DNA of 64,000 nt, taken from Lysobacterales bacterium 66-474 (GTDB lineage: Bacteria > Pseudomonadota > Gammaproteobacteria > Xanthomonadales > Rhodanobacteraceae). Under the pieces are notes generated by a model. The model was not told the DNA's origin and did no database searches. It worked only from the letters and a program-made list of their open reading frames with translations. A program made the translations under genes and the position numbers. This document shows positions 1-64,000 of this stretch, one piece after another. The stretch covers positions 558,001 through 622,000 of the forward strand of contig MKWP01000015.1 of NCBI GenBank assembly GCA_001899805.1. Reading direction: 5' to 3'. The number at the start of each line of letters is the position of its first letter. Position 1 is the first letter of the stretch.

Positions 1-332
1 AATCGCCCGCCGCGCTCGCGCCGGCGCCCAACGCGGTGGTGTACTTGCCGGTGGCACTCGAACCGTTGCCCAGCGCCGTCCCGTACTTGCCGCTGGCATT
101 CGCGTTGCGGCCGATCGCCGTCGCGTACTTGCCAGTCGCGCTCGCGTTCTGGCCGATCGCGATATTGCCGCCGTAGTAACTGCCTGCGTAGGCACCCGCC
201 CCCATCGCGATGTTGTTGCCGCCGTAACCGCCGGTCGCCGCGCCGTTGCCCATCGCAATGTCGTTGCTGCCCGACGCCAGACTGTTGCTGCCGATCGCCG
301 CGCTGTGGTCGCCCAACGCCTGCGCGTTGTAA
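1..332 (-). repeat. Adhesin head module A, copy 2
   Basis: This stretch matches 1750-2081 at a constant offset of 1749 bp (583 codons), with about a dozen mismatches over 332 bp, most of them synonymous. Both copies encode the same run of head repeats, including a Gly-Tyr-Gly-Gly-Asn segment. The copy continues to the window edge and may be longer. Confidence 0.85.
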
Positions 333-3043
333 CCGAAGGCACTCGACTGGTCGCCTTGCGCAACGCTGTAACGGCCCACTGCCGTACTGTTGTCGCCCGT
401 CGCATTGGCTGTATCGCCAACCGCCGTCGAACCGTAGCCCGCTGCCACCGCGAATGGCCCCACGGCTGTGCCATAGGTGTTCGCCACCGTCTGGTTGCCG
501 ATCGCGATGCCGCCATCGCCCAGCGCTGCTGCGTTCGAGCCCATTGCAATGCTGGCGTAACCCGATGCGTACGCGAAATACCCCGTCGCAATGCTGTTGG
601 TTGCAGGTGCCGCCGTGTACGCACGGAAGCCTTCCGCAATGGAATGATCGCCCAATGCCACCGCATCAGCGCCGATCGCCGTGGCGATGTAACCGCTGGC
701 ATAGGCGCCCACGCCCATCGCCGTGGTGCCGCCATTCACCGCGTGCGCGCCAGCGCCGAAGGCTGCCGAGAGGAACCCATCGGCGTGGCTGCCCGCGCCA
801 ATCGCGGTACCCTCATACCCGGTGGCGTAGGCCCACGAGCCGACCGCCGTCGCGTATTTGCCGCTGGCATACACGTGGCTGCCGACGGCAGTGCTGTAAT
901 TACCCTTGGCGATGGCCAAGTCGCCGAGCGCGGTGCTGAAGTATCCGCTCGACTCGGATCGCCAGCCGACCGCCGTGCTGTACTTGCCGGAAGCCTGGGT
1001 TCCCTGCCCGAGCGCGGTGCTGTATTTGCCGCTCGCGCTGGCATTGTTGCCGAAGGCCGACGCGCCTTCATTGGTCGCCATCGCATTGGAACCCACCGCC
1101 GTGGCGGGAGAGGTGCCGTAATAGCTGGTGCCGTTCGCCACGGCGTTCTGGCCCATCGCCAAATCGCCGCTGCCGTACGCATGTGCATTGCTGCCGATCG
1201 CGGTGCTGTTGTCGCCCAACGCCTGCGCGTTGTAACCGAAGGCACTCGACTGGTCGCCTTGCGCAACGCTGAAACGACCGGCCGCCGCACTGTTGTCGCC
1301 GGTCGCATTCGCGGTGTCGCCGATCGCGGTCGAACCGTATCCCGCCGCCACCGCGAACGGACCCACGGCCGTCGCATACGTGCCAGCGACGCTGGTGTTG
1401 CCGATCGCGATCCCGCTGTCGCCCAGCGCCGCCGCATTGCCGCCCATCGCGATGCTGTTGTAGCCACCTGCGTACGACTGGCTGCCGATTGCCACGGCCT
1501 GGTAAGCCGCCTCGCCCGTCGTCGCCCTGAAACCCACCGCGGTCGACAACGCGCCCTGCGCATACGCGTTGGTGCCCAGCGCCGTCGATATCGATCCAGT
1601 CGCCTTGGCCACCAATCCAAACGCCGCACTGCCGTACGCGGCGTACGCACCCGTGCCTACTGCCGTCGCGTAATCGCCCGCCGTCGCAAACGCGCCCACT
1701 GTCGTCGCCTGTGCGCCCGCCGTCGAGAACGCCCCCACCGCGGTACCGTAATCGCCCGCCGCGCTCGCGCCGGCGCCCAACGCGGTGGTGTACTTGCCGG
1801 TCGCATTCGAACCGTTGCCCAGCGCCGTCCCGTACTTGCCGCTGGCATTCGCGTTGCGGCCGATCGCCGTCGCGTACTTGCCGGTCGCGCTCGCGTTCTG
1901 GCCGATCGCGATGTTGCCGCCGTAGTAACTGCCCGCGTAGGCGCCCGCCCCCATCGCGATGTTGTTGCCGCCGTAGCCGCCGGTCGCCGCGCCATTGCCC
2001 ATCGCAATGTCGTTGCTGCCCGACGCCACGCTGTTGCTGCCGATCGCCGCGCTTTGGTCGCCCAGCGCCTGCGCGTTGTACCCGTTCGCGGTGCTGTCAT
2101 CACCGGACGCCGTCGCCAGCGGCCCCGAGGCCGTCGCGTGCGCACCACTGGCCACGGCATCGTCCGAACCGTCGGCCGGACCGTTGGCCTTGAAATAATG
2201 CGACGTCGCCGCGGCTTCGCCGTTGTTGGTGGCCGCGTTCAACTGCGCGAGGTTCACCGCGTCGGTGTCCTGCGTGCCCGCAGCCACGTTGGTGATCTGG
2301 CGCTCCGCCCCCGGCGCGCCGACCGACACGCTGTTCGCACGATCGGCGATCGACCCCGCGCCCAACGCCACGCTGTTGGCATAACCGTCGGTCGATGCGC
2401 CATGCCCCAGCGCGACGCTGTCCGTGGCATCGGCGATCGAATTGGTGCCGAGCGCCACCGTGTAGCCGCCGCTTGCCGTGGCGGCATAACCCAGCGCCGA
2501 CGACTTGTAACCCGACGCCCAGGCTCCCCGACCCACGGCAGTGCTCGCCGTTCCCAGCGCATGGGCGTTGTTGCCGACCGCGGTGCTGAATGCGCCCGTC
2601 GCGACCGCGACGTAGCCCGCGGCGACGGCTTTCTCGCCCTTTGCATAAGAACCGTTGCCGACGGCGACACTGCGAAGCCCTTTCGCCGTGGCGTTGTTGC
2701 CGAACGCCGACGCGTAGGCGCCGGAGGCGACGGCTTTCACCCCGACCGCCGTTGCGTGATCGCCGCTGGCCTTGGCGCCCTTGCCGCACGCGAGCGACTG
2801 ATTGCCCGTCGCGCTGGCGCCACTGCAATTGGTTTGTCCTTGCGCGGCCGCTGCCGTCAGCCAAGGCGCGGCACCCAGGACCAGCGTTGCGGCAAGCGCG
2901 AGTGCCGCGCGCCGAAGGCCCGCACCGGAGCCTTTTGCTTCTCCCGACGAACCGCTACCGCCCTTCACCGTTGCCAGTTCGGATGCCACCACGATCTGGC
3001 GAAGGGACTTGTTCCAAACCAGGCTGTAGATATTCTTGTTCAT
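1..3043 (-). CDS. Trimeric autotransporter adhesin, N-terminal part (cut by left edge)
   Basis: Surface adhesin of the YadA/Hia type (type Vc secretion). The frame is open through the left edge, so the stalk end and the C-terminal beta-barrel anchor lie outside. From the ATG at 3043 one reads an extended signal peptide region (residues 1 to about 27, beginning MNKNIYSLVWNKSLRQ), a Gly/Ser linker, a hydrophobic core at about 46-60 and probable cleavage near 68. Head repeats of about 14 residues (Hep_Hag pattern AxGxxSxAxG) follow. A neck motif (ITNVAAGTQDTDAVNLAQL) sits at about 248-270, and a second long head then runs to the edge. Alternation of Gly, Ala, Ser and Asn explains the dense long shadow frames on the other strand. 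The start is fixed by the extended signal peptide rather than by a strong ribosome site. The product should act on the outer membrane in attachment or autoaggregation; its ligand cannot be told. Confidence 0.9.
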   Translation of the reverse strand, partial: MNKNIYSLVWNKSLRQIVVASELATVKGGSGSSGEAKGSGAGLRRAALALAATLVLGAAPWLTAAAAQGQTNCSGASATGNQSLACGKGAKASGDHATAVGVKAVASGAYASAFGNNATAKGLRSVAVGNGSYAKGEKAVAAGYVAVATGAFSTAVGNNAHALGTASTAVGRGAWASGYKSSALGYAATASGGYTVALGTNSIADATDSVALGHGASTDGYANSVALGAGSIADRANSVSVGAPGAERQITNVAAGTQDTDAVNLAQLNAATNNGEAAATSHYFKANGPADGSDDAVASGAHATASGPLATASGDDSTANGYNAQALGDQSAAIGSNSVASGSNDIAMGNGAATGGYGGNNIAMGAGAYAGSYYGGNIAIGQNASATGKYATAIGRNANASGKYGTALGNGSNATGKYTTALGAGASAAGDYGTAVGAFSTAGAQATTVGAFATAGDYATAVGTGAYAAYGSAAFGLVAKATGSISTALGTNAYAQGALSTAVGFRATTGEAAYQAVAIGSQSYAGGYNSIAMGGNAAALGDSGIAIGNTSVAGTYATAVGPFAVAAGYGSTAIGDTANATGDNSAAAGRFSVAQGDQSSAFGYNAQALGDNSTAIGSNAHAYGSGDLAMGQNAVANGTSYYGTSPATAVGSNAMATNEGASAFGNNASASGKYSTALGQGTQASGKYSTAVGWRSESSGYFSTALGDLAIAKGNYSTAVGSHVYASGKYATAVGSWAYATGYEGTAIGAGSHADGFLSAAFGAGAHAVNGGTTAMGVGAYASGYIATAIGADAVALGDHSIAEGFRAYTAAPATNSIATGYFAYASGYASIAMGSNAAALGDGGIAIGNQTVANTYGTAVGPFAVAAGYGSTAVGDTANATGDNSTAVGRYSVAQGDQSSAFGYNAQALGDHSAAIGSNSLASGSNDIAMGNGAATGGYGGNNIAMGAGAYAGSYYGGNIAIGQNASATGKYATAIGRNANASGKYGTALGNGSSATGKYTTALGAGASAAGD
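293..600 (-). repeat. Adhesin head module B, copy 2
   Basis: Matches roughly 1196-1503 at an offset of 903 bp (301 codons). It is nearly identical over about 60 bp around 310-370 and more diverged after that. It abuts module A copy 2, whereas copy 1 is followed by a different head segment, so blocks have been shuffled as well as copied. Ends are approximate. Confidence 0.7.
1196..1503 (-). repeat. Adhesin head module B, copy 1
   Basis: Partner of 293-600. Both encode the GYNAQALGD head repeat and the segments on either side of it. Ends are approximate. Confidence 0.7.
1750..2081 (-). repeat. Adhesin head module A, copy 1
   Basis: In-frame partner of the module at 1-332. It lies at about residues 321-431 of the adhesin, shortly after the neck motif. 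The near identity suggests a recent internal duplication or gene conversion of the head. Confidence 0.85.
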
Positions 3044-3393
3044 CGTCGGCCTCAGTGTTGTCTGGTTGTGATGTGCGGTTTTCGTGCGGCACGGCGTCCG
3101 GCCGATGCGTCACGAATGGCAGCGGGTTCGATGCGTTTTCAGGACAAAGGGACACCCTTCGCGCTGTTTCGAGGCAGCGCGTTCGTTCACCGTTATAGAA
3201 ATCCGCGGGGACCCTCGTCCCGCCCCGCGCACGGACGATTACCCGTGCGCGCAAAAGTAAACCAACGTTACGAAGTCTTGCACGCAGCCATCACGTGCTC
3301 AATAGCGCGACGCGATGGATGACCATCATGATGGAAATCAATCACCCGGTTTCCGCGTGCACGTGTGCAACACGTGCACGCGAAGCCGATGCA
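3044..3393. other. Intergenic region upstream of the adhesin
   Basis: About 350 bp between the adhesin start and the stop of the regulator; both genes read on the minus strand. It must hold the adhesin promoter unless the two are co-transcribed. I see no convincing sigma-54, sigma-28 or sigma-70 element. The only clear structure is the perfect palindrome at 3354-3382. Confidence 0.6.
3354..3382. promoter_or_regulatory. Perfect 13-bp inverted repeat between regulator and adhesin
   Basis: Arms CGCGTGCACGTGT and ACACGTGCACGCG with a 3-nt spacer, starting 11 nt after the regulator stop codon. As RNA it would form a strong GC-rich hairpin, but no T-run follows on either strand, so a classical intrinsic terminator is doubtful. 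As DNA it could be an operator for the upstream regulator. Both readings are inference. Confidence 0.5.
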
Positions 3394-4428
3394 TCACGCG
3401 GGCCGGGCCGGGACCGGCATCCGCGGCGACGCGGCTTGCAGGGCCGCGTGCCAGCCGAGTTGGAACCGGCTGCGCGTGCCGGTGGTCCGCATCAACTCGC
3501 TCATGCGTCGATTGAGCGTGGCGGACGAGACGCCGAGTTCGGCGGCGATGGCCTTGTCGTTGAGCCCGGCCGCCAGCAACGGGACCAGGGCGTCGGCGAG
3601 CTCGCCCACGCGGACATCACCTTCGCGCGCATGCAGGGTTTCGACATGTCCGAACAGGATGGGAGTGGCGCGCTCCCACACGCACTCGAACAACCGGCAC
3701 AACGCCTGCAGCAGCAAGCCGCCGTGGATCAGCAAGGTCGCGGCCTTGCCGGGCCCCTCGCCGTCCAGCGAAACGACCGCCGCGCGTCGGTCGAAGATCA
3801 TCATCTTGAACGGCAGTACCGGCAGCATGCGCGCCTGCTCGCCTCGCGCGGCGTCTTCCCTGATCCGCGCGAGCATGCCGGGCATTTCGAGCATGCTGTT
3901 GTCGGTGATCGTCCTCACGATGGCGCCGGCCCGCAACTTACGCGGTGGACTGATCGCGGGCATCAGCATGGGGGCGCGCTGGAAACACATGGCCTCGTTG
4001 CGGAACGACTCGTACATCTGGGTCAGCACCACGCCGAGGTGCGACCGGCTGGTGATGACTTCCAGCACCGGCTCGTGTCCGTCCGCATGGCTGGAGCGCG
4101 CGGACTGCTCCTCCAGTTCGGGGATCGCGACGCGCACCCGTTCCAGCATCGCCTGGCGTTGCTTGATCAGTGCGGCGACGGCGAATTCCGGCGGCGCGGC
4201 GACGTAGACGCGCGGGACTTTCGGGGTGTGCGTGGCCAAGCCCTGGGCTTCGAGGTCGGCGAGCAGTTTCCTCGCCACCCGCAGGGTTATCCCCAGGTCG
4301 CCGGCGATCTCGGCGGCGGTCGCCTTGTGGCGTTCCAGCAAAACACGGTAAGCGCGCTCCTCGGTCGCGCCGATTCCAAGCAGTTCGAGTGGTCTGGTGA
4401 TGGCATGACGGTCGACGGCAGCATCCAC
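3394..4428 (-). CDS. TrmB/LuxR-type transcriptional regulator
   Basis: Predicted cytoplasmic DNA-binding regulator of 344 residues with two helix-turn-helix regions. The N-terminal one (about 15-75, with TAAEIAGDLGITLRVARKLL) looks like the winged helix of the TrmB family. The C-terminal one (about 280-325, with LNDKAIAAELGVSSATLNRR) is LuxR/GerE-like. The middle (about 110-250) may be a sensor domain whose ligand is unknown. The GTG start at 4428 is preceded by AGGGAGG at good spacing. It lies just upstream of the adhesin in the same direction, so control of the adhesin is the simplest guess, but nothing in the sequence proves it. It has no evident tie to the flagellar genes beyond position. 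Confidence 0.8.
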   Translation of the reverse strand: MDAAVDRHAITRPLELLGIGATEERAYRVLLERHKATAAEIAGDLGITLRVARKLLADLEAQGLATHTPKVPRVYVAAPPEFAVAALIKQRQAMLERVRVAIPELEEQSARSSHADGHEPVLEVITSRSHLGVVLTQMYESFRNEAMCFQRAPMLMPAISPPRKLRAGAIVRTITDNSMLEMPGMLARIREDAARGEQARMLPVLPFKMMIFDRRAAVVSLDGEGPGKAATLLIHGGLLLQALCRLFECVWERATPILFGHVETLHAREGDVRVGELADALVPLLAAGLNDKAIAAELGVSSATLNRRMSELMRTTGTRSRFQLGWHAALQAASPRMPVPARPA

Positions 4429-4486
4429 GGTACCCTCCCTTGTTTTTTTACTTGTTCATCGTGCCCCTGTATGTGGTGAACGTGCA

Positions 4487-4518
4487 CACGGGATACCGGT
4501 CCGACGAGACATCCCGTG
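4487..4518. promoter_or_regulatory. Inverted repeat upstream of the TrmB/LuxR regulator
   Basis: Perfect 8-bp arms CACGGGAT and ATCCCGTG separated by 16 bp, about 60 bp upstream of the regulator start. The position suits an autoregulatory operator. No known consensus is matched, so this is inference. Confidence 0.35.
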
Positions 4519-4648
4519 CGGTTCGGAAGTGATCGTGGACATGGTCCCTGATGACGGTTTTACACCATGCCGGGGCCGGCGTCCAATTCCGCAGCCCTGC
4601 AGCGTGGCGACGGACAGGTGCGCGAGGCCCGGAACGGGCATGGCGGCG

Positions 4649-4677
4649 GCTGCGACGCATTGTCGCGGCGGTTTTTT
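4649..4677 (+). terminator. Intrinsic terminator-like hairpin on the plus strand
   Basis: Eight-pair stem GCTGCGAC / GTCGCGGC with a 5-nt loop (one G-T pair), followed by GG and six T residues. It reads as a rho-independent terminator on the plus strand, yet the protein genes on both sides are on the minus strand. See the findings for what it might end. Confidence 0.5.
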
Positions 4678-4774
4678 GCAGCTTCGTGACACGCCAGCCG
4701 GCCGAAGGCCATCGGTGAGGACGGCGGTGACGCTCCCTCCACGGCAGGCTGGATGCCCGGGGCGCGGCCGTCGA

Positions 4775-5077
4775 TCAACCCAGCGTGAGCATCCGGCCCA
4801 GTCCTGCCACGCGGAAGGTGTTGCACAGGTCGAGGTTGGCGTTCACGACGCGGATGTCGGCATCGTCGCCGCCGGCATGCTCGCGCAACAGCAGCAGCAT
4901 GCCCAGCGCCGAGCTGTCCATGCTGGTGACGCCATCGAGGTCGATCACGTAGCTGCGCGCGCGCGGCCTAGCAAGGCACGCCTCGTGGAAACTGCGATGC
5001 ACCGAAAAGTCGAAGCGATCGCCGACGTGCAGGGTGATGCATTCATCGTTGACATCATTGTCACAGCTGAGGCTCAT
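4775..5077 (-). CDS. STAS-domain protein (anti-sigma-factor-antagonist-like)
   Basis: Small single-domain STAS protein of 100 residues and last gene of the chemosensory operon. The family hallmark IDLDGVTSMDSSALGMLLL is present at about residues 45-63, with Ser55/Ser56 where family members are phosphorylated by partner kinases. I chose the ATG at 5077 because it gives a family-length protein and AGGAG lies upstream. A longer form from 5116 would overlap the preceding gene. No anti-sigma factor or serine kinase lies in the window, so its partner is unknown. A matching STAS gene opens the same operon at 13981. Confidence 0.8.
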   Translation of the reverse strand: MSLSCDNDVNDECITLHVGDRFDFSVHRSFHEACLARPRARSYVIDLDGVTSMDSSALGMLLLLREHAGGDDADIRVVNANLDLCNTFRVAGLGRMLTLG

Positions 5078-5090
5078 GGCCGTTGTGCTC

Positions 5091-6284
5091 CTAGAAAAGA
5101 TCGATCTCGCCCGCACTCATCGACGTCTGCAACGCGGGCCCCCGCCCGCGCAGGCGCCCGCGTTCGCGTTGCAATTGCAGGCGCGCGCGCATGCGCTCGG
5201 CGTGTTCCCGCATTTCATCGGCGCCGGCACGCATGCGCAGCATGGACTCGATGTCGCCGCTGCACTGGCCGGCGACGTCCTGCAGCTCGGTCAAACGCGC
5301 ATGGGTCTGGCGGATGAGCTGGCTCAATATGTCCTCGAACTGCAGTGAGCGCACGGTGGTGGCGACGTCCGAGCCGAGGCCTTGCGCAATCGACGCCACT
5401 TGCGCGGTGACTTCGGTGATGCGGCTGCCGCTGCTGGCGAGTTGCGCCATCATCGCGTCGATGTCGCCCTTGCTGGCCAGCGCCACGCTCATGTCCTGCG
5501 AAGCCATCGCGCCGACCAGCTCGCGCAGCTGCACCATGCTCCTGCGCGAACGCTCGACGTGGCTGCCGATCTGTTCGTTGAACTGGTTGGAGTGGCGCGC
5601 GAGGTTGCGGATCTCCCCGGCCACCACCGCGAAGCCGCGGCCCGACTCGCCGGCGCGCGCCGCCTCGATGGCCGCGTTCAACGCCAGCAGGTTGGTTTCC
5701 TCGGCGATGGTGTTGACGTTCTTCAGCAGCCCGAACACCGCATCCATTTCCTTCGCCATCCCGTCGATGCGGTAGACGATGCGCAGGCTGTCGCGCGAAA
5801 GGTGCACCACCAACGCGACGAAATGTTCGAGCAGGCCGCCGGTCTTGCTGATGAAATCCTCGACGCTTCCGCCCTGGCTGCCATTGTTGTCGATGATCTG
5901 CTGCAACAACTGCTGCTGCGCGCCGGTCTTCCTGGCCAGGCCATCGAAACCGCTGCCCAGCTCGCCGACCGCATCGCCGAGCACGTCCAGCGCCTGGTTC
6001 AGTTCGCGCGCCGCATGTCCCAACTCGTCCACCAACGCGCCGCGCAGGTCGTCGATCGCGCCATGCAGATCGGCATCGCCGCCTGTTTTCGGCGCCCCCT
6101 CCGCCATGGCCCGATGCTGGGCGCGCTGATTCAGTCCGGTCCACAGCGCGGCCAGCAACACCACCGCGAGCGGACCGACCCAGGCGTTGGACCACACCAG
6201 CACGGCGACCAGCGCCAGTCCACTGCCGAGCAATCCCACCCCGCGTTCGGGAGTTCCCGGAGCCCGCATGATCATCGTCCTCAT
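5091..6284 (-). CDS. Methyl-accepting chemotaxis protein-like transducer, no sensor domain
   Basis: Receptor-like signalling protein of 397 residues. Two closely spaced hydrophobic segments at about 15-45 with no room for a periplasmic domain are followed by a cytoplasmic coiled coil. The signalling tip is intact ([20 protein letters not shown], then [19 protein letters not shown]), so coupling to CheA/CheW is plausible. There is no HAMP domain, no recognised ligand domain and no C-terminal xWxxF tether. The ATG overlaps the cheB stop (ATGA), which fixes the start and implies translational coupling. It may sense a membrane or internal state, or act as an array scaffold; these are guesses. Confidence 0.82.
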
Positions 6285-7393
6285 GGCAGCATCGCCACGC
6301 CGGCGGCGGCACGCGGTTTCGCAAGCGGCCGCGCGGCCAGTTCCAGCAGCCGTCCAGCAATGGCCTCGAGCGGCAACGCCTGGTCGGCCGCACCCAGTTT
6401 CCAGGCCGAACCCGGCATGCCCCAGACCACCGAGGTGGTTTCGTCCTGCACCACGGTCGGCGCTCCGGCGTCGCGCATTTCCTTCAGGCCGCGCGCGCCG
6501 TCGTCGCCCATGCCGGTCAGGAGCGCGCCGATGCCGGCCGCGCCGATGCCGGCGACCACCGAACGGAACAACACGTCGACACTTGGCTTGTGGCGATTCA
6601 CCAGCGGACCGTCGTGCAGGCGGCAAACCTGGCGGCTGCCGTCGCGCACCACCAGCAGGTGGCGATCGCCGGGCGCGATATAGGCGTGTCCGGCCTGGAT
6701 CGACTGGCCGTCCCGCGCCTCGCACACCCGCATCGCCGAACACTTGTCCATGCGCTGCGCGAACGGCGCGCTGAATTGCGCAGGGATGTGCTGGGTGATC
6801 ACGATGGGTGGTGCATCCGGCGGCATCATGGACAGCACCACGCGGATCGCCTCGGTGCCGCCGGTGGACGCGCCGATCGCGATGATGCGGCCGCCGCTGC
6901 TGGCGCTGCCGGTCACGCGCGGCAGCACCGCGTCGGCATCGAAGCGCGGCGAAGCCTTGGGTGGTTGCGCAGGTTCGGTGCGTGCCCGCGGCCTGGCGCG
7001 CGCCGCCACCTTGACCTTGGCGCGGATCTCCTCGGCGCTGTCGCCGAAGGTGCCGGTCAGGTCGCTGCCGGGCTTGGCAAGGAAATCCACCGCGCCCAGT
7101 TCCAGCGCGCGCAGGGTCACCTCGGCGCCGCGCGCGGTGAGCGAAGACACCATCACCACCGGCATCGGATGCAGGCGCATCAGGTTGTCGAGGAAGGTCA
7201 GCCCGTCCATGCGCGGCATCTCGACGTCCAGCGTCAACACGTCCGGGTTGAGCTGCTTGATTTTCTCGCGCGCGGCCAATGGATCCGGCGCGCTGCCGAC
7301 GACCTCGATCTGCGGGTCTTCCGACAGCATGCCCGCAAGCATCTTCCGCACCAGCGCGGAGTCGTCGATGATGAGTACGCGGATCCTGGGCAT
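6281..7393 (-). CDS. cheB: Chemotaxis protein-glutamate methylesterase CheB
   Basis: Removes methyl groups from, and deamidates, receptor glutamines and glutamates during adaptation. The N-terminal receiver has Asp56 in [12 protein letters not shown]. The C-terminal esterase has the Ser-His-Asp triad in [32 protein letters not shown] and [11 protein letters not shown]. About 370 residues, the usual length. The ATG at 7393 is preferred; a TTG at 7405 overlapping the cheD stop is possible and would add four residues. It is flanked by cheD and the receptor-like gene, all coupled by overlaps or tiny gaps in one operon. Confidence 0.95.
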
Positions 7394-7401
7394 GGTCGTG
7401 T

Positions 7402-8055
7402 TCAAAACAATTCCACTTCACCCTTTATCGGATCGTTCGCGAGTTGCTTGAGGTAGCGGCGCTCGCGATCGGCGAGGCCGACGTCGTCGAGGCCGTTCAG
7501 GCGCCGCACCTGCGCGCGCCCGGACACCGGATAGAAGCGGACCTGGCGCGGTCGCTCGCCGCCGACGTCCTCGGCCGCCAGCAGCAGCGATTCCGCGTCG
7601 AGGTAGCGGCGCACGAAATCGACGTTGCGCGCGCCGATGTCGGTCATCCGCGCAAGGACGCGCCCGCCACCGAAAATCTTCACCTGCAGCCGGCCGCGTT
7701 CGCCACCGGCCTTCAGCACCGTGTTGACCAGTTGTTCCATGGCGTCGCTGCCGTAACGCGCCGAGCGTCCGGCTGCGGTGTCGCCCCAGCGCCCGCGGCG
7801 GGCGGAAGGCTCGGGCAACATGAAATGGTTCATGCCGCCGACCCTCGCTTCGGGGTCGTGGATGCAGGCCGACACGCACGAGCCCAGCACGGTGGTGATG
7901 ACTTCATCCTGCGCCGTGGCGTAATACTCGCCGGGCAGGATCTTCACCGACACCCGGCCCGTGCCCGCTTCGTGCAAGCGAAGCAGGTGTTCGAACCCGC
8001 GCGCCACCGCGCGCGCACCGGTTCGCTGGATGCCGGGGACGGACGCCAGACGCAT
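7402..8055 (-). CDS. cheD: Chemoreceptor glutamine deamidase CheD
   Basis: Deamidates receptor glutamines and in some systems interacts with CheC-type phosphatases; no cheC is seen here. The 217-residue product carries the catalytic Cys in [15 protein letters not shown] and the His in GGMNHFMLP, and ends with receptor-family-like polar sequence. It has a longer N-terminal leader (about 35 residues) than many CheD proteins. The gene lies between cheR and cheB with a 4-nt spacer from the cheR stop and the cheB start next to its own stop. CheD alongside CheR and CheB is typical of Che2/F7-like clusters in Pseudomonas and relatives. Confidence 0.93.
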
Positions 8056-8059
8056 GGCT

Positions 8060-8917
8060 TCAGCGGGACCGTTTGTCGTAGATGGTCCGCCCGACCAGCG
8101 CGAAGCGATCGGACAAGCCGTTCACGGATTCGGAATGGCCGAGGAACAATTTGCCGTGCGGCTGCAGCGCCGCGTCGAAGCGTTCGAACAACCGCTGCTT
8201 GGTGGGCGTGTCGAAATAGATCACCACGTTGCGGCACAGGATCGCATCGAACTTGCCTTGCATCGGCCAGGCCTCGAGCAGGTTCAAGGGTCGCACGCGC
8301 ACCAGCTCCTGCAGGCGCGGGTGCACGCGGAACTTGCCCGCCTGCGTACCGCCGCCACGCTGGAACCAGCGCCGCCTGCGCTCCTCGCCGACACCCTCGA
8401 TGCGTTGCAGCGAATACACCCCGTCGCGCGCATCCGCCAACGCCGCCGGCGACAGGTCGGTGGCGAGGATCAGCGCATCGGCGGGACCACGGTGTTTTTC
8501 CAGCGCCTCGGCGAGAACCATCGCCAGCGAATAAGGTTCCTCGCCGGTCGAACAACCCGCCGACCAGATGCGGATGCGTCCACCGGGACGCTGGACCAGC
8601 CACTTCGGCAACTGCGCGGCCAGGTAGTCGAAATGGTGCGACTCGCGGAAGAACGCGGTGACGTTGGTGCTCACCGCACTCGCGAACTCGCCGAGTTCGC
8701 GGTCCGGATCCTGGCGCAGCAGCTCGCAATAGTCCCCGAAACCATCCAGGCCCAATGCGCGCAGCCGCCGCTGCAGGCGCCCCTGCAGCATCTGGCGCTT
8801 GTGTTCGCCCATGGTGATGCCGCAGTGGCGGGTGACGAAGGCGCTGAGGAAACGGAACTCCGCGTCATTCAGCACATGGCTTCCGGTGCCCGGCGCCGCG
8901 GCTGCAACAACGGCCAT
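8060..8917 (-). CDS. cheR: Chemotaxis protein methyltransferase CheR
   Basis: Methylates receptor glutamates using S-adenosylmethionine. The 285-residue protein has the N-terminal helical subdomain (with RHCGITMGEHKRQMLQGRL) and the SAM-binding motif WSAGCSTGEEPYSLAMVL at about 130-150, followed by the conserved CRNVVIYFD region. The gene starts 3 nt downstream of the receptor stop, consistent with a dedicated pairing. The receptor's last residues (WEEF) are of the kind that dock CheR. Length and motifs are complete. Confidence 0.95.
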   Translation of the reverse strand: MAVVAAAAPGTGSHVLNDAEFRFLSAFVTRHCGITMGEHKRQMLQGRLQRRLRALGLDGFGDYCELLRQDPDRELGEFASAVSTNVTAFFRESHHFDYLAAQLPKWLVQRPGGRIRIWSAGCSTGEEPYSLAMVLAEALEKHRGPADALILATDLSPAALADARDGVYSLQRIEGVGEERRRRWFQRGGGTQAGKFRVHPRLQELVRVRPLNLLEAWPMQGKFDAILCRNVVIYFDTPTKQRLFERFDAALQPHGKLFLGHSESVNGLSDRFALVGRTIYDKRSR

Positions 8918-8920
8918 GGA

Positions 8921-10690
8921 TCAGAACTCCTCCCAGACCGCGTCTTCGGACTTGCCGCCTGCCCCGGCATGCACCGGCGTGGCCCGCGCGGTTTTTTGCG
9001 CGGCCGCGGACTTGCGCGGTCCGGCGGCATCCCGCGGTTCCGCCGCCGCTTCCTCCGACGCACGCGCCGCGCGCGACAGCACCGCATCGACCTCGGACGT
9101 GGCCGTCTTGCCATCGCGGACCTTGAAGAACGCGATCTGGCGGGTCAGGTCGTCGGCCTGATCTTCCAGGGCGTGCGAAGCCGCCGCGGATTCCTCCACC
9201 AGCGCGGCGTTCTGCTGGGTCATCTCGTCCATCTGCATGACCGCGCGATTGACCTGGTCGATGCCGGCCGACTGTTCGTGGCTGGCCGCGGCGATCTCGC
9301 CGACGATGTCGGTGACCTTCTTCACGCTGTCCACGATTTCGACCAGGGTCTTGCCGGTCTTCTGGACCAGTTCGGTGCCGGCACGCACCTTGTCCACGCT
9401 TTCGCCGATCAGGGCCTTGATTTCCTTCGCCGCCGCCGCGCTGCGCTGCGCGAGGTTGCGCACTTCGGATGCCACCACCGCGAAGCCGCGGCCCTGCTCG
9501 CCGGCGCGCGCCGCTTCCACCGCCGCGTTCAGCGACAGCAGGTTGGTCTGGAACGCGATCTCGTCGATCAAACCGACGATATCGGCGATCTTGCGGCTGG
9601 ATGCGTCGATCTCGCTCATCGCCTTCACCGCCTGCCCGGCGACCTCGCCGCCGCGCTCGGCCTGTTCGCGGGCGCCGCGCGCCAACTGGTTGGCATGACT
9701 GGCGTTCTCGGCGTTCTGCTTGACGGTGGAGGTCATCTCCTCCATCGACGAAGCGGTTTCCTCGAGGCTGGACGCCTGCTCCTGGGTGCGCTGGCTGAGG
9801 TCGTCGTTGCCGCGCGAGATCTGCTGCGCCGCCACGCTGACTTCGTCCGAGCCGCGCCGCACCTGGCCCGCGATGCCGCACAGGCGGGCATCCATGCTGC
9901 GCAGCGCGACCAGCAGGCGTCCCAACTCGCCCTTGCCGTTCGTGTGGATGTCGTGCCCGAGGTGGCCTTCGGCGATGGCGTCGGCGACGGCCACGCTGCG
10001 GTTCAACGCGACGATGATGGCGCGGACCACCAGGATCGCGACCAGCAACGCCAGCGCGATACCGGCCACCAGTGCAATCATGGTCAGCTTGTGGACCTTC
10101 TCGTAACGCGCCACGGCCTCGTCGCGCAGGTCGTCGCCTTCCTTGACCTGCAGGTCGATCAACTTCTTCATGCTGTCCTGCATGATCATCACCGCCGGCA
10201 ACAAATCCGTGTAAAGCATCTGGCGCGCGCCGGGGTCGCCGCTCGCGAGCGCCTGCCTCGCGTCGCCCATCGACGACAACACGTCCCCGCGCGCGCTGGT
10301 GAATGCCTTCAATTGCCCGGCGACCGCCGGCGACGACGGCATGCCCTGCAGCTGCTTGACCAGTTCGTCGTTCTGCTTGCTCCACTTCGCGACTTCGCCA
10401 AGTTTCTGCTTGACGATCGATTTGTCGTCGTTCTGGAAGGCGGCTTCACTCAGGCTGATGAAGCTGAGCATCGAACCGCGCGCCACCTGGTCGGACACCG
10501 ACAATGGCATCAGGCCGCCGTCGTAGAGACGGTTGAGGTTGTCGTTGCCGCGCGACATGTTGTCGAGGCCGATCCACGCGCCGACCAGCAACATCGCCAC
10601 CAGCATGCCGACCACGCCGAGCAGCCGCAGCTTCACGGTCAGGTAGGGCATGCGCAATTTGGACAGGGCAGAAAGATTCATTTTCATCAT
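8921..10690 (-). CDS. Methyl-accepting chemotaxis protein, four-helix-bundle type, C-terminal WEEF
   Basis: Transmembrane chemoreceptor of 589 residues. A first membrane segment is at about 20-42, a periplasmic helical ligand domain of the four-helix-bundle kind at about 43-205, a second membrane segment near 207-230, and HAMP near 230-285. The signalling domain is Tsr-like, with methylation helices ([20 protein letters not shown]) and an intact tip ([20 protein letters not shown]). It ends with a flexible Ala/Lys-rich tail and the residues VWEEF. That resembles the GWEEF of P. aeruginosa Aer2/McpB and the NWETF of E. coli receptors, which tether CheR. It is the only receptor in the window with this tail. 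The ligand cannot be predicted. Confidence 0.93.
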
Positions 10691-10705
10691 GTTCCCCGGG
10701 AGTCA

Positions 10706-11212
10706 TCAGGCCGCCGCCGCGACTTCCGCGGCATCCGGCAAAACCGCGTCCAGCGCCTCGGCGTCCTCAGGGCGCATCAACCGTTCGACGTCGAGCAGCA
10801 TGATCATGCGTTCGCCGTCGCCCACCAGTCCCTTCAGGAACCGGGTGTCCACCACCGCGCCGAGTTCCGGCACCGGCTTGATCCTGTCTTCCGGCGCGTC
10901 GAACACGTCCGCCACCGCATCGGCGACGACGCCGTACAGGCGTTCGCCGACCGCGACGACCACGGTCACCGTGGCGCCGTCGTATCCCTCGCGGGTCAGG
11001 CCGAAGCGCAAACGCAGATCCATCACCGGCACGATCGCGCCGCGCAGGTTGAGCACGCCCAGCACGTAATCGGGCGTTTGCGGGATGCGCGTGACCCTGG
11101 ACCATGCGCGGATCTCGCGCACCGCCAGGATGTCGATGCCGTATTCCTCGCCGGCCAGCGTGAAGGTGAGTTGCTGCTGCACCCTGGTGGTCTGTTGTTC
11201 GTCCCGCGACAT
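10706..11212 (-). CDS. cheW: Chemotaxis coupling protein CheW
   Basis: Adaptor linking receptors to CheA. The 168-residue product is a single CheW domain, with LTFTLAGEEYGIDILAVREI near the N-terminus and GVLNLRGAIVPVMDLRLRFG in the middle. The ATG at 11212 is preferred over one 25 codons upstream because GAGG precedes it and it gives the normal CheW length. It lies between cheA and the receptor gene in the chemosensory operon. The Ala-rich C-terminal tail is unremarkable. Confidence 0.94.
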   Translation of the reverse strand: MSRDEQQTTRVQQQLTFTLAGEEYGIDILAVREIRAWSRVTRIPQTPDYVLGVLNLRGAIVPVMDLRLRFGLTREGYDGATVTVVVAVGERLYGVVADAVADVFDAPEDRIKPVPELGAVVDTRFLKGLVGDGERMIMLLDVERLMRPEDAEALDAVLPDAAEVAAAA

Positions 11213-11299
11213 CGGTTCGTCACCTCGTGGGCGCTTGCGCGCCGCCTCTCGCCACTGTGTCGACACCGGCATCCGATTCTTGAGCACGCGTCCCGCGGA

Positions 11300-13267
11300 T
11301 CAGGCCGCGCGGCGGCGCCCGGCCACGCGCACCACGCCGTCGACGTCGACGATCAGCGCGACGCTGCCGTCGCTGGCGATGGTGGCGCCGGAAATGCCCT
11401 CGATGCGCCGGTAGTGCGATTCCAGAGACTTGATCACCGCCTGCTGCTGGCCGAGCAGCGCATCCACCAGCAACCCGACCCGGCGGCCGCCGGCTTCGAC
11501 CACGATCACGATGCCCTGCTCCACGCGCGTCACCGCATCGGCGCAGCCGAATGCGTCGTGCAACCGCACCAGCGGCAGCCAGTCCTCGCGGAAGTGGAAC
11601 AACTCGCCGCCACCCGCCACGTGCCGCACGTCCGGCGCCTTCAACTGCAGCGATTCCACGATCGATACCAGCGGCACGATGTAACGCTCGCCGCCGACTT
11701 CGGTGGTCAACCCTTCGATGATGGCCAGCGTGAGCGGCAGCACGATGGTGAAGGTGCTGCCCTTGCCTTCGCGGCTGCGCACGCTGACGCTTCCGCCGAG
11801 ATCGCTGACGTTGCGGCGCACCACGTCCATGCCGACGCCGCGCCCGGACAGGTCGGTGGCTTCGGCATTGGTGGAGAAGCCGGCCTGGAAAATCAGCTCG
11901 GCAACTTCCTCGTCGCCCAATTCCTGCCCGGGCTGCGCCAGTCCGCGCTGCACGGCTTTTTCGACGATCCTCTCGCGCCTGAGCCCGGTGCCGTCGTCGG
12001 ACACTTCGACGACGACATTGCCGCCTTCGTGGCGCGCGTCCAGGCGCAGCACGCCAACTTCAGGCTTGCCGGCGGCAATGCGGTCTCCGGGCGATTCGAG
12101 GCCGTGGTCGATCGCGTTGCGCACCAGGTGCACCATCGGATCGCCGATTTTCTCCAGCACGGTCTTGTCGACCTCGGTCGATTCGCCGTGCAACTCCAGC
12201 TTCACCCGTTTGCCGAGCTTGTGTTCGAGGTCGCGCACCACGCGCGGGAAACGGTTGAACACCGCCGCGATCGGCAGCATGCGGATGCGCATCACGCTTT
12301 CCTGCAATTCGCGCGTGGTGCGGTCGAGCTGCGCGAGGCCTTCGCGCAGTTGCATCAACCGCTCCATGCCGAAGTGTTCGCCGATGTCGCCCAGCATTGA
12401 CTGGGTGATCACCAGCTCGCCGACCATGTTGATCAGCGCGTCGACCTTGGTGATCGACACGCGGATCGAACCGGCATCGGCGTGCGTCGCGGCATCATTT
12501 GCGGCAGGCGCGGCCGCAGGGGCGCCAGCCGCGGGCGCCCGCGCGCGACGGTCGTGCAGCAGTTCGATGTCGAGATCGCAGTCGCCTTCGACCCAGTCGA
12601 ACACCGCTTCGACGTGGCTGCGCTGGATGTCGCCGCGCAATTCCAGTTCCCAGCCCAGCATCGCCGCGGCGGGATCGAGGTCGGCAAAGGCCGGACGCGG
12701 CTCCTGCAGCGCCTGCACCTGCCTGACGACCAGCTTGCCCAGCAACGCCAGCTCGCGGAACATCCGCAGCGGATCGTTGCCGGTGCGCAGCAGGTTCGGA
12801 TGCGGACGGAACCGGATGCGCCAGCCATCGACCGGCAGTTGCGGTTGTGCAGCCGCGGCCGCGGCGCTGCCGGCCGGTTTGCCGAGCATGGCCGCGAACC
12901 GTTCGCGCAGCGCTTCGCTGGCGGCGTCGGCCACCGCGCCGCCGCCCTGCGAACGCGCCAGCATGCCGCGCATGCAGTCGACCGACTGCAGCAGCAACTC
13001 GACGGTTTCCCCGTCGGCCTTGCGGCGGCCGTCGCGGATATGGTCGAGCAGCGATTCCAGCACGTGCGTGAACGCCGCCACGTCGCCGAAGCCGAACGTC
13101 GCCGCGCCGCCCTTGATGGAATGTGCCGCACGGAAAATCGCATGCACCAGTTCCGGGTCGTCGGCGCCGCTTTCCAGCTTCAGCAGCGCGTCTTCCATCA
13201 CGTCCAGGCCTTCCCGGCTTTCGTCGAAGAAGGTCTGGTGGAACTGGCTGAGGTCGACCGTGTTCAT
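11300..13267 (-). CDS. cheA: Chemotaxis histidine kinase CheA
   Basis: Receptor-controlled kinase of 655 residues that phosphorylates CheY and CheB. Domains in order are HPt (about 1-110, phosphorylatable His49 in AAHSIKGGAATFG), a linker/P2-like region, a P3 dimerisation helix pair near 270-340, an ATP-binding domain and a C-terminal CheW-like P5 domain. ATP-site boxes are HLVRNAIDHGLE, DDGTGL and GRGVGMDVVRR. The P2 region is short or atypical. The gene follows cheY and precedes cheW. A second CheA for the cheY/cheZ pair at the right end is expected outside the window. Confidence 0.95.
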   Translation of the reverse strand: MNTVDLSQFHQTFFDESREGLDVMEDALLKLESGADDPELVHAIFRAAHSIKGGAATFGFGDVAAFTHVLESLLDHIRDGRRKADGETVELLLQSVDCMRGMLARSQGGGAVADAASEALRERFAAMLGKPAGSAAAAAAQPQLPVDGWRIRFRPHPNLLRTGNDPLRMFRELALLGKLVVRQVQALQEPRPAFADLDPAAAMLGWELELRGDIQRSHVEAVFDWVEGDCDLDIELLHDRRARAPAAGAPAAAPAANDAATHADAGSIRVSITKVDALINMVGELVITQSMLGDIGEHFGMERLMQLREGLAQLDRTTRELQESVMRIRMLPIAAVFNRFPRVVRDLEHKLGKRVKLELHGESTEVDKTVLEKIGDPMVHLVRNAIDHGLESPGDRIAAGKPEVGVLRLDARHEGGNVVVEVSDDGTGLRRERIVEKAVQRGLAQPGQELGDEEVAELIFQAGFSTNAEATDLSGRGVGMDVVRRNVSDLGGSVSVRSREGKGSTFTIVLPLTLAIIEGLTTEVGGERYIVPLVSIVESLQLKAPDVRHVAGGGELFHFREDWLPLVRLHDAFGCADAVTRVEQGIVIVVEAGGRRVGLLVDALLGQQQAVIKSLESHYRRIEGISGATIASDGSVALIVDVDGVVRVAGRRRAA

Positions 13268-13274
13268 GGCGGCG

Positions 13275-13637
13275 TCAACACGCCACGCGCGCGACCGTGG
13301 CCAGCAGTTGTTCCGGGTCGAACGGCTTCACCAGCCAGCCGGTGGCACCGGCGGCCTTGCCCTGCATCTTCTTGTCGGTATCGGACTCGGTGGTGAGGAT
13401 CAGGATCGGCACGCCCGCGAATGTCGGCAGCGCGCGCAACTCGCGGGTCAGGGTGATGCCGTCCATCGCCGGCATGTTGACGTCCGCCAGCACCAGGTCG
13501 AAGCGCCCGGCCCTGGCGGCATCCAGTGCAGCCTTGCCGTCCGCGGCCTCCTGCACTTCATGGCCGGCGCCGCGCAACGTGAAAGCCACCATGTTGCGCA
13601 TCGAAACGGAATCGTCCACCGCCAGAATCTTTGCCAT
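13275..13637 (-). CDS. cheY: CheY-like response regulator of the left chemosensory operon
   Basis: Single receiver domain of 120 residues. The acidic pair is in LAVDDS, the phospho-acceptor is Asp52 (VLADVNMPAMDG), the switch Thr is near 82 and the conserved Lys is at 104 (WLVKPF). Its MAKILAVDDSVSMRNMV start resembles CheY of Che2-type clusters more than the flagellar-motor CheY at 63548, which is closely E. coli-like. The ATG at 13637 gives the canonical length; the longer upstream frame is a shadow of the STAS gene. It lies directly upstream of cheA. Whether it binds FliM or serves another output is unknown. Confidence 0.92.
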   Translation of the reverse strand: MAKILAVDDSVSMRNMVAFTLRGAGHEVQEAADGKAALDAARAGRFDLVLADVNMPAMDGITLTRELRALPTFAGVPILILTTESDTDKKMQGKAAGATGWLVKPFDPEQLLATVARVAC

Positions 13638-13657
13638 CTCGAAAGCCTCGTTTCGTG

Positions 13658-13981
13658 TCAGTCGTGCGCCGGGCCCGCATCCGGCAGTTCCAGCATTCGT
13701 TGCATGCCGAGCAGCGTGGCGGCATCGCGCAAGCCGCCGCCGACGTTCTCCCAGCGCCACGGATGTCCGCCTGCGTTGCGCGCCTGCGCGAACGCCAGCA
13801 GCAGTTGCAGCCCGGAGGTGTCCAGCCGTGCCACCGCCGCCGCATCCAGCACCACCGGCGCCGGATCGGACAAGGCCTTGCCCAACCGCGCGTACAGCCC
13901 GGCCGCGCCGCTGATCACCAGATCGGCTTCCAGCGCGACGCGGCACTCGCGCGGCTTCCTGCGCTTTTCCGTATTCGCCAT
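13658..13981 (-). CDS. STAS-domain protein, first gene of the chemosensory operon
   Basis: Single STAS domain of 107 residues, with the hallmark VVLDAAAVARLDTSGLQLLL at about 43-62 (Thr55 and Ser56 at the usual phosphorylation position). GGAGG stands 5 nt before the ATG at 13981, which makes the start firm. STAS proteins bind anti-sigma factors, lipids or kinases; no partner is encoded nearby. It is the promoter-proximal gene, about 30 bp from a sigma-28 promoter, so it is made together with cheY and cheA. STAS genes at the head of gammaproteobacterial che operons are known by position, but their role is not settled. Confidence 0.82.
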   Translation of the reverse strand: MANTEKRRKPRECRVALEADLVISGAAGLYARLGKALSDPAPVVLDAAAVARLDTSGLQLLLAFAQARNAGGHPWRWENVGGGLRDAATLLGMQRMLELPDAGPAHD

Positions 13982-14010
13982 GCGGCCTCCGCAAGCCTCG
14001 TACGCAAGGT

Positions 14011-14037
14011 GTAACGGCCACCGCCGGCACAACTTTA
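14011..14037 (-). promoter_or_regulatory. Sigma-28 (FliA) promoter of the chemosensory operon
   Basis: On the minus strand TAAAGTTG-N11-GCCGTTAC, close to the FliA consensus TAAAGTTT-N11-GCCGATAA and about 30 bp upstream of the STAS start codon. It would place all ten genes down to 4775 under FliA. Confidence 0.75.
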
Positions 14038-14227
14038 GGCAACACGATCCGGCAATCGCGCAAGCCGCCCGGGCGCTCTGCCAACCCCGTCACGTTGTCC
14101 CCGGGGTCAGGCTTGCCTCCACCCGGAATAAATGAGAGCCTGATTGCGAGCAGGGCGCGACGGGCATGCTTCCCCGCCACGCCGGAAACCGCCGCGCAAA
14201 GGAGAATCCACGCGTTGGGGCGTGCAC

Positions 14228-17200
14228 ATGAATGCGCTCAGTTCAACGTGCCTGGGTTGTCTGCTTGGCTGCCTGATCGCGGCGCCGGCCGTGGGCGCGC
14301 CCGTGAGGGCCTCGCCCACGCGCATCCGCGTTGCCGCCGACAACAACTACCCGCCTTACCTGTTCCTCGACGCTGACGGCAAGCCGCAGGGCTACGAGGT
14401 GGACATGTGGCGGTTGTTCGAAGCCCATACCGGCATCAAGGTCGAACTGGAGCCGACCAGCTGGGCCGATGCGCAGCAAGCATTGCTGTCCGGCAACGCT
14501 GATGTGATCGACATGATCGATCGCACGCCGTCCCGGGAAACGCTCTACGATTTTTCCAGGCCTTACGCTTCGTCCCCGGTCGGGATTTACGTGGACCGCA
14601 GCATCCGCGGCGTGCACGACGCGGCTTCGCTGCGCGGCTTCCCGGTGGGCGTGGAGCGCGGCGACGCCTGCGGCGAAAGATTGCGATCGCTGGGCATCAC
14701 GGACCTGCACCTGTTCGGCAACAACCGGGACATCATGCAGGCCGCGACACAAGGCGACTTGCGCATCTTCTGCATGGACGGCAGCGCCGCGGATTTCTAC
14801 CTGTACCGTTATTCCGAACCGGGCCATTTCTATCGCGCGTTGGTGCTCTACACCGGCCACCTGCACAGGGCCGTGCGCAAGGGCGACGCCGCCCTGTTGC
14901 AAATCGTCGAACACGGCATGGCCCAGGTCACGCCGGCCGAACGCGAGACCTTGCGCAAACGCTGGCTGGACCAGCCGACGATCCTGCGGCCTTACCTGCG
15001 CAAGGCCGAAATCGCGCTGGCGGCGGTGCTGGCGCTGGTCGCGCTGATGACGCTGTGGGTATGGTCGCTGCGGCGCACCGTGGCACGGCGCACCCGCGAC
15101 CTGCGGGCCGGTGAGGCGAAGTTGCGAGCCCTGTTCGATTCCAGCCCTGACGAGATGACGGTCAAGGACAGCCAGGGCATTTACACCGATTGCAACGAGA
15201 GTGCCATCAAGCGTCTGCGACTCAGCCGTGACGAAATCCTGGGTCGCACGGTCCGTGACCTGTTCGGCACCGAAATCAGCGACTCGGTACAGGCGATCGA
15301 TGAGGAAGTGTTGCGGCTCGGGCAGCCTCGTACATACCAGGATCCGTTTGTTGCGCGATACGGCGACAAGCTCCGCCATTATGAAACCGTCAAGGTGCCG
15401 CTGCGTGCGTCCGGAAACGGCCTGGACGGCATCCTCTCCATCACCCGCGACATCACCGAACGCGTGCAGGCCGACGCGCAACTGCGGATGTGGGCCCACG
15501 CATTCCGTCACGCCGCGTTCGGGGTGGCCATCTTCGACCCCTCCACGCGCCGCGTCACCCACGCCAATCCGACATTTGCCCGCGAACGCGGCTACACGCC
15601 CGAGGAAATGGCGGGCATGCCGGTGGACGCGTTGTACCCGGAGGATCTCGTTGCCGAACGCGAGGCAGCACGCACCGCCATCGACCGGCAGGAGCACTCC
15701 GTGGTCGAAACCGAACAGGTGACCCGCGATGGCCGGCGCTTCCCGGTGCTGCTCGACATCTCGGTGCTGCACGGCGAAGACGGCAACGCGCAATACGCGG
15801 TCGTCCATGCCCAGGACATCACCGAACGCAAGCGTGCCGAAAGCGAACTGCAGCTTGCCGCGGCAGCCTTCGAAACCCAGGAGGCGATGATGGTCACGGA
15901 CGCCAACGCCGTGATCCAGAGGGTGAACGATGCCTGCGTGCGCCTGACCGGTTATGCCGCTGCGGAACTGGTCGGGCAGCCGACGACGATGCTCCGCTCG
16001 CGACAATACGAGGCGTTCTACCAGCAGGTACGCGAGCACATCCGCGAGATGGGCCTGTGGCACGGCGAAATGTGGCTGCAGGTCAAGCACGGCGAGCCGA
16101 AGCCCGTGCGCATGATGATTTCGCGCGTCAGGAACGCCGGCGGCGAGGTGAGCCATTACATCTGCTCGATGGTCGATTTGACTGCCGAGCGCATCGCGCG
16201 CGCCAACGTCGACCACATGACTTTCTTCGACCCGATCACCGACCTGCCCAACCGTTTCTTCCTGCAAGGCAGGCTGCAGCACCTGCTGGGAAACACCGCC
16301 GAACCGAACGGCGGAGCCCTGTTGCTGATCGATCTGGACCACTTCAAGCGGATCAACGACCTGCGCGGCTACGCCGCCGGCGACAAGCTGTTGTCGCTGG
16401 TGGCGCAGCGCCTGCTCAAATCGCTGGACGAGCGCGGCCTGCTCGGCAGGCTCGGCGGCGGCACGTTCGCGCTGCTGGAAGGCTGCCACGAAGACGATCG
16501 CGAGTCGCGCGCCTGGCATTGCGCGAGGCGGGTCCGCGAGATACTGCTGCAGCCGTTCGACCTGGGCGACGGCACGGTCATGACCATGACGGCCAGCATC
16601 GGCTGGACCGCGCTGGTGCCGGGACAAGGCACGCCGGACTCGCTGCTCAAGGAGGCCGAGTTGGCGATGTATGCGGCCAAGTCCGGCGGGCGCGACCAGG
16701 CGCGACGGTTCGAACCCTCGATGCAACACGACCTGCTGCGGCGCGAGCTGCTGATCCACGACCTGCGCAACGCCATCGCGGACGGCGGACTGGCATTGCA
16801 CCTGCAGGCGCTGACCGAACGGACCGGACGCATCACCGGCGCCGAAATGCTGTTGCGCTGGACCCGCCCGGGCGGCGAGATGGTCTCACCGGCGGAATTC
16901 ATCCCCGTCGCCGAAGAAAGCGGTTTGATCCTGCCACTGGGCAACTGGGTGCTCGATTGCGCCTGCAGCCAGCTGGCCGCGTGGTCCGCGCGGCCATCCA
17001 CGCGTGGACTCTCGCTCGCCATCAACGTGAGCGCAAGGCAATTCACCGATCCCGGGTTCGTGAATCGAGTGCGCCGGGCGCTCGCCGCGAAAGGCGCCGA
17101 TCCCGCAAAGCTGAAACTGGAAATCACCGAGACGGCGATCCTGGGCGACCTCGCCGAAACCAGCGGCAAGCTGGCCCAGTTGCGCGCGCAAGGCATCCGG

Positions 17201-17518
17201 GTTGCGCTGGACGACTTCGGCACCGGTTATTCCTCGCTCACCTACCTGTCGCGACTGCCGCTCGACCAGATCAAGATCGACCAGTCCTTCGTGGCCCGCC
17301 TGCCCAACGACGCCAACGACGCGATGGTCACGCAAACCATCGTGGCCATGGGACATGGACTGGGCATGGAAGTGGTGGCCGAAGGCGTGGAAACCGATGC
17401 GCAACTGGATTTCCTGATGGCCCATGGCTGTGATGCCTTCCAGGGTTATCTCATCGCGCGGCCGATGCCGCTCGCGGCATTCGAGGCCATGTTCGAAGAA
17501 CGCATGACGCCGGTATGA
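14228..17518 (+). CDS. Membrane sensor with solute-binding, PAS, degenerate GGDEF and EAL domains
   Basis: Likely c-di-GMP phosphodiesterase of 1096 residues. A signal peptide (about 1-24) is followed by a periplasmic solute-binding domain of the amino-acid-binding class 3 type (about 32-255, beginning [19 protein letters not shown]). Then come a membrane segment near 260-282 and three PAS domains at about 300-410, 420-530 and 540-650. The GGDEF domain at about 665-835 has GGGTF in place of GGDEF, so cyclase activity is unlikely. The EAL domain (about 840-1090) reads EMLLRW for EALLRW but keeps the catalytic set ([33 protein letters not shown]). The start is the ATG at 14228 because it opens the signal peptide. 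It is divergent from the che operon, and it could link a periplasmic ligand to motility. Confidence 0.9.
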
Positions 17519-17567
17519 GCGACCCGGCCGCGTGCCGGGGCTCACGCGAAACCACCGGCGAACGCAC

Positions 17568-17594
17568 TCAAGTCCACGCCGATACGGCCGATAT
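17568..17594 (+). promoter_or_regulatory. Sigma-28 (FliA) promoter of the fliK2 gene pair
   Basis: TCAAGTCC-N11-GCCGATAT with the canonical spacing, ending 29 bp before the GTG start of the FliK-like gene. The -10 matches seven of eight consensus positions. Confidence 0.8.
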
Positions 17595-17623
17595 CAAGCG
17601 AGAACCATGCATGGAGCTTGCGC

Positions 17624-18934
17624 GTGATCGTGCAGCCGATCCAATTGGCGACCCTCGACTGGGCCGCCGCCGCTGCAGGCACCCTGGCCAGACCGTGGAA
17701 GGTCGGCTCGACCGTGTCCGTGCGTGTGTTGGAACAGACGCTTGGAGCTCGCCTCATTTTGCAAATCAACGGTTTGACCGTCGAGGCTGATCCGCTTTCG
17801 AATGGATTGGTGCCTCGCCAGTTCCAGGCCAAGGTCATCGCCAACGGTCCACAACCCGTCCTGGAACTGCTCGGACAATCCGCCGCCAGGAGTTCGCCAA
17901 CCGCACCCGCCTTGCGCGCGCTGTTGCCCCAACAGGGCGGCTTGCAACCCTTGCTGGCCGACCTGCGCGCACTGGCACGCACGTCCGGGGCGCGTGCCTT
18001 GCCCGAACCGGTGCGCGTGGCGCTTGCGCGTCTCGAGGCGTCCATCGCCGATCGGCATGACATGCTCGATCCGGCCGTGTTGCGCGACACCCTGAAACGC
18101 GGCGGCACGCAACTCGAATACACCTTGCTGCAACACGCGAATACGTCCCGGCGATTGCCGGCCACGCAAATCGATTACGACATGAAAGCGGCCCTGCAAA
18201 GGCTGTCGCAGGCATTGCACAAGCTGCCGCAAAACCCCGGCACGGCGCAGGCCGATACGCCGGCCACGCCGGCACAGCCGGCGGCACCGCCGCCGATCCC
18301 GGCGCGGTTCGCGGAAGCACTCGCCATGGCCACGGCGCTTGCGCCAACACCCGATCCGGCACCGACGCCCGCGCCGACGGTGTCCACGACACCCGCGGCG
18401 GCCGACACGCCACCGCCCTTGTTGCAACTGCCGCTGCAACCGCAGGCACGCCTGCCGGCACCCGACACCCTGGATGCGTTCACGCTGGCCGGCGGCATGC
18501 TGAAGCACGTGCAGGCCGCGCTGTCACGCATCGAGATCATGCAACTGGAAGCCCATCCGTCGGCATCGCCGCAAGCCTGGATGATCGAGGTGCCGGTGCG
18601 CGACGACGACGGTTTCGACGTGCTGCAACTGCGCTTCGAGGAGGAAGCCGGCGGCGACCAGGCGGACGCGACACCGCAATGGACGCTGGGCTTCACCCTC
18701 GATCCGCCGGGTCTGGGCGCGATCCACGGCCAGATCCGGTTGCGCGGGGTGCAGGTAACCGTGGACCTGTGGGCGCAGCACGATGCGGCCGTGCTCGCGC
18801 TCGAAGAACAAACCTCGGTATTGTCGCAACTGCTGGAAGGCTCCGGCCTGCAACTGGCGCAACTGCGCGTTCGCCAGGGCACCCCGCTGCGGCACACCGG
18901 ACTCGGCCACGCCTTGCTGGAGGCCAGCGCATGA
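17624..18934 (+). CDS. Second FliK-like flagellar hook-length control protein
   Basis: Protein of about 436 residues with the architecture of FliK. An N-terminal region, a Pro/Ala-rich disordered linker (about 205-285) and a C-terminal Flg_hook domain (about 330-420, with LGFTLDPPGLGAIHGQIRLR) are visible. FliK proteins are exported rulers that switch the export gate through FlhB. The GTG start at 17624 is preferred since GGAG stands 7 nt before it; a TTG at 17618 is in frame. Its stop overlaps the start of an FlhB-C-like gene. A full FliK is encoded at 51475, so this is a paralogue, and its sigma-28 promoter puts it in the late class. It could affect the filament-stage export gate, or an unrelated late step. 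Confidence 0.8.
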   Translation: MIVQPIQLATLDWAAAAAGTLARPWKVGSTVSVRVLEQTLGARLILQINGLTVEADPLSNGLVPRQFQAKVIANGPQPVLELLGQSAARSSPTAPALRALLPQQGGLQPLLADLRALARTSGARALPEPVRVALARLEASIADRHDMLDPAVLRDTLKRGGTQLEYTLLQHANTSRRLPATQIDYDMKAALQRLSQALHKLPQNPGTAQADTPATPAQPAAPPPIPARFAEALAMATALAPTPDPAPTPAPTVSTTPAAADTPPPLLQLPLQPQARLPAPDTLDAFTLAGGMLKHVQAALSRIEIMQLEAHPSASPQAWMIEVPVRDDDGFDVLQLRFEEEAGGDQADATPQWTLGFTLDPPGLGAIHGQIRLRGVQVTVDLWAQHDAAVLALEEQTSVLSQLLEGSGLQLAQLRVRQGTPLRHTGLGHALLEASA

Positions 18935-19194
18935 ACGCGCCGCGCAAGGTCATCCTGCGCTGTCGCGACGAATCCACGCCTGCGGAAGCGACGCTGCGGG
19001 CCGATCTCGACGCGGATCAGGTCGAGCGCCTGTTGCAGCAAGCCGAGCAAATGGGCCTGCCGCGCCACGCCGATCCCGCCACCGCCACGCTGCTGGCCGC
19101 GGTGCGCGTGCGCCAAGACGTCCCGAACGAACTGTACGCCGCGCTGGCCGCGGTGCTGTCGCGGATCTACGTCGCCAGCGAACGCTTGCGCTGA
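18931..19194 (+). CDS. Small FlhB C-terminal-domain-like protein (FlhX/EscU-type)
   Basis: An 87-residue protein resembling the cytoplasmic tail of FlhB after the cleavage site (LPRHADPATATLLAAVRVRQ, then DVPNELYAALAAVLSRIY). It has no membrane segments and no NPTH autocleavage motif. Such free-standing FlhB-C proteins occur next to FliK-like genes in several bacteria and can substitute for the cleaved tail of FlhB. The ATG overlaps the stop of the FliK-like gene, so the two are translationally coupled and probably act as a pair. Full FlhB is encoded at 56982. The exact role here is unknown. Confidence 0.82.
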   Translation: MNAPRKVILRCRDESTPAEATLRADLDADQVERLLQQAEQMGLPRHADPATATLLAAVRVRQDVPNELYAALAAVLSRIYVASERLR

Positions 19195-19370
19195 GGCGCG
19201 AATTCCGCAACCCGCCACGCCTGCCGCGTGCATGTGCCAGGTGCAACGGACAAACCGGGAGCACGTGATCCCTCCGCGGTCAATCCACACGCGAAGGGAC
19301 GATGTCGTACCGGCAGCCCGTGCGGGGATCCATGCGAACTGGCGGCGCTGGAGCCGCGGCCATCATGTAC

Positions 19371-19385
19371 GGCGGCCTTGCCGCC
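19371..19385. terminator. Weak hairpin between convergent genes
   Basis: GGCGGC-CTT-GCCGCC stem in the 212-bp gap between the FlhB-C-like gene (plus) and the small exported protein (minus). No T-run follows. It is the only candidate transcript end seen in this convergent gap. Confidence 0.3.
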
Positions 19386-19406
19386 ACGATGTTGCGGCGG
19401 CGTGGT

Positions 19407-19772
19407 TCAGAAGGCGTGCACGGAAACCACTTCGACCGCGTAGGTCCGCATCGACGGATCGAAGCGAAACATCCTTCCGGCGTCGAACTTGACGCTGCTG
19501 CCGGGTGCGATGTTGGTGGTGCCGGCCGGCCACAGCTTTCTTTTCTGCAGGACCGAACCGTCGGCACCCTTGGCCTCGATCTCGATCTGCGCAGCGGAGG
19601 CTTCCTTGCAGTTGTTCACCAGTTCGCCCGGCATCTTCATGACCGGATGCGCCGGATCGCCGACCTGGACCTCGAACGAGGCCACCTTGAAATCGGTGGC
19701 GGAGCAATCGGCGCGGGCGATGACGGGAGCCAACATCAGGGCGCTGGCGGCAACGGCAAGCAAGGTTTTCAT
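19407..19772 (-). CDS. Small exported protein under a sigma-28 promoter, function unknown
   Basis: Protein of 121 residues that I do not recognise. Residues 1 to about 21 form a typical Sec signal peptide (MKTLLAVAASALMLAPVIARA, shown only to its end) with cleavage before Asp-Cys-Ser. The mature part has two Cys residues (DCSATDF and NNCKEAS) that could form a disulfide. It looks like an immunoglobulin-like beta fold with alternating hydrophobic strands and an aromatic end (HAF), though that fold is a guess. The ATG at 19772 opens the signal peptide; a start 10 codons upstream is less likely. A FliA-type promoter about 50 bp upstream and its place among flagellar genes suggest it is made with the filament, in the periplasm or secreted. 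Confidence 0.72.
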   Translation of the reverse strand: MKTLLAVAASALMLAPVIARADCSATDFKVASFEVQVGDPAHPVMKMPGELVNNCKEASAAQIEIEAKGADGSVLQKRKLWPAGTTNIAPGSSVKFDAGRMFRFDPSMRTYAVEVVSVHAF

Positions 19773-19829
19773 GACGTATTCCGGGGTGGGAAGGAAAGGC
19801 ACGCTCCTTCGACCGGAGCGTCATGTCCT

Positions 19830-19856
19830 TCTTCGGCAGCGCGCGCGGAACCTTTA
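19830..19856 (-). promoter_or_regulatory. Sigma-28 (FliA) promoter of the small exported protein
   Basis: On the minus strand TAAAGGTT-N11-GCCGAAGA, with canonical spacing, about 58 bp before the start codon. A 7-bp inverted repeat (ACGCTCC / GGAGCGT, 19801-19821) lies in the leader and could fold in the mRNA. Confidence 0.7.
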
Positions 19857-19881
19857 GGCGACCCTTGATGCTTGCGGTCCG

Positions 19882-19920
19882 CTCGCGGCGAAAACCCGCA
19901 CGTCGCACGCACGCCGCGAG
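19882..19920 (-). terminator. Hairpin after the flgAMN-HDOD operon
   Basis: Perfect 9-bp arms CTCGCGGCG and CGCCGCGAG with a 21-nt loop, about 60 bp past the stop of the EAL-HDOD gene on the minus strand. No T-run follows, so termination here is only a possibility. Confidence 0.35.
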
Positions 19921-19980
19921 AACACCGGGCGCAACATCGTCGTTCGCGAAAGGCTGCGGCGGGGTCGCCGCGCGTTGCGA

Positions 19981-21243
19981 TCAGGCTGCGTTGCGTTGCG
20001 CGAAACTGTAGACGTGCTCGGCCCACTCGACCGCGCCGAGATAGGCCTCGGCAGCTTCGGCATCGGCACCGCCGGCGCGCGCGTCGAGCCTTTCCCAGGC
20101 GCGGATCCGTTGCAGCACGGCAGCCAGAGGCCCCGTGCCTGCGACCAACGCGTTGCGCACCAGATCGGCGACCGGCACGTCGGTCAGCACCTGCTGCATG
20201 GACACGCCCATGATCGCGTCCAGCAGCGAGAACAGGCCCACGGTGAAGGCCATCTCGCGCTGCTCCGTGGGCATGCGCCGGGCCAGGATTTCCGCCATAC
20301 GCGCGCGCAACAAGGCCTGCTTCAACACCTCGGGCGGCGCATCGTCGAGATCGCCCAGCGCCATCGCGTAGACCCAGTTGCGCAGCCGCGCCACGCCGAA
20401 ATAGATCGCGGCCTGCTGCAACGATTTCAGTTCGCGCGGCAGGCTGAAATAGGCCGAGTTCACGCAGTTGAGCAGTTTGTAGCTGAGCACCGCATCGTTG
20501 CGGATCAACTCCTCGATCTCGACCGGTCCGTTGTCGGGGTTCTGCACCGCGGACAGCAGGCGCAACACGTTCACGCGATTCGGCTTCAACGTGTCGACCA
20601 CGCGTGGCGGCGCGGGCTGCAGCAGGTACGGCCCCTCGAACGCATCGAAGCCGATATCCATGCAGGCGCGATGGGCACGGCGATCCTGCACGCAGGTGGC
20701 CGCGATGGTCGCTCCCGCGCGCACGGCGCGCAGGCTCGCGACGGCAAACAGCAGCGTCGATTCGTCGTGCCGGCGCACGTCGATGCCGACGCAGCGCACC
20801 ATCTGCACGAGTTCGCGCAACCGCTGCGTGGCCTCGCCGGGCGGCACTTCTTCGGGCCACACCGGGTTGTCGATCATCACCGGCACGCCGCGCCCGGCCC
20901 ATCCGCGCAGCACCGCGAACACCTCGTCGCAAACCGCAAGCTCCGCGTCCACCCTCGGCCCGACACGTTCGTCGAAGCGCAATCCGTCCGCATTCCCGCG
21001 CAGCAATTCCGCGTCGGCCACGAGGAACGAAAGCTTGTTGCCGGTGAGGAACTTCAGGCACGGATCGCCGAGCAGTTGCACGGTGGCCTGCGTGCGGCTG
21101 CCGTCGCCACCCGCCTGGTGGCAGATTTCGTACGCGACCAGCTGCGCATCGCGGTCCAGGATGGGCATGCGGACGAACGGCAGGACTTCGACTTCGATTC
21201 CGGATTGGTTGTCCGTCTGGGCGCTGGGGTTGGCTGGAGACAT
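19981..21243 (-). CDS. EAL-HDOD domain protein, EAL part degenerate
   Basis: Cytoplasmic signalling protein of 420 residues. The N-terminal half (about 20-210) resembles an EAL domain (MPILDRDAQLVAYEICHQ) but lacks the catalytic E-x-L and DDFGTG residues; the corresponding segments read GIDVRRHDES and DIGFDAFEG. It therefore probably cannot hydrolyse c-di-GMP. The C-terminal half (about 215-400) is HDOD, with LLNCVNSAYFSLPRELKSLQ and an HDOD-type helical core. Such EAL-HDOD proteins (CdgJ of Vibrio, for example) affect motility. The ATG at 21243 is 20 nt from the flgN stop, so it ends the flgA-flgM-flgN transcript. Its effector is unknown. Confidence 0.82.
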   Translation of the reverse strand: MSPANPSAQTDNQSGIEVEVLPFVRMPILDRDAQLVAYEICHQAGGDGSRTQATVQLLGDPCLKFLTGNKLSFLVADAELLRGNADGLRFDERVGPRVDAELAVCDEVFAVLRGWAGRGVPVMIDNPVWPEEVPPGEATQRLRELVQMVRCVGIDVRRHDESTLLFAVASLRAVRAGATIAATCVQDRRAHRACMDIGFDAFEGPYLLQPAPPRVVDTLKPNRVNVLRLLSAVQNPDNGPVEIEELIRNDAVLSYKLLNCVNSAYFSLPRELKSLQQAAIYFGVARLRNWVYAMALGDLDDAPPEVLKQALLRARMAEILARRMPTEQREMAFTVGLFSLLDAIMGVSMQQVLTDVPVADLVRNALVAGTGPLAAVLQRIRAWERLDARAGGADAEAAEAYLGAVEWAEHVYSFAQRNAA

Positions 21244-21263
21244 GCTGTTCGATCCCGGGAAGT

Positions 21264-21707
21264 TCAGGCCTGCGACAACGGACGCGAGACACTGCGCGCC
21301 TGCGCATGGCCTTGCGGCCCGTACAGGACGGGCGGCCCCTCGCCGGCACCGCCGAGGACGCCGAGCGCGCGTCGCACGCTGGCAAGTTGTTGCGCCACGA
21401 TGCTGCCGTTGGTTTCGTTGATGCGCCTGCAGTCGTCGAGCTGCCGGCACAGGTGCGGCCACAGCGCGGACGCCGTGCGCGCGGGCATCAGCTCTTCCAG
21501 TTGCCGGCGTTCGGCATCCAGCGCCTCGAGCCGCTGCAGCAAGCGCGCCTTGGACGAGGTCGCCGCATCGAGCGCGATCGAATCGAGCCGATCCAGCGCT
21601 TCGCGCTCGGCGCCCAACACCGCGCGCAATTCGATGGTCGCGGCCTGCAGGTCGGCCATCACGGCAGCCTGCGCCTGGGTCAGTTCCGTTTGTTCAACGG
21701 CTGCCAT
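21264..21707 (-). CDS. flgN: Flagellar export chaperone FlgN
   Basis: Predicted FlgN, a cytoplasmic chaperone for the hook-filament junction proteins FlgK and FlgL. The 147-residue, mainly helical protein (long amphipathic helices at about 10-70 and 75-120, with RINETNGSIVAQQLASVRRAL) fits the family in size and character. Identity rests strongly on its place directly after flgM; its ATG lies 2 nt inside the flgM stop region. Its clients are encoded at 33103 and 34965. Confidence 0.85.
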   Translation of the reverse strand: MAAVEQTELTQAQAAVMADLQAATIELRAVLGAEREALDRLDSIALDAATSSKARLLQRLEALDAERRQLEELMPARTASALWPHLCRQLDDCRRINETNGSIVAQQLASVRRALGVLGGAGEGPPVLYGPQGHAQARSVSRPLSQA

Positions 21708-21708
21708 G

Positions 21709-22017
21709 TCAACGGATCTGTTTTTCCAGGGCGATCAGGCGTTCGGCCACGCGCTGCGCGTCGACCTTGTAGGTGCCGTCGGCGATCGCCTGCTTGATGC
21801 GTTCGACGCGCTGCGCGTCGACCGGGGCATCGGCGGATTTCGACGCGGCGCCGAGGGCCTTGGCCGATTCGGTCAGGCGCACCTGGTCACCAGTCTGCAC
21901 GGGGGGCGCAGTGGCGCGCCCGGAAGCTGCTCCGGCATCTCCGGATGCGGCCGGTTTGGCGCCGGGCGAGGAAGCCTGCGGAACGCCGGGACTGCCCGGA
22001 TTGATAGTCGTGTTCAT
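21709..22017 (-). CDS. flgM: Anti-sigma-28 factor FlgM
   Basis: Holds FliA inactive until the hook is complete and is then exported. The 102-residue product has a disordered Pro/Ser/Gly-rich N-terminal half (export signal) and the conserved C-terminal FliA-binding helices ([20 protein letters not shown] and [11 protein letters not shown]). The ATG at 22017 is preferred; a GTG four codons upstream is in frame. A very good sigma-28 promoter lies about 40 bp upstream, so FlgM is also made late, as in enterics. The partner FliA is at 62796. Confidence 0.93.
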
Positions 22018-22053
22018 GATGGTTTCCACAATGCTCTGGCCGGTTCAACCCAG

Positions 22054-22080
22054 ATATCGACCTGGGTCACAAAAACTTTA
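22054..22080 (-). promoter_or_regulatory. Sigma-28 (FliA) promoter of flgM
   Basis: On the minus strand TAAAGTTT-N11-GTCGATAT. The -35 is perfect and the -10 matches six of eight positions. A 6-bp inverted repeat (ACCCAG / CTGGGT, 22048-22067) brackets the -10 and could be an operator. Confidence 0.85.
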
Positions 22081-22121
22081 GCACCCAATTTCAGCCCGCC
22101 GATCAAGCCCATGCAAGGCAC

Positions 22122-22814
22122 TCACGGCAAGGTATCCACGATGCCGGGCGCGCTCACCCTGCCCTGCACCACGCACTGGCAACTCAGGCTCTTCACGCGG
22201 ATCAGGTCGCCGCGGTCGCCGGCGTCCAGCGCCACGCCGCTGGCGCGGACCAGGATGTCATCCAGCTGCGCCACCAGGCTGACCTGCTGGCCGCGCTGCA
22301 CCACTTCGCGCGGCGCCAGCATGCCCGGCGTGACCACCGTGCCGGCGGCCAGCGGGCGGCGCAAGCGGCGCCCGACCAGGTCCTGCGCATCCACCATGTA
22401 GCCGTAACCGAGCTGCGCCACGTCGCGCTCCTCGGGGTGCACGTCGCCGTTGCCGACCACGTCGCCGCGCGCCAGGCCGTGGCTGCTGACCAATACGTTG
22501 CGGAACATCTGCACGCGCACCTGCACGCGCACGTTCCAGCCCTGGCCGGTCGCGCACGACACCGGCACCGAAACGCGTGCGCTGGTCCGGCGCAAGTCCG
22601 GCGCCTGCGCCTGCAGGTCGCCGCCGCACGCCGGCAAGCGCAGGCGCGGATCCAGGTTTTCGGCCGTCGCGACCACTCGCGCGTCACCGGGCGCGGCCTG
22701 CCGCACGGCCTGCACCGCGGCCGCCTGCAGATCCTGCAGCGATTGCGCCGCGGCGGCATGTGCGCTGCCGACCACCACCAGCAGCATCGTCGCGAGGGCG
22801 AGTATCCGCTTCAC
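22122..22814 (-). CDS. flgA: Flagellar P-ring assembly chaperone FlgA
   Basis: Periplasmic chaperone for assembly of the FlgI P-ring. The 230-residue product has a signal peptide (about 1-22), a middle region with Cys residues and a C-terminal SAF domain ([20 protein letters not shown], then [19 protein letters not shown]). The GTG start at 22814 follows GGAGG at 7 nt and overlaps the stop of the receptor gene upstream (GTGA), so the two are coupled. Length and motifs are normal. Its client FlgI is at 30815. Confidence 0.93.
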
Positions 22815-24118
22815 GCGCAAGCCTCCACCACGATGCCCAGTTGGGTCTGGATCGCGTCGAGGTCGACCTGCATGGCGGGCACCAGTTCTCCGCAGCGCGC
22901 GGATTCGCCATCCGCAAGCGCGGCATCGAGCTGGCCGCGGCGCTGTTCGAAATTCGTCACGCTCTCCTGCATGGCCGCGAGCGCCGGCAGCGCCGGCAGC
23001 GCGCGTTGCAGGCGCGACACGCCATGGCGCAACGCCGCACCGTCCAGCCAGCGCCGGTCCACGCGGGACGGCACGCGCGCCACCAGTTCGAGGCAATGCC
23101 GCAACGCGCCGCACGACTCGCGCAGCGCCTGGATCACGGTGGAGGTATCCGTCGCGTCCATCCGGCCGACGCCCCGCAGCGCGGATTGCTGCGCTGCGAC
23201 CGCGGCCTGCGCCACCGCGTCGACCTGGCGGACGCACTCGTCGCCGGCACGCTGCAGGGCGGCCACCGCCTCGCCGGCGTCGCGCGCCTGCCCGCACACG
23301 AAGTCGCCTGCGTGTTGCACGGCTTGCAATCGCGATTGCGCCTCTCCCAGCGCACTGCCGGTGGCTTCGAGGGCAGCCCGCACCCCATCGATCCCGGACG
23401 CCGCCTGGTCGAGGCGCTTCAGGCTGCCGCCGACGGTTTCTTCCAGGGTGCCGGAGAACTCGCCGACCGCCGCGGTCACGGTTTCGATCTCGGCCGTGGT
23501 CTGCGCGGTCTTTTCCGCGAGTTGCTTGACCTCGTCGGCGACCACCGCGAAACCGCGTCCCGATTCGCCGGCCCGCGCGGCCTCGATGGCGGCGTTTAAG
23601 GCCACCAGGTTGGTCTGGTGCGCGATGTCCTGCACCGCGGCGGTCAGGCGTGCGATTTCCTCGAAGAACCCGTTGAAGCGTTCGTGGGTGCGGGTCATGC
23701 CGGACAGCGTGCCGCGCAGCAGGCGCAACTGGTCATCCAGTTCGCCGATGCCGCGGCTGCCCTCGTCCAGCTTGCCGGCGCCCTGCTGCAGCGGCGTTTG
23801 TGCTTGTTGCAAGGAAGACGAAATTCCGTCGCCGGCCTGCGCCAGCGCGTCGGGAAGTTGGCGCACGCCGCCAGCGCGGGTTTGCAGGTCCTGCAGCCGC
23901 TGCGCCAATGCGCGCGTACCGCCGAGCACCAGGCCCTGTTGTTCCAGCGCGCGCAGCAAGGCCTCCTCGTGATCGCGCCGCGTGGATGCCGACAACAGTG
24001 GCGCCATGGCCCGCGCCGCGGCCGGATGGCGTTCGGCGAGCTCACGCACGCGCTGGCGGTCGCCCGCCGCCAATGCCCCGGCCAAGGCCGCAACCTGACT
24101 GCCCAACAAGAATCCCAT
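22811..24118 (-). CDS. Soluble methyl-accepting chemotaxis protein-like transducer
   Basis: Receptor-like protein of 435 residues. The signalling tip is intact ([20 protein letters not shown], then [18 protein letters not shown]) within a long coiled coil. The only hydrophobic stretch is a weak one at the extreme N-terminus ([19 protein letters not shown]), so it is probably cytoplasmic or loosely membrane-bound. The regions before the tip (about 20-140) and after it (about 260-435) match no sensor domain I know and contain several Cys residues. There is no HAMP and no C-terminal tether. It is the first gene of the operon leading into flgA, behind a sigma-54 promoter, so it is made with basal-body genes rather than late. 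Confidence 0.82.
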
Positions 24119-24210
24119 GATCGAAGGTCACTCCAGGCAAGAATCGACGCCGGCCAGGCCGGTCGCGTGTCCGCCACTGCATCGGCAGATCGGCTTTCGG
24201 CTTGACTCAA

Positions 24211-24226
24211 AGCAAGCCGCGTGCCA
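24211..24226 (-). promoter_or_regulatory. Sigma-54 promoter of the soluble receptor-flgA operon
   Basis: On the minus strand TGGCACGCGGCTTGCT, a perfect -24/-12 match (TGGCACG-N4-TTGCW), about 93 bp upstream of the start codon. Confidence 0.85.
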
Positions 24227-24238
24227 CGACGGCCTGCC

Positions 24239-24265
24239 TCAAGAACCCGTCGCGGCTGCCGATCA
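24239..24265 (+). promoter_or_regulatory. Sigma-28 (FliA) promoter of cheV
   Basis: TCAAGAAC-N11-GCCGATCA with canonical spacing, about 31 bp before the cheV start. It stands back to back with the sigma-54 promoter at 24211-24226. Confidence 0.78.
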
Positions 24266-24296
24266 CCGGGCAGGCACCTCCATCGCAACCCGCCGC

Positions 24297-25226
24297 ATGC
24301 CCACCAGCGTTCTCCAGAAGGTCGAGCAGTTCACGCGCCTTGCCGGCCACAACCGCATGGCGGTGCTGACGTTCCGACTCGGCGGCCCGCAGGTGTTCGG
24401 CATCAACGTGTTCAAGGTGCGCGAAGTGATGCGGCGGCCGCCGCTGGAACGCATGCCCAGCATGCATCCGTTGCTGACCGGCAGTTTCGACTACCGCGGC
24501 AACACCATCCCGGTGATCGACCTTGCCGAAGCCATGGCCTATCCGTCGCTGCGCGACGAGGCATCCGCCACCGTCATCGTCACCGAATTCAGCCTCGGCG
24601 TGCAGGCGTTCCTGGTCGCGGACATCGACCGCATCATCCACTGCGACGGCGCCGACATGGTCGCACCGCCGGCCGAACTGGGTTTCGGCCCGCGCGTCAA
24701 CGCCATCGCGCGCAGCGACGGCGCCCTGCTGGCTGTGGTGGACGTCGAACAAATCCTGGACGGCATCGCGCAACGACGCCCGGAAGTGTCGCCGCGCCTG
24801 CAGCGCAGCGCCAGCCAGCTCGGCCTGCCGCCGCGGCGCGTGCTGGTGGCGGACGATTCGTCGGTGGCGCGCACGCAGTTGAGCGGCACGCTGCAGCAAT
24901 TGCACTGCGAAACGGTGCTGGCCAGGAACGGCGCCGAAGCGCTGGAGGTGCTGGAAGCGTCGGCCCGGAACGGCGAGCGCTTCGACCTCGTGATCTCCGA
25001 CATCGAGATGCCGCGGATGGACGGCTACGCGCTGGTGCGCGCGATCCGCGCCAACGGCGCGTTGCGCGAAATGAAAGTCGTGCTGCACAGCTCGCTGAGC
25101 GGCATGTTCAACGAGGCCATGGTCGCGGGCGTCGGCGCCGACCGTTTCGTCGCGAAGTTCCAGCCCGACGTGCTGGCGACCGCGATCCTGGAGTTGCTGC
25201 CGGCGCCCGTTCCCATGCAAACCTAG
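24297..25226 (+). CDS. cheV: Chemotaxis coupling protein CheV (CheW-receiver fusion)
   Basis: Scaffold protein of 309 residues that joins receptors to CheA and carries its own receiver. The N-terminal CheW-like domain (about 1-165) includes FGINVFKVREVMRRP and FDYRGNTIPVIDLAEAM. The C-terminal receiver (about 180-305) includes RVLVADDSSVARTQL and the phospho-acceptor in DLVISDIEMPRMDG. The ATG at 24297 gives normal CheV length; the longer frame upstream would cross the promoters. It lies between flgA-flgM (divergent) and flgB, a placement common in polar-flagellate gammaproteobacteria. Confidence 0.93.
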   Translation: MPTSVLQKVEQFTRLAGHNRMAVLTFRLGGPQVFGINVFKVREVMRRPPLERMPSMHPLLTGSFDYRGNTIPVIDLAEAMAYPSLRDEASATVIVTEFSLGVQAFLVADIDRIIHCDGADMVAPPAELGFGPRVNAIARSDGALLAVVDVEQILDGIAQRRPEVSPRLQRSASQLGLPPRRVLVADDSSVARTQLSGTLQQLHCETVLARNGAEALEVLEASARNGERFDLVISDIEMPRMDGYALVRAIRANGALREMKVVLHSSLSGMFNEAMVAGVGADRFVAKFQPDVLATAILELLPAPVPMQT

Positions 25227-25233
25227 GCGTCGG

Positions 25234-25280
25234 GATTCCGTCGCCTGCGGCGGCAAGCTTCCGCCGCGACGGCAGGAATC
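25234..25280 (+). terminator. Strong stem-loop between cheV and flgB
   Basis: Nested inverted repeats (GATTCCGTCGC against GCGACGG and GGAATC, and GCGGCGG against CCGCCGC) start about 8 bp after the cheV stop. There is no T-run. Placed before the flgB sigma-54 promoter, it may end the cheV transcript or protect its 3' end. Confidence 0.4.
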
Positions 25281-25340
25281 TGCCGCCCGCAACGGCGTTG
25301 CACGTGCTGGAACCCGCATGCCAGCTCGCTTTCGTGCGAC

Positions 25341-25356
25341 TGGCACGCATATTGCT
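25341..25356 (+). promoter_or_regulatory. Sigma-54 promoter of the flgB operon
   Basis: TGGCACGCATATTGCT, a perfect -24/-12 element about 36 bp upstream of the flgB start. It probably reads through flgB-flgJ and beyond. Confidence 0.88.
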
Positions 25357-25391
25357 GCACGGGGGCTGGAAGCACTTTCCGTGGAGCCAGC

Positions 25392-25808
25392 ATGAGCAGC
25401 CCAACCGATCCGTTGTTCGGCATCCACGCCCGCGCACTGGGCGTGTGGCAACAACGTTCCGAGGCTATCGCCGCCAACCTCGCCAACGCCGACACGCCCG
25501 ACTACAAGGCGCGCGACGTGGATTTCCGCAAGGCGCTCGCCGAGGCCGGCGCCGGAACCGGCGATGGCGATCTGCAACTGGCCACGCCGACCGCCGGGCA
25601 AATCGGCGCGAACGGCAGCACCGCGACCGGTGACGCGCCACTGGAGTGGCGCGTGCCGCTGCAACCCAGCATGGACGGCAACACCGTCGACCCGCAGGTC
25701 GAGCAGGCCGCCTATGCCGCCAACAGCGTGCACTACCAGGCCAGCCTCACCTTCATCTCCGCGCAGATCCGCATGCTGCGCACCGCCATCACCGGAGGCG
25801 GCAGCTGA
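25392..25808 (+). CDS. flgB: Flagellar basal-body rod protein FlgB
   Basis: Proximal rod subunit, exported without a signal peptide. The 138-residue product begins with the rod/hook family helix (LGVWQQRSEAIAANLANADT, then PDYKARDVDF) and ends with the C-terminal helix (VHYQASLTFISAQIRMLRTA). Length is normal. It is first in the flgBCDEFGHIJKL series, directly behind a sigma-54 promoter, and its stop overlaps the flgC start (TGATG). Confidence 0.95.
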   Translation: MSSPTDPLFGIHARALGVWQQRSEAIAANLANADTPDYKARDVDFRKALAEAGAGTGDGDLQLATPTAGQIGANGSTATGDAPLEWRVPLQPSMDGNTVDPQVEQAAYAANSVHYQASLTFISAQIRMLRTAITGGGS

Positions 25809-26239
25809 TGAGCATGTTCAAGGTCTTCGATGTCGCGGGTTCCGGGATGGCGGCGCAGTCGCTGCGCCTCAACACCACGGCCAGCAACCTCGCCAACGCC
25901 AACAGCGTGGCCAGCAGTCCCGAGGAAGCCTATCGCGCGCGCGAACCGCTGTTCGCGGCGGTGCACGCCAACGCGATGGCCGGCGACGGCGGCACATCCG
26001 GCGACGCCGCGGTCGGCGTGCGCGTCACTGGCGTCACCCAAAGCCAGGCGCCGATCGAACGTCGTTACGAACCCGGCAACCCGGTGGCCGACGCCGACGG
26101 CTACGTGTACGGAAGCAATGTCAATCCCATCGACGAACTGGTGAACATGATCTCCGCGTCGCGTTCGTACCAGAACGACGTGGAAGTGATGCAGAGCGCC
26201 AAGCAGTTGATGCTGAAAACCCTGGATCTCGGGAAGTAA
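25808..26239 (+). CDS. flgC: Flagellar basal-body rod protein FlgC
   Basis: Rod subunit of 143 residues. The N-terminal motif SLRLNTTASNLANANSVAS and the C-terminal NPIDELVNMISASRSYQNDV are diagnostic of FlgC and related rod proteins. The start is the ATG at 25808 overlapping the flgB stop; a second ATG two codons on is possible. flgD follows after 5 nt. Confidence 0.95.
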   Translation: MSMFKVFDVAGSGMAAQSLRLNTTASNLANANSVASSPEEAYRAREPLFAAVHANAMAGDGGTSGDAAVGVRVTGVTQSQAPIERRYEPGNPVADADGYVYGSNVNPIDELVNMISASRSYQNDVEVMQSAKQLMLKTLDLGK

Positions 26240-26244
26240 TCAAG

Positions 26245-26895
26245 ATGACCGACGTCAACAACGTGACCGGAAGCAGCGCGACTTCGCCCGTGGCACAAGC
26301 CGCGGGCCTCGCCGGCCAGCAGCTCACCCAGGACGATTTCCTGAAGCTGATGATCGAGCAGTTCCGCGCGCAGGATCCCACCAAACCCATGGACAACACC
26401 CAGTTCGTGGGCCAGATGGCGCAGTTCAGCCAGATCACCGCCACCCAGCAGATGCAGGCCTCGTTCGACCAGCTTGCAACCTCGCTGAGCGGCGACCAGG
26501 TGTTGCGCGCTTCCAACCTCATCGGCCGCCAGGTGCTGGTGCCGTCGGCGCAAGCCACGCTTGCCGGCCAAGGCGTCGACGGCGCGGTCAACGTGCCGGG
26601 CACCGCGCAGGACGTGCGCCTGACCATCACCAATTCGGCGGGCGACAGCGTGCGCACGCTCGACCTCGGCCATTCCAGCGGCGGCCTCGCCAGGTTCCAT
26701 TGGGACGGCACCGGCAACGACGGCAATCCGTTGCCCGCGGGCACGTACCAGATGTCCGCCGCCAACGGCAGCAACCAGCTCGCCACCTACGTCAGCGGCC
26801 AGGTGGCGGGCGTCGGCAGCACCGGCAGCGACACCTACGTGCAGGTCGACGGTGTCGGCGGCGTGCTGCTCAGCCAGATCGCGCAAATCCTCTGA
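26245..26895 (+). CDS. flgD: Flagellar hook assembly scaffold FlgD
   Basis: Hook cap that directs polymerisation of FlgE and is later removed. The 216-residue product has the N-terminal cap motif (LTQDDFLKLMIEQFRAQDPT, then KPMDNTQFV) and C-terminal FlgD Ig-like and tudor-like parts (RFHWDGTGNDGNPLPAGTY). Length and motifs are normal. A 255-bp gap separates it from flgE, with no clear promoter and no convincing gene in it. Confidence 0.95.
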   Translation: MTDVNNVTGSSATSPVAQAAGLAGQQLTQDDFLKLMIEQFRAQDPTKPMDNTQFVGQMAQFSQITATQQMQASFDQLATSLSGDQVLRASNLIGRQVLVPSAQATLAGQGVDGAVNVPGTAQDVRLTITNSAGDSVRTLDLGHSSGGLARFHWDGTGNDGNPLPAGTYQMSAANGSNQLATYVSGQVAGVGSTGSDTYVQVDGVGGVLLSQIAQIL

Positions 26896-27150
26896 GCACA
26901 TACGGATTCCAGGCAACCATGAAAACCTGCTTCATCGACTTGAGCATCACGCCTCCACAACCTCCGACCGCGCGCGCAGGAACGCATGCGAACGGGGAAG
27001 CCGGCCGGGAGGGCGAGCGCCAGGATGGCGCGGGTCATCCGTTGCCGTGCCACGGATTCCACCTCCTCGACTCGAGGCGGCAGTGCAGCCGACCCCTTTG
27101 CACGGATACCTCCTTGCCCAACCGACCCTGAACCCACGGAGCACCCAGAC

Positions 27151-28371
27151 ATGCCCTTCAACATCGCGCTCAGCGGACTCAACGCGGCTTCCTCGGACCT
27201 CGAGGTCACCGCCAACAACATCGCCAACACCAACACGGTCGGCTTCAAGGGTTCGCGCGCCGATTTCGCCGACGTGTTCGCCACCACCGGCAAGAACCTC
27301 AGCTCCACCGCGATCGGCAGCGGCGTGCGCCTGACCGGCGTCACCCAGGAGTTCGGGCGCGGCAACATCGAATACACCCAGAACAGCCTCGACCTCGCGA
27401 TCAGCGGCAACGGCTTCTTCACCGTCAAGGGCGACGACGGCGTCGCCTACACCCGCGCCGGCAACTTCCAGCAGGACAAGGACGGCTTTGTCGTCACCGC
27501 GCAGGGTCGCCGACTGCAGGTGTTCCCGCCCAACAGCGCGGGCGGTTTCGACATCAGCACCATGAAGGACCTGCAACTGGTCACTTCGCAGAGCCAGGCC
27601 AAGGCCACCGACAACGTGCAGATCGCATTCAACCTGCCGGCCGATGCCACCCCGCCGCTGACGGCGCCGTTCAACGCGGCCGATCCGAACAGCTTCAACC
27701 AGGCCACGCCGTTCACGGTGTACGACTCGCAGGGCGGCGAACACAGCGCCACCGCGTATTACGTGAAGACCGCCACGCCCAACCAGTGGGATGTGCACCT
27801 GGTGGTGGAAGGCCAGGATGCCGGCACCGGCACGCTGACCTTCTCGAACAACGGATCGCTGGCGGCGCCCGCCACCGGCCAGCTGGTGTTCAACCCGGTC
27901 ACCGTCAACGCCGGCACCAACCCGATCCAGCTCACCATGGACATGTCGAACGCGACCCAGTTCGGCAGCAAGTTCTCGGCCGGCGCGGTCAACCAGGACG
28001 GCTTCCCAGCCGGCACACTGTCCAGCATCGACGTGTCCGCCGACGGCGTGGTGTCGGCGCGCTTCTCGAATGGCCAGTCGCGCGCGCTGGGCCAGCTCGC
28101 CCTCGCCGACTTCGCCAATCCGCAAGGCCTGCGCCAGCTCGGCGACACCAGCTGGGCGGAAAGCTACGAATCGGGACAGGCCGTGCGCGGCAGTGCCGGC
28201 AACGGCAAGTTCGGCGCCATCCAGTCGGGCGCGCTCGAAGCCTCCAACACTTCCGACCTGACCGCGCAACTGGTGAACATGATCAAGGCGCAGCGCAACT
28301 ACCAGGCCAACGCGCAGGTGATCTCCACTGACGACAAGATGGTGCAGACCGTCATCAACATCCGCAACTGA
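27151..28371 (+). CDS. flgE: Flagellar hook protein FlgE
   Basis: Main hook subunit of 406 residues. The N-terminus (MPFNIALSGLNAASSDLEVT) and C-terminus (NTSDLTAQLVNMIKAQRNYQ) are the conserved rod/hook helices; the middle (about 90-330) is the variable exposed domain. The start at 27151 is preceded by ACGGAG. flgF follows 26 bp downstream. The 255-bp gap upstream might carry a weak promoter, since hook genes are made at high level, but I cannot point to one. Confidence 0.95.
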   Translation: MPFNIALSGLNAASSDLEVTANNIANTNTVGFKGSRADFADVFATTGKNLSSTAIGSGVRLTGVTQEFGRGNIEYTQNSLDLAISGNGFFTVKGDDGVAYTRAGNFQQDKDGFVVTAQGRRLQVFPPNSAGGFDISTMKDLQLVTSQSQAKATDNVQIAFNLPADATPPLTAPFNAADPNSFNQATPFTVYDSQGGEHSATAYYVKTATPNQWDVHLVVEGQDAGTGTLTFSNNGSLAAPATGQLVFNPVTVNAGTNPIQLTMDMSNATQFGSKFSAGAVNQDGFPAGTLSSIDVSADGVVSARFSNGQSRALGQLALADFANPQGLRQLGDTSWAESYESGQAVRGSAGNGKFGAIQSGALEASNTSDLTAQLVNMIKAQRNYQANAQVISTDDKMVQTVINIRN

Positions 28372-28397
28372 TGAAGACGCACGCCTGAGGAATCGCC

Positions 28398-29138
28398 ATG
28401 GACCGCTCGCTCTACGTTGCCATGACCGGCGCCACGCAGATCCTGCGTGCGCAGACCGAGACCAGCCACAACATCGCCAATGCCTCGACGGTCGGCTTCA
28501 AGGCGGAGATGGTCGCGTTCCGCGACCTGCCGGTGCTGGGCGAAGGCATGCCCACCCGCATCAACGCAGTCGCGCGCGGCAGCGGTTACGACCTGTCCTC
28601 GGGCACGCTTTCCACCACCGGCCGCGACCTCGACGTGGCCGTGCAAGGCCAGGGCTGGATCGCGGTGCAGTCTCCCGCCGGCGGCGAGGGCTACACCCGC
28701 GCCGGCGACCTGCAGCTCACCCCGGACGGCATGCTCACCGATGCGCGCGGCAACCCGGTGCTGGGCGACGGCGGTCCGATCACGCTGCCGCCGTCCTCGC
28801 ACATCGACATCGGCGCCGACGGCACGGTGTCGGTGGTGCCGCTGGGCGAGAAGCCCGACACGCTGGTCAGCGTCGGCCGCATCCGCCTGGTCAATCCGCC
28901 GCCGCAACAGTTGCAGCAAGGCGACGACGCCTTGATGCACTTGCGCGATGGCGGCCAGGCACCGGCCGACGCCGACGTGAAACTCGCTTCCGGCGTACTC
29001 GAAGGCAGCAACGTCAACCCTTCCACCGAACTGGTGAAGATGATCGCGCTGTCGCGCCAGTTCGAGATGCAGGTGCGCGCGATCCACAGCGCCGATGAAA
29101 ACGCGCAGGCCGCGAGCAAGTTGCTGCAGGCCAGCTGA
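28398..29138 (+). CDS. flgF: Flagellar basal-body rod protein FlgF
   Basis: Proximal rod protein of 246 residues. It begins MDRSLYVAMTGATQILRAQT and ends with the helix STELVKMIALSRQFEMQVRA. GAGGAA stands ahead of the ATG. Its closest neighbour in sequence and place is flgG. Length is normal for the family. Confidence 0.94.
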   Translation: MDRSLYVAMTGATQILRAQTETSHNIANASTVGFKAEMVAFRDLPVLGEGMPTRINAVARGSGYDLSSGTLSTTGRDLDVAVQGQGWIAVQSPAGGEGYTRAGDLQLTPDGMLTDARGNPVLGDGGPITLPPSSHIDIGADGTVSVVPLGEKPDTLVSVGRIRLVNPPPQQLQQGDDALMHLRDGGQAPADADVKLASGVLEGSNVNPSTELVKMIALSRQFEMQVRAIHSADENAQAASKLLQAS

Positions 29139-29203
29139 CATGACTATCGCGATCCCCGATTCCAACCTTGCAACAAGCCGCGCCGCGGCGCAGGAGTAAC
29201 CCG

Positions 29204-29989
29204 ATGTTCACTTCACTGTGGGTCGCCAAGACCGGACTCGATGCGCAGCAGACGCGCATGGACGTCATCTCCAACAACCTCGCGAACGTCAACACCACCG
29301 CGTTCAAGAGCTCGCGCGCGTCGTTCCAGGATCTGGTCTACCAGAACGTCAAGCAGCCCGGTGGCCAGACCACCGAGCAGACGCAGTCGCCCTCGGGCCT
29401 GATGCTGGGCACCGGCGTGCGCGTGGTCGGCACCGAAAAACTTTTCACGCAGGGCAACCTCAGCCAGACCGGCAATGCACTCGACGTCGCGATCGAAGGC
29501 CGTGGCTTCCTGCAGGTCGCGATGCCGGACGGTTCCACCGCCTACACCCGCGACGGCTCGCTGCACTTGAGCCGCGACGGCCAACTGGTCACGGCCAGCG
29601 GTTATCCGCTCGATCCGTCCATCAACCTGCCGCCGAACGCACAGAGCGTGACCATTGGCAAGGACGGCACGGTCAGCGTCACCGTGCCCGGCCAGTCCGC
29701 GCCGACCCAGGTCGGCACCCTGCAGATGGCCGACTTCGTCAATCCCGCCGGCCTGCAACCGACCGGCGAAAACCTGTACGTCGAGACCGCCTCCAGCGGC
29801 GCGGCGCAGATCGGCCAGCCCGGCCTGAACGGCATGGGCACGCTGGAACAGGGCTCGCTGGAAACCTCCAACGTCAACGTGGTGGAAGCGCTGGTCAACA
29901 TGATCGAAACCCAGCGCGCCTATGAAATGAACTCCAAGGCCATCTCGGCCACCGACGGCATGCTGCAAGACCTCACCAGCAAGATGTGA
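29204..29989 (+). CDS. flgG: Flagellar distal rod protein FlgG
   Basis: Distal rod subunit of 261 residues with strongly conserved ends ([20 protein letters not shown] and [20 protein letters not shown]). AGGAG precedes the ATG at 29204, and the in-frame start 12 codons upstream is less likely. The stop is 4 nt before the earliest possible start of flgH. Confidence 0.95.
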
Positions 29990-29993
29990 TGAC

Positions 29994-30815
29994 GTGAACG
30001 CCCCTCCCTTCAGCATGCTCCCGGCCTCCGCGAAATCGGTCACGGCATCACCGCGACAGAGCCTGTATGTCCGCGAAGGACGCCAAGTACACGAAGAAAA
30101 GCAGAACCATTTTCTGCCCGGCTTCCATTTGCGTTCTTTGCGTCCTTGGCGTCCTTTGCGGTCAATGATCTTTTGCTCTGTCGCCGCGTTGGCAGGCTGC
30201 GCGACTTCCGCGCCGCGCATCGATCCGGCGTGGTCGCCGACCATGCCGATCTCGCAGGAAGCGCCACCGCCCGCCGACGGTTCGATCTACCACGATGCGC
30301 AGTCGATGGAATTGTTTTCCGATCCGCGCGCGCATCGCGTCGGCGACATCCTCACCATCGTGCTGGCCGAGAACACCCAGGCCAGCAAGAAGGCCAGCAC
30401 CTCCACGTCCAAGAAGGACGACACCAGCCTCGGCGGCGCCACGCTGTGGGGCAAGACCTTCCCGTTGAACGGCGGCAAGATCGCGAGCCTGTCCGGCGAA
30501 CGCGGCTTCGACGGTTCCGGCAGCAGCAGCCAGAGCAACCAGCTGACCGGGCAGATCACGGTGACGGTGGCGCAGCGCCTGTCCAACGGCAACCTGGTGT
30601 TGCGCGGCGAGAAGTGGCTGACCATCAACCAGGGCCGCGAACTGGTGCGCATCGCCGGCATCGCGCGCCCGCAGGACATCGGCCCCGACAACACCATCCT
30701 GTCCACGCGCATCGCCAACGCGCAGATCACCTACACCGGCAGCGGCACGCTGGCCGACGCGAACACGCAGGGCTGGCTGTCGCGCTTCTTCAATTCCAAG
30801 TGGATGCCATTCTGA
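29994..30815 (+). CDS. flgH: Flagellar L-ring lipoprotein FlgH, start inside or before a repeat element
   Basis: Outer-membrane L-ring subunit. The body from about residue 90 is a standard FlgH ([49 protein letters not shown]), and a lipobox ALAGC is clear at about 64-68 counted from the GTG at 29994. That start would leave 67 residues before the lipid-bearing Cys, too many for a signal peptide. The ATG at 30165 would leave only 11 with no positive charge. In-frame TTG codons between 30128 and 30160 would give a good Arg-rich signal peptide. The whole stretch is encoded by the palindromic repeat at 30053-30184. None of these starts has a clear ribosome site. The coordinates give the maximal frame, and the end overlaps flgI. 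Confidence 0.88.
30053..30184. repeat. Palindromic repeat element inserted at the 5' end of flgH
   Basis: About 132 bp bounded by 10-bp inverted ends (GCGACAGAGC / GCTCTGTCGC). Inside, larger imperfect arms face each other: GTCCGCGAAGGACGCCAAG on the left and, read in reverse complement from the right, ACCGCAAAGGACGCCAAGG. The same CCGCAAAGGAC core occurs in the element between flhB and flhA. It has no coding capacity for a transposase and looks like a small non-autonomous palindromic element. Confidence 0.75.
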
Positions 30816-31993
30816 TGAGCACGCAGATTCACGCCCGCCACATCGAAACCTGCGAACAGGCCCGGCGCACCGCGATGGCGCGAGTGTGCGCGCGCATCGC
30901 CGTCGCGTTGCTGGTCGCAACCCTGATCGCGATGGCGATGCCCGCGCACGCCGAGCGCCTCGGCGACCTCGCGCAGGTGGGCGGTGTGCGCAGCAACCAG
31001 TTGATCGGCTACGGGCTGGTGGTCGGCCTGGAAGGCAGCGGCGACCAGACCAGCCAGGCGCCCTTCACCACGCAAAGCATCGAGAACATGCTGCAACAGT
31101 TCGGCGTGACCGTGCCCGCGAACGTGCGCCCGCAGTTGCGCAATGCCGCCGCGGTGGTGGTCACCGCCTCGTTGCCCGCGTTCGCGAAACCCGGCCAGGC
31201 CATCGACGTCACCGTGGCCTCGATCGGCAACGCCAAGAGCCTGCGCGGCGGCGAATTGCTGATGACGCCGCTGCGCGGCGCCGACGGCAACACCTACGCG
31301 ATCGCGCAAGGCAGCGTGCTGGTCGGCGGCGTCAATGCCCAGGGCGCCAGCGGTTCCAGCGTGCAGGTGAACATTTCCTCCACCGGACGCATTCCCAACG
31401 GCGCCAGCGTGGAACGCACGGTGCCGAACGGTTTCGCCGACAGCGGCAGCCTCACCCTCAATCTCAACACACCGGATTTCACCACCGCGAACAGGGTCGC
31501 CAAGGCCATCAACGAACGCTTCGGCGACGGCACCGCGCAGGCCAACGACGCGGTCTCGGTGCAGGTGCGCGCGCCACTGGACCCGACCCAGCGGGTGTCG
31601 TGGATCGCCGACATCCAGAACCTCGACGTCACGCCGGGCGATGCGCCCGCACGCGTGATCGTGAATTCGCGCACCGGCACGGTGGTGATCGGTTCCGACG
31701 TCAAGGTCAGCGCCGCCGCGGTCGCGCACGGCTCGATCGAAGTCAGCATCGGCGAACAGCCGTTGGTCAGCCAGCCCGCGCCGTTCAGCAAGGGCCAGAC
31801 CGTGGTGGTGCCGAACAGCAGCGTCAAGATTTCCGAACACGGCGGGCACATGTTCAAGTTCGGCCCCGGCGTCAGCCTCGACCAGATCGTGCACGCGGTG
31901 AACCAGGTCGGCGCGTCGCCCAACGACCTCATTTCCATCCTGCAGGCGTTGAAGCAATCCGGCGCGTTGCACGCCGAGCTCGTGGTGATTTGA
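30815..31993 (+). CDS. flgI: Flagellar P-ring protein FlgI
   Basis: Periplasmic P-ring subunit of about 392 residues. A signal peptide lies within the first 46 residues (core [20 protein letters not shown]). The mature protein begins [20 protein letters not shown], a classic FlgI start, and runs to [20 protein letters not shown]. The ATG at 30815 overlaps the flgH stop; an ATG at 30875 would give a signal peptide of more usual length and is a real alternative. Its chaperone FlgA is at 22122. Confidence 0.94.
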
Positions 31994-31995
31994 AG

Positions 31996-33075
31996 ATGCA
32001 AGCGCCGCCGCTGCCCGCGCAAGGCCCCACTGCCTGGACCGACATCCAGGGCATGGCGAGCTTGCGCCGCGCAGCGACCCGGGACAGCAAGGCCGCGCTG
32101 CCGGCGGTGGCGCGCCAGTTCGAATCGCTGTTCACGCAGATGCTGCTGAAGTCCATGCGCGAAGCCAGCTTCGGCGGCGGCATCCTGGACAGTTCCGAAT
32201 CCGACCAGTGGCGCGACATGTTCGACAAGCAGATCGCGTTGTCGATGGCGAACGACGGCAAGGGCATGGGCATCGCCGCGATGCTGGTCCGCCAGCTCGG
32301 TGGCAAGCCCGACGCCGCCCCCGCGGCTGGCAGCGACCCCACGACGCTGACGGCGGAGTTGCGGGCCGCGCGCACGCTCGCCGGATTCGTGGCCGGCACG
32401 GCGGCAGGCTCGCCCGGTGACGCCTCCGCGAACGCACCTGCCGCCACGTCGACCGACGCGGCCGGCAACGACGACGGCGCATCGGACAATTTCATCGAGC
32501 GCGCCCTGCAGTTCGCGAAAACCGCGGGCAGCAGCGCGTTGCAGGCGGCGCAGAAGATGGCGTTCGCGGGTCCCGAGGATTTCGTGCAGAAGCTCGCGCC
32601 CTACGCACAGGCCGCGGCGCAGAAACTCGGCGTCAGCGTGCGCGCGGTGCTGGCGCAGGCTGCGCTGGAAACCGGCTGGGGCAAGCACATGCCGAAGCAG
32701 GCCGACGGCAGCAGCAGCCACAACCTGTTCGGGATCAAGACCGGTTCGAGCTGGAACGGCAAGAGCGCCAACGTACCCACGCTCGAATACGAAAACGGCG
32801 TCGCGGTGCACCGCAATGCCGCGTTCCGTGCCTACACGGGGCCGATGCAGGCGTTCGCCGACTACGCGCGGATGCTCAGCGACAACCCGCGCTACGCGCA
32901 TGCGCTCGGACACGGCGACGACGTCGCCGGCTTCGCGCACGCGCTGCGCCGCGCCGGTTACGCCACCGACCCCACCTACGCGGCCAAGCTCACCCACATC
33001 GCCAACAGCGACACCATGCGCGATGCGCTGGCATCGCTCAAGAATTCCTTCTTCACGCCGAAAGCGGGGCTGTGA
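31996..33075 (+). CDS. flgJ: Flagellar rod-cap and peptidoglycan hydrolase FlgJ
   Basis: Two-domain protein of 359 residues. The N-terminal rod-cap domain (about 20-110, with ARQFESLFTQMLLKSMREAS) is followed by a Thr/Ala-rich linker. The C-terminal glucosaminidase domain (about 195-355) carries the catalytic Glu in LAQAALETGWGKHMP and the YxxGxxVHRN-like region. It opens the murein for the rod. The start is 2 nt after the flgI stop. A sigma-28 promoter for flgK lies inside its last codons. Confidence 0.94.
   Translation: MQAPPLPAQGPTAWTDIQGMASLRRAATRDSKAALPAVARQFESLFTQMLLKSMREASFGGGILDSSESDQWRDMFDKQIALSMANDGKGMGIAAMLVRQLGGKPDAAPAAGSDPTTLTAELRAARTLAGFVAGTAAGSPGDASANAPAATSTDAAGNDDGASDNFIERALQFAKTAGSSALQAAQKMAFAGPEDFVQKLAPYAQAAAQKLGVSVRAVLAQAALETGWGKHMPKQADGSSSHNLFGIKTGSSWNGKSANVPTLEYENGVAVHRNAAFRAYTGPMQAFADYARMLSDNPRYAHALGHGDDVAGFAHALRRAGYATDPTYAAKLTHIANSDTMRDALASLKNSFFTPKAGL
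33038..33064 (+). promoter_or_regulatory. Sigma-28 (FliA) promoter of flgKL, inside flgJ
   Basis: TCAAGAAT-N11-GCCGAAAG with canonical spacing, within the last codons of flgJ and about 38 bp before flgK. As in enterics, it would raise hook-filament junction proteins at the late stage. Confidence 0.72.
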
Positions 33076-33102
33076 TGCGCCAAATGATCGGAAACATTCG
33101 CC

Positions 33103-34962
33103 ATGGCTGACCTGCTCGGTACCGGCATTTCCGGCCTGCTGGCGTCGCGCGTCGCGCTGGACACCACCAGCCACAACATCGCCAACGTCAACACCGCGGG
33201 CTACAGCCGGCAGACGGTGGACCTGGCCGCGCGCAACCCGCAACAAGCCGGCAACCTGTTCATCGGCCAGGGCGTGGACGTGGTCGGGGTGCAGCGCGCC
33301 TACAGCCAGTACCTGACCACGGCGCTTTGGGGCCAGGGTTCGTCGCTGCAGCGCGCCGACACCTTCAACCAGCTCACCAGCGACCTCAACAACCTGATGG
33401 GCGGCAACAACAACCTGCAGACCGCGCTGGACGGTTTCTACGCCGGCGTGCAGGACGTCGCCAACAGCCCGACTTCGTCGCCCACTCGGCAGGCGCTGCT
33501 CGCCAAGGCCACTTCGCTGGCCGGCACCTTCCACACGCTCGACCAGCAACTCGGCCAGCAATGGGGGCAGATCAACCAGCGCATCTCCGACAGCGTCGCC
33601 GGCATCAACAGCCTCGCCAGCGGCATCGCCGACCTCAACAAGCAGATCGAAAGCCAGGCGTCCGGCGGCAATGCGCCCAGCGACCTGCTGGATCGCCGCG
33701 ACGAACTGCTGCGCCAGCTTTCGGAAAAGGTGCAGATCACCACCTCGACCCAAGGCAACAGCATCAACGTGTTCATCGGCAACGGCCAGACCCTGGTCAG
33801 CAGCGGCAGCGCGCAGGCGCTGAAGACCGCAGCCAATCCCTACGACGCCACCCGCGTCGAAGTGGTCGCGTCCACCGGCGCCAACCTGAGCGGCCAGTTG
33901 AGCGGCGGTTCGCTGGGCGGCTTGCTGGATTACCGCAGCAGCGTGCTGGAACCGACCCGCAACAAGCTGGGGCAGATCGCCGTCGCGTTCGCCAGCGCGG
34001 TCAACACGCAGCACCGCCAGGGCATGGACTTGAACGGCCAGCTCGGCGGCGACCTGTTCACGCTGCCCACGCCGCAAGGCTTGCCTTCCAGCAGCAACAC
34101 CGGCAGCGCCGGCCTCGCGGTTTCGATCGCCGACGTCTCCAGCCTGACCGCGAACGACTACAACCTGCGCTACGACGGCAGCGCGTGGACACTGCGCACC
34201 TCGGGCGGCACGCCGGTCGCGATGACCGGCACCGGCACCGCCGCGGATCCCTTCGTGTTCGACGGCTTGCACGTGACCGTCTCGGGCAGCGCCGCGGCCG
34301 GCGACAGTTTCAGCATCCGACCCACCGCAAACGCGGCCGGCGGCATGCAACTCGCGATCAGCGACGCCAACCAGTTGGCGATGGCGGCGCCGGTAAAGGC
34401 CATTGCCGCCAGCGGCAACAAGGCCAACGGCACGGTTTCCGTCACCGACGTCGGCGACGCGAACCTGCTGGCGACCACGCAGATCCAGTTCACCAACGCC
34501 ACCACCTACACGATCAACGGCGCCGGCAGTTATGCCTACACCCCCGGCACGCCGATCCAGATGAACGGTTGGAGCCTCGCGCTGGACGGGCCGCCCGCGG
34601 CCGCCGACAGCTTCACGGTGAAAGCCAACAGCGACGGCGCCGGCGACAACAGCAACGCGCTGGCGCTGGGCCGAACCGCCGACCTCGGCGTGCTCGGCGG
34701 CGGCACGGTTTCCGCCGGCGACGCCTACGCCAGCCTGGTCGCCGCCAACGGCACCATCGGCGCGCAGGCCGAAGTCAACTTCAACGCGCAAACCAGCCTG
34801 TACCAGCAGGCCCAGCAGTCGCAGCAATCGGTGGCCGGCGTCAACCTCGAGGAAGAAGCCGGCAACCTGATCCGCTACCAGCAGTCCTACCAGGCCGCGG
34901 CGCAGGTGATCTCCACCGCCAACACCATCTTCAACACCCTGATCACCGCGGTCCGAGGTTGA
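33103..34962 (+). CDS. flgK: Flagellar hook-filament junction protein FlgK (HAP1)
   Basis: First junction protein between hook and filament, 619 residues. The N-terminus (LLASRVALDTTSHNIANVNT, then AGYSRQTVDL) and C-terminus (GVNLEEEAGNLIRYQQSYQA) are the conserved coiled-coil ends. The middle is longer than in E. coli FlgK, with Ala/Gly-rich domains at about 330-560. The start lies 27 bp after flgJ. flgL follows after 2 nt. Export is likely chaperoned by FlgN (21264). Confidence 0.95.
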   Translation: MADLLGTGISGLLASRVALDTTSHNIANVNTAGYSRQTVDLAARNPQQAGNLFIGQGVDVVGVQRAYSQYLTTALWGQGSSLQRADTFNQLTSDLNNLMGGNNNLQTALDGFYAGVQDVANSPTSSPTRQALLAKATSLAGTFHTLDQQLGQQWGQINQRISDSVAGINSLASGIADLNKQIESQASGGNAPSDLLDRRDELLRQLSEKVQITTSTQGNSINVFIGNGQTLVSSGSAQALKTAANPYDATRVEVVASTGANLSGQLSGGSLGGLLDYRSSVLEPTRNKLGQIAVAFASAVNTQHRQGMDLNGQLGGDLFTLPTPQGLPSSSNTGSAGLAVSIADVSSLTANDYNLRYDGSAWTLRTSGGTPVAMTGTGTAADPFVFDGLHVTVSGSAAAGDSFSIRPTANAAGGMQLAISDANQLAMAAPVKAIAASGNKANGTVSVTDVGDANLLATTQIQFTNATTYTINGAGSYAYTPGTPIQMNGWSLALDGPPAAADSFTVKANSDGAGDNSNALALGRTADLGVLGGGTVSAGDAYASLVAANGTIGAQAEVNFNAQTSLYQQAQQSQQSVAGVNLEEEAGNLIRYQQSYQAAAQVISTANTIFNTLITAVRG

Positions 34963-34964
34963 GC

Positions 34965-36152
34965 ATGCGCATCTCCACGACCTGGGCGCAGCAGCGCGCC
35001 ATCAACGACATCCTCAACCGCCAGTCGGATCTCTCGGACACGCAGGCGCATGTCGCCAGCGGCAAACGCATCATGAATGCCTCCGACGATCCGGTGGCGG
35101 CGGCACAGGTGCTGAAGCTGCAACACGTCGAGGCCGCCAACCAGCAGTATTCGCGCAACATCGACAGCGCCAGCAACCGGCTGGGGCTGGAAGAAACCTC
35201 GCTCGACCAGGTCACCGGCATCCTGCAACGCGTGCGCACGCTCGCACTGCAAGGCACCAACGCCAGCCAGACCCGGGACGACCGCACCGCCGCCGCCAGC
35301 GAATTGCGCCAGCTGTTCTCGCAACTGGTGCAGACGACCAACGCCACCGATGCACAGGGCGACGCGCTGTTCGCCGGCAACGCGGTGCGGGCGACGCCGT
35401 TCGTGCAGGGTGCCGGCTTCTCGGTCAGCTACGCCGGCGACGACGGCCAGCGCATGGTCGCGGCGGCGCCCGGCATGCAGGTCGCGACCGGCGACCCCGG
35501 CAGCAACCTGTTCATGGACATTCCCGCCGGCAACGGACGCTTCGCGGTCGCCGCGGGCGCATCCAACACCGGCTCGGTGGTGGTCGGCGCCAGCAGCGTC
35601 ACCGACATGCAGGCCTACGTGCCCGGCAACTACACCATCACCTTCACCGCCGCCGACCAATGGCAGGCGAAGGATTCCAGCGGCACCATCGTCGCCAACG
35701 GCAACTACGACGGCAGTGGCGCGATCGCCTTCAACGGCATGCAGATTTCGCTCGACGGCAACGCTGCCGTCGGCGACACCCTGCAAGTGCAAGGCGGCGC
35801 GACGCAGGACATGTTCTCCAGCATCGGCAAGTTGATTGACACCTTCGAAAACACGCCGCCCGGTCCCGCCTCGGCCAACATCGTCAACCGCCAGATCGAA
35901 GGCATCGACCAGTCGCTGCAACGCGTGCTGGACGTGCAGGCCCGCGTCGGCGCACGCATGAACACGCTGGATACGCAGAAGTCCACCTCGGGCGACCTGT
36001 CGGTGCAGAACCAGAGCGCGATCTCGCAGCTCGGCGACCTCGACATGGCCAGCGCCATCAGCAAGCTCAACCTGCAATCGGTCGCGCTGCAAGCCGCCCA
36101 GCAAACCTACGTGAAGGTGCAGGGCATGTCGTTGTTCGATTACCTGAAGTAG
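34965..36152 (+). CDS. flgL: Flagellar hook-filament junction protein FlgL (HAP3)
   Basis: Second junction protein, 395 residues, flagellin-like at both ends (MRISTTWAQQRAINDILNRQ and ISKLNLQSVALQAAQQTYVK). HVASGKRIMNASDDPVAAAQ is a typical FlgL/flagellin segment. It is the last gene of the flgB-flgL series. A 378-bp gap to fliC follows with no clear terminator. Confidence 0.94.
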   Translation: MRISTTWAQQRAINDILNRQSDLSDTQAHVASGKRIMNASDDPVAAAQVLKLQHVEAANQQYSRNIDSASNRLGLEETSLDQVTGILQRVRTLALQGTNASQTRDDRTAAASELRQLFSQLVQTTNATDAQGDALFAGNAVRATPFVQGAGFSVSYAGDDGQRMVAAAPGMQVATGDPGSNLFMDIPAGNGRFAVAAGASNTGSVVVGASSVTDMQAYVPGNYTITFTAADQWQAKDSSGTIVANGNYDGSGAIAFNGMQISLDGNAAVGDTLQVQGGATQDMFSSIGKLIDTFENTPPGPASANIVNRQIEGIDQSLQRVLDVQARVGARMNTLDTQKSTSGDLSVQNQSAISQLGDLDMASAISKLNLQSVALQAAQQTYVKVQGMSLFDYLK

Positions 36153-36530
36153 GGCCTGCGCGCCTGGCGGGCGGACACACCCGTTGCGTGCCGGACAACG
36201 CACGATCAAGCCGGTGTTTCGCGACACCGATGTTCACATCGACGTGGACCGCGATCGCTGCCTTCCCTGCATCGAAACTGCCGCACGCGGCCGCCGCGAT
36301 GGCGTAACCGCGGATGACACGAATCCCCAAGGCAGCAACAAGCGGCACGTGCAAGCGCGCAATGCGCAAGTTGTGACAAGACGCACACACACGAATCCCG
36401 TGTCGCTTCTCAAGTTCGCGCAAGGCATGCCGAAACAATCTCCGAGGCGGCATGCAACCGGTTGTCGGTGGCACCGCCGGAACGACCCAAGCCGGCTTTC
36501 CGGCACACCAAACCGTCAGGAGCAAATCTC
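36153..36530. other. Intergenic region between flgL and fliC
   Basis: About 378 bp. The right part carries the fliC sigma-28 promoter (36410-36436) and a long untranslated leader of about 88 nt ending in an AGGAGC ribosome site. In the left part I see only weak hairpins after flgL and no gene; short frames on both strands have no recognisable content. Confidence 0.6.
36410..36436 (+). promoter_or_regulatory. Sigma-28 (FliA) promoter of fliC
   Basis: TCAAGTTC-N11-GCCGAAAC with canonical spacing, about 95 bp upstream of the flagellin start. Its sequence is almost the same as the fliD promoter at 38139-38165. Confidence 0.88.
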
Positions 36531-37967
36531 ATGTCCCAGGTCATCAACACCAACATCATGTCGTTGACTGCCCAGCGCAACCTCAACAATTCGCAGAGTG
36601 CGTTGGCCACCGCGATGCAGCGCCTGTCCTCGGGCCTGCGCATCAACAGCGCCAAGGACGACGCCGCCGGCCTCGCGATCTCGACCCGCTTCACCACCCA
36701 GATCAACGGCCTCAACACAGCGGTGCGCAATGCCAACGACGGCATCTCGCTGGCGCAGACCACGGAATCCGCGTTGCAGGAGCTGACCAACAACCTGCAG
36801 GCGATCCGCCAGCTGGCCGTGCAGTCGGCCAACGCCACGAACTCCGATTCCGACCGCGCCGCGCTGGACGCCGAAGTGCAGCAGCGTCTGTCGGAAATCA
36901 CCCGCATCTCGCAGCAGACCACCTTCAACGGCCGCCACGTGCTGGATGGCAGCTTCGGCTCCGCCGCGTTCCAGGTCGGCGCCAACGTCGGCGAGACCAT
37001 CACCATCAACCTGAGCCAGGGCACCACGGCCGCCCAGATCGGCGGCGTGGCTTCGGCCTCCGCCACCGGCGGCACCGCGTTCGCCGCGTCCGCAGGTTCC
37101 TCGGCGACCGCGTCCGTGGCCACCGTCAACGGCGTGGCCGGCTTCGACTACAGCACCACCGGCAAGACCTTCACGGTTGATGGCAACACGGTCAACTTGA
37201 ACGCCGCCTATGGCAGCCAGGCCGCCATGGTCACCGCGGTGCAGGGCCAGTTGAATGCGGCCGCCGCAGGCAAATACACGGTCGCCAACAGCGGCGCCGA
37301 CGGCTTCACCATCACCACCACGGCCACCGGCGCCGCCAGCGCGATCACCGTGGGTGGCGCGGATGCAGCCTTCGTGAACAGCAACGTCGCCGGCGCCGAT
37401 GCGGTTGCCGCCGGCACGGTGACCCCGGAAACCCTTGCCTCGGGCGACTTCAGCCTCAACGGCAAGAACATCACCGGCACGTTCGCGAATGCGCAGGCGC
37501 TGGCCGACGGCATCAACGCCGTGGGCATCCCCGGTGTGTCCGCCTACCTCGACGGCTCCGGCGCGCTGAAGATCCAGTCGCAGGGCGCCCTGACGGTCGG
37601 TGGCGCGAAGGACGCCGCGCTGGGCTTCACCGCCGGTGCGACCGCGGCCTCGGGCAGCCTGCAAGGCGTCGACGTCAAGTCGGTCGCCGGCGCCAACGAC
37701 GTGATCAACCGCGTCGACGCGGCCCTGACCACGGTGAGCGGCGTGCGCAGCGACCTGGGCGCGATCCAGAACCGCTTCGACTCGACCATCTCCAACCTGC
37801 AAGCGATCTCGGAGAACCTGTCGGCTTCCCGCAGCCGCATCCAGGACACCGACTTCGCCGCGGAAACGGCCAACATGAGCCGCGCGCAGATCCTGCAGCA
37901 GGCCGGTGTGTCGATGCTGGCCCAGGCCAACGCCGCCCCGCAGACCGTGTTGAAGCTCCTGCAGTAA
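36531..37967 (+). CDS. fliC: Flagellin FliC
   Basis: Filament subunit of 478 residues and the only flagellin gene in the window. The conserved D0/D1 ends are plain: MSQVINTNIMSLTAQRNLNN at the start and AQILQQAGVSMLAQANAAPQ near the end. The N-terminal D1 segment LAVQSANATNSDSDRAALD covers the region recognised by TLR5 in other beta/gamma flagellins. The variable part (about 170-390) holds flagellin_IN-like repeats rich in Ala, Gly and Thr. The start at 36531 follows AGGAGC; the longer frame crosses the leader. A strong terminator follows, so it is monocistronic. Confidence 0.96.
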   Translation: MSQVINTNIMSLTAQRNLNNSQSALATAMQRLSSGLRINSAKDDAAGLAISTRFTTQINGLNTAVRNANDGISLAQTTESALQELTNNLQAIRQLAVQSANATNSDSDRAALDAEVQQRLSEITRISQQTTFNGRHVLDGSFGSAAFQVGANVGETITINLSQGTTAAQIGGVASASATGGTAFAASAGSSATASVATVNGVAGFDYSTTGKTFTVDGNTVNLNAAYGSQAAMVTAVQGQLNAAAAGKYTVANSGADGFTITTTATGAASAITVGGADAAFVNSNVAGADAVAAGTVTPETLASGDFSLNGKNITGTFANAQALADGINAVGIPGVSAYLDGSGALKIQSQGALTVGGAKDAALGFTAGATAASGSLQGVDVKSVAGANDVINRVDAALTTVSGVRSDLGAIQNRFDSTISNLQAISENLSASRSRIQDTDFAAETANMSRAQILQQAGVSMLAQANAAPQTVLKLLQ

Positions 37968-38014
37968 TTCGATCCACCTCCCGGCGGCAGTGAGAAACGC
38001 TGCCGCCCTTCCCA

Positions 38015-38045
38015 GGGCTGCCCCGGCAACGGGGCAGCCCTTTTT
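38015..38045 (+). terminator. Intrinsic terminator of fliC
   Basis: Perfect 10-bp stem GGGCTGCCCC / GGGGCAGCCC with a 6-nt loop, followed by five T residues. A smaller stem (GGCGGCAG / CTGCCGCC, 37983-38007) precedes it and may stabilise the mRNA end. Confidence 0.92.
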
Positions 38046-38138
38046 CCTGCGTCGGACAGTAACGCAAACCACGGACGGCACGCGATCCCCGCCCGAGTCA
38101 CGAGCACGATTTCTCCTGCAACCGGCCCGGACAAGCGC

Positions 38139-38165
38139 TCAAGTTCACCGCGCGCATGCCGAAAA
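38139..38165 (+). promoter_or_regulatory. Sigma-28 (FliA) promoter of fliD
   Basis: TCAAGTTC-N11-GCCGAAAA with canonical spacing, about 112 bp upstream of fliD. The -35 is identical to that of fliC. Confidence 0.82.
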
Positions 38166-38204
38166 CCTACCTGACGCGAAATCGCGCAAGCCGCCACGCC
38201 GGCG

Positions 38205-38220
38205 TGGTATGCAACTTGCT
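38205..38220 (+). promoter_or_regulatory. Sigma-54-like element of fliD
   Basis: TGGTATGCAACTTGCT. The -12 (TTGCT) is perfect, and the -24 keeps the essential GG at correct spacing but is otherwise weak. It lies 57 bp before fliD, inside a small inverted repeat (GGTATG / CATACC). Confidence 0.55.
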
Positions 38221-38276
38221 TCCATACCCCGCAACCGTCGGTTTTCCGGCACGTTTTCCACGTGGAGCCTGCTTCC

Positions 38277-39692
38277 ATGACCACCATCACCAGCAACCCC
38301 ACCAGCGGGCTCCTCAGTTCACCCGGCCTCGGCTCGGGCCTGAACGTCAACGACCTGGTGACGAAACTGGTGGCCGCGGAGAAACAGCCCGCGCAGGACC
38401 AGATCGACAACCAGCGCACCATCGTCACCGCGCAAACCTCGGCGGTCGGTTCGCTGAAATCCCTGCTGTCGGCACTGCAAAGCAGTCTCTCGTCGCTGGC
38501 CGACGGCAGCGCCTTCACCCAGTACACCGCAACCTCCAGCGACACCAGCGTGTTCGGCGCCACCGCCGGCGCCACGGCGATGCCGGGCAGCTACCAAGTC
38601 GAAGTGCTGGCCACGGCCGCCGCGCAAAAATTGACTTCTGCCGCGTACGCCGGCAACGCGAGCGTCGGCACCGGCACCCTCAGCCTGTCGGTCGGCGGCC
38701 AATCCGTCGACATCAACATCGATTCGAGCAACAACACCCTCGCCGGCATCCGCGACGCCATCAACGGCGCCAAGGGCAACCCCGGCATCAGCGCCACCAT
38801 CCTGCACGCACAGGACGGCGACCACCTGGTGTTGACGTCCACCGCGACCGGCGTGGCCAACGCCTTCAGCATCGGCGCCAGCGGCGGCGACGGCGGCCTC
38901 GCTGCGCTGACCTGGGACGCCTCCACGTCCAGCGGCAACCTCGCCCTGCAAACCGCCGCCGCGGACGCCAAGGTCAGCATCGACGGCTTCACCAGCACTT
39001 CATCCACCAACGTCGTGGCCGGCGCCATCGATGGCGTGACGCTGAACATCGCCAGCGCCAAGCCCGGCCAGATCGAAACCCTGACCGTGGGCCGCGACAC
39101 CACGTCGATGCAGAACCTGGTCAAGACCTTCGTCGACGCCTACAACAGCTTCGTCAACGGCGCCGCCAAGCTGGCCAGCTACGACCCGAGCACCAAGACC
39201 AGCGGTCCGCTGCTGGGCGACGCCACCCTGCTCGGCATCCGCTCGCAACTCGCGATGGTGTTGACCAGCGTGGCCGGCAGCAACAGCACTGGCCTGCGCA
39301 CGCTGGCCGGCATCGGCATCAACCTGCAGGCCGACGGCACGCTGCAATTCGACGCCAACAAACTGGGCGATGCCCTGAACTCGCAACCGACGCAGGTCGC
39401 CAACCTGTTCAGTGGCGCGACCGGCTACGGCGGCAAGTTGAGTACGTTGCTGGGCGGCTACCTCGGCAGCGGCGGCCTGCTCGACACCCGCAGCAGCAAC
39501 CTGAGTGCGCAGGGCAAATCGCTCGATGACCAGCAGGACCGGCTGGACACGCGCATGCAGGCCGTGCAGGACCGCTACCTGGCCCAGTTCACCGCGCTGG
39601 ACACGATGATGGCGCAGATGAACCAGACCAGCAGCTTCCTGACCTCGCAGCTCGACTCGCTGGCCAGCATTTACCAATCGAACAAGAAATAA
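38277..39692 (+). CDS. fliD: Flagellar filament cap FliD (HAP2)
   Basis: Filament cap of 471 residues that inserts flagellin at the tip. The N-terminal signature LGSGLNVNDLVTKLVAAEKQ (FliD_N) and a C-terminal helical FliD_C domain ending in SQLDSLASIYQSNKK are clear. The start at 38277 is the first in-frame ATG with GGAG upstream; a start five codons earlier is possible. fliS follows after 30 bp. Confidence 0.95.
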   Translation: MTTITSNPTSGLLSSPGLGSGLNVNDLVTKLVAAEKQPAQDQIDNQRTIVTAQTSAVGSLKSLLSALQSSLSSLADGSAFTQYTATSSDTSVFGATAGATAMPGSYQVEVLATAAAQKLTSAAYAGNASVGTGTLSLSVGGQSVDINIDSSNNTLAGIRDAINGAKGNPGISATILHAQDGDHLVLTSTATGVANAFSIGASGGDGGLAALTWDASTSSGNLALQTAAADAKVSIDGFTSTSSTNVVAGAIDGVTLNIASAKPGQIETLTVGRDTTSMQNLVKTFVDAYNSFVNGAAKLASYDPSTKTSGPLLGDATLLGIRSQLAMVLTSVAGSNSTGLRTLAGIGINLQADGTLQFDANKLGDALNSQPTQVANLFSGATGYGGKLSTLLGGYLGSGGLLDTRSSNLSAQGKSLDDQQDRLDTRMQAVQDRYLAQFTALDTMMAQMNQTSSFLTSQLDSLASIYQSNKK

Positions 39693-39722
39693 GCGCGTGC
39701 AGCGCCGATCCGGGGAAACGCC

Positions 39723-40151
39723 ATGACTTACTCCAACTCCGCCGCCATCCACCAGTACAGCCGGGTGCGCACCCACGGCGGCGTCGAAACGGCCAGCCCG
39801 CACCAGTTGACGGCGATGCTGTTCGACGGCGCGCTCAGCCGCATCGCCAGTGCGCGCGGGCACATGGAACGCGGCGAAATCGCGGCCAAGGGCGAGTGCA
39901 TTTCGCGCAGCATCGACATCATCGGCGGCCTGCGCAGCAGCCTCGACCTCGGCCGCGGCGGCGAACTGGCCGAACGCCTCGACAGCCTGTACGACTACAT
40001 GGAGCGGCGCCTGTTGCACGCGAACCTGCACGACGACGCGTGCGCACTGGACGAAGTCTCCGACCTGCTGCGCCCGATCCGAGAAGCCTGGGCCGGGATT
40101 CCGGCGGAGCTGCGCAATCCGGCGTGCGAACCGGTCGCGGGCGTGCGCTGA
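39723..40151 (+). CDS. fliS: Flagellin export chaperone FliS
   Basis: Binds the C-terminus of flagellin and prevents early polymerisation. The 142-residue helical protein has the family N-terminus (NSAAIHQYSRVRTHGGVETA, then SPHQLTAMLFDGAL) and the YDYMERRLLHANLHDD region. GGGGA precedes the start. Its stop overlaps the next start (TGATG), so the two chaperone-like genes are coupled. Confidence 0.94.
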   Translation: MTYSNSAAIHQYSRVRTHGGVETASPHQLTAMLFDGALSRIASARGHMERGEIAAKGECISRSIDIIGGLRSSLDLGRGGELAERLDSLYDYMERRLLHANLHDDACALDEVSDLLRPIREAWAGIPAELRNPACEPVAGVR

Positions 40152-40441
40152 TGGGATCGCCACTCTCCGACGCCGTCGAACTGACCCGCGCCATGCTCGC
40201 GGCGGCCAGGGCCGGCGACTGGCCGCAATTCACCCGCCTGCACGAACGTCGCGCGCAACTCCTGAAACCGGGCCTGTACAACCACGCGGACGCGCCGCGG
40301 CTGTTGCCGCAACTGGACGCGGCACAGAAGGAATTGGGCGCGGTCATCGCAGCCGCACACGATGAAGTGCGCCGCAACCTGCTGGACTCGCAACGCGGCT
40401 ACGCCGCCGCCAGCGCGTATCTGGATGCCGCGCAGGGGTGA
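40151..40441 (+). CDS. fliT: FliT-like flagellar chaperone
   Basis: A 96-residue helical protein. The call rests mainly on its position directly after fliS, with which it overlaps, and on its size and helical character (ELTRAMLAAARAGDWPQFTR, then QLDAAQKELGAVIAAAHDEV). FliT binds FliD and, in enterics, also regulates. Sequence alone is not decisive because FliT is poorly conserved. The start at 40151 is fixed by the overlap; upstream extensions are shadows of fliS. Confidence 0.68.
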   Translation: MGSPLSDAVELTRAMLAAARAGDWPQFTRLHERRAQLLKPGLYNHADAPRLLPQLDAAQKELGAVIAAAHDEVRRNLLDSQRGYAAASAYLDAAQG

Positions 40442-40492
40442 AGGCGGGCGATCCTCATTACAATCCGGCACGCTCCACACCAGGACACCCCG

Positions 40493-41059
40493 ATGGCCCT
40501 CGACGCCTGGCAATCCTTCAACGACCGCATCAGCTGGGACGGCACGGTGCACGTCGCCTGCGAGCCCATGGCGACCCCGCTGGAGCCGGCCGCATTCACG
40601 CGCCTGCAGGAACTCGACGCAGGGGTGCTGGCCACGCTGGTGATGCTCGGCGAGCGCGGCAGCAGCGAGCCCGCGGACGATGAAACGGCCGCCGCGATCA
40701 CGCGCGTCGACGCCAAGCTCAACGTGCTGCTGGAAATGTTCAACCGGCACCTGCTCGGACACTTGCAGCTGCCGCCGCGGCGCACGGTTCGTTTCAACGC
40801 GCGCGGCGTGCTGATCGAGGACTGGGCGCCTGCCGGGCCGAATGCGGCCTTGATGGTGCGCATGCACTTCGACGGTTGCCTCGGCATGCCGCTGGAACTG
40901 CCCGGCCGTGTCGCCGCGGCGCCGGCGGGCTCGGGCGGATTCATCACCTTCGAGAAGCTGGACGAGGACATCCGCCAGAGCATCGAACACCTGGTGTTCC
41001 GCCAACACCGTCGTCAGCTTGCCGAAACCAAGCGCGAGGCGAAGACGCCGCGCCCCTGA
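40493..41059 (+). CDS. Atypical PilZ-like protein
   Basis: Protein of 188 residues, the last gene before fleQ. The centre and C-terminal part (RRTVRFNARGVLIEDWAPAG, then MVRMHFDGCLGMPLELPGRV) resemble a PilZ beta-barrel. The canonical c-di-GMP motifs RxxxR and D/NxSxxG are not both present, so nucleotide binding is doubtful. A long helix at about 70-95 and a helical C-terminus (about 150-180) could drive oligomerisation, as reported for tetrameric atypical PilZ proteins of Xanthomonas. The link to flagella is by position only. No promoter of its own is seen, so it may be read with fliD-fliS-fliT. Confidence 0.72.
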   Translation: MALDAWQSFNDRISWDGTVHVACEPMATPLEPAAFTRLQELDAGVLATLVMLGERGSSEPADDETAAAITRVDAKLNVLLEMFNRHLLGHLQLPPRRTVRFNARGVLIEDWAPAGPNAALMVRMHFDGCLGMPLELPGRVAAAPAGSGGFITFEKLDEDIRQSIEHLVFRQHRRQLAETKREAKTPRP

Positions 41060-41278
41060 CTTCCGGCGCGGGCAGACGCGCATGTCCGGCTGGCGCTTTG
41101 CGTCATGGCTGGTCCATTCAGGTCACTGACCGTTTCCTGTACGGCAGGCACCGATCGCGCGAGTCGTGACTGCCGCCACGACGAAAGCGTGCCCCAGTTC
41201 GCGTGATATCCCGTGATTGCCTCACGTTGCCGGGTTTCCGCCTAAACTTTTGAAACCGCGACGGCTTTCCGACACGGG

Positions 41279-41294
41279 TGGCACGATCCTTGAG
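41279..41294 (+). promoter_or_regulatory. Incomplete sigma-54-like element before fleQ
   Basis: TGGCACGATCCTTGAG. The -24 half is perfect, but the -12 has GA where GC is required. It lies 41 bp before the fleQ start codon. It may be a relic or a binding site without promoter activity. No sigma-70 promoter is clear either. Confidence 0.25.
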
Positions 41295-41334
41295 TAGTCG
41301 TTCCGTGCAGTCAACAACAACGGAATGATCCATC

Positions 41335-42741
41335 ATGCATGTGTTCCCGGTCTTGATCGTCGACTCCAACGCGACGCGCGCCTCCAGCATCTCCTCCTTC
41401 GTTGATGAAATCGGCTACCAGCCGCTGACCCACGCTCCCTCGAACGACGATTCCGACCCGTTGAACTGCTGCGCCGTGTACGTCGGCCCCGACGAACCGG
41501 CATCGGTGGTGAAAAGCCACCTCGCCATGCTCGGCGAATCACACCGCGATGCGCCACTGCTGGTGTCGGAGGATTCCCCGCATCTCGCGGCGTTGCGCCA
41601 ACTCGCTGCGAACGTGTACCCGGTCGCGCCGCCGCACCTCGAATCGCTCGGCGCGATGCTGCGCCTGCACGCCCCGCGCACCGTCGGCAGCCGCACCACC
41701 GACGACCGCCGCTTCGTCGGCCGGTCGGAACCGGTGCGCCTGCTGCACAGCCTGATCCGGCGCGTGTCGCCGTTCGATTCCAGCGTGCTGGTGCTGGGCG
41801 AATCGGGCACCGGCAAGGAACTGGTCGCGCGCTTCATCCACGAATGCTCGCCGCGCCGCGACAAGCCCTTCATCGCGATCAATTGCGGCGCGATCCCGCC
41901 CGACCTGCTGGAAAGCGAATTGTTCGGCCACGAAAAGGGCGCGTTCACCGGCGCCATCAGCACCCGCAAGGGTCGTTTCGAAATGGCCGAAGGCGGCACC
42001 CTGCTGCTCGACGAAATCGGCGACATGAGCCTGCCGATGCAGGTGAAGCTGCTGCGCGTGCTGCAGGAACGCTGCTTCGAGCGCGTCGGCGGCAACAAGT
42101 CGATCCAGTGCGACGTGCGCATCATCGCCGCCACCCACAGGAACCTCGCGCAGGCCATCTTCGACGGCAAGTTCCGCGAGGACCTGTTCTACCGGCTCAA
42201 CGTGTTCCCGGTGGAGTTGCCGCCATTGCGCGCACGCACCGAGGACCTGCTGGTGCTGATCGAGGAGTTCAACCAGCGCCTGGTGCGCCGCGGCCTCGCG
42301 CCGGCCCGCCTCACCGCCGACGCGCTCAACGCGTTGGCCGGCTACGACTGGCCCGGCAACGTGCGCGAGCTCGGCAACCTCATCGAGCGCCTCGCGATCC
42401 TGTACCCGGCAACGCCGGTGCGCGTTGCGGAACTGCCGCAGCAATACCGCAAGCAGCGCAAGTTCGACGAATCCGCCCCGCCCTCGTCGTTGCAGTGCAT
42501 GCTCGACGGCAGCGGCGACGCCATCGATCTGGATGCCGGCGACGACCTCGACCAACTGCCCGAAGGCGGGCTCAACCTGCGCGACCATCTCGCCGACATC
42601 GAAGTCGGCCTGATCCGGCAGGCGCTGACCGCCTCCGATGGCGTGGTCGCGCACGCGGCCAAACTGCTCGGCATGCGCCGCACGACCCTGGTCGAAAAGC
42701 TGCGCAAGTACCAGCTGCAGGCCAACGTCACCGTGGAGTGA
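41335..42741 (+). CDS. fleQ: Sigma-54-dependent flagellar master regulator FleQ
   Basis: Bacterial enhancer-binding protein of 468 residues, expected at the top of the flagellar hierarchy and often a c-di-GMP receptor. The N-terminal receiver-like FleQ domain (about 1-115) lacks a normal phospho-acceptor Asp. The AAA+ domain (about 125-360) has Walker A GESGTGKE, the sigma-54-contact loop GAFTGA and LLLDEIGDM. The C-terminal Fis-type helix-turn-helix (about 420-465) has [18 protein letters not shown]. It is distinguished from FleR (44311) by the missing phosphorylation site. Its own promoter is unclear. Confidence 0.93.
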
Positions 42742-42783
42742 ACGGTCGCGACAACCGCGCGGACTGCTACGCTCGCAAGCCTG

Positions 42784-42966
42784 ATGAGCGACCCGGATCC
42801 ACGCCCGAGCCCACCCGAGAAGCCCCTGCCCGGCGACTGCTGCGACGGCGGCTGCGACAACTGCGTGCTCGTGATGTACGCCGAAGCACTGGAAGCCTAC
42901 GAGAAGGAACTGGCGGCGTGGCGGGAGCGGCATCCCGACGCCCCGACCCGAGCCGGCCCGGGATAG
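42784..42966 (+). CDS. Small oxidoreductase-like domain protein
   Basis: A 60-residue protein of the oxidoreductase-like family, recognised by PPEKPLPGDCCDGGCDNCVL, YAEALEAYEKELAAW and a short polar tail. The four Cys residues in CC-x3-C-x2-C form suggest metal or redox binding, but no activity is established for small members. Start at the ATG 42784, 40 bp after fleQ. It has no obvious flagellar role. Such genes occur widely in Xanthomonas-type and other proteobacteria, so its place here may be chance. Confidence 0.78.
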   Translation: MSDPDPRPSPPEKPLPGDCCDGGCDNCVLVMYAEALEAYEKELAAWRERHPDAPTRAGPG

Positions 42967-43075
42967 AGGCTCGGCACCGGCAGCATCCACTGCACGCCGG
43001 AATGACGGCGCCGGATTTCCGACGCGCCGCTCCAGATGTCGACGCAAGCTGTTGAACTGAAACATATTTCAAGAG

Positions 43076-43091
43076 TGGTCCGATAATTGCT
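43076..43091 (+). promoter_or_regulatory. Sigma-54 promoter of fleSR
   Basis: TGGTCCGATAATTGCT with perfect -12 and GG/GC spacing and a partly matching -24, about 12 bp before the fleS start. Just upstream is an AT-rich inverted repeat TGAAA-CATA-TTTCA (43058-43071), a possible activator site. It would make fleSR dependent on FleQ and sigma-54. Confidence 0.65.
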
Positions 43092-43102
43092 TCGAAGCGG
43101 GC

Positions 43103-44310
43103 ATGAACGCCGTCCCGCTTCTCCGCCCCGCCGATCCGCAGCGCTTGCAGGCGCTGGAGCTCGCCTTCGCGCAGTTCAACGAAACCTCGCGGCAACTGGA
43201 ATCGTCCTGGTCCGCGTTGCAGGAACGCGTGGCCGAATTGACCCGCGAGCGCGATGCCGCGCAGCAGGCACGCCTCACCGAACTGGCCGAACGCGAACGC
43301 GTCGCGGATCGCCTGCAGGCCTTGCTGGGTGCGTTGCCGGGTGCCGCGTTGATGATCGACGCCGACGGCTGCGTGCGCGAGTGCAACGCCGGCGCCATCG
43401 AACTTCTGGGACAACCGTTGCATGGCCAAGCCTGGCGCGAGGTCGCTGCGCGCGCGTTGCCCGCGCGCAGCGACAGCGACGGCACGCCTTGCCTCGTCGA
43501 CGGCCGTCGCCTCGGGGTGTCGCGCCGCGCCACCGCCGATGGCGGCTGCGTGCTGTTGCTGACCGACGAAAGCGAGGCGCACGCGCGCCGCAGCGGCATC
43601 GAGCGCCAGCGCCAACTCTCGGACGGCGACCAGCAACGCGCCCACCTGGCGCACCAGTTGCGCACGCCACTGGCCACCGCGGTGCTGTATCTGTCGCGGA
43701 TCGCCGATGGCGGCGTCGACCCGCCGGGCGCGCAACGCATGGCAGGCAAGGCGCTGGCACGACTGGTCGACCTGCAGCAACTGATCGACCAGACCCTGGC
43801 GTGGGCGCGCGGCGATGCCGACACCACCGCGACCTTGCGCGTTTCCGACCTGCTGCGCGATGCCGCCGGCAGCACCGACGCAACCGAGCGCATCGACATC
43901 CACGATGCCGGTGACGGCGCCTGCGTGCGCGGGCAGCGCAACCTGCTGGCCAGCGCGCTGGTGAATCTCATCGACAATGCGCTGGCGTTTTCTGCACGCG
44001 TGCGGCTTGCAGCCACGCGCCACGACGACGGCGTGACATTGACCGTGCAGGACGATGGCCCCGGCATCGACGCGGCCACCGCCACGCGCATCTTCGAACC
44101 GTTTTTCAGCACCCGCGCCGGCGGCACCGGGCTCGGCCTTGCCATGGCCCGCAGCGTGGCGCGCGCGCACGGCGGCGAACTCTCGCTCGTGCCCAGCCGA
44201 TGCGGCGCCCGTTTCGAGCTGCGCCTGCCACTGGCCGGCGACACACGCATCCTGCCCAGCGACCTGCGCGCGCAGCGCGGCGACAACCCGCGACATCACG
44301 GAGCCCGGAC

Positions 44311-44314
<4 letters not shown>
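43103..44314 (+). CDS. fleS: Flagellar two-component sensor kinase FleS (FlrB)
   Basis: Cytoplasmic histidine kinase of 403 residues with no membrane segment. It has an N-terminal coiled coil (about 10-75), a PAS-like region (about 78-165) and an H-box with the phospho-His in HLAHQLRTPLATAVLYLS (about 190). The ATP-binding domain has NLIDNALAFS, DDGPGIDAATATRIFEPFF and GGTGLGLAMAR. It is expected to sense the state of basal-body assembly and phosphorylate FleR. Its stop overlaps the fleR start (ATGA). Confidence 0.92.
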
Positions 44315-45657
<1,343 letters not shown>

Positions 45658-45670
45658 GCCCCGGACCGCT

Positions 45671-45686
45671 TGGCACACGCCTTGCT
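45671..45686 (+). promoter_or_regulatory. Sigma-54 promoter of the fliE operon
   Basis: TGGCACACGCCTTGCT with perfect TGGCAC and TTGCT at the right spacing, about 40 bp upstream of fliE. Confidence 0.88.
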
Positions 45687-45725
45687 ATTTCACCTCCAGC
45701 AACGCGTTTTTGACGGAGTCCACGC

Positions 45726-46055
45726 ATGACCCAGATCGACATCAACGGCCTGCTCGCGCAGATGCGCACCCTGAGCGCGCAGCTCGAACCCAATGCGGCC
45801 GCGACGCCAGCCCTCGGCAGCGGCAAGCCCCAGGACAACTTCGGCAACCTGCTCAGGCAATCCATCGCCGGCGTCGCCGAGACGCAAAACACCGCGCAGC
45901 AGATGACCGCGTCTTTCGAACGCGGCGATCCCGGCACCGACCTGCCGCAGGTGATGCTGGCGGTGCAGAAGGCCGACCTCTCGTTCCGCGCGATGACCGA
46001 AGTGCGCAACAAGCTGGTGGACGCCTACCAGAACATCATGAACATGCAGATGTGA
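45726..46055 (+). CDS. fliE: Flagellar MS-ring-rod junction protein FliE
   Basis: Links the MS-ring to the rod. The 109-residue product ends with the conserved helices (LPQVMLAVQKADLSFRAMTE and VRNKLVDAYQNIMNMQM). It is first in the fliEFGHIJK series. Its last codons (AAC ATG CAG ATG T) look like the seed of a 13-bp tandem array that follows. Confidence 0.94.
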   Translation: MTQIDINGLLAQMRTLSAQLEPNAAATPALGSGKPQDNFGNLLRQSIAGVAETQNTAQQMTASFERGDPGTDLPQVMLAVQKADLSFRAMTEVRNKLVDAYQNIMNMQM

Positions 46056-46131
46056 CCGGCAGATGTGACCGGCAGATGTAACCGTCAGCCGTAACCGGCA
46101 GACGTAACCGGCAGACGTAACCGCCATCCCG
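46041..46131 (+). repeat. 13-bp tandem array between fliE and fliF
   Basis: Five tandem copies of a 13-bp unit (GACCGGCAGATGT twice, AACCGTCAGCCGT once, AACCGGCAGACGT twice) occupy 46054-46118. A degenerate copy lies at each end; the left one (AACATGCAGATGT, 46041-46053) is the coding end of fliE. The array fills most of the gap before fliF. Confidence 0.88.
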
Positions 46132-46159
46132 ATTCCCGTTATCCCGAAGATCCCGAGCC

Positions 46160-47878
46160 ATGGCCGATTCCGGCATCACCCCACCCACCGCCCAGCCGCC
46201 CGCGCGGCGCTATCCGGACAACGCCGCGCGGCGCACGTCGCTCCTGCAACTGGTGCGCACGCCGGTCGCGCGGCAACTGTTGCTGCTGGTCGGCATCGCT
46301 CTCGCGGTGGCGCTGGGCGTCGCGATCGTGCTGTGGTCGCGCGGCCCCAACATGGGCCTGCTGTACGCCGATCTCGCGCAGAAGGATGCCGCCGACATCG
46401 TGCAGGTGCTGCAGACCAACCAGGTGCAGTACAAACTGGGCAGCAACGGCACCAGCATTTTCGTGCCGGCCGGCGACATCGATTCGCTGCGCCTGCGCCT
46501 CGCCGCGCAAGGCCTGCCGCAGGGCAGCGCCAGCAGCCGCAGCATGGACACGCCGGATTCGGCATTCGGCATGAGCGATGCCGCCGAGGCGGTGCGCAAT
46601 CGCCAGATGCTGGAGCAGGATCTCGAACGCACGATCGGCAGCCTGCAATCGATCCAGAGCGCGCGCGTGCACCTCGCGCTGCCCAAGCCGTCCGCGTTCA
46701 TTCGCGACAATGACCAGCCGAGCGCGTCGGTGCTGGTGACGCTTTACCAGGGCCGCAAGCTTTCGCCGTCGCAGGTCTCGGCGATCGTGCACCTGGTGGC
46801 CGCCAGCATCCCCAACCTCGACCCGTCGCGGGTGTCCGTGGTCGACCAGCAGGGCCAGTTGCTGACCGGCGACGTCGATCCCGAAACCGCGCTGGACAAC
46901 CAGCACATGCAGATGGCCGCCCGCGTGGAGAACTCCTACGCGCAGCGCGTGGAACACATCCTCGCGCCGCTGGTCGGCGCCGACCACGTGCGCGCGCAGG
47001 TGCACGTGGACATGGATTTCAGCGACAGCCGCTCGGCCAGCGAAACCTATGGCAAGGACAAGCAGGCGCTGCGCAGCGAACAGGTCAGCAGCCAGACCTC
47101 GCGCGGCGACGCCGGCAGCGGCGCGGTTCCCGGCGCGCTCAGCAACCAGCCGCCGGTGACCGTGCAGCAGGCCACCGCCGCCAACCCCGGCACCGCGTCC
47201 AGCACCGCCACCGCCGCGACCGGCACGCCGACCGAAACCTCGAACTCGGCGACGCGCAACTACGAGGTCGACCGCACCATCCGCTACACCACCGACCCGG
47301 CCGGCGCCATCAAGCGCGTGTCGGTGGCGGTGATCGTGGACAACCGGCAGGTCACCGGCAAGGACGGCAAGCCGCAAAGCGTGCCGCTGAGCAAGGCCGA
47401 GCTCGCGCAGCTCACCCAGTTGGCCCAGGGCGCGGTCGGTTACGACGCCCAGCGCGGCGACGTGGTCAGCGTGGTCAACGAACCCTTCCACAGCGCGCCC
47501 GCCGGCGACGCGCCGCAGGGCGATCCGTTCTGGCAGCGTCCCGGCGTGATGGACCTGATCAAGCAGGGCCTGGGCGTGCTGGCCGCGCTGCTGCTCGCGT
47601 TCGGGCTGCTGCGGCCGATGCTGCGCGGGTTGTTGCGCGGCGACAGGCAGATCGAGGCGTCGCCGCATCCCCTGCCCGTGCCGCAGGGACACCCGCAGGC
47701 GCGCGTGGACGTCACCGTCGCCGGCCTCGATGACGAGCGCGGCGGCAACGCGCTGCCCGGACGCGGCGCGCCGATGAATTACGAACAGAAAGTCGGCGCG
47801 GCCAAGCGCATGGCTTCGGAAAACCCGCGCCAGGTGGCGCAGATCGTGAAGAACTGGGTGGCCGCCGATGGCGCTTGA
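46160..47878 (+). CDS. fliF: Flagellar MS-ring protein FliF
   Basis: Inner-membrane MS-ring subunit of 572 residues. The first membrane segment is at about 38-60 (QLLLLVGIALAVALGVAIVL), the ring-building motifs fill about 60-440 and the second membrane segment lies at about 470-490. The cytoplasmic tail that binds FliG (MNYEQKVGAAKRMASENPRQ) is complete. The C-terminus overlaps fliG by 11 bp. Confidence 0.95.
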   Translation: MADSGITPPTAQPPARRYPDNAARRTSLLQLVRTPVARQLLLLVGIALAVALGVAIVLWSRGPNMGLLYADLAQKDAADIVQVLQTNQVQYKLGSNGTSIFVPAGDIDSLRLRLAAQGLPQGSASSRSMDTPDSAFGMSDAAEAVRNRQMLEQDLERTIGSLQSIQSARVHLALPKPSAFIRDNDQPSASVLVTLYQGRKLSPSQVSAIVHLVAASIPNLDPSRVSVVDQQGQLLTGDVDPETALDNQHMQMAARVENSYAQRVEHILAPLVGADHVRAQVHVDMDFSDSRSASETYGKDKQALRSEQVSSQTSRGDAGSGAVPGALSNQPPVTVQQATAANPGTASSTATAATGTPTETSNSATRNYEVDRTIRYTTDPAGAIKRVSVAVIVDNRQVTGKDGKPQSVPLSKAELAQLTQLAQGAVGYDAQRGDVVSVVNEPFHSAPAGDAPQGDPFWQRPGVMDLIKQGLGVLAALLLAFGLLRPMLRGLLRGDRQIEASPHPLPVPQGHPQARVDVTVAGLDDERGGNALPGRGAPMNYEQKVGAAKRMASENPRQVAQIVKNWVAADGA

Positions 47879-48872
47879 TCAGCACAACATGAATGGCGCC
47901 CAGTACGCGGCCGTGCTGCTGCTGTCGCTGGGCGAGGAAGACGCCGCGATGGTGTTGAAACACATGGACGCGCGCGACGTGCAGACGGTGGGCACCGCGA
48001 TGGCCGCATTCAAGAACGTCAGCCGCGAACAGGCCGGCCACGTGCTCGACCGCTTCCACCGCGAGCTGGACGAACAGACGCCGCTCGGCGTCGGCACCGA
48101 CGAATACATCCGCAAGGTGCTGATCAATGCGCTCGGCGAAAACAAGGCCGGCAGCCTGATCGACCGCATCCTGCTCGGCCGCAGCAGCAAGGGCCTGGAA
48201 TCGCTGAAGTGGATGGAAAGCCGCGCCATCGCCGAAATGGTCAACCAGGAACACCCGCAGATCATCGCGCTGGTGCTGGCGCACCTCGAACCCGACCAGT
48301 CCGCCGAGGTCCTCGGCTACCTGCCCGAGCGCACCCGCAGCGACGTGGTGATGCGCATCGCCACCCTCGACGGCGTGCAGCCGCACGCGCTGCACGAGCT
48401 GGATGAAATCATGGAACGCCAGTTCTCCGGCAGCAGCAAGCTGAAATCGGCGACGGTGGGCGGGCTGAAGGCCGCCGCCAACATCCTCAACAACATGGAA
48501 GCCGCGCGCGAGAACGAGTTGATCGGCGCGATCCGCAGCGCCGATGCCGCGTTGGGTGACCGCATCGAGGAACTGATGTTCACCTTCGAAGACCTGGTCG
48601 GCGTCGACGACCGCAGCATGCAGACCCTTCTGCGCGAAGTACCGACGCCGCGCCTGGTGATCGCGCTGAAGGGTTGCGAGGCCGCCGTGCGCGAACGGTT
48701 CTTCGCCAACATGTCGCAGCGCGCCGCCGACATGCTCAAGGACGACCTCGAAGTGTCCGGTCCGGTGCGCTTGTCGGAGGTCGACGCCGCGCAGAAGGAA
48801 ATCCTGGCCATCGCCCGCAAGCTCGGCGATGCCGGCACCATCTCGCTGGGCGGCAACGAGGAAATGGTATGA
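47868..48872 (+). CDS. fliG: Flagellar motor switch protein FliG
   Basis: Rotor protein of 334 residues that contacts the stator. The N-terminal domain binds FliF; the EHPQ motif in the middle (MVNQEHPQIIALVLAHL) and the C-terminal torque helix (ERFFANMSQRAADMLKDDLE) are intact. The ATG at 47868 lies inside the end of fliF. Confidence 0.95.
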   Translation: MALDQHNMNGAQYAAVLLLSLGEEDAAMVLKHMDARDVQTVGTAMAAFKNVSREQAGHVLDRFHRELDEQTPLGVGTDEYIRKVLINALGENKAGSLIDRILLGRSSKGLESLKWMESRAIAEMVNQEHPQIIALVLAHLEPDQSAEVLGYLPERTRSDVVMRIATLDGVQPHALHELDEIMERQFSGSSKLKSATVGGLKAAANILNNMEAARENELIGAIRSADAALGDRIEELMFTFEDLVGVDDRSMQTLLREVPTPRLVIALKGCEAAVRERFFANMSQRAADMLKDDLEVSGPVRLSEVDAAQKEILAIARKLGDAGTISLGGNEEMV

Positions 48873-49528
48873 GCGAGGCGCCGCTGCGGGTGGTGTCGCG
48901 CGAACTGTTGCACGACGTGCAACGCTGGAACATGCCGACCGTCGAAGGGCCGGTATCGGCAGGCGTCGCGCAGCGCCCGACCGTGGCCGATCTCGAAGCC
49001 ATCGGCGACGAGGCGCGGCGCGAAGGCTACGAACAGGGCCTGGCCGAAGGCCGCCGCGCCGCGCACGGCGAGTTGCAGCGCAAGCTGCAGCACCTCGCGG
49101 GGCTTTGCGAGGCGTTGGCGCGTCCGCTCGCGGACGTCGACGTCGCCGTCGAAAGGCAGCTCGCCGAACTTGCGATGCTGGTGGCGCGCGGCGTGCTGCA
49201 GGCCGAACTCAAGCTGCAACCGGAACACCTGCTGCGGGTGGTGCGCAAGGCCATCGCCGCCCTGCCCGCCGCCACCGCCCGCATCGACGTCCTGGTGCAT
49301 CCGCAATCCGCCGCGCTGCTGCGCGAGGGCTTGACCGAAGCCGGTGAACAGGGCTGGCACATCGTCGAGGACGCGCAGCTCAAACCGGGCGATTGCCGCA
49401 TCGTGGGCGCCGATTCGCGCATCGATGCCGGCATCGAGACGCGCCTCGCCGCGATGGTGAACGCCGCGCTCGACGAAGACATCGCGATGCGCGCCGCGCC
49501 GGGTCCGGAACCGGGCCAGGCGTCGTGA
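48869..49528 (+). CDS. fliH: Flagellar export stator-like protein FliH
   Basis: Peripheral regulator of the FliI ATPase, 219 residues. [20 protein letters not shown] is the usual GxxxG-rich coiled coil, and the C-terminal half has the conserved [15 protein letters not shown] and [18 protein letters not shown]. Start at 48869 overlapping the fliG stop. The stop overlaps the GTG of fliI, so the genes are tightly coupled. Confidence 0.92.
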
Positions 49529-50913
49529 ACGACGCCCCTCCGCAAGCCTCGACGGCGCGCGCCGCCGGCTGGCAGGCGCGCCTCGCCGCACGCGGCAGGC
49601 AGGTCGACAAGACCCGCCCGATCGTGGTCGAAGGCATGTTGCGCCGCGTGGTCGGGTTGACGCTGGAAGCCGTGGGTTGCGAAGCGCCGGTCGGTTCGCG
49701 CTGCCTCGTGGACAGTGCCGACGGCGGCAGCATCGAAACCGAAGTGGTGGGCTTTTCCGACGGCCGCTTGTATTTGATGCCGACCGGCGTCCTGCATGGC
49801 GTGCTGCCGAATGCGCGGGTGCGCCCGTGTCCGCACGATTCCGGCATCCCCGCCGGCGACGCCCTGCTCGGGCGCGTGATCGACGCCACCGGCGCACCGC
49901 TGGACGGCCGCGGCCCGCTCGGCGCCGACCAGCACACCTCGTTGAAGCGCCCGCCGATCAACCCGATGCAGCGTCGGCCGATCTCGCAACCGCTGGACGT
50001 CGGCGTGCGCGCGATCAACGCGCTGCTGACCGTGGGACGCGGCCAGCGCATGGGCTTGTTCGCGGGTTCCGGCGTCGGCAAGTCGACCTTGCTCGGCATG
50101 ATGACGCGCTTCACCAACGCCGACGTGGTGGTGGTGGGGCTGATCGGCGAACGCGGCCGCGAAGTCAAGGAATTCGTCGACCAGATCCTGGGCGAGGAAG
50201 GTCGCCAGCGCGCGGTGATCGTGGCCGAACCCGCCGACGCGCCGCCGCTCTCTCGCCTGCGCGGCGCACAGGTCGCCACCGCCGTCGCCGAACATTTCCG
50301 GGATCGCGGCCTGCGCGTGCTGCTGCTGATGGATTCGCTGACCCGCTACGCACAGGCGCAGCGCGAAATCGCGCTCGCGATCGGCGAGCCGCCCGCGACC
50401 AAGGGCTATCCGCCGTCGGTATTCGCGCTGCTGCCGGCGCTGGTCGAACGCGCCGGCAACGACGCCGACGGGCGCGGTTCGATCACCGCGTTCTACACGG
50501 TGCTCACCGAAGGCGACGACCATCGCCACGATCCGATCGCCGATGCCGCGCGCGCGATCCTCGACGGCCACATCGTGTTGTCGCGCGACCTCGCCGAGGC
50601 CGGACACTACCCCGCGATCGACATCGAGGCCTCGATCAGCCGCGTGATGCCGGCGGTGACTGCGCCCGCGCAGATGAAACTCGCGCAGCGTTTCCGCCAG
50701 GTCTATTCCGCCTACAGCCGGCAGCGCGATCTCATCACCATCGGCGCCTACCAGAAGGGCAGCGACCCGCGCGTGGACGAGGCCATCGCGCTGTGGCCGG
50801 TGCTCAGTGCGTTCCTGCAGCAGGAAACGGGCGAGGCCGTCGACCTCGACACCGCCCTCCGCACGCTGACCGAGGTGCTGGGTGACGGTACCGGCGACGG
50901 GAGCGCCGCATGA
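49525..50913 (+). CDS. fliI: Flagellar export ATPase FliI
   Basis: F1-beta-like ATPase of 462 residues that energises substrate entry into the export gate. Walker [18 protein letters not shown], Walker [20 protein letters not shown] and the export-ATPase segment [16 protein letters not shown] are all present. The GTG start at 49525 overlaps the fliH stop. The C-terminus overlaps fliJ by 4 nt. Confidence 0.95.
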
Positions 50914-51362
50914 CCCCGCCGCGTTCGCAACGCCTGCAACGCGTCGCCGACATCGCCGGCAAGCGCACCGACGAGGCCGCCAACGCGCTGGCCGAACGGA
51001 TGCACAGGCTGGACGCGGCCCAACGCCAGCTCGAGGAACTGCGGCAATTTCGCCGCGACTACACGTTGCAACCCGGTTCTTCGGCGGGCCCGGGGCTGTC
51101 CGTCGCCGAACTGCTGAACCGCCAGCAGTTCATCGCACGCATCGACCAGGCCATCATCCAGCAGCAACACGACATCGAGCAGCACACCCGCAACCTTGCC
51201 AAGGCGCGCACGAACTGGATCGAATCGCGCAGCCGCAGCGCAGCGCTGGATACCGTCACCCGGCGCTACCGCGACCAGGAGCGCGCCAGCGAGGAACGCA
51301 GCGAACAGGCCGCGCTCGACGAGCGCATGCAGCAGCGGAAGGATCCATGGCCGTCGCCCTAA
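50910..51362 (+). CDS. fliJ: Flagellar export chaperone FliJ
   Basis: Coiled-coil stalk protein of the export ATPase, 150 residues, almost entirely helical ([20 protein letters not shown], then [20 protein letters not shown]). The family is poorly conserved, so the call rests on helical character, length and its place between fliI and fliK. Start overlaps the fliI stop. Confidence 0.88.
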
Positions 51363-51413
51363 CCGCGCATCGCGGTGACCGGCGCAGGCGATCGCAAGCG
51401 TGTCCGCAAACGC

Positions 51414-51429
51414 TGGCATGCAACCTGCA
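51414..51429 (+). promoter_or_regulatory. Possible sigma-54 promoter of fliK
   Basis: TGGCATGCAACCTGCA keeps GG and GC at correct spacing with one -24 and one -12 mismatch, about 46 bp before fliK. Confidence 0.45.
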
Positions 51430-51474
51430 GCTTGCATCCCGACCCTTCACCCCGACACCCGACCCGACCCCGCC

Positions 51475-52578
51475 ATGAGCAGCCTCGCCATCCCCGCGCC
51501 AGCACCGGCCACGGCCCCCGTCAACGCCGGCGCCGGCGCTGCGCCCGCATCCGGCGACGGCAAGTTCGGCGACGCCCTTCGGCAAACGCGAGCCGGGCCT
51601 GAAACGCAAGCCCCAGGCCGCGTTGCGGGCGACAGCCTGGCGCCACGGCACCACGACTGGAAGTCCGGTGCCGGCGACAAAAACGCCGCGAAGGACGATC
51701 CGCAATCCGGCAAGCCCACCGAAGCGAAGACCGACGATCGTCCCGCCGACGCTTCCAATGTATTGCCGATCATGGCTGCGGTGGTGCCGCTTGCACCGGC
51801 CGCCATGCGGCAAGCGCCTGCCGCCGCCGGCAAGCCTTTGCCGGCTGCCGCCACGGCGGTGGTCGCGCCGCAAGGCGCTGCTCCAACATCGCACGCGCCG
51901 AACACGATCACCATTCCCGTCGGCACGCAAACCACCGCGCCTTCCACAGCCACGCCTGATCCAGGCTTGACCGCCATCGCGCCATCCGGATCGCGCGATG
52001 CCGAGCCGCAAGCCGACGCCGACCACGGCCGCGACGCGATCGCGCCGCGATCGGCAGCCGACGATTTCGGCGCCCAACTCGGCCAGCTGGTCGCCGCGCA
52101 CGGCATCCCGTCCGCCAACGCGGCACCCGCGCCGATGCCGTTGCAAATCGCGATGCAGGCGACGCCCGACCAGCCACCGCAGTTCATGCAGGAAACCGCA
52201 CAGAGCGTCGCGTGGCTGGCCGGACAAGGCATCCAGAAAGCCGAGATCCAGCTCAACCCACGCACGCTCGGACCCATCCACGTCGAGGTCAGCACCCACA
52301 ACGACCGCGTGGATGTCAGTTTCGCCGTGGCGCACCCACAAACCGTGCACGCCCTGCAGCAGACCTTGCCGCACCTCAACGACATGCTGGCGCAGCAGGG
52401 GCTGAACCTCGGCCACGCCTCGGTCGGCCAGCAATCGTCCGGCCAACAACACGCCGCATTCGCGCAACACGTCGGCGACAGTGCAAGCGGCGATGCCCAC
52501 GGCGCCGAAGCCGAGACACCACAGAACTGGCGACCGCTGCGCATTGCCACGCCGGGCCGCGTCGACGATTTCGCGTAG
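51475..52578 (+). CDS. fliK: Flagellar hook-length control protein FliK
   Basis: Exported molecular ruler that switches FlhB specificity, 367 residues. The N-terminal two-thirds are disordered and Pro/Ala-rich. The C-terminal Flg_hook domain (about 235-330, with KAEIQLNPRTLGPIHVEVST) is typical. The ATG at 51475 gives a normal start, although no ribosome site is clear. It has a paralogue at 17624. A 321-bp gap to fliL follows. Confidence 0.92.
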   Translation: MSSLAIPAPAPATAPVNAGAGAAPASGDGKFGDALRQTRAGPETQAPGRVAGDSLAPRHHDWKSGAGDKNAAKDDPQSGKPTEAKTDDRPADASNVLPIMAAVVPLAPAAMRQAPAAAGKPLPAAATAVVAPQGAAPTSHAPNTITIPVGTQTTAPSTATPDPGLTAIAPSGSRDAEPQADADHGRDAIAPRSAADDFGAQLGQLVAAHGIPSANAAPAPMPLQIAMQATPDQPPQFMQETAQSVAWLAGQGIQKAEIQLNPRTLGPIHVEVSTHNDRVDVSFAVAHPQTVHALQQTLPHLNDMLAQQGLNLGHASVGQQSSGQQHAAFAQHVGDSASGDAHGAEAETPQNWRPLRIATPGRVDDFA

Positions 52579-52899
52579 AACCGGGGCCGGATCAGGGTCC
52601 GCAAGGACAACGCAGAAACAAGCTGGAAAGCGCGACCACGCGATCACGCGGAATGCTCGCGGCCACGATGACTCCTGCGGCGAAAACTCCCTGCAGGAAC
52701 CTGCGTGCAAACGCCCGGACCACAGCGGCGCCAAGCATCCGGCGCCTCCCCGATGGCGTTGCCACGAGCGCGTCAAGAATCCGCCACGACCATTCGAAGT
52801 CCGAAAAAACATCATGTGGAATAGCCGCTTGCGCGCGTTTCCAGCATGGCACGGCGTTTGCTTTGGAGCCTTCGCACCTTCCCCACCTGCGAGACCTCC
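52579..52899. other. Intergenic region between fliK and fliL
   Basis: About 321 bp. The right end carries a perfect sigma-54 promoter (52847-52862) and the fliL leader. The rest shows no gene, no clear terminator and no repeat that I can recognise. Confidence 0.6.
52847..52862 (+). promoter_or_regulatory. Sigma-54 promoter of the fliL operon
   Basis: TGGCACGGCGTTTGCT, a perfect -24/-12 element about 38 bp before fliL. It probably drives fliLMNOPQR and flhB. Confidence 0.88.
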
Positions 52900-53379
52900 A
52901 TGTCGACCGAAGCACCCGCCACCGAAGCCGCCGCTCCGGCCAGGAAGAAGAAACCCTTGCTGCTGATCGTGGCCGCGGTCGTGGTCGTGGCGCTGGCGGG
53001 CGCCGGCGGTTTCATGTTCATGCACCACGGCGGCAAGGGCGCCAAATCCGAACCGGCCAGGGTGGCGCTGTACTTCGCGCTCGATCCTTCCATCGTGGTC
53101 AACTTCCAGGACGACCGCGCGATCCGCTTTCTGCAGGTCGGCATCAGCCTGATGGCGTACGACCCCAAGGCGATCGAAGCGGCGAAGGCCGCCGAGCCGC
53201 GCATCCGCAATGCGCTGCTGCTGCTGTTCAGCGGCCAGAAGTACGACACGCTGGTCAGCGAGCAGGGCAAGCTCGAATTGCAGAAGCAGGCGCTGCAGCA
53301 GGTGCAGGACGTGCTGCACCAGTCGCCGGGCCAGCCCGGCATCGACGCGCTGTACTTCACCAGCTTCGTGATCCAGTGA
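52900..53379 (+). CDS. fliL: Flagellar basal-body-associated protein FliL
   Basis: Inner-membrane protein of 159 residues next to the motor. A charged N-terminus and one membrane segment at about 20-40 (PLLLIVAAVVVVALAGAGGF) precede a periplasmic FliL domain (about 55-159, ending GIDALYFTSFVIQ). The ATG at 52900 is preferred; a frame from 52846 would run over the promoter. Confidence 0.93.
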   Translation: MSTEAPATEAAAPARKKKPLLLIVAAVVVVALAGAGGFMFMHHGGKGAKSEPARVALYFALDPSIVVNFQDDRAIRFLQVGISLMAYDPKAIEAAKAAEPRIRNALLLLFSGQKYDTLVSEQGKLELQKQALQQVQDVLHQSPGQPGIDALYFTSFVIQ

Positions 53380-53392
53380 CGGGGCGACGGAC

Positions 53393-54427
53393 ATGGGCGA
53401 CATCCTGAGCCAGGAAGAAATCGACGCGCTGCTGGACGGCGTGGACAGCGGCAACGTCGAAACCGCGACCGACAAGACACCGCCGGGCACCGCATCGTCG
53501 TACGACTTCGCGCAGCAGGACCGCATCGTGCGTGGCCGCCTGCCGACGCTGGAGATGATCAACGACCGCTTCGCGCGCTACTTCCGCACCGGCCTGTTCA
53601 ACGTGCTGCGCAAGACCTGCGAGGTCGCGGTGGAAGGCGTCAGCATGCTGAAGTTTTCCGAATACGTGCACTCGCTGGCGGTGCCGAGCAACCTCAACCT
53701 GACCCGCGTGCATCCATTGCGCGGCACGGCGCTGACGGTGTTCGAACCCAGCCTGGTGTTCACGGTGATCGACAACTTCTTCGGCGGCGACGGACGCTTC
53801 CACGCGCGCATCGAAGGCCGCGACTTCAGCCCCACCGAAAACCGCGTGATCCAGATCGTGCTGGCCGAGATGTTCCGCGCCATGACGGAAGCCTGGTCGC
53901 CGGTGCTGAAGCTGGATTTCGAATTCCTCAACTCCGAGATCAACCCGCAATTCGCCAACATCGTCAGCCCCACCGAGACGGTGGTGGTGTCGCGCTTCCG
54001 CATCGATCTCGACGGCGGCGGCGGCCAGATCCACCTGACCATGCCCTACGCGATGCTCGAGCCGATCCGCGAGCTGCTGGACGCCGGCGTGCAAAGCGAT
54101 CGTGTCGAACGCGACGAACGCTGGATGCTGAGCCTGCACGAGGAAATCCTCGACGCCGAGGTCGAGGTCACCGCGTTGCTGGGCGAAGCAAGCCTGCCGA
54201 TCCGCGATTTCATGGCGCTGCGACCCGGCGACGTGATCACCCTGCCCCACCCCGACCGCGTGCGCGTGTACGCCGAGGACGTGCCGCTGTTCCGCGGCCG
54301 CTTCGGCGTGCACGGCGGCAACAAGGCGGTCGGCTTCGAACAACTGCTGCGCCGCCCCGAATTGCTGGCCGGCGCCTCCGACAACCACCCGCACCCACCC
54401 ACCAAGCAAGAGGCCAAACAACCATGA
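53393..54427 (+). CDS. fliM: Flagellar motor switch protein FliM
   Basis: C-ring protein of 344 residues that binds phospho-CheY. The N-terminal CheY-binding motif LSQEEIDALLDGVDSG is at residues 5-20; the middle CheC-like domain and the C-terminal FliN-like SpoA domain (IRDFMALRPGDVITLPHPDR) follow. The stop overlaps fliN. Confidence 0.95.
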   Translation: MGDILSQEEIDALLDGVDSGNVETATDKTPPGTASSYDFAQQDRIVRGRLPTLEMINDRFARYFRTGLFNVLRKTCEVAVEGVSMLKFSEYVHSLAVPSNLNLTRVHPLRGTALTVFEPSLVFTVIDNFFGGDGRFHARIEGRDFSPTENRVIQIVLAEMFRAMTEAWSPVLKLDFEFLNSEINPQFANIVSPTETVVVSRFRIDLDGGGGQIHLTMPYAMLEPIRELLDAGVQSDRVERDERWMLSLHEEILDAEVEVTALLGEASLPIRDFMALRPGDVITLPHPDRVRVYAEDVPLFRGRFGVHGGNKAVGFEQLLRRPELLAGASDNHPHPPTKQEAKQP

Positions 54428-54765
54428 ATGCCAGCGCGAATGGCGCTTCAGCCGCGGAAAAAATGCAACTCGACACGCTGCAGGCCGATGCCGGCGGCGG
54501 CTCGGAAGTGAACATGGACGTGATCCTGGACGTGCCGGTGACCATGGCCATGGAAGTCGGCCGCACCCGCATCAGCATCCGCAACCTGCTGCAGCTCAAC
54601 CAGGGCTCGGTGGTGGAACTTGACCGCGCCGCTGGCGAACCGCTCGACGTGTTCGTCAACGGCACCCTGGTCGCGCACGGCGAAGTGGTGGTGATCAACG
54701 AGAAATTCGGCATCCGCCTGACCGACGTGATCAGCCCGGCCGAACGCGTGCGCAAACTGAAATGA
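54424..54765 (+). CDS. fliN: Flagellar motor switch protein FliN
   Basis: C-ring protein of 113 residues with one SpoA domain (about 35-110, with [20 protein letters not shown] and [20 protein letters not shown]). The N-terminal extension of about 30 residues is usual in gammaproteobacteria. Overlaps fliM and fliO by 4 nt each. Confidence 0.95.
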
Positions 54766-55166
54766 TCGCATCGTTGCAAGCAGCGGCCGCCAGCGCGGCC
54801 CCGTCCGCCGCGCCCGCGGTGGCGAATGCGGGTGGTGCCGGCGAGCTGCTGCGCGTGGTGCTGAGCCTGGCCGCGGTGGTGGTGATGATCCTCGCCGTGG
54901 GCTGGCTGACCCGACGCATGCAAGCGCGCGTGCGCCCCGGCGGCCAACGCGTGCGCTGCGTGGAAACGCTGGCGGTGGGCATGAAGGAACGCGTGTTGTT
55001 GCTGGAAGTCGGCGACCGCCAACTGGTTGTCGGCGCTTCGCCTTCGGGGCTGCGCACCCTGCTGGTGCTGGACGAGCCGCTGCCGGCGCCGAAGTCGCCC
55101 ACGGACGCGCCGATCAGTCCACTCAATTTCCGCGACGCGCTGGCGCGCTGGAGAAAACCGCAATGA
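54762..55166 (+). CDS. fliO: Flagellar export gate assembly protein FliO
   Basis: Small membrane protein of 134 residues that helps assemble FliP. A single membrane segment at about 22-43 ([20 protein letters not shown]) is followed by the FliO cytoplasmic domain ([20 protein letters not shown], then [12 protein letters not shown]). Overlaps both neighbours. Confidence 0.9.
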
Positions 55167-55942
55167 ACCGCGCGGTTCTTCCTTTGTTGGCGCTGCTGGC
55201 GATGCTGGCGCTGCCCGCGTTCGCACACGCCGCTGCGCCGCTGGCGCAACCCGCGCTGCCCGCGCAGGGCCTGCCGGCGTTGACCGTGCACGCATCCGGC
55301 GACGGCGGCCAGACCTGGAGCCTGTCGATGCAGCTGCTGGCGCTGATGACCGCGCTGACGTTGCTGCCGGCGATCCTGCTGATGATGACCTCGTTCACCC
55401 GCATCATCGTGGTGCTGGGATTCCTGCGCCAGGCACTGGGCACGCAATCGTCGCCGCCGAACCAGGTGCTGGTCGGACTCGCGCTGTTCCTGACCCTGTT
55501 CGTGATGTCGCCGGTGTTGAACCGCGCCTACAGCGACGGCCTCAAGCCCTACATGGACGGCCAGCTCAACGGCGAACAGGCGCTGCCTAAAGTCACCGCA
55601 CCGTTCAAGAAATTCATGCTCGACCAGACCCGCGACGCCGACCTCCAGCTCTTCAGCAAGCTGGCCGGCGAGAAGCCGTACGCGTCCCGCGACGACGTGC
55701 CGTTCCGCATCGCGGTGCCGGCATTCGTCACCAGCGAATTGAAGACCGCGTTCCAGATGGGCTTCCTGTTGTTCGTGCCGTTCCTGATCATCGACCTGGT
55801 GGTGGCCAGCGTGTTGATGTCGATGGGCATGATGATGGTCTCGCCGATGATCATCTCGCTGCCGTTCAAGATCATGCTGTTCGTGCTGGTGGATGGCTGG
55901 ACGCTGCTGCTCGGGACATTGGCCGGGAGCTTCGTCACATGA
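55163..55942 (+). CDS. fliP: Flagellar export gate protein FliP
   Basis: Core of the export pore, 259 residues. A cleavable signal peptide (about 1-25, ending AFAHA) is followed by four membrane segments. Family signatures are [34 protein letters not shown] and [19 protein letters not shown]. Overlaps fliQ by 4 nt. Confidence 0.96.
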
Positions 55943-56208
55943 CGCCGGAATCGGTCATCCATTTCGGCCAGCAGGCCCTGTACGTGGCGATGTTGGTGGG
56001 GGCACCGCTGCTGCTCACCGCACTGGTGGTCGGCCTCGTGGTCGGCATGTTCCAGGCCGCGACGCAGATCAACGAAATGACCTTGTCGTTCATCCCCAAG
56101 CTGCTGGCGATGGCGCTGGTGCTGGTGGTCGCGGGGCCGTGGATGCTGCGCACGCTGGTCGATTTCACCCGCCATCTCATCATGAACCTGCCGGACATGG
56201 TGCGGTGA
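55939..56208 (+). CDS. fliQ: Flagellar export gate protein FliQ
   Basis: Export-gate protein of 89 residues with two membrane helices ([20 protein letters not shown] and [20 protein letters not shown]) joined by the conserved [17 protein letters not shown]. Length is normal. Overlaps fliP and fliR. Confidence 0.95.
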
Positions 56209-56978
56209 ACTTCGAACTGTCCCAACTGCAAAGCCTGATCGCCGCGCTGCTGTGGCCGCTGGCCCGGATCAGCGGGTTGATGCTGACCGCCCCGGTGCTG
56301 GGCGCGCGCACGATCCCGGCGCGCGTGCGGGTCGGCCTCGCGCTGGTGCTGACGCTGGTGTTGATGCCATTGGCGCCATCGCCCGGCAAGGTCGATGCGC
56401 TCAGCCTCGCGGCGCTGGTCACGGTGATGCAGCAACTGGTGGTGGGCGCGGCGATGGGCTTTGCCCTGAAGCTGGCGTTCGAGGCCTTGTCGATGGGCGG
56501 CGAACTGGTGGCCTCGTCGATGGGCCTGTCGTTCGCGCAGACCATGGACCCGCAGCAAGGCCACGGCGCACCGGCGCTGGGCCAGTTCTACCTGTTGCTG
56601 GCGACGCTGATCTTCCTCGCGATGGACGGCCATCTCGAACTGATCTCGCTGCTGGCGACCGGCATGCAACACGGTTCGTGGCAGGCGGCAATGCCGGGCG
56701 GCAACACCCTGTGGGCCCTGCTCGGCTTCGCCTCGCACCTGTTCGCGGGCGCGGTGCTGGTGGCGCTGCCGGCGATGGCCGCGTTGCTGGTGGTCAACCT
56801 CGGCTTCGGCGCGATCAGCCGCGCCGCACCGGCGATGAACCTGTTCTCGATCGGTTTTCCGATCTCGATCTGCCTCGGCTTCATCGCCGTGTGGCTGGGC
56901 CTGCGCGCCCTGCCCGGCGCGTTCGACGCCTTGCAACGCGCCGCGTTCGTCCTCGTCCGCGCCATCTCGGGAGCCTGA
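56205..56978 (+). CDS. fliR: Flagellar export gate protein FliR
   Basis: Export-gate membrane protein of 257 residues with about six hydrophobic segments. Signatures include FALKLAFEALSMGGELVASS, MGLSFAQTMDP and LNLGFGAISRAAPAMNLF-like VNLGFGAISRAAPAMNLFS. The GTG start at 56205 overlaps the fliQ stop (GTGA). flhB follows after 3 nt. Confidence 0.94.
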   Translation: MNFELSQLQSLIAALLWPLARISGLMLTAPVLGARTIPARVRVGLALVLTLVLMPLAPSPGKVDALSLAALVTVMQQLVVGAAMGFALKLAFEALSMGGELVASSMGLSFAQTMDPQQGHGAPALGQFYLLLATLIFLAMDGHLELISLLATGMQHGSWQAAMPGGNTLWALLGFASHLFAGAVLVALPAMAALLVVNLGFGAISRAAPAMNLFSIGFPISICLGFIAVWLGLRALPGAFDALQRAAFVLVRAISGA

Positions 56979-56981
56979 ATC

Positions 56982-58130
56982 GTGGCCGAGCACGACGACC
57001 AGGAACGCACCGAACGCGCCAGTGAAAAGCGCCTGCGCGATGCGCGCGAGAAGGGCGACGTCCCGCGCTCGCGCGACCTGTCGGCGGCGCTGATCGCGCT
57101 GGCCGGTGTCGGCACGTTGCTGGCGATGCGTCCGTGGCTGGGCGAACACCTGCGCAACCTGATGCGGATCGGCCTTGCCTACGGCCGCGAGCAGGCCATG
57201 GGCAGCGCGGCGATGGGCGCGGCGGCGACCGCCGCCGGCATCGAGGCGCTGAAATTGCTGGCTCCCTTGTTCGCGGTCGCGATGCTGGCGACGCTGGTTT
57301 CGCCGGCGCTGGTCGGCGGCTTCACCTTCAGCACCGAGGCACTGACGCCGAAACCCGAGCGCCTGAATCCGCTCGAAGGCCTCAAGAAGCTGGTGTCGCT
57401 GCGCGGCCTGGTCGAACTCGGCAAGTCGCTGCTGAAAGTCGCGCTGATCGGCACGGTGCTGTCGATGGTGTTGTGGCATTCGCGCGTCGAACTGCTCGAC
57501 AGCGGACGCGGCAGCGTGCAGGACGGCATCGACACCGCGCTCGACGTGATCGGTCGTGCCTCGCTGCTGTTTGCCGGCGCGCTGGCCGTGGTCGGCTTCG
57601 TCGACATGCTGTGGCAGCGCTTCGATTACGCGCGCCGCATGCGCATGACCCGCCAGGAACTGCGCGACGAACACAAGGAAACCGAGGGCAGCCCGGAAAC
57701 CAGGAGCCGCGTGCGCAGCGTGCAGCAGGCGATGGCGCAGCGGCGCATGATGGAAGCGGTGCCGAAGGCCGACCTGGTGGTGTTGAACCCGACCCACTTC
57801 GCGGTGGCGCTGAAGTACGACGACAACATGCGCGCGCCGCGCGTGGTCGCCAAGGGCCTCGACATCGTCGCCGCGCGCATCCGCGGCATCGCCGGACAGC
57901 ACGACGTGCCGCTGGTGACCTCGCCCGCGCTGGCGCGTGCGCTGTACCACACCACCCGCCTCGGCCAGGAAATCCCGGCCGCGTTGTACGTCGCGGTCGC
58001 GCAGGTGCTTGCCTGGGTGTATCGCGTGCGCGCCGCCGCGGCGCAATCGGCGGACGCGCCGCCTCCGCCGAACCCGGACATCGATCCCGAGCTGCTCGGC
58101 CCGTACCGGATGCCACGGACGGAGACGTGA
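56982..58130 (+). CDS. flhB: Flagellar export switch protein FlhB
   Basis: Export-gate switch of 382 residues. The N-terminal RTERASEKRLRDAREKGDVP, four membrane segments (about 30-210) and the autocleavage site NPTH (in VVLNPTHFAVALKYDD, near 270) are present, followed by the C-terminal tail (SPALARALYHTTRLGQEIPA). GTG start at 56982. A free-standing FlhB-C-like protein is at 18931. The gap to flhA contains a repeat element. Confidence 0.95.
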   Translation: MAEHDDQERTERASEKRLRDAREKGDVPRSRDLSAALIALAGVGTLLAMRPWLGEHLRNLMRIGLAYGREQAMGSAAMGAAATAAGIEALKLLAPLFAVAMLATLVSPALVGGFTFSTEALTPKPERLNPLEGLKKLVSLRGLVELGKSLLKVALIGTVLSMVLWHSRVELLDSGRGSVQDGIDTALDVIGRASLLFAGALAVVGFVDMLWQRFDYARRMRMTRQELRDEHKETEGSPETRSRVRSVQQAMAQRRMMEAVPKADLVVLNPTHFAVALKYDDNMRAPRVVAKGLDIVAARIRGIAGQHDVPLVTSPALARALYHTTRLGQEIPAALYVAVAQVLAWVYRVRAAAAQSADAPPPPNPDIDPELLGPYRMPRTET

Positions 58131-58167
58131 CCCATGTATTCCACGCGCCGCGCAACGCTCCCAATGC

Positions 58168-58383
58168 CGTCATTCCCGCGCAGGCGGGAATCCAGTGCTT
58201 TTGATCAAGGCATGGCTGCAAAAGCAAAAACGGTCCGCAAAAACCGCGAAGAACGCGAAGAGAAAAATCTTCTCTTTGCGCACTTTGTGTCCTTTGCGGA
58301 CAAAGGGGTTCTGCTCTGCATCGCATCTCTTCGGCGGCATCCGGAAGTAAAGGCACTGGATTCCCGCCTACGCGGGAATGACG
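58168..58383. repeat. Repeat element with 35-bp inverted ends between flhB and flhA
   Basis: About 216 bp. The left end (58168-58202) and right end (58349-58383) are inverted copies with about two differences, each containing ATTCCC-N8-GGGAAT. Inside is another imperfect inverted repeat (58233-58301) with a CCGCAAAGGAC core like that of the flgH element. It is of the kind whose spurious translations (VIPAQAGIQ, FPRRRESS) recur in Xanthomonas-like and Neisseria genomes. No transposase is encoded. Confidence 0.85.
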
Positions 58384-58402
58384 AAAAATTGGTGACGCGG
58401 CA

Positions 58403-60496
58403 ATGACCACGCAGACTCTCATGCAGCAGTTTGGCCGCATCGGCCGCCGCGGAATCGGCGCGCCGATCGTGATGCTGATCCTGCTGGCGATGGTGATGCT
58501 GCCGTTGCCGCCGTTCATGCTGGACATGCTGTTCAGCTTCAACATCGCGCTGTCGCTGATGATCGTGCTGGCGGTGGTGTACGTGATGCGGCCGCTGGAA
58601 TTCGCATCGTTCCCCACCGTGATCCTCGGCGCGACATTGTTGCGGCTTGCGTTGAACATCGCCTCCACCCGCGTGGTGCTGCTGCACGGCCATGCCGGCC
58701 CCGGCGCCGCGGGCAAGGTGATCGAGGCCTTCGGCGAGTTCGTGATCGGCGGCAACTTCACCGTGGGCCTGGTGGTATTCACGATCCTCACCATCATCAA
58801 CTTCGTGGTGGTGACCAAGGGCGCCACCCGCGTGTCGGAAGTCACCGCACGCTTCACCCTGGATTCGATGCCCGGCAAGCAGATGGCGATCGACGCCGAC
58901 TTGAACGCCGGATTGCTGACGCAGGACCAGGCGCGGGAACGCCGCCGGGAAGTGCGCGAGGAATCGGACTTCTACGGCTCGATGGACGGCGCCTCGAAGT
59001 TCGTGCGCGGCGACGCCGTCGCCGGCATCCTGATCCTGGTCGTGAACATCGTCGGCGGTTTTACAGTCGGCGTGCTGCAGCATGGGCTTTCCGCCAGCGA
59101 AGCCGCGCATACCTACACCCTGCTGACCATCGGCGACGGCCTGGTCGCGCAGATCCCGGCGTTGCTGTTGTCGATCGCGACCGCGGTGATCGTGACCCGC
59201 GTGTCGGGTTCGCAGGACATGGGCAAGCAGGTCATCAAGCAGGTATTCGGCCAGCCGCGCACGCTCGCCGTCACCGCCGTGGTGCTGGGCGTGATGGGCG
59301 TGATCCCCGGCATGCCGAACGTTGCCTTCCTGTTGCTTGCCGGTTTGTGCGGGGGCGCTGCATTCCTGCTCGACCGTCGCCGCCGCGACGCGGAGAAAGC
59401 CGCCGCGCAAGCCACCGCGCTGGCCAGCACCGAACCCGCGCCCGCGGGCGAACGCGTGGAACTTTCGTGGGACGACGTCACCGCGGTCGACACCATCGGC
59501 CTCGAGGTTGGTTACCGCCTGATCCCGCTGGTCGACCGCAACCAGGGCGGCGAACTGCTGGGCCGCATCAAGTCGGTGCGCCGCAAGCTGTCCCAGGACC
59601 TCGGCTTCCTCGTCCCGCCGGTGCACATCCGCGACAACCTCGACCTCGGTCCCAACCACTACCGCATCAGCCTGCTGGGCGTGCCGGTCGGCGAAGCGGA
59701 AATCCACCACGAGCGCCTGCTCGCGATCAATCCCGGACGCGTGCACGGCCGCCTCGACGGCATCGCCGCGCGCGATCCGGCGTTCGGCCTGGAAGCGGTG
59801 TGGATCGAACCCGGCCTGCGCGAACACGCGCAGACCCTCGACTACACCGTGGTCGATGCGGCGACCGTGATCGCCACGCACCTGTCGCAGATCCTGCAGA
59901 CGCACGCGCACGAATTGCTCGGCCACCAGGAAGTGCAGCAACTGCTCGACCGGCTTTCCGCGGAAGCGCCGAAGCTGGTCGAAGACCTGGTGCCCAAGCG
60001 CCTGCCGCTCGGCGTGGTGGTCAAGGTGTTGCAGAACCTGCTGGCCGAGCGCGTGCCGATCCGCAACATGCGCGGCATCGTCGAATCCTTGGCGGAGCAC
60101 GCATCGCAGAGTCAGGATTCCGGCGCGCTCACGGCCGCGGTGCGGGTTGCGCTCGGTCGCCAGATCGCGCAGGAAATCAGCGGTTTGGGCAGCGAAATTC
60201 CGGTGATCACGCTCGCGCCCGAGTTGGAACAGATCTTGCTCCAGTCGCTGCAAGGCAGTGGTCCGGCCGGCACCGCGGTGGAACCGGGATTGGCCGAACG
60301 ACTGCAGCAGAACGTCGCCGATGCGACGCAGCGCCAGGAGATGGCGGGCGAGCCGGCGGTCCTGCTGGTGGCACCGCAGTTGCGGCAATGGCTGGCGCGC
60401 TTCACGCGCCACGCCGCACCGGGACTGCACGTGCTGGCCTACAACGAAATACCGGACAACCGCCGCGTGCGATTGGTTTCGGCACTGGGACGATGA
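58403..60496 (+). CDS. flhA: Flagellar export gate protein FlhA
   Basis: Export-gate channel of 697 residues. About eight membrane segments (about 20-310) include ASFPTVILGATLLRLALNIA, STRVVLLHG and GDAVAGILILVVNIVGG. A large cytoplasmic domain (about 360-690) binds chaperones and substrates. The ATG at 58403 is 20 bp after the repeat element, which must be transcribed through unless flhA has its own promoter; none is obvious. Confidence 0.95.
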   Translation: MTTQTLMQQFGRIGRRGIGAPIVMLILLAMVMLPLPPFMLDMLFSFNIALSLMIVLAVVYVMRPLEFASFPTVILGATLLRLALNIASTRVVLLHGHAGPGAAGKVIEAFGEFVIGGNFTVGLVVFTILTIINFVVVTKGATRVSEVTARFTLDSMPGKQMAIDADLNAGLLTQDQARERRREVREESDFYGSMDGASKFVRGDAVAGILILVVNIVGGFTVGVLQHGLSASEAAHTYTLLTIGDGLVAQIPALLLSIATAVIVTRVSGSQDMGKQVIKQVFGQPRTLAVTAVVLGVMGVIPGMPNVAFLLLAGLCGGAAFLLDRRRRDAEKAAAQATALASTEPAPAGERVELSWDDVTAVDTIGLEVGYRLIPLVDRNQGGELLGRIKSVRRKLSQDLGFLVPPVHIRDNLDLGPNHYRISLLGVPVGEAEIHHERLLAINPGRVHGRLDGIAARDPAFGLEAVWIEPGLREHAQTLDYTVVDAATVIATHLSQILQTHAHELLGHQEVQQLLDRLSAEAPKLVEDLVPKRLPLGVVVKVLQNLLAERVPIRNMRGIVESLAEHASQSQDSGALTAAVRVALGRQIAQEISGLGSEIPVITLAPELEQILLQSLQGSGPAGTAVEPGLAERLQQNVADATQRQEMAGEPAVLLVAPQLRQWLARFTRHAAPGLHVLAYNEIPDNRRVRLVSALGR

Positions 60497-60620
60497 CCCC
60501 GGGGATCGCGGATCCGGGATTCGGAAACAGCAGCAACCACAAGCGCCATTGGATTCGAGACATGCATACCTCAGCACACTCCGATACACGCGGCGCCCGG
60601 CGGGCGGGGAGCCGGCGCGC

Positions 60621-61883
60621 ATGAAGATCAAGCGATTCGTGGCCACGGGCATGCGCCAGGCCATGCAGCAGGTGCGCGACGAACAAGGTCCCGACGCGGT
60701 GATCCTGTCCACGCGCAGGATCGAGGAAGGCCTCGAGATCATCGCCGCGATCGATTACGACGAAGCGCTGGTGCGCGAGGCCGCGGGACACGCGATGCCC
60801 GCAAGCACCGCGGCGCCGGCGGCCGCAACCGGACCCGCGGACGCAGAAACTTCGCGCGAAGACGCAGCGCGCCCCGCGCGCCACGACACGCCAAGCATGC
60901 AGGACATCCTCGCGCAACTCGCGCGTCCCGCGACCCACGCCGCGCAACCATCGCCGGCGATCGACGACATGCGCCAGGAATTGGGCAACCTGCGCGCGAT
61001 GCTGGAAACGCAGCTCGCCAGCCTCGCGTGGAACGACCTCGACCGCCGCCATCCGATGCAGACCAGCGTGCTGCGCACGCTCACGCGCATGGACATCGAC
61101 GCCGATATCGCGCAACGGGTGGCCGGCGAACTGCCGCCCAACCTCACCTCCGACCAGGCGCGTTACCTGCCGCTGGGCCTGATCTCGCAGCGCATGGCCG
61201 CCGGCAACCGCCAATTGGCCACGCTGGACGGCGTGCTGGCCGTGGTCGGTCCCACCGGCGTCGGCAAGACCACCACGGTGGCCAAGTTGGCCGCGCACGC
61301 GGTGCTGCACCACGGCTCCGACCAGGTCGCGCTGATCAGCACCGACCACTACCGCATCGGCGCGAGCGCGCAACTCGGCCACTACGCACGCCTGCTCGGC
61401 GTGCCGGTTTACGAGGTGCACGAGGCCGCGGAACTGCGCCCGTTGCTTGCGCGCCTGCGCGACCGCCGCGTGGTGCTGATCGACAGCGCCGGCATGGGCG
61501 CGCGCGATCCGCGCCTCGCCGGACAGCTCGACATCCTGCGCGCGGCGCAACCGCAGGCCTGCGCCACCCTGGTGCTGGCCGCCAACGCGCAAGCGCAGGC
61601 GCTGGACGATGCCGCGCGCGCGTTCCTGCCGCTGCAGCCGCGCGGTTGCATCCTCACCAAACTGGACGAAGCGCCGCGCCTCGGCGGCGCGCTGTCGGTG
61701 CTGATCCGGCACGGCTTGAAACTCGACTTCACCACCGACGGCCAGCGCGTGCCGGAAGACATCGCCGCCGCCGACGTGCGCAAGCTGGTGTGCCGCGCGG
61801 CGCAGGTCAACCCGGCCAGCCAGGCCGGCAACGACCTCGCGATGGCCGAGCGCTTCGGGCGCCTCGCCGGCGCGATCGCGTGA
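60621..61883 (+). CDS. flhF: SRP-type GTPase FlhF
   Basis: GTPase of 420 residues that places the polar flagellum. An N-terminal basic segment (MKIKRFVATGMRQAMQQVRD), a variable Ala-rich region and the NG GTPase domain (about 200-415) are present. G1 is GPTGVGKTTTVAKL, G3 has DSAGMGARD (DSAG where DTAG is usual) and G4 is TKLDEAPRLGG. A 124-bp gap from flhA has no clear promoter. Confidence 0.94.
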   Translation: MKIKRFVATGMRQAMQQVRDEQGPDAVILSTRRIEEGLEIIAAIDYDEALVREAAGHAMPASTAAPAAATGPADAETSREDAARPARHDTPSMQDILAQLARPATHAAQPSPAIDDMRQELGNLRAMLETQLASLAWNDLDRRHPMQTSVLRTLTRMDIDADIAQRVAGELPPNLTSDQARYLPLGLISQRMAAGNRQLATLDGVLAVVGPTGVGKTTTVAKLAAHAVLHHGSDQVALISTDHYRIGASAQLGHYARLLGVPVYEVHEAAELRPLLARLRDRRVVLIDSAGMGARDPRLAGQLDILRAAQPQACATLVLAANAQAQALDDAARAFLPLQPRGCILTKLDEAPRLGGALSVLIRHGLKLDFTTDGQRVPEDIAAADVRKLVCRAAQVNPASQAGNDLAMAERFGRLAGAIA

Positions 61884-61902
61884 GCGCAGGGAACCGCAGG
61901 AC

Positions 61903-62799
61903 ATGAATCAGGCAGAGGGTCTGGACCGCATCATGCAACAACTCAAGAACAACATGCGCGCGCCGCTGGCGTCGGCCATGCGCCGACCGCCGCGGGTGAT
62001 CGCCGTGACCGGCGGCAAGGGCGGCGTCGGCAAATCCTGCGTCGCCGTGAACCTCGGCCTGGCGCTGTCGATGGCCGGGCGCGACACCCTGCTGCTGGAC
62101 GCCGACCTCGGGCTCGCCAACGTCGACGTGCTGCTGGGCCTGCAGCCCAAGTGCAACATCGCCAACCTGCTGGCCGGAGACTGCGGCATCGAGGACCTGG
62201 TGCTCGACGCCGCGCACGGATTGAAAGTAGTGCCGGCCACTTCCGGCAAGCGGAACATGGTGCAAATGTCGCAATCGGAATACGCCGCGGTGATCCGCGC
62301 CTTCGACGACTACCCGCAGCCGCCGGAATTCCTGATCGTGGATACCGCCGCCGGCATCTCCAGCAGCGTGTCGATGTTCGCCGCCGCGGCCGACGACGTG
62401 CTGGTGGTAGCCTGCGACGAACCCGCCTCGCTGACCGATGCCTACGCGCTGATCAAGGTGCTGGCGCGCGAATGCGGCGTGCGCAACTTCAAGGTGGTCG
62501 CCAACATGGTCTACAACGCCAGCCACGGCCGTCAGTTGTTCGAGAAACTCGAGCGGGTCGCCACGCGTTTCCTCGACGTCACCCTCGAATTCACCGGCGT
62601 GGTCCCGCACGACGAACAGCTGCGCCGCGCGGTGCGCCGCCAGATGGGGGTGGTCGACGCCTGGCCGGGCAGCCCGTCCGCGCTGGCGTTCAAGAAACTG
62701 GCGATGGCTGCCGATAACTGGGATGAATCGCCCGACGCGCACGGCCGGATCGGGTTCTTCGCGGAACACCGCATGGTCCGCGGGGAGCAGGTCGCATGA
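61903..62799 (+). CDS. flhG: Flagellar number regulator FlhG (FleN)
   Basis: MinD-like ATPase of 298 residues that limits flagellar number and, as FleN, restrains FleQ. It has an N-terminal helix with DQxxxL character (QAEGLDRIMQQLKN), deviant Walker A GGKGGVGKSCVAVNLG, the switch regions LLLDADLGLANVDVLLGL and LIVDTAAGISSSV, and a C-terminal membrane-binding helix. Its stop overlaps fliA (ATGA). Confidence 0.94.
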   Translation: MNQAEGLDRIMQQLKNNMRAPLASAMRRPPRVIAVTGGKGGVGKSCVAVNLGLALSMAGRDTLLLDADLGLANVDVLLGLQPKCNIANLLAGDCGIEDLVLDAAHGLKVVPATSGKRNMVQMSQSEYAAVIRAFDDYPQPPEFLIVDTAAGISSSVSMFAAAADDVLVVACDEPASLTDAYALIKVLARECGVRNFKVVANMVYNASHGRQLFEKLERVATRFLDVTLEFTGVVPHDEQLRRAVRRQMGVVDAWPGSPSALAFKKLAMAADNWDESPDAHGRIGFFAEHRMVRGEQVA

Positions 62800-63527
62800 A
62801 CGCGAGCGCCGAATACCTGCAGGTGCAGCGCCTGTCGGACGAAGAACTGGTGCGGGTGCACACGCCGCTGGTGCACCGCATCGCCTACCACCTGATGGCA
62901 CGCCTGCCGCCGAGCGTGGACGTGCATGACCTGATCCAGTCGGGAATGATCGGCCTGCTGGAAGCGGCGAAAAATTTCACGCCGGGGCGCGCGGCGAGCT
63001 TCGAAACCTTCGCCGGCATCCGCATCCGCGGCGCGATGCTGGACGAACTTCGCAAGAGCGACTGGACGCCGCGCTCGGTGCACCGCAAGGTCCGCGAACT
63101 GACCGAAGCGACGCGCCAGGTGGAGTACGAAAGCGGCGGCGATGCCGATACCTCCGAAGTGATGCGAAGGATGGGCATCGACAGCAACGAATACAACCAG
63201 ATCCTGGCGGACGCAGCGACTTCGCGGGTGCTGAGCCTGTCCGGTTCCGAAAACGAAGACGGCGCCGCCATGGACGTGGCCGACACCGCGAGCCTCGGCC
63301 CGGCCGAAGGCCTTGAAGACGGCGGGATGCGCGAGGCGCTGGCGGAGGCCATCGAGCAATTGCCGGAACGCGAAAAGCTGGTGATGTCGCTGTACTACGA
63401 CGAGGAGTTGAACCTCAAGGAAATCGGCGCGGTGCTCGGCGTCAGCGAGTCCCGCGTCTGCCAGATCCACGGACAGGCGGTGGTCCGGCTGCGTGCGCGC
63501 ATGCACGGCTGGTGCGACAACGAATGA
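62796..63527 (+). CDS. fliA: Flagellar sigma factor FliA (sigma-28)
   Basis: Sigma-28 of 243 residues. Region 2 is at about 15-90 (HRIAYHLMARLPPSVDVHDL, then IQSGMIGLLEAAKNF), region 3 at about 95-155 and region 4 at about 185-240 (ELNLKEIGAVLGVSESRVCQ). It should read the TMAAGNNN-N11-GCCGNNNN elements found before fliC, fliD, flgM, flgK, cheV and others in the window, and is held by FlgM. The ATG overlaps flhG. Confidence 0.95.
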   Translation: MNASAEYLQVQRLSDEELVRVHTPLVHRIAYHLMARLPPSVDVHDLIQSGMIGLLEAAKNFTPGRAASFETFAGIRIRGAMLDELRKSDWTPRSVHRKVRELTEATRQVEYESGGDADTSEVMRRMGIDSNEYNQILADAATSRVLSLSGSENEDGAAMDVADTASLGPAEGLEDGGMREALAEAIEQLPEREKLVMSLYYDEELNLKEIGAVLGVSESRVCQIHGQAVVRLRARMHGWCDNE

Positions 63528-63547
63528 ACGACGTGTGGGAGTTGTGA

Positions 63548-63946
63548 GTGGACAAGAACATGAAAATCCTGGTGGTGGACGATTTTTCCACCATGCGCCG
63601 GATCGTCCGCAACCTGTTGGCCGAACTCGGCTTCGCCACCGCCAACATGCAGGAGGCCGACGACGGCAACAGCGCGCTGACGGCGCTGCGTTCCAGCCAC
63701 GTCGATTTCGTGGTCACCGACTGGAACATGCCGGGCATGACCGGCATCGACCTGCTGCGCTCGATCCGCGCCGATCCGGCGCTGAAGGCGCTGCCGGTGC
63801 TGATGGTCACCGCCGAGAACAGCCGCGAGCAGATCATCGCCGCCGCGCAGGCCGGCGTGAACGGCTACATCGTCAAGCCGTTCACCGCCGTCACCCTCAA
63901 GGAAAAGATCGACCGCATCTTCGAGCGGCTGGTCGCCGCCGGCTGA
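63548..63946 (+). CDS. cheY: Flagellar-motor chemotaxis response regulator CheY
   Basis: Receiver of 132 residues, closely like E. coli CheY ([59 protein letters not shown]). The phospho-acceptor is Asp58. It should bind FliM to reverse the motor. GGGAG precedes the GTG start; an ATG four codons on is possible. It follows fliA and precedes a probable cheZ, the usual order in polar-flagellate gammaproteobacteria. Confidence 0.95.
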
Positions 63947-63953
63947 CCACGAC

Positions 63954-64000
63954 ATGGACACGACCGTCAACAACGCGGCATCCGCCGCCCTGCCGCCCGA
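63954..64000 (+). CDS. cheZ: Probable CheZ, first codons only (cut by right edge)
   Basis: Only about 15 codons are visible (MDTTVNNAASAALPP). The call rests on position: cheZ regularly follows cheY in fliA-cheY-cheZ-cheA clusters. The sequence itself is too short to judge. Confidence 0.55.
   Translation, partial: MDTTVNNAASAALPP

Follow-up and report, generated by a model that had tools for sequence, protein, structure and literature searches.

A dispersed palindromic repeat in the signal-peptide region of flgH in Lysobacterales bacterium 66-474

The flgH locus and its palindromic repeat

The window analysed here, a stretch of 64,000 nucleotides from Lysobacterales bacterium 66-474 (G000:C15:558001-622000, where G000 is the window's own genome), contains a flagellar cluster. 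The open frames recognised in this cluster include flgD, flgE, flgF, flgG, flgH, flgJ, flgK, flgL, the flagellin gene, fliD, fliE, fliF, fliG and fliI, with the matches of flgD and fliD lying below the curated cut-offs of their models. Two sigma-54 type regulators are also found in the cluster (41335-42741 and 44200-45657), with DNA stretches about 72-79% alike that lie 2988-2991 bp apart. Direct repeats of 21/42 nt form long arrays at the beginning of the window (1-2750), where two 300-bp blocks are 97% alike; our guess is that the arrays belong to a large repetitive surface protein.

The features of the flgG-flgI region described below are on the forward strand. The gene flgG occupies 29204-29989 (NCBIfam TIGR02488, 387.7 bits against a cut-off of 252.75), the conserved part of flgH occupies 30186-30815 (Pfam PF02107, E 3.8e-61), and flgI occupies 30815-31993 (Pfam PF02119, E 6.9e-144), overlapping the flgH stop by one base. 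Both the position between flgG and flgI and the score against the NCBIfam FlgH model NF001304 (273.3 bits, cut-off 247) identify the gene as flgH. Its frame is open from a GTG at 29994-29996, across a palindromic repeat, into the Pfam FlgH domain, and the alignment to NF001304 begins at residue 58 of this frame, which is the M of the peptide MIFCS.

The initial annotation had placed a palindromic repeat at 30053-30184, at the start of flgH. Folding of this segment as RNA gives a minimum free energy of -67.7 kcal/mol against a mean of -35.1 for shuffled sequences (z -9.5), and folding as DNA gives a z of -8.1; in each case, none of 200 shuffles was as good. Since the repeat also has multiple copies in the genome, it is real and dispersed. 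The right edge needs correction: the last five bases, GTCGC (30180-30184), are most likely native flgH, because the relative G010 has GTCGCC at this point. We therefore take the inserted repeat as 30053-30179, with a core at about 30070-30162 and outer tails that are less certain.

A similarity search places the repeat at six positions in its own genome, including itself. When the listed half-sites are matched up and inspected, the count is at least 12 two-armed and at least two one-armed copies, although two of the counted copies, located at contig ends, are near-identical in sequence. Only the paired arrangement is informative: the loose half-site pattern alone showed no enrichment in the window's own genome over a reversed control (146+141 against 142+145). 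The common core of the copies is GTCCGCGAAG.ACGC...GCGT.CTT.GCGGAC, and several copies have a tail resembling ATCTTTTGCTCT of the window. Within the genus, the core is present in six of 16 genomes (E 0.001), with eleven matches in G012 and none in G010. A search of 29800-30400 against Rfam gave five hits to microRNA hairpin models from three families; none came near its gathering score, and we read them as generic hairpin matches.

Several other arrangements were observed among the copies. A second copy in the window (about 58170-58410) sits between the arms of another palindrome (GGCGGGAATCCAGTGC ... GCACTGGATTCCCGCC), forming a repeat nested in a repeat, and the palindrome that flgH of Rhodanobacter thiooxydans LCS2 contains is a similar one, ATTCCCGCG. 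At G000:C14:35549-36008, two one-armed copies about 450 bp apart face each other; the left one reaches into the 3' end of a reading frame resembling a glutamine amidotransferase gene.

Relatives with and without an insertion

Only three of the 16 genus genomes carry flgH, namely those of the window, G010 and G012, and flagella thus seem patchy in the genus. In its conserved part, flgH of the window is 90% identical to that of G010 and 78% identical to that of G012. Both relatives have an ordinary N-terminus, in which the flgG stop is followed by 8 or 5 nt, an ATG, and then MKTRPVLATTLLVAAAALAGC or MKLHLPAICLCLLGAATLAGC; the insert is absent from flgH of both, the two genus relatives with the gene, and the signal peptide is short and ordinary. 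The window sequence rejoins that of G010 at GTCGCC (30180). Consequently, the segment 30180-30200, encoding VAALAG and the lipid-bearing Cys (codon 30198-30200), matches G010 in both point and reading and is native, whereas MIFCS and everything before it are not. The initial annotation had suggested that the natural 5' end of flgH was replaced by the element, which would not hold if relatives without it had the same N-terminus; neither G010 nor G012 does, and the comparison bears the suggestion out. The repeat does encode an Arg-rich stretch and MIFCS, in frame with the native VAALAGC.

The segment ahead of the repeat was also considered. A native 5' end hidden in 29994-30052 was rejected, since 619 of 1000 shuffles aligned as well to the flgH start of G010 and 260 of 1000 aligned as well to that of G012. 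Instead, 30013-30054 resembles part of an aldo/keto reductase gene from the genus genome G008 (84% over 43 columns of G008:C239 with a one-base gap; E 1.4e-5 for that genome, one of 16). The best E value for this segment among 233 genomes is 1.2e-5, and the same point in this kind of gene is matched in seven of 19 loci, the other 12 being other genes. The window's own genome has an aldo/keto reductase gene assigned to Pfam PF00248. None of 1000 shuffles reaches the score of the match, but the two genes tested had been chosen as best hits, and the E values given above are the fairer measure. The stretch is likely to be filler taken up with the insertion. Judged from these alignments, about 186 nt, mostly foreign, now stand in place of the n-region and the beginning of the h-region of the original signal peptide, and that an insertion into the flgH signal region took place is near certain.

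To see this junction in a wider context, we determined how far the Cys codon lies from the flgG stop in 237 loci (the window, 80 named loci, 25 others and a further 131), all of which were retained and which comprise 186 distinct sequences. The 131 loci were from among the matches listed, in 182 of 398 genomes, leaving out those already included. Of the distinct junctions, 181 have no more than 104 nt and one has 109 nt; the remaining four are long, namely the window (208 nt), R. thiooxydans LCS2 (227 nt), Mizugakiibacter sediminis (274 nt) and Rhodanobacter sp. A1T4 (208 nt). Palindromes lie inside three of these four and are of three different kinds: those of LCS2 and M. sediminis are unlike that of the window, and each recurs across the genome that carries it (22 matches in LCS2 and 28 in M. 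sediminis, counting both strands and the palindrome itself). Comparison with R. lindaniclasticus plainly shows that LCS2 has kept the native start and first codons. The long in-frame N-terminus of Rhodanobacter sp. A1T4 (L112, about 2720-2990) was considered as a further repeat and rejected, because it matches only itself in its own genome; it is a long N-terminus of non-repeat sequence.

Read from the start next to flgG, each of the four long inserts stays open and in frame with flgH. By frame alone, the chance of this is 1 in 81 for the four, or 1 in 27 when the window is left out; taking the lack of stops into account lowers it further, though the argument was formed after the cases had been seen. 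The agreement points to selection having acted on translation from the native start across the insert.

Translation start, export signal and competing explanations

The in-frame starts available to flgH are GTG 29994, ATG 30015, and four within the repeat (30129-30167), namely TTG 30129, TTG 30138, TTG 30156 and ATG 30165. GTG 29994 lies 4 nt past the flgG stop, where the median for relatives is 8 nt. Opening the mRNA is predicted to cost 7.2 kcal/mol at this GTG and 11.1 at ATG 30015. For the starts within the repeat, the costs are 19.7, 33.0, 26.8 and 32.5 kcal/mol in the order given above, compared with 4.9-19.5 at the flgH starts of 59 relatives (those of the 80 that met a set rule for a start). 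Pairing with the ribosome is weak throughout, at -0.7 for GTG 29994 and -1.5 to -1.7 in the repeat, against a median of -2.2 for relatives, and taken alone it slightly favours the starts in the repeat.

As for the fused peptide, WRPLR is followed by 12 uncharged residues and then the Cys. In a survey of 156 distinct relatives, which omits rows without a recognised Cys, 12-22 uncharged residues precede the Cys; twelve is the minimum and is found in 36 of them. The best 10-residue hydropathy of the window (2.43) lies within the range of the relatives (1.90-3.46), 55 of which are lower. By pattern, the peptide thus has a basic residue, an uncharged core and a lipobox Cys, and the proposal that the repeat supplies part of the signal peptide agrees with this fit to the family. 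Such a fit is not rare: the same test is passed by three of 63 reading frames taken where repeat copies end and by 198 of 5000 pieces drawn at random from the window, or roughly one in twenty; in this test, a fixed tail length fails the window's own repeat end, while the true junction passes. What is unusual is the distance from the favoured start. With translation from GTG 29994 the Cys is residue 69; the 68 residues before it are far beyond what is ordinary, and the PROSITE lipoprotein rule, with the Cys at 15-35, would reject such a precursor.

The explanation that we prefer is as follows. The dispersed palindrome, apparently together with about 42-45 bp of unrelated filler ahead of it, entered the gene in frame, past the start codon but before the hydrophobic core, at the expense of the original n-region and the first part of the h-region. 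Translation would most likely begin at GTG 29994, in the native position beside the flgG stop and coupled to flgG, and the ribosome would open the hairpin and read through it. In the resulting precursor, 68 residues would stand before the lipid-bearing Cys, 11 residues encoded by the repeat plus the native VAALAGC would serve as the export signal, and everything before the Cys would be cleaved off, leaving mature FlgH unchanged. The start used, export, cleavage and the function of FlgH are all deduced here from sequence. The empty site in relatives, the dispersed nature of the repeat, the pattern fit, the NF001304 alignment from residue 58, the accessible GTG, the frame kept in four of four long inserts and the constraint on mature flgH argue for this model; the 68-residue leader, the minimal 12 uncharged residues, the commonness of the pattern fit, the non-motile LCS2 and the excess of changes in flgG (see below) argue against it. 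On balance, we give read-through from the native GTG with a working FlgH about an even chance.

The initial annotation had translation taken over from inside or before the repeat. The second possibility corresponds to the accessible GTG, and the first, in which one of TTG 30156, TTG 30138, TTG 30129 or ATG 30165 would yield a short signal peptide, is the less likely because these starts are buried in the hairpin. It is still a rival, since the three TTG starts are the only ones that satisfy the PROSITE rule, placing the Cys at residue 15-24 with an Arg near the start; the slightly better ribosome pairing of the starts in the repeat points the same way, as does LCS2, in which the repeat end likewise supplies an ATG close to the hydrophobic core. 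However, the four starts belong to the 3' arm of the hairpin, with opening costs above those of all 59 relatives (TTG 30129 barely so); the frame from the native start need not be kept if translation begins internally, yet it is kept in all four long inserts; and M. sediminis offers in-frame starts only at 88, 57, 51 and 10 codons ahead of the Cys. According to these predictions, read-through from GTG 29994 is likelier than a start supplied by the repeat, which we consider rather improbable. An assembly error at the repeat is more improbable by far. Some copies of the repeat do lie at contig ends (C4:76, C15:192 and C5:16243), but the gene order and both flanks are as in the relatives, the junction is deep within a contig of 1.09 Mb, and the next best place in the genome matches at only 83% over 46 bp.

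A more serious competitor, though in our judgement still unlikely, is that FlgH is weakened or lost through the insertion, with expression or export blocked by the hairpin and the over-long N-terminus; the window would then hold an allele at an early stage of motility loss, before any decay. The scarcity of flgH in the genus would fit this explanation. So would the tabulation of R. thiooxydans LCS2, with its similar insertion, as non-motile and of R. denitrificans as motile in a table of PMC11596576; R. humi is also entered there as non-motile. In a passage of PMC12146267, another R. thiooxydans strain, FW510-R12, is reported to have raised flagellar gene expression in co-culture. For M. sediminis, no statement on motility was found among the literature entries listed or by a word search of PMC4599104. 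With G012 as the outgroup, flgG has 19 amino-acid changes on the branch of the window and four on that of G010, an excess that could reflect relaxed selection on the operon, while flgF, flgH and flgI are balanced (seven and eight changes, respectively, for flgH). Against impairment, mature flgH is constrained like its neighbours (dN/dS against G010 of 0.152, compared with 0.257 for flgF, 0.122 for flgG and 0.144 for flgI), flgH has no excess of changes in the window or in LCS2 (one singleton change among six species compared), the frame is intact in all four long inserts, and the genes of the flagellar cluster read as open frames. Mature FlgH is free of decay by these measures. The allele may be harmless or crippling, and a working FlgH from it is plausible.

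Known in-frame palindromes and implications

Palindromes within genes and in frame are already known. Rickettsia palindromic elements (RPEs) are described in passages of PMC3733652 and PMC10969869 as palindromes some 150 bp long that sit in frame inside open reading frames. The palindrome of the window is also in frame within a gene, but it occurs in other bacteria and lies in a part of the protein that is expected to be cut off; the likeness considered here is one of arrangement. REP elements, in the account given in part of PMC3733652, are dispersed palindromes of 20-40 bp tagged by GTAG/CGTC, some of them in reading frames; the window's repeat is likewise dispersed and within a reading frame, but at about 93-127 bp (with a paired core of about 93 bp) it is too long for this class. 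Its size and terminal inverted repeats do agree with MITEs, for which passages of the same two articles (PMC3733652 and PMC10969869) give 70-300 bp, inverted repeats and fusions with host genes. No target-site duplication was recognised by eye at the window's repeat, whose exact ends and original site are approximate. Among the open-licence papers listed in our searches, none was seen to deal with this repeat or to describe repeats of this kind within FlgH or the signal peptide of a lipoprotein.

Viewed together with the long junctions of other species, the locus leads us to a tentative generalisation, which we hold with less confidence than read-through itself: the stretch between start and core of FlgH may be a recurrent, tolerated landing site in Rhodanobacteraceae. 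Unrelated palindromes would have entered it in frame on three or more occasions and become working parts of the signal peptide, with the hairpin opened by flgG-coupled translation and the foreign part discarded by signal cleavage.

If the allele works, it shows how selfish palindromes can enter a conserved gene cheaply when they land in a segment that is later removed, and how repeats can provide the material for a rebuilt export signal; the locus then also offers a natural test of the maximal length of a lipoprotein signal peptide. If it fails, the insertion would be a simple first step of flagellum loss in a lineage in which flgH is already patchy.
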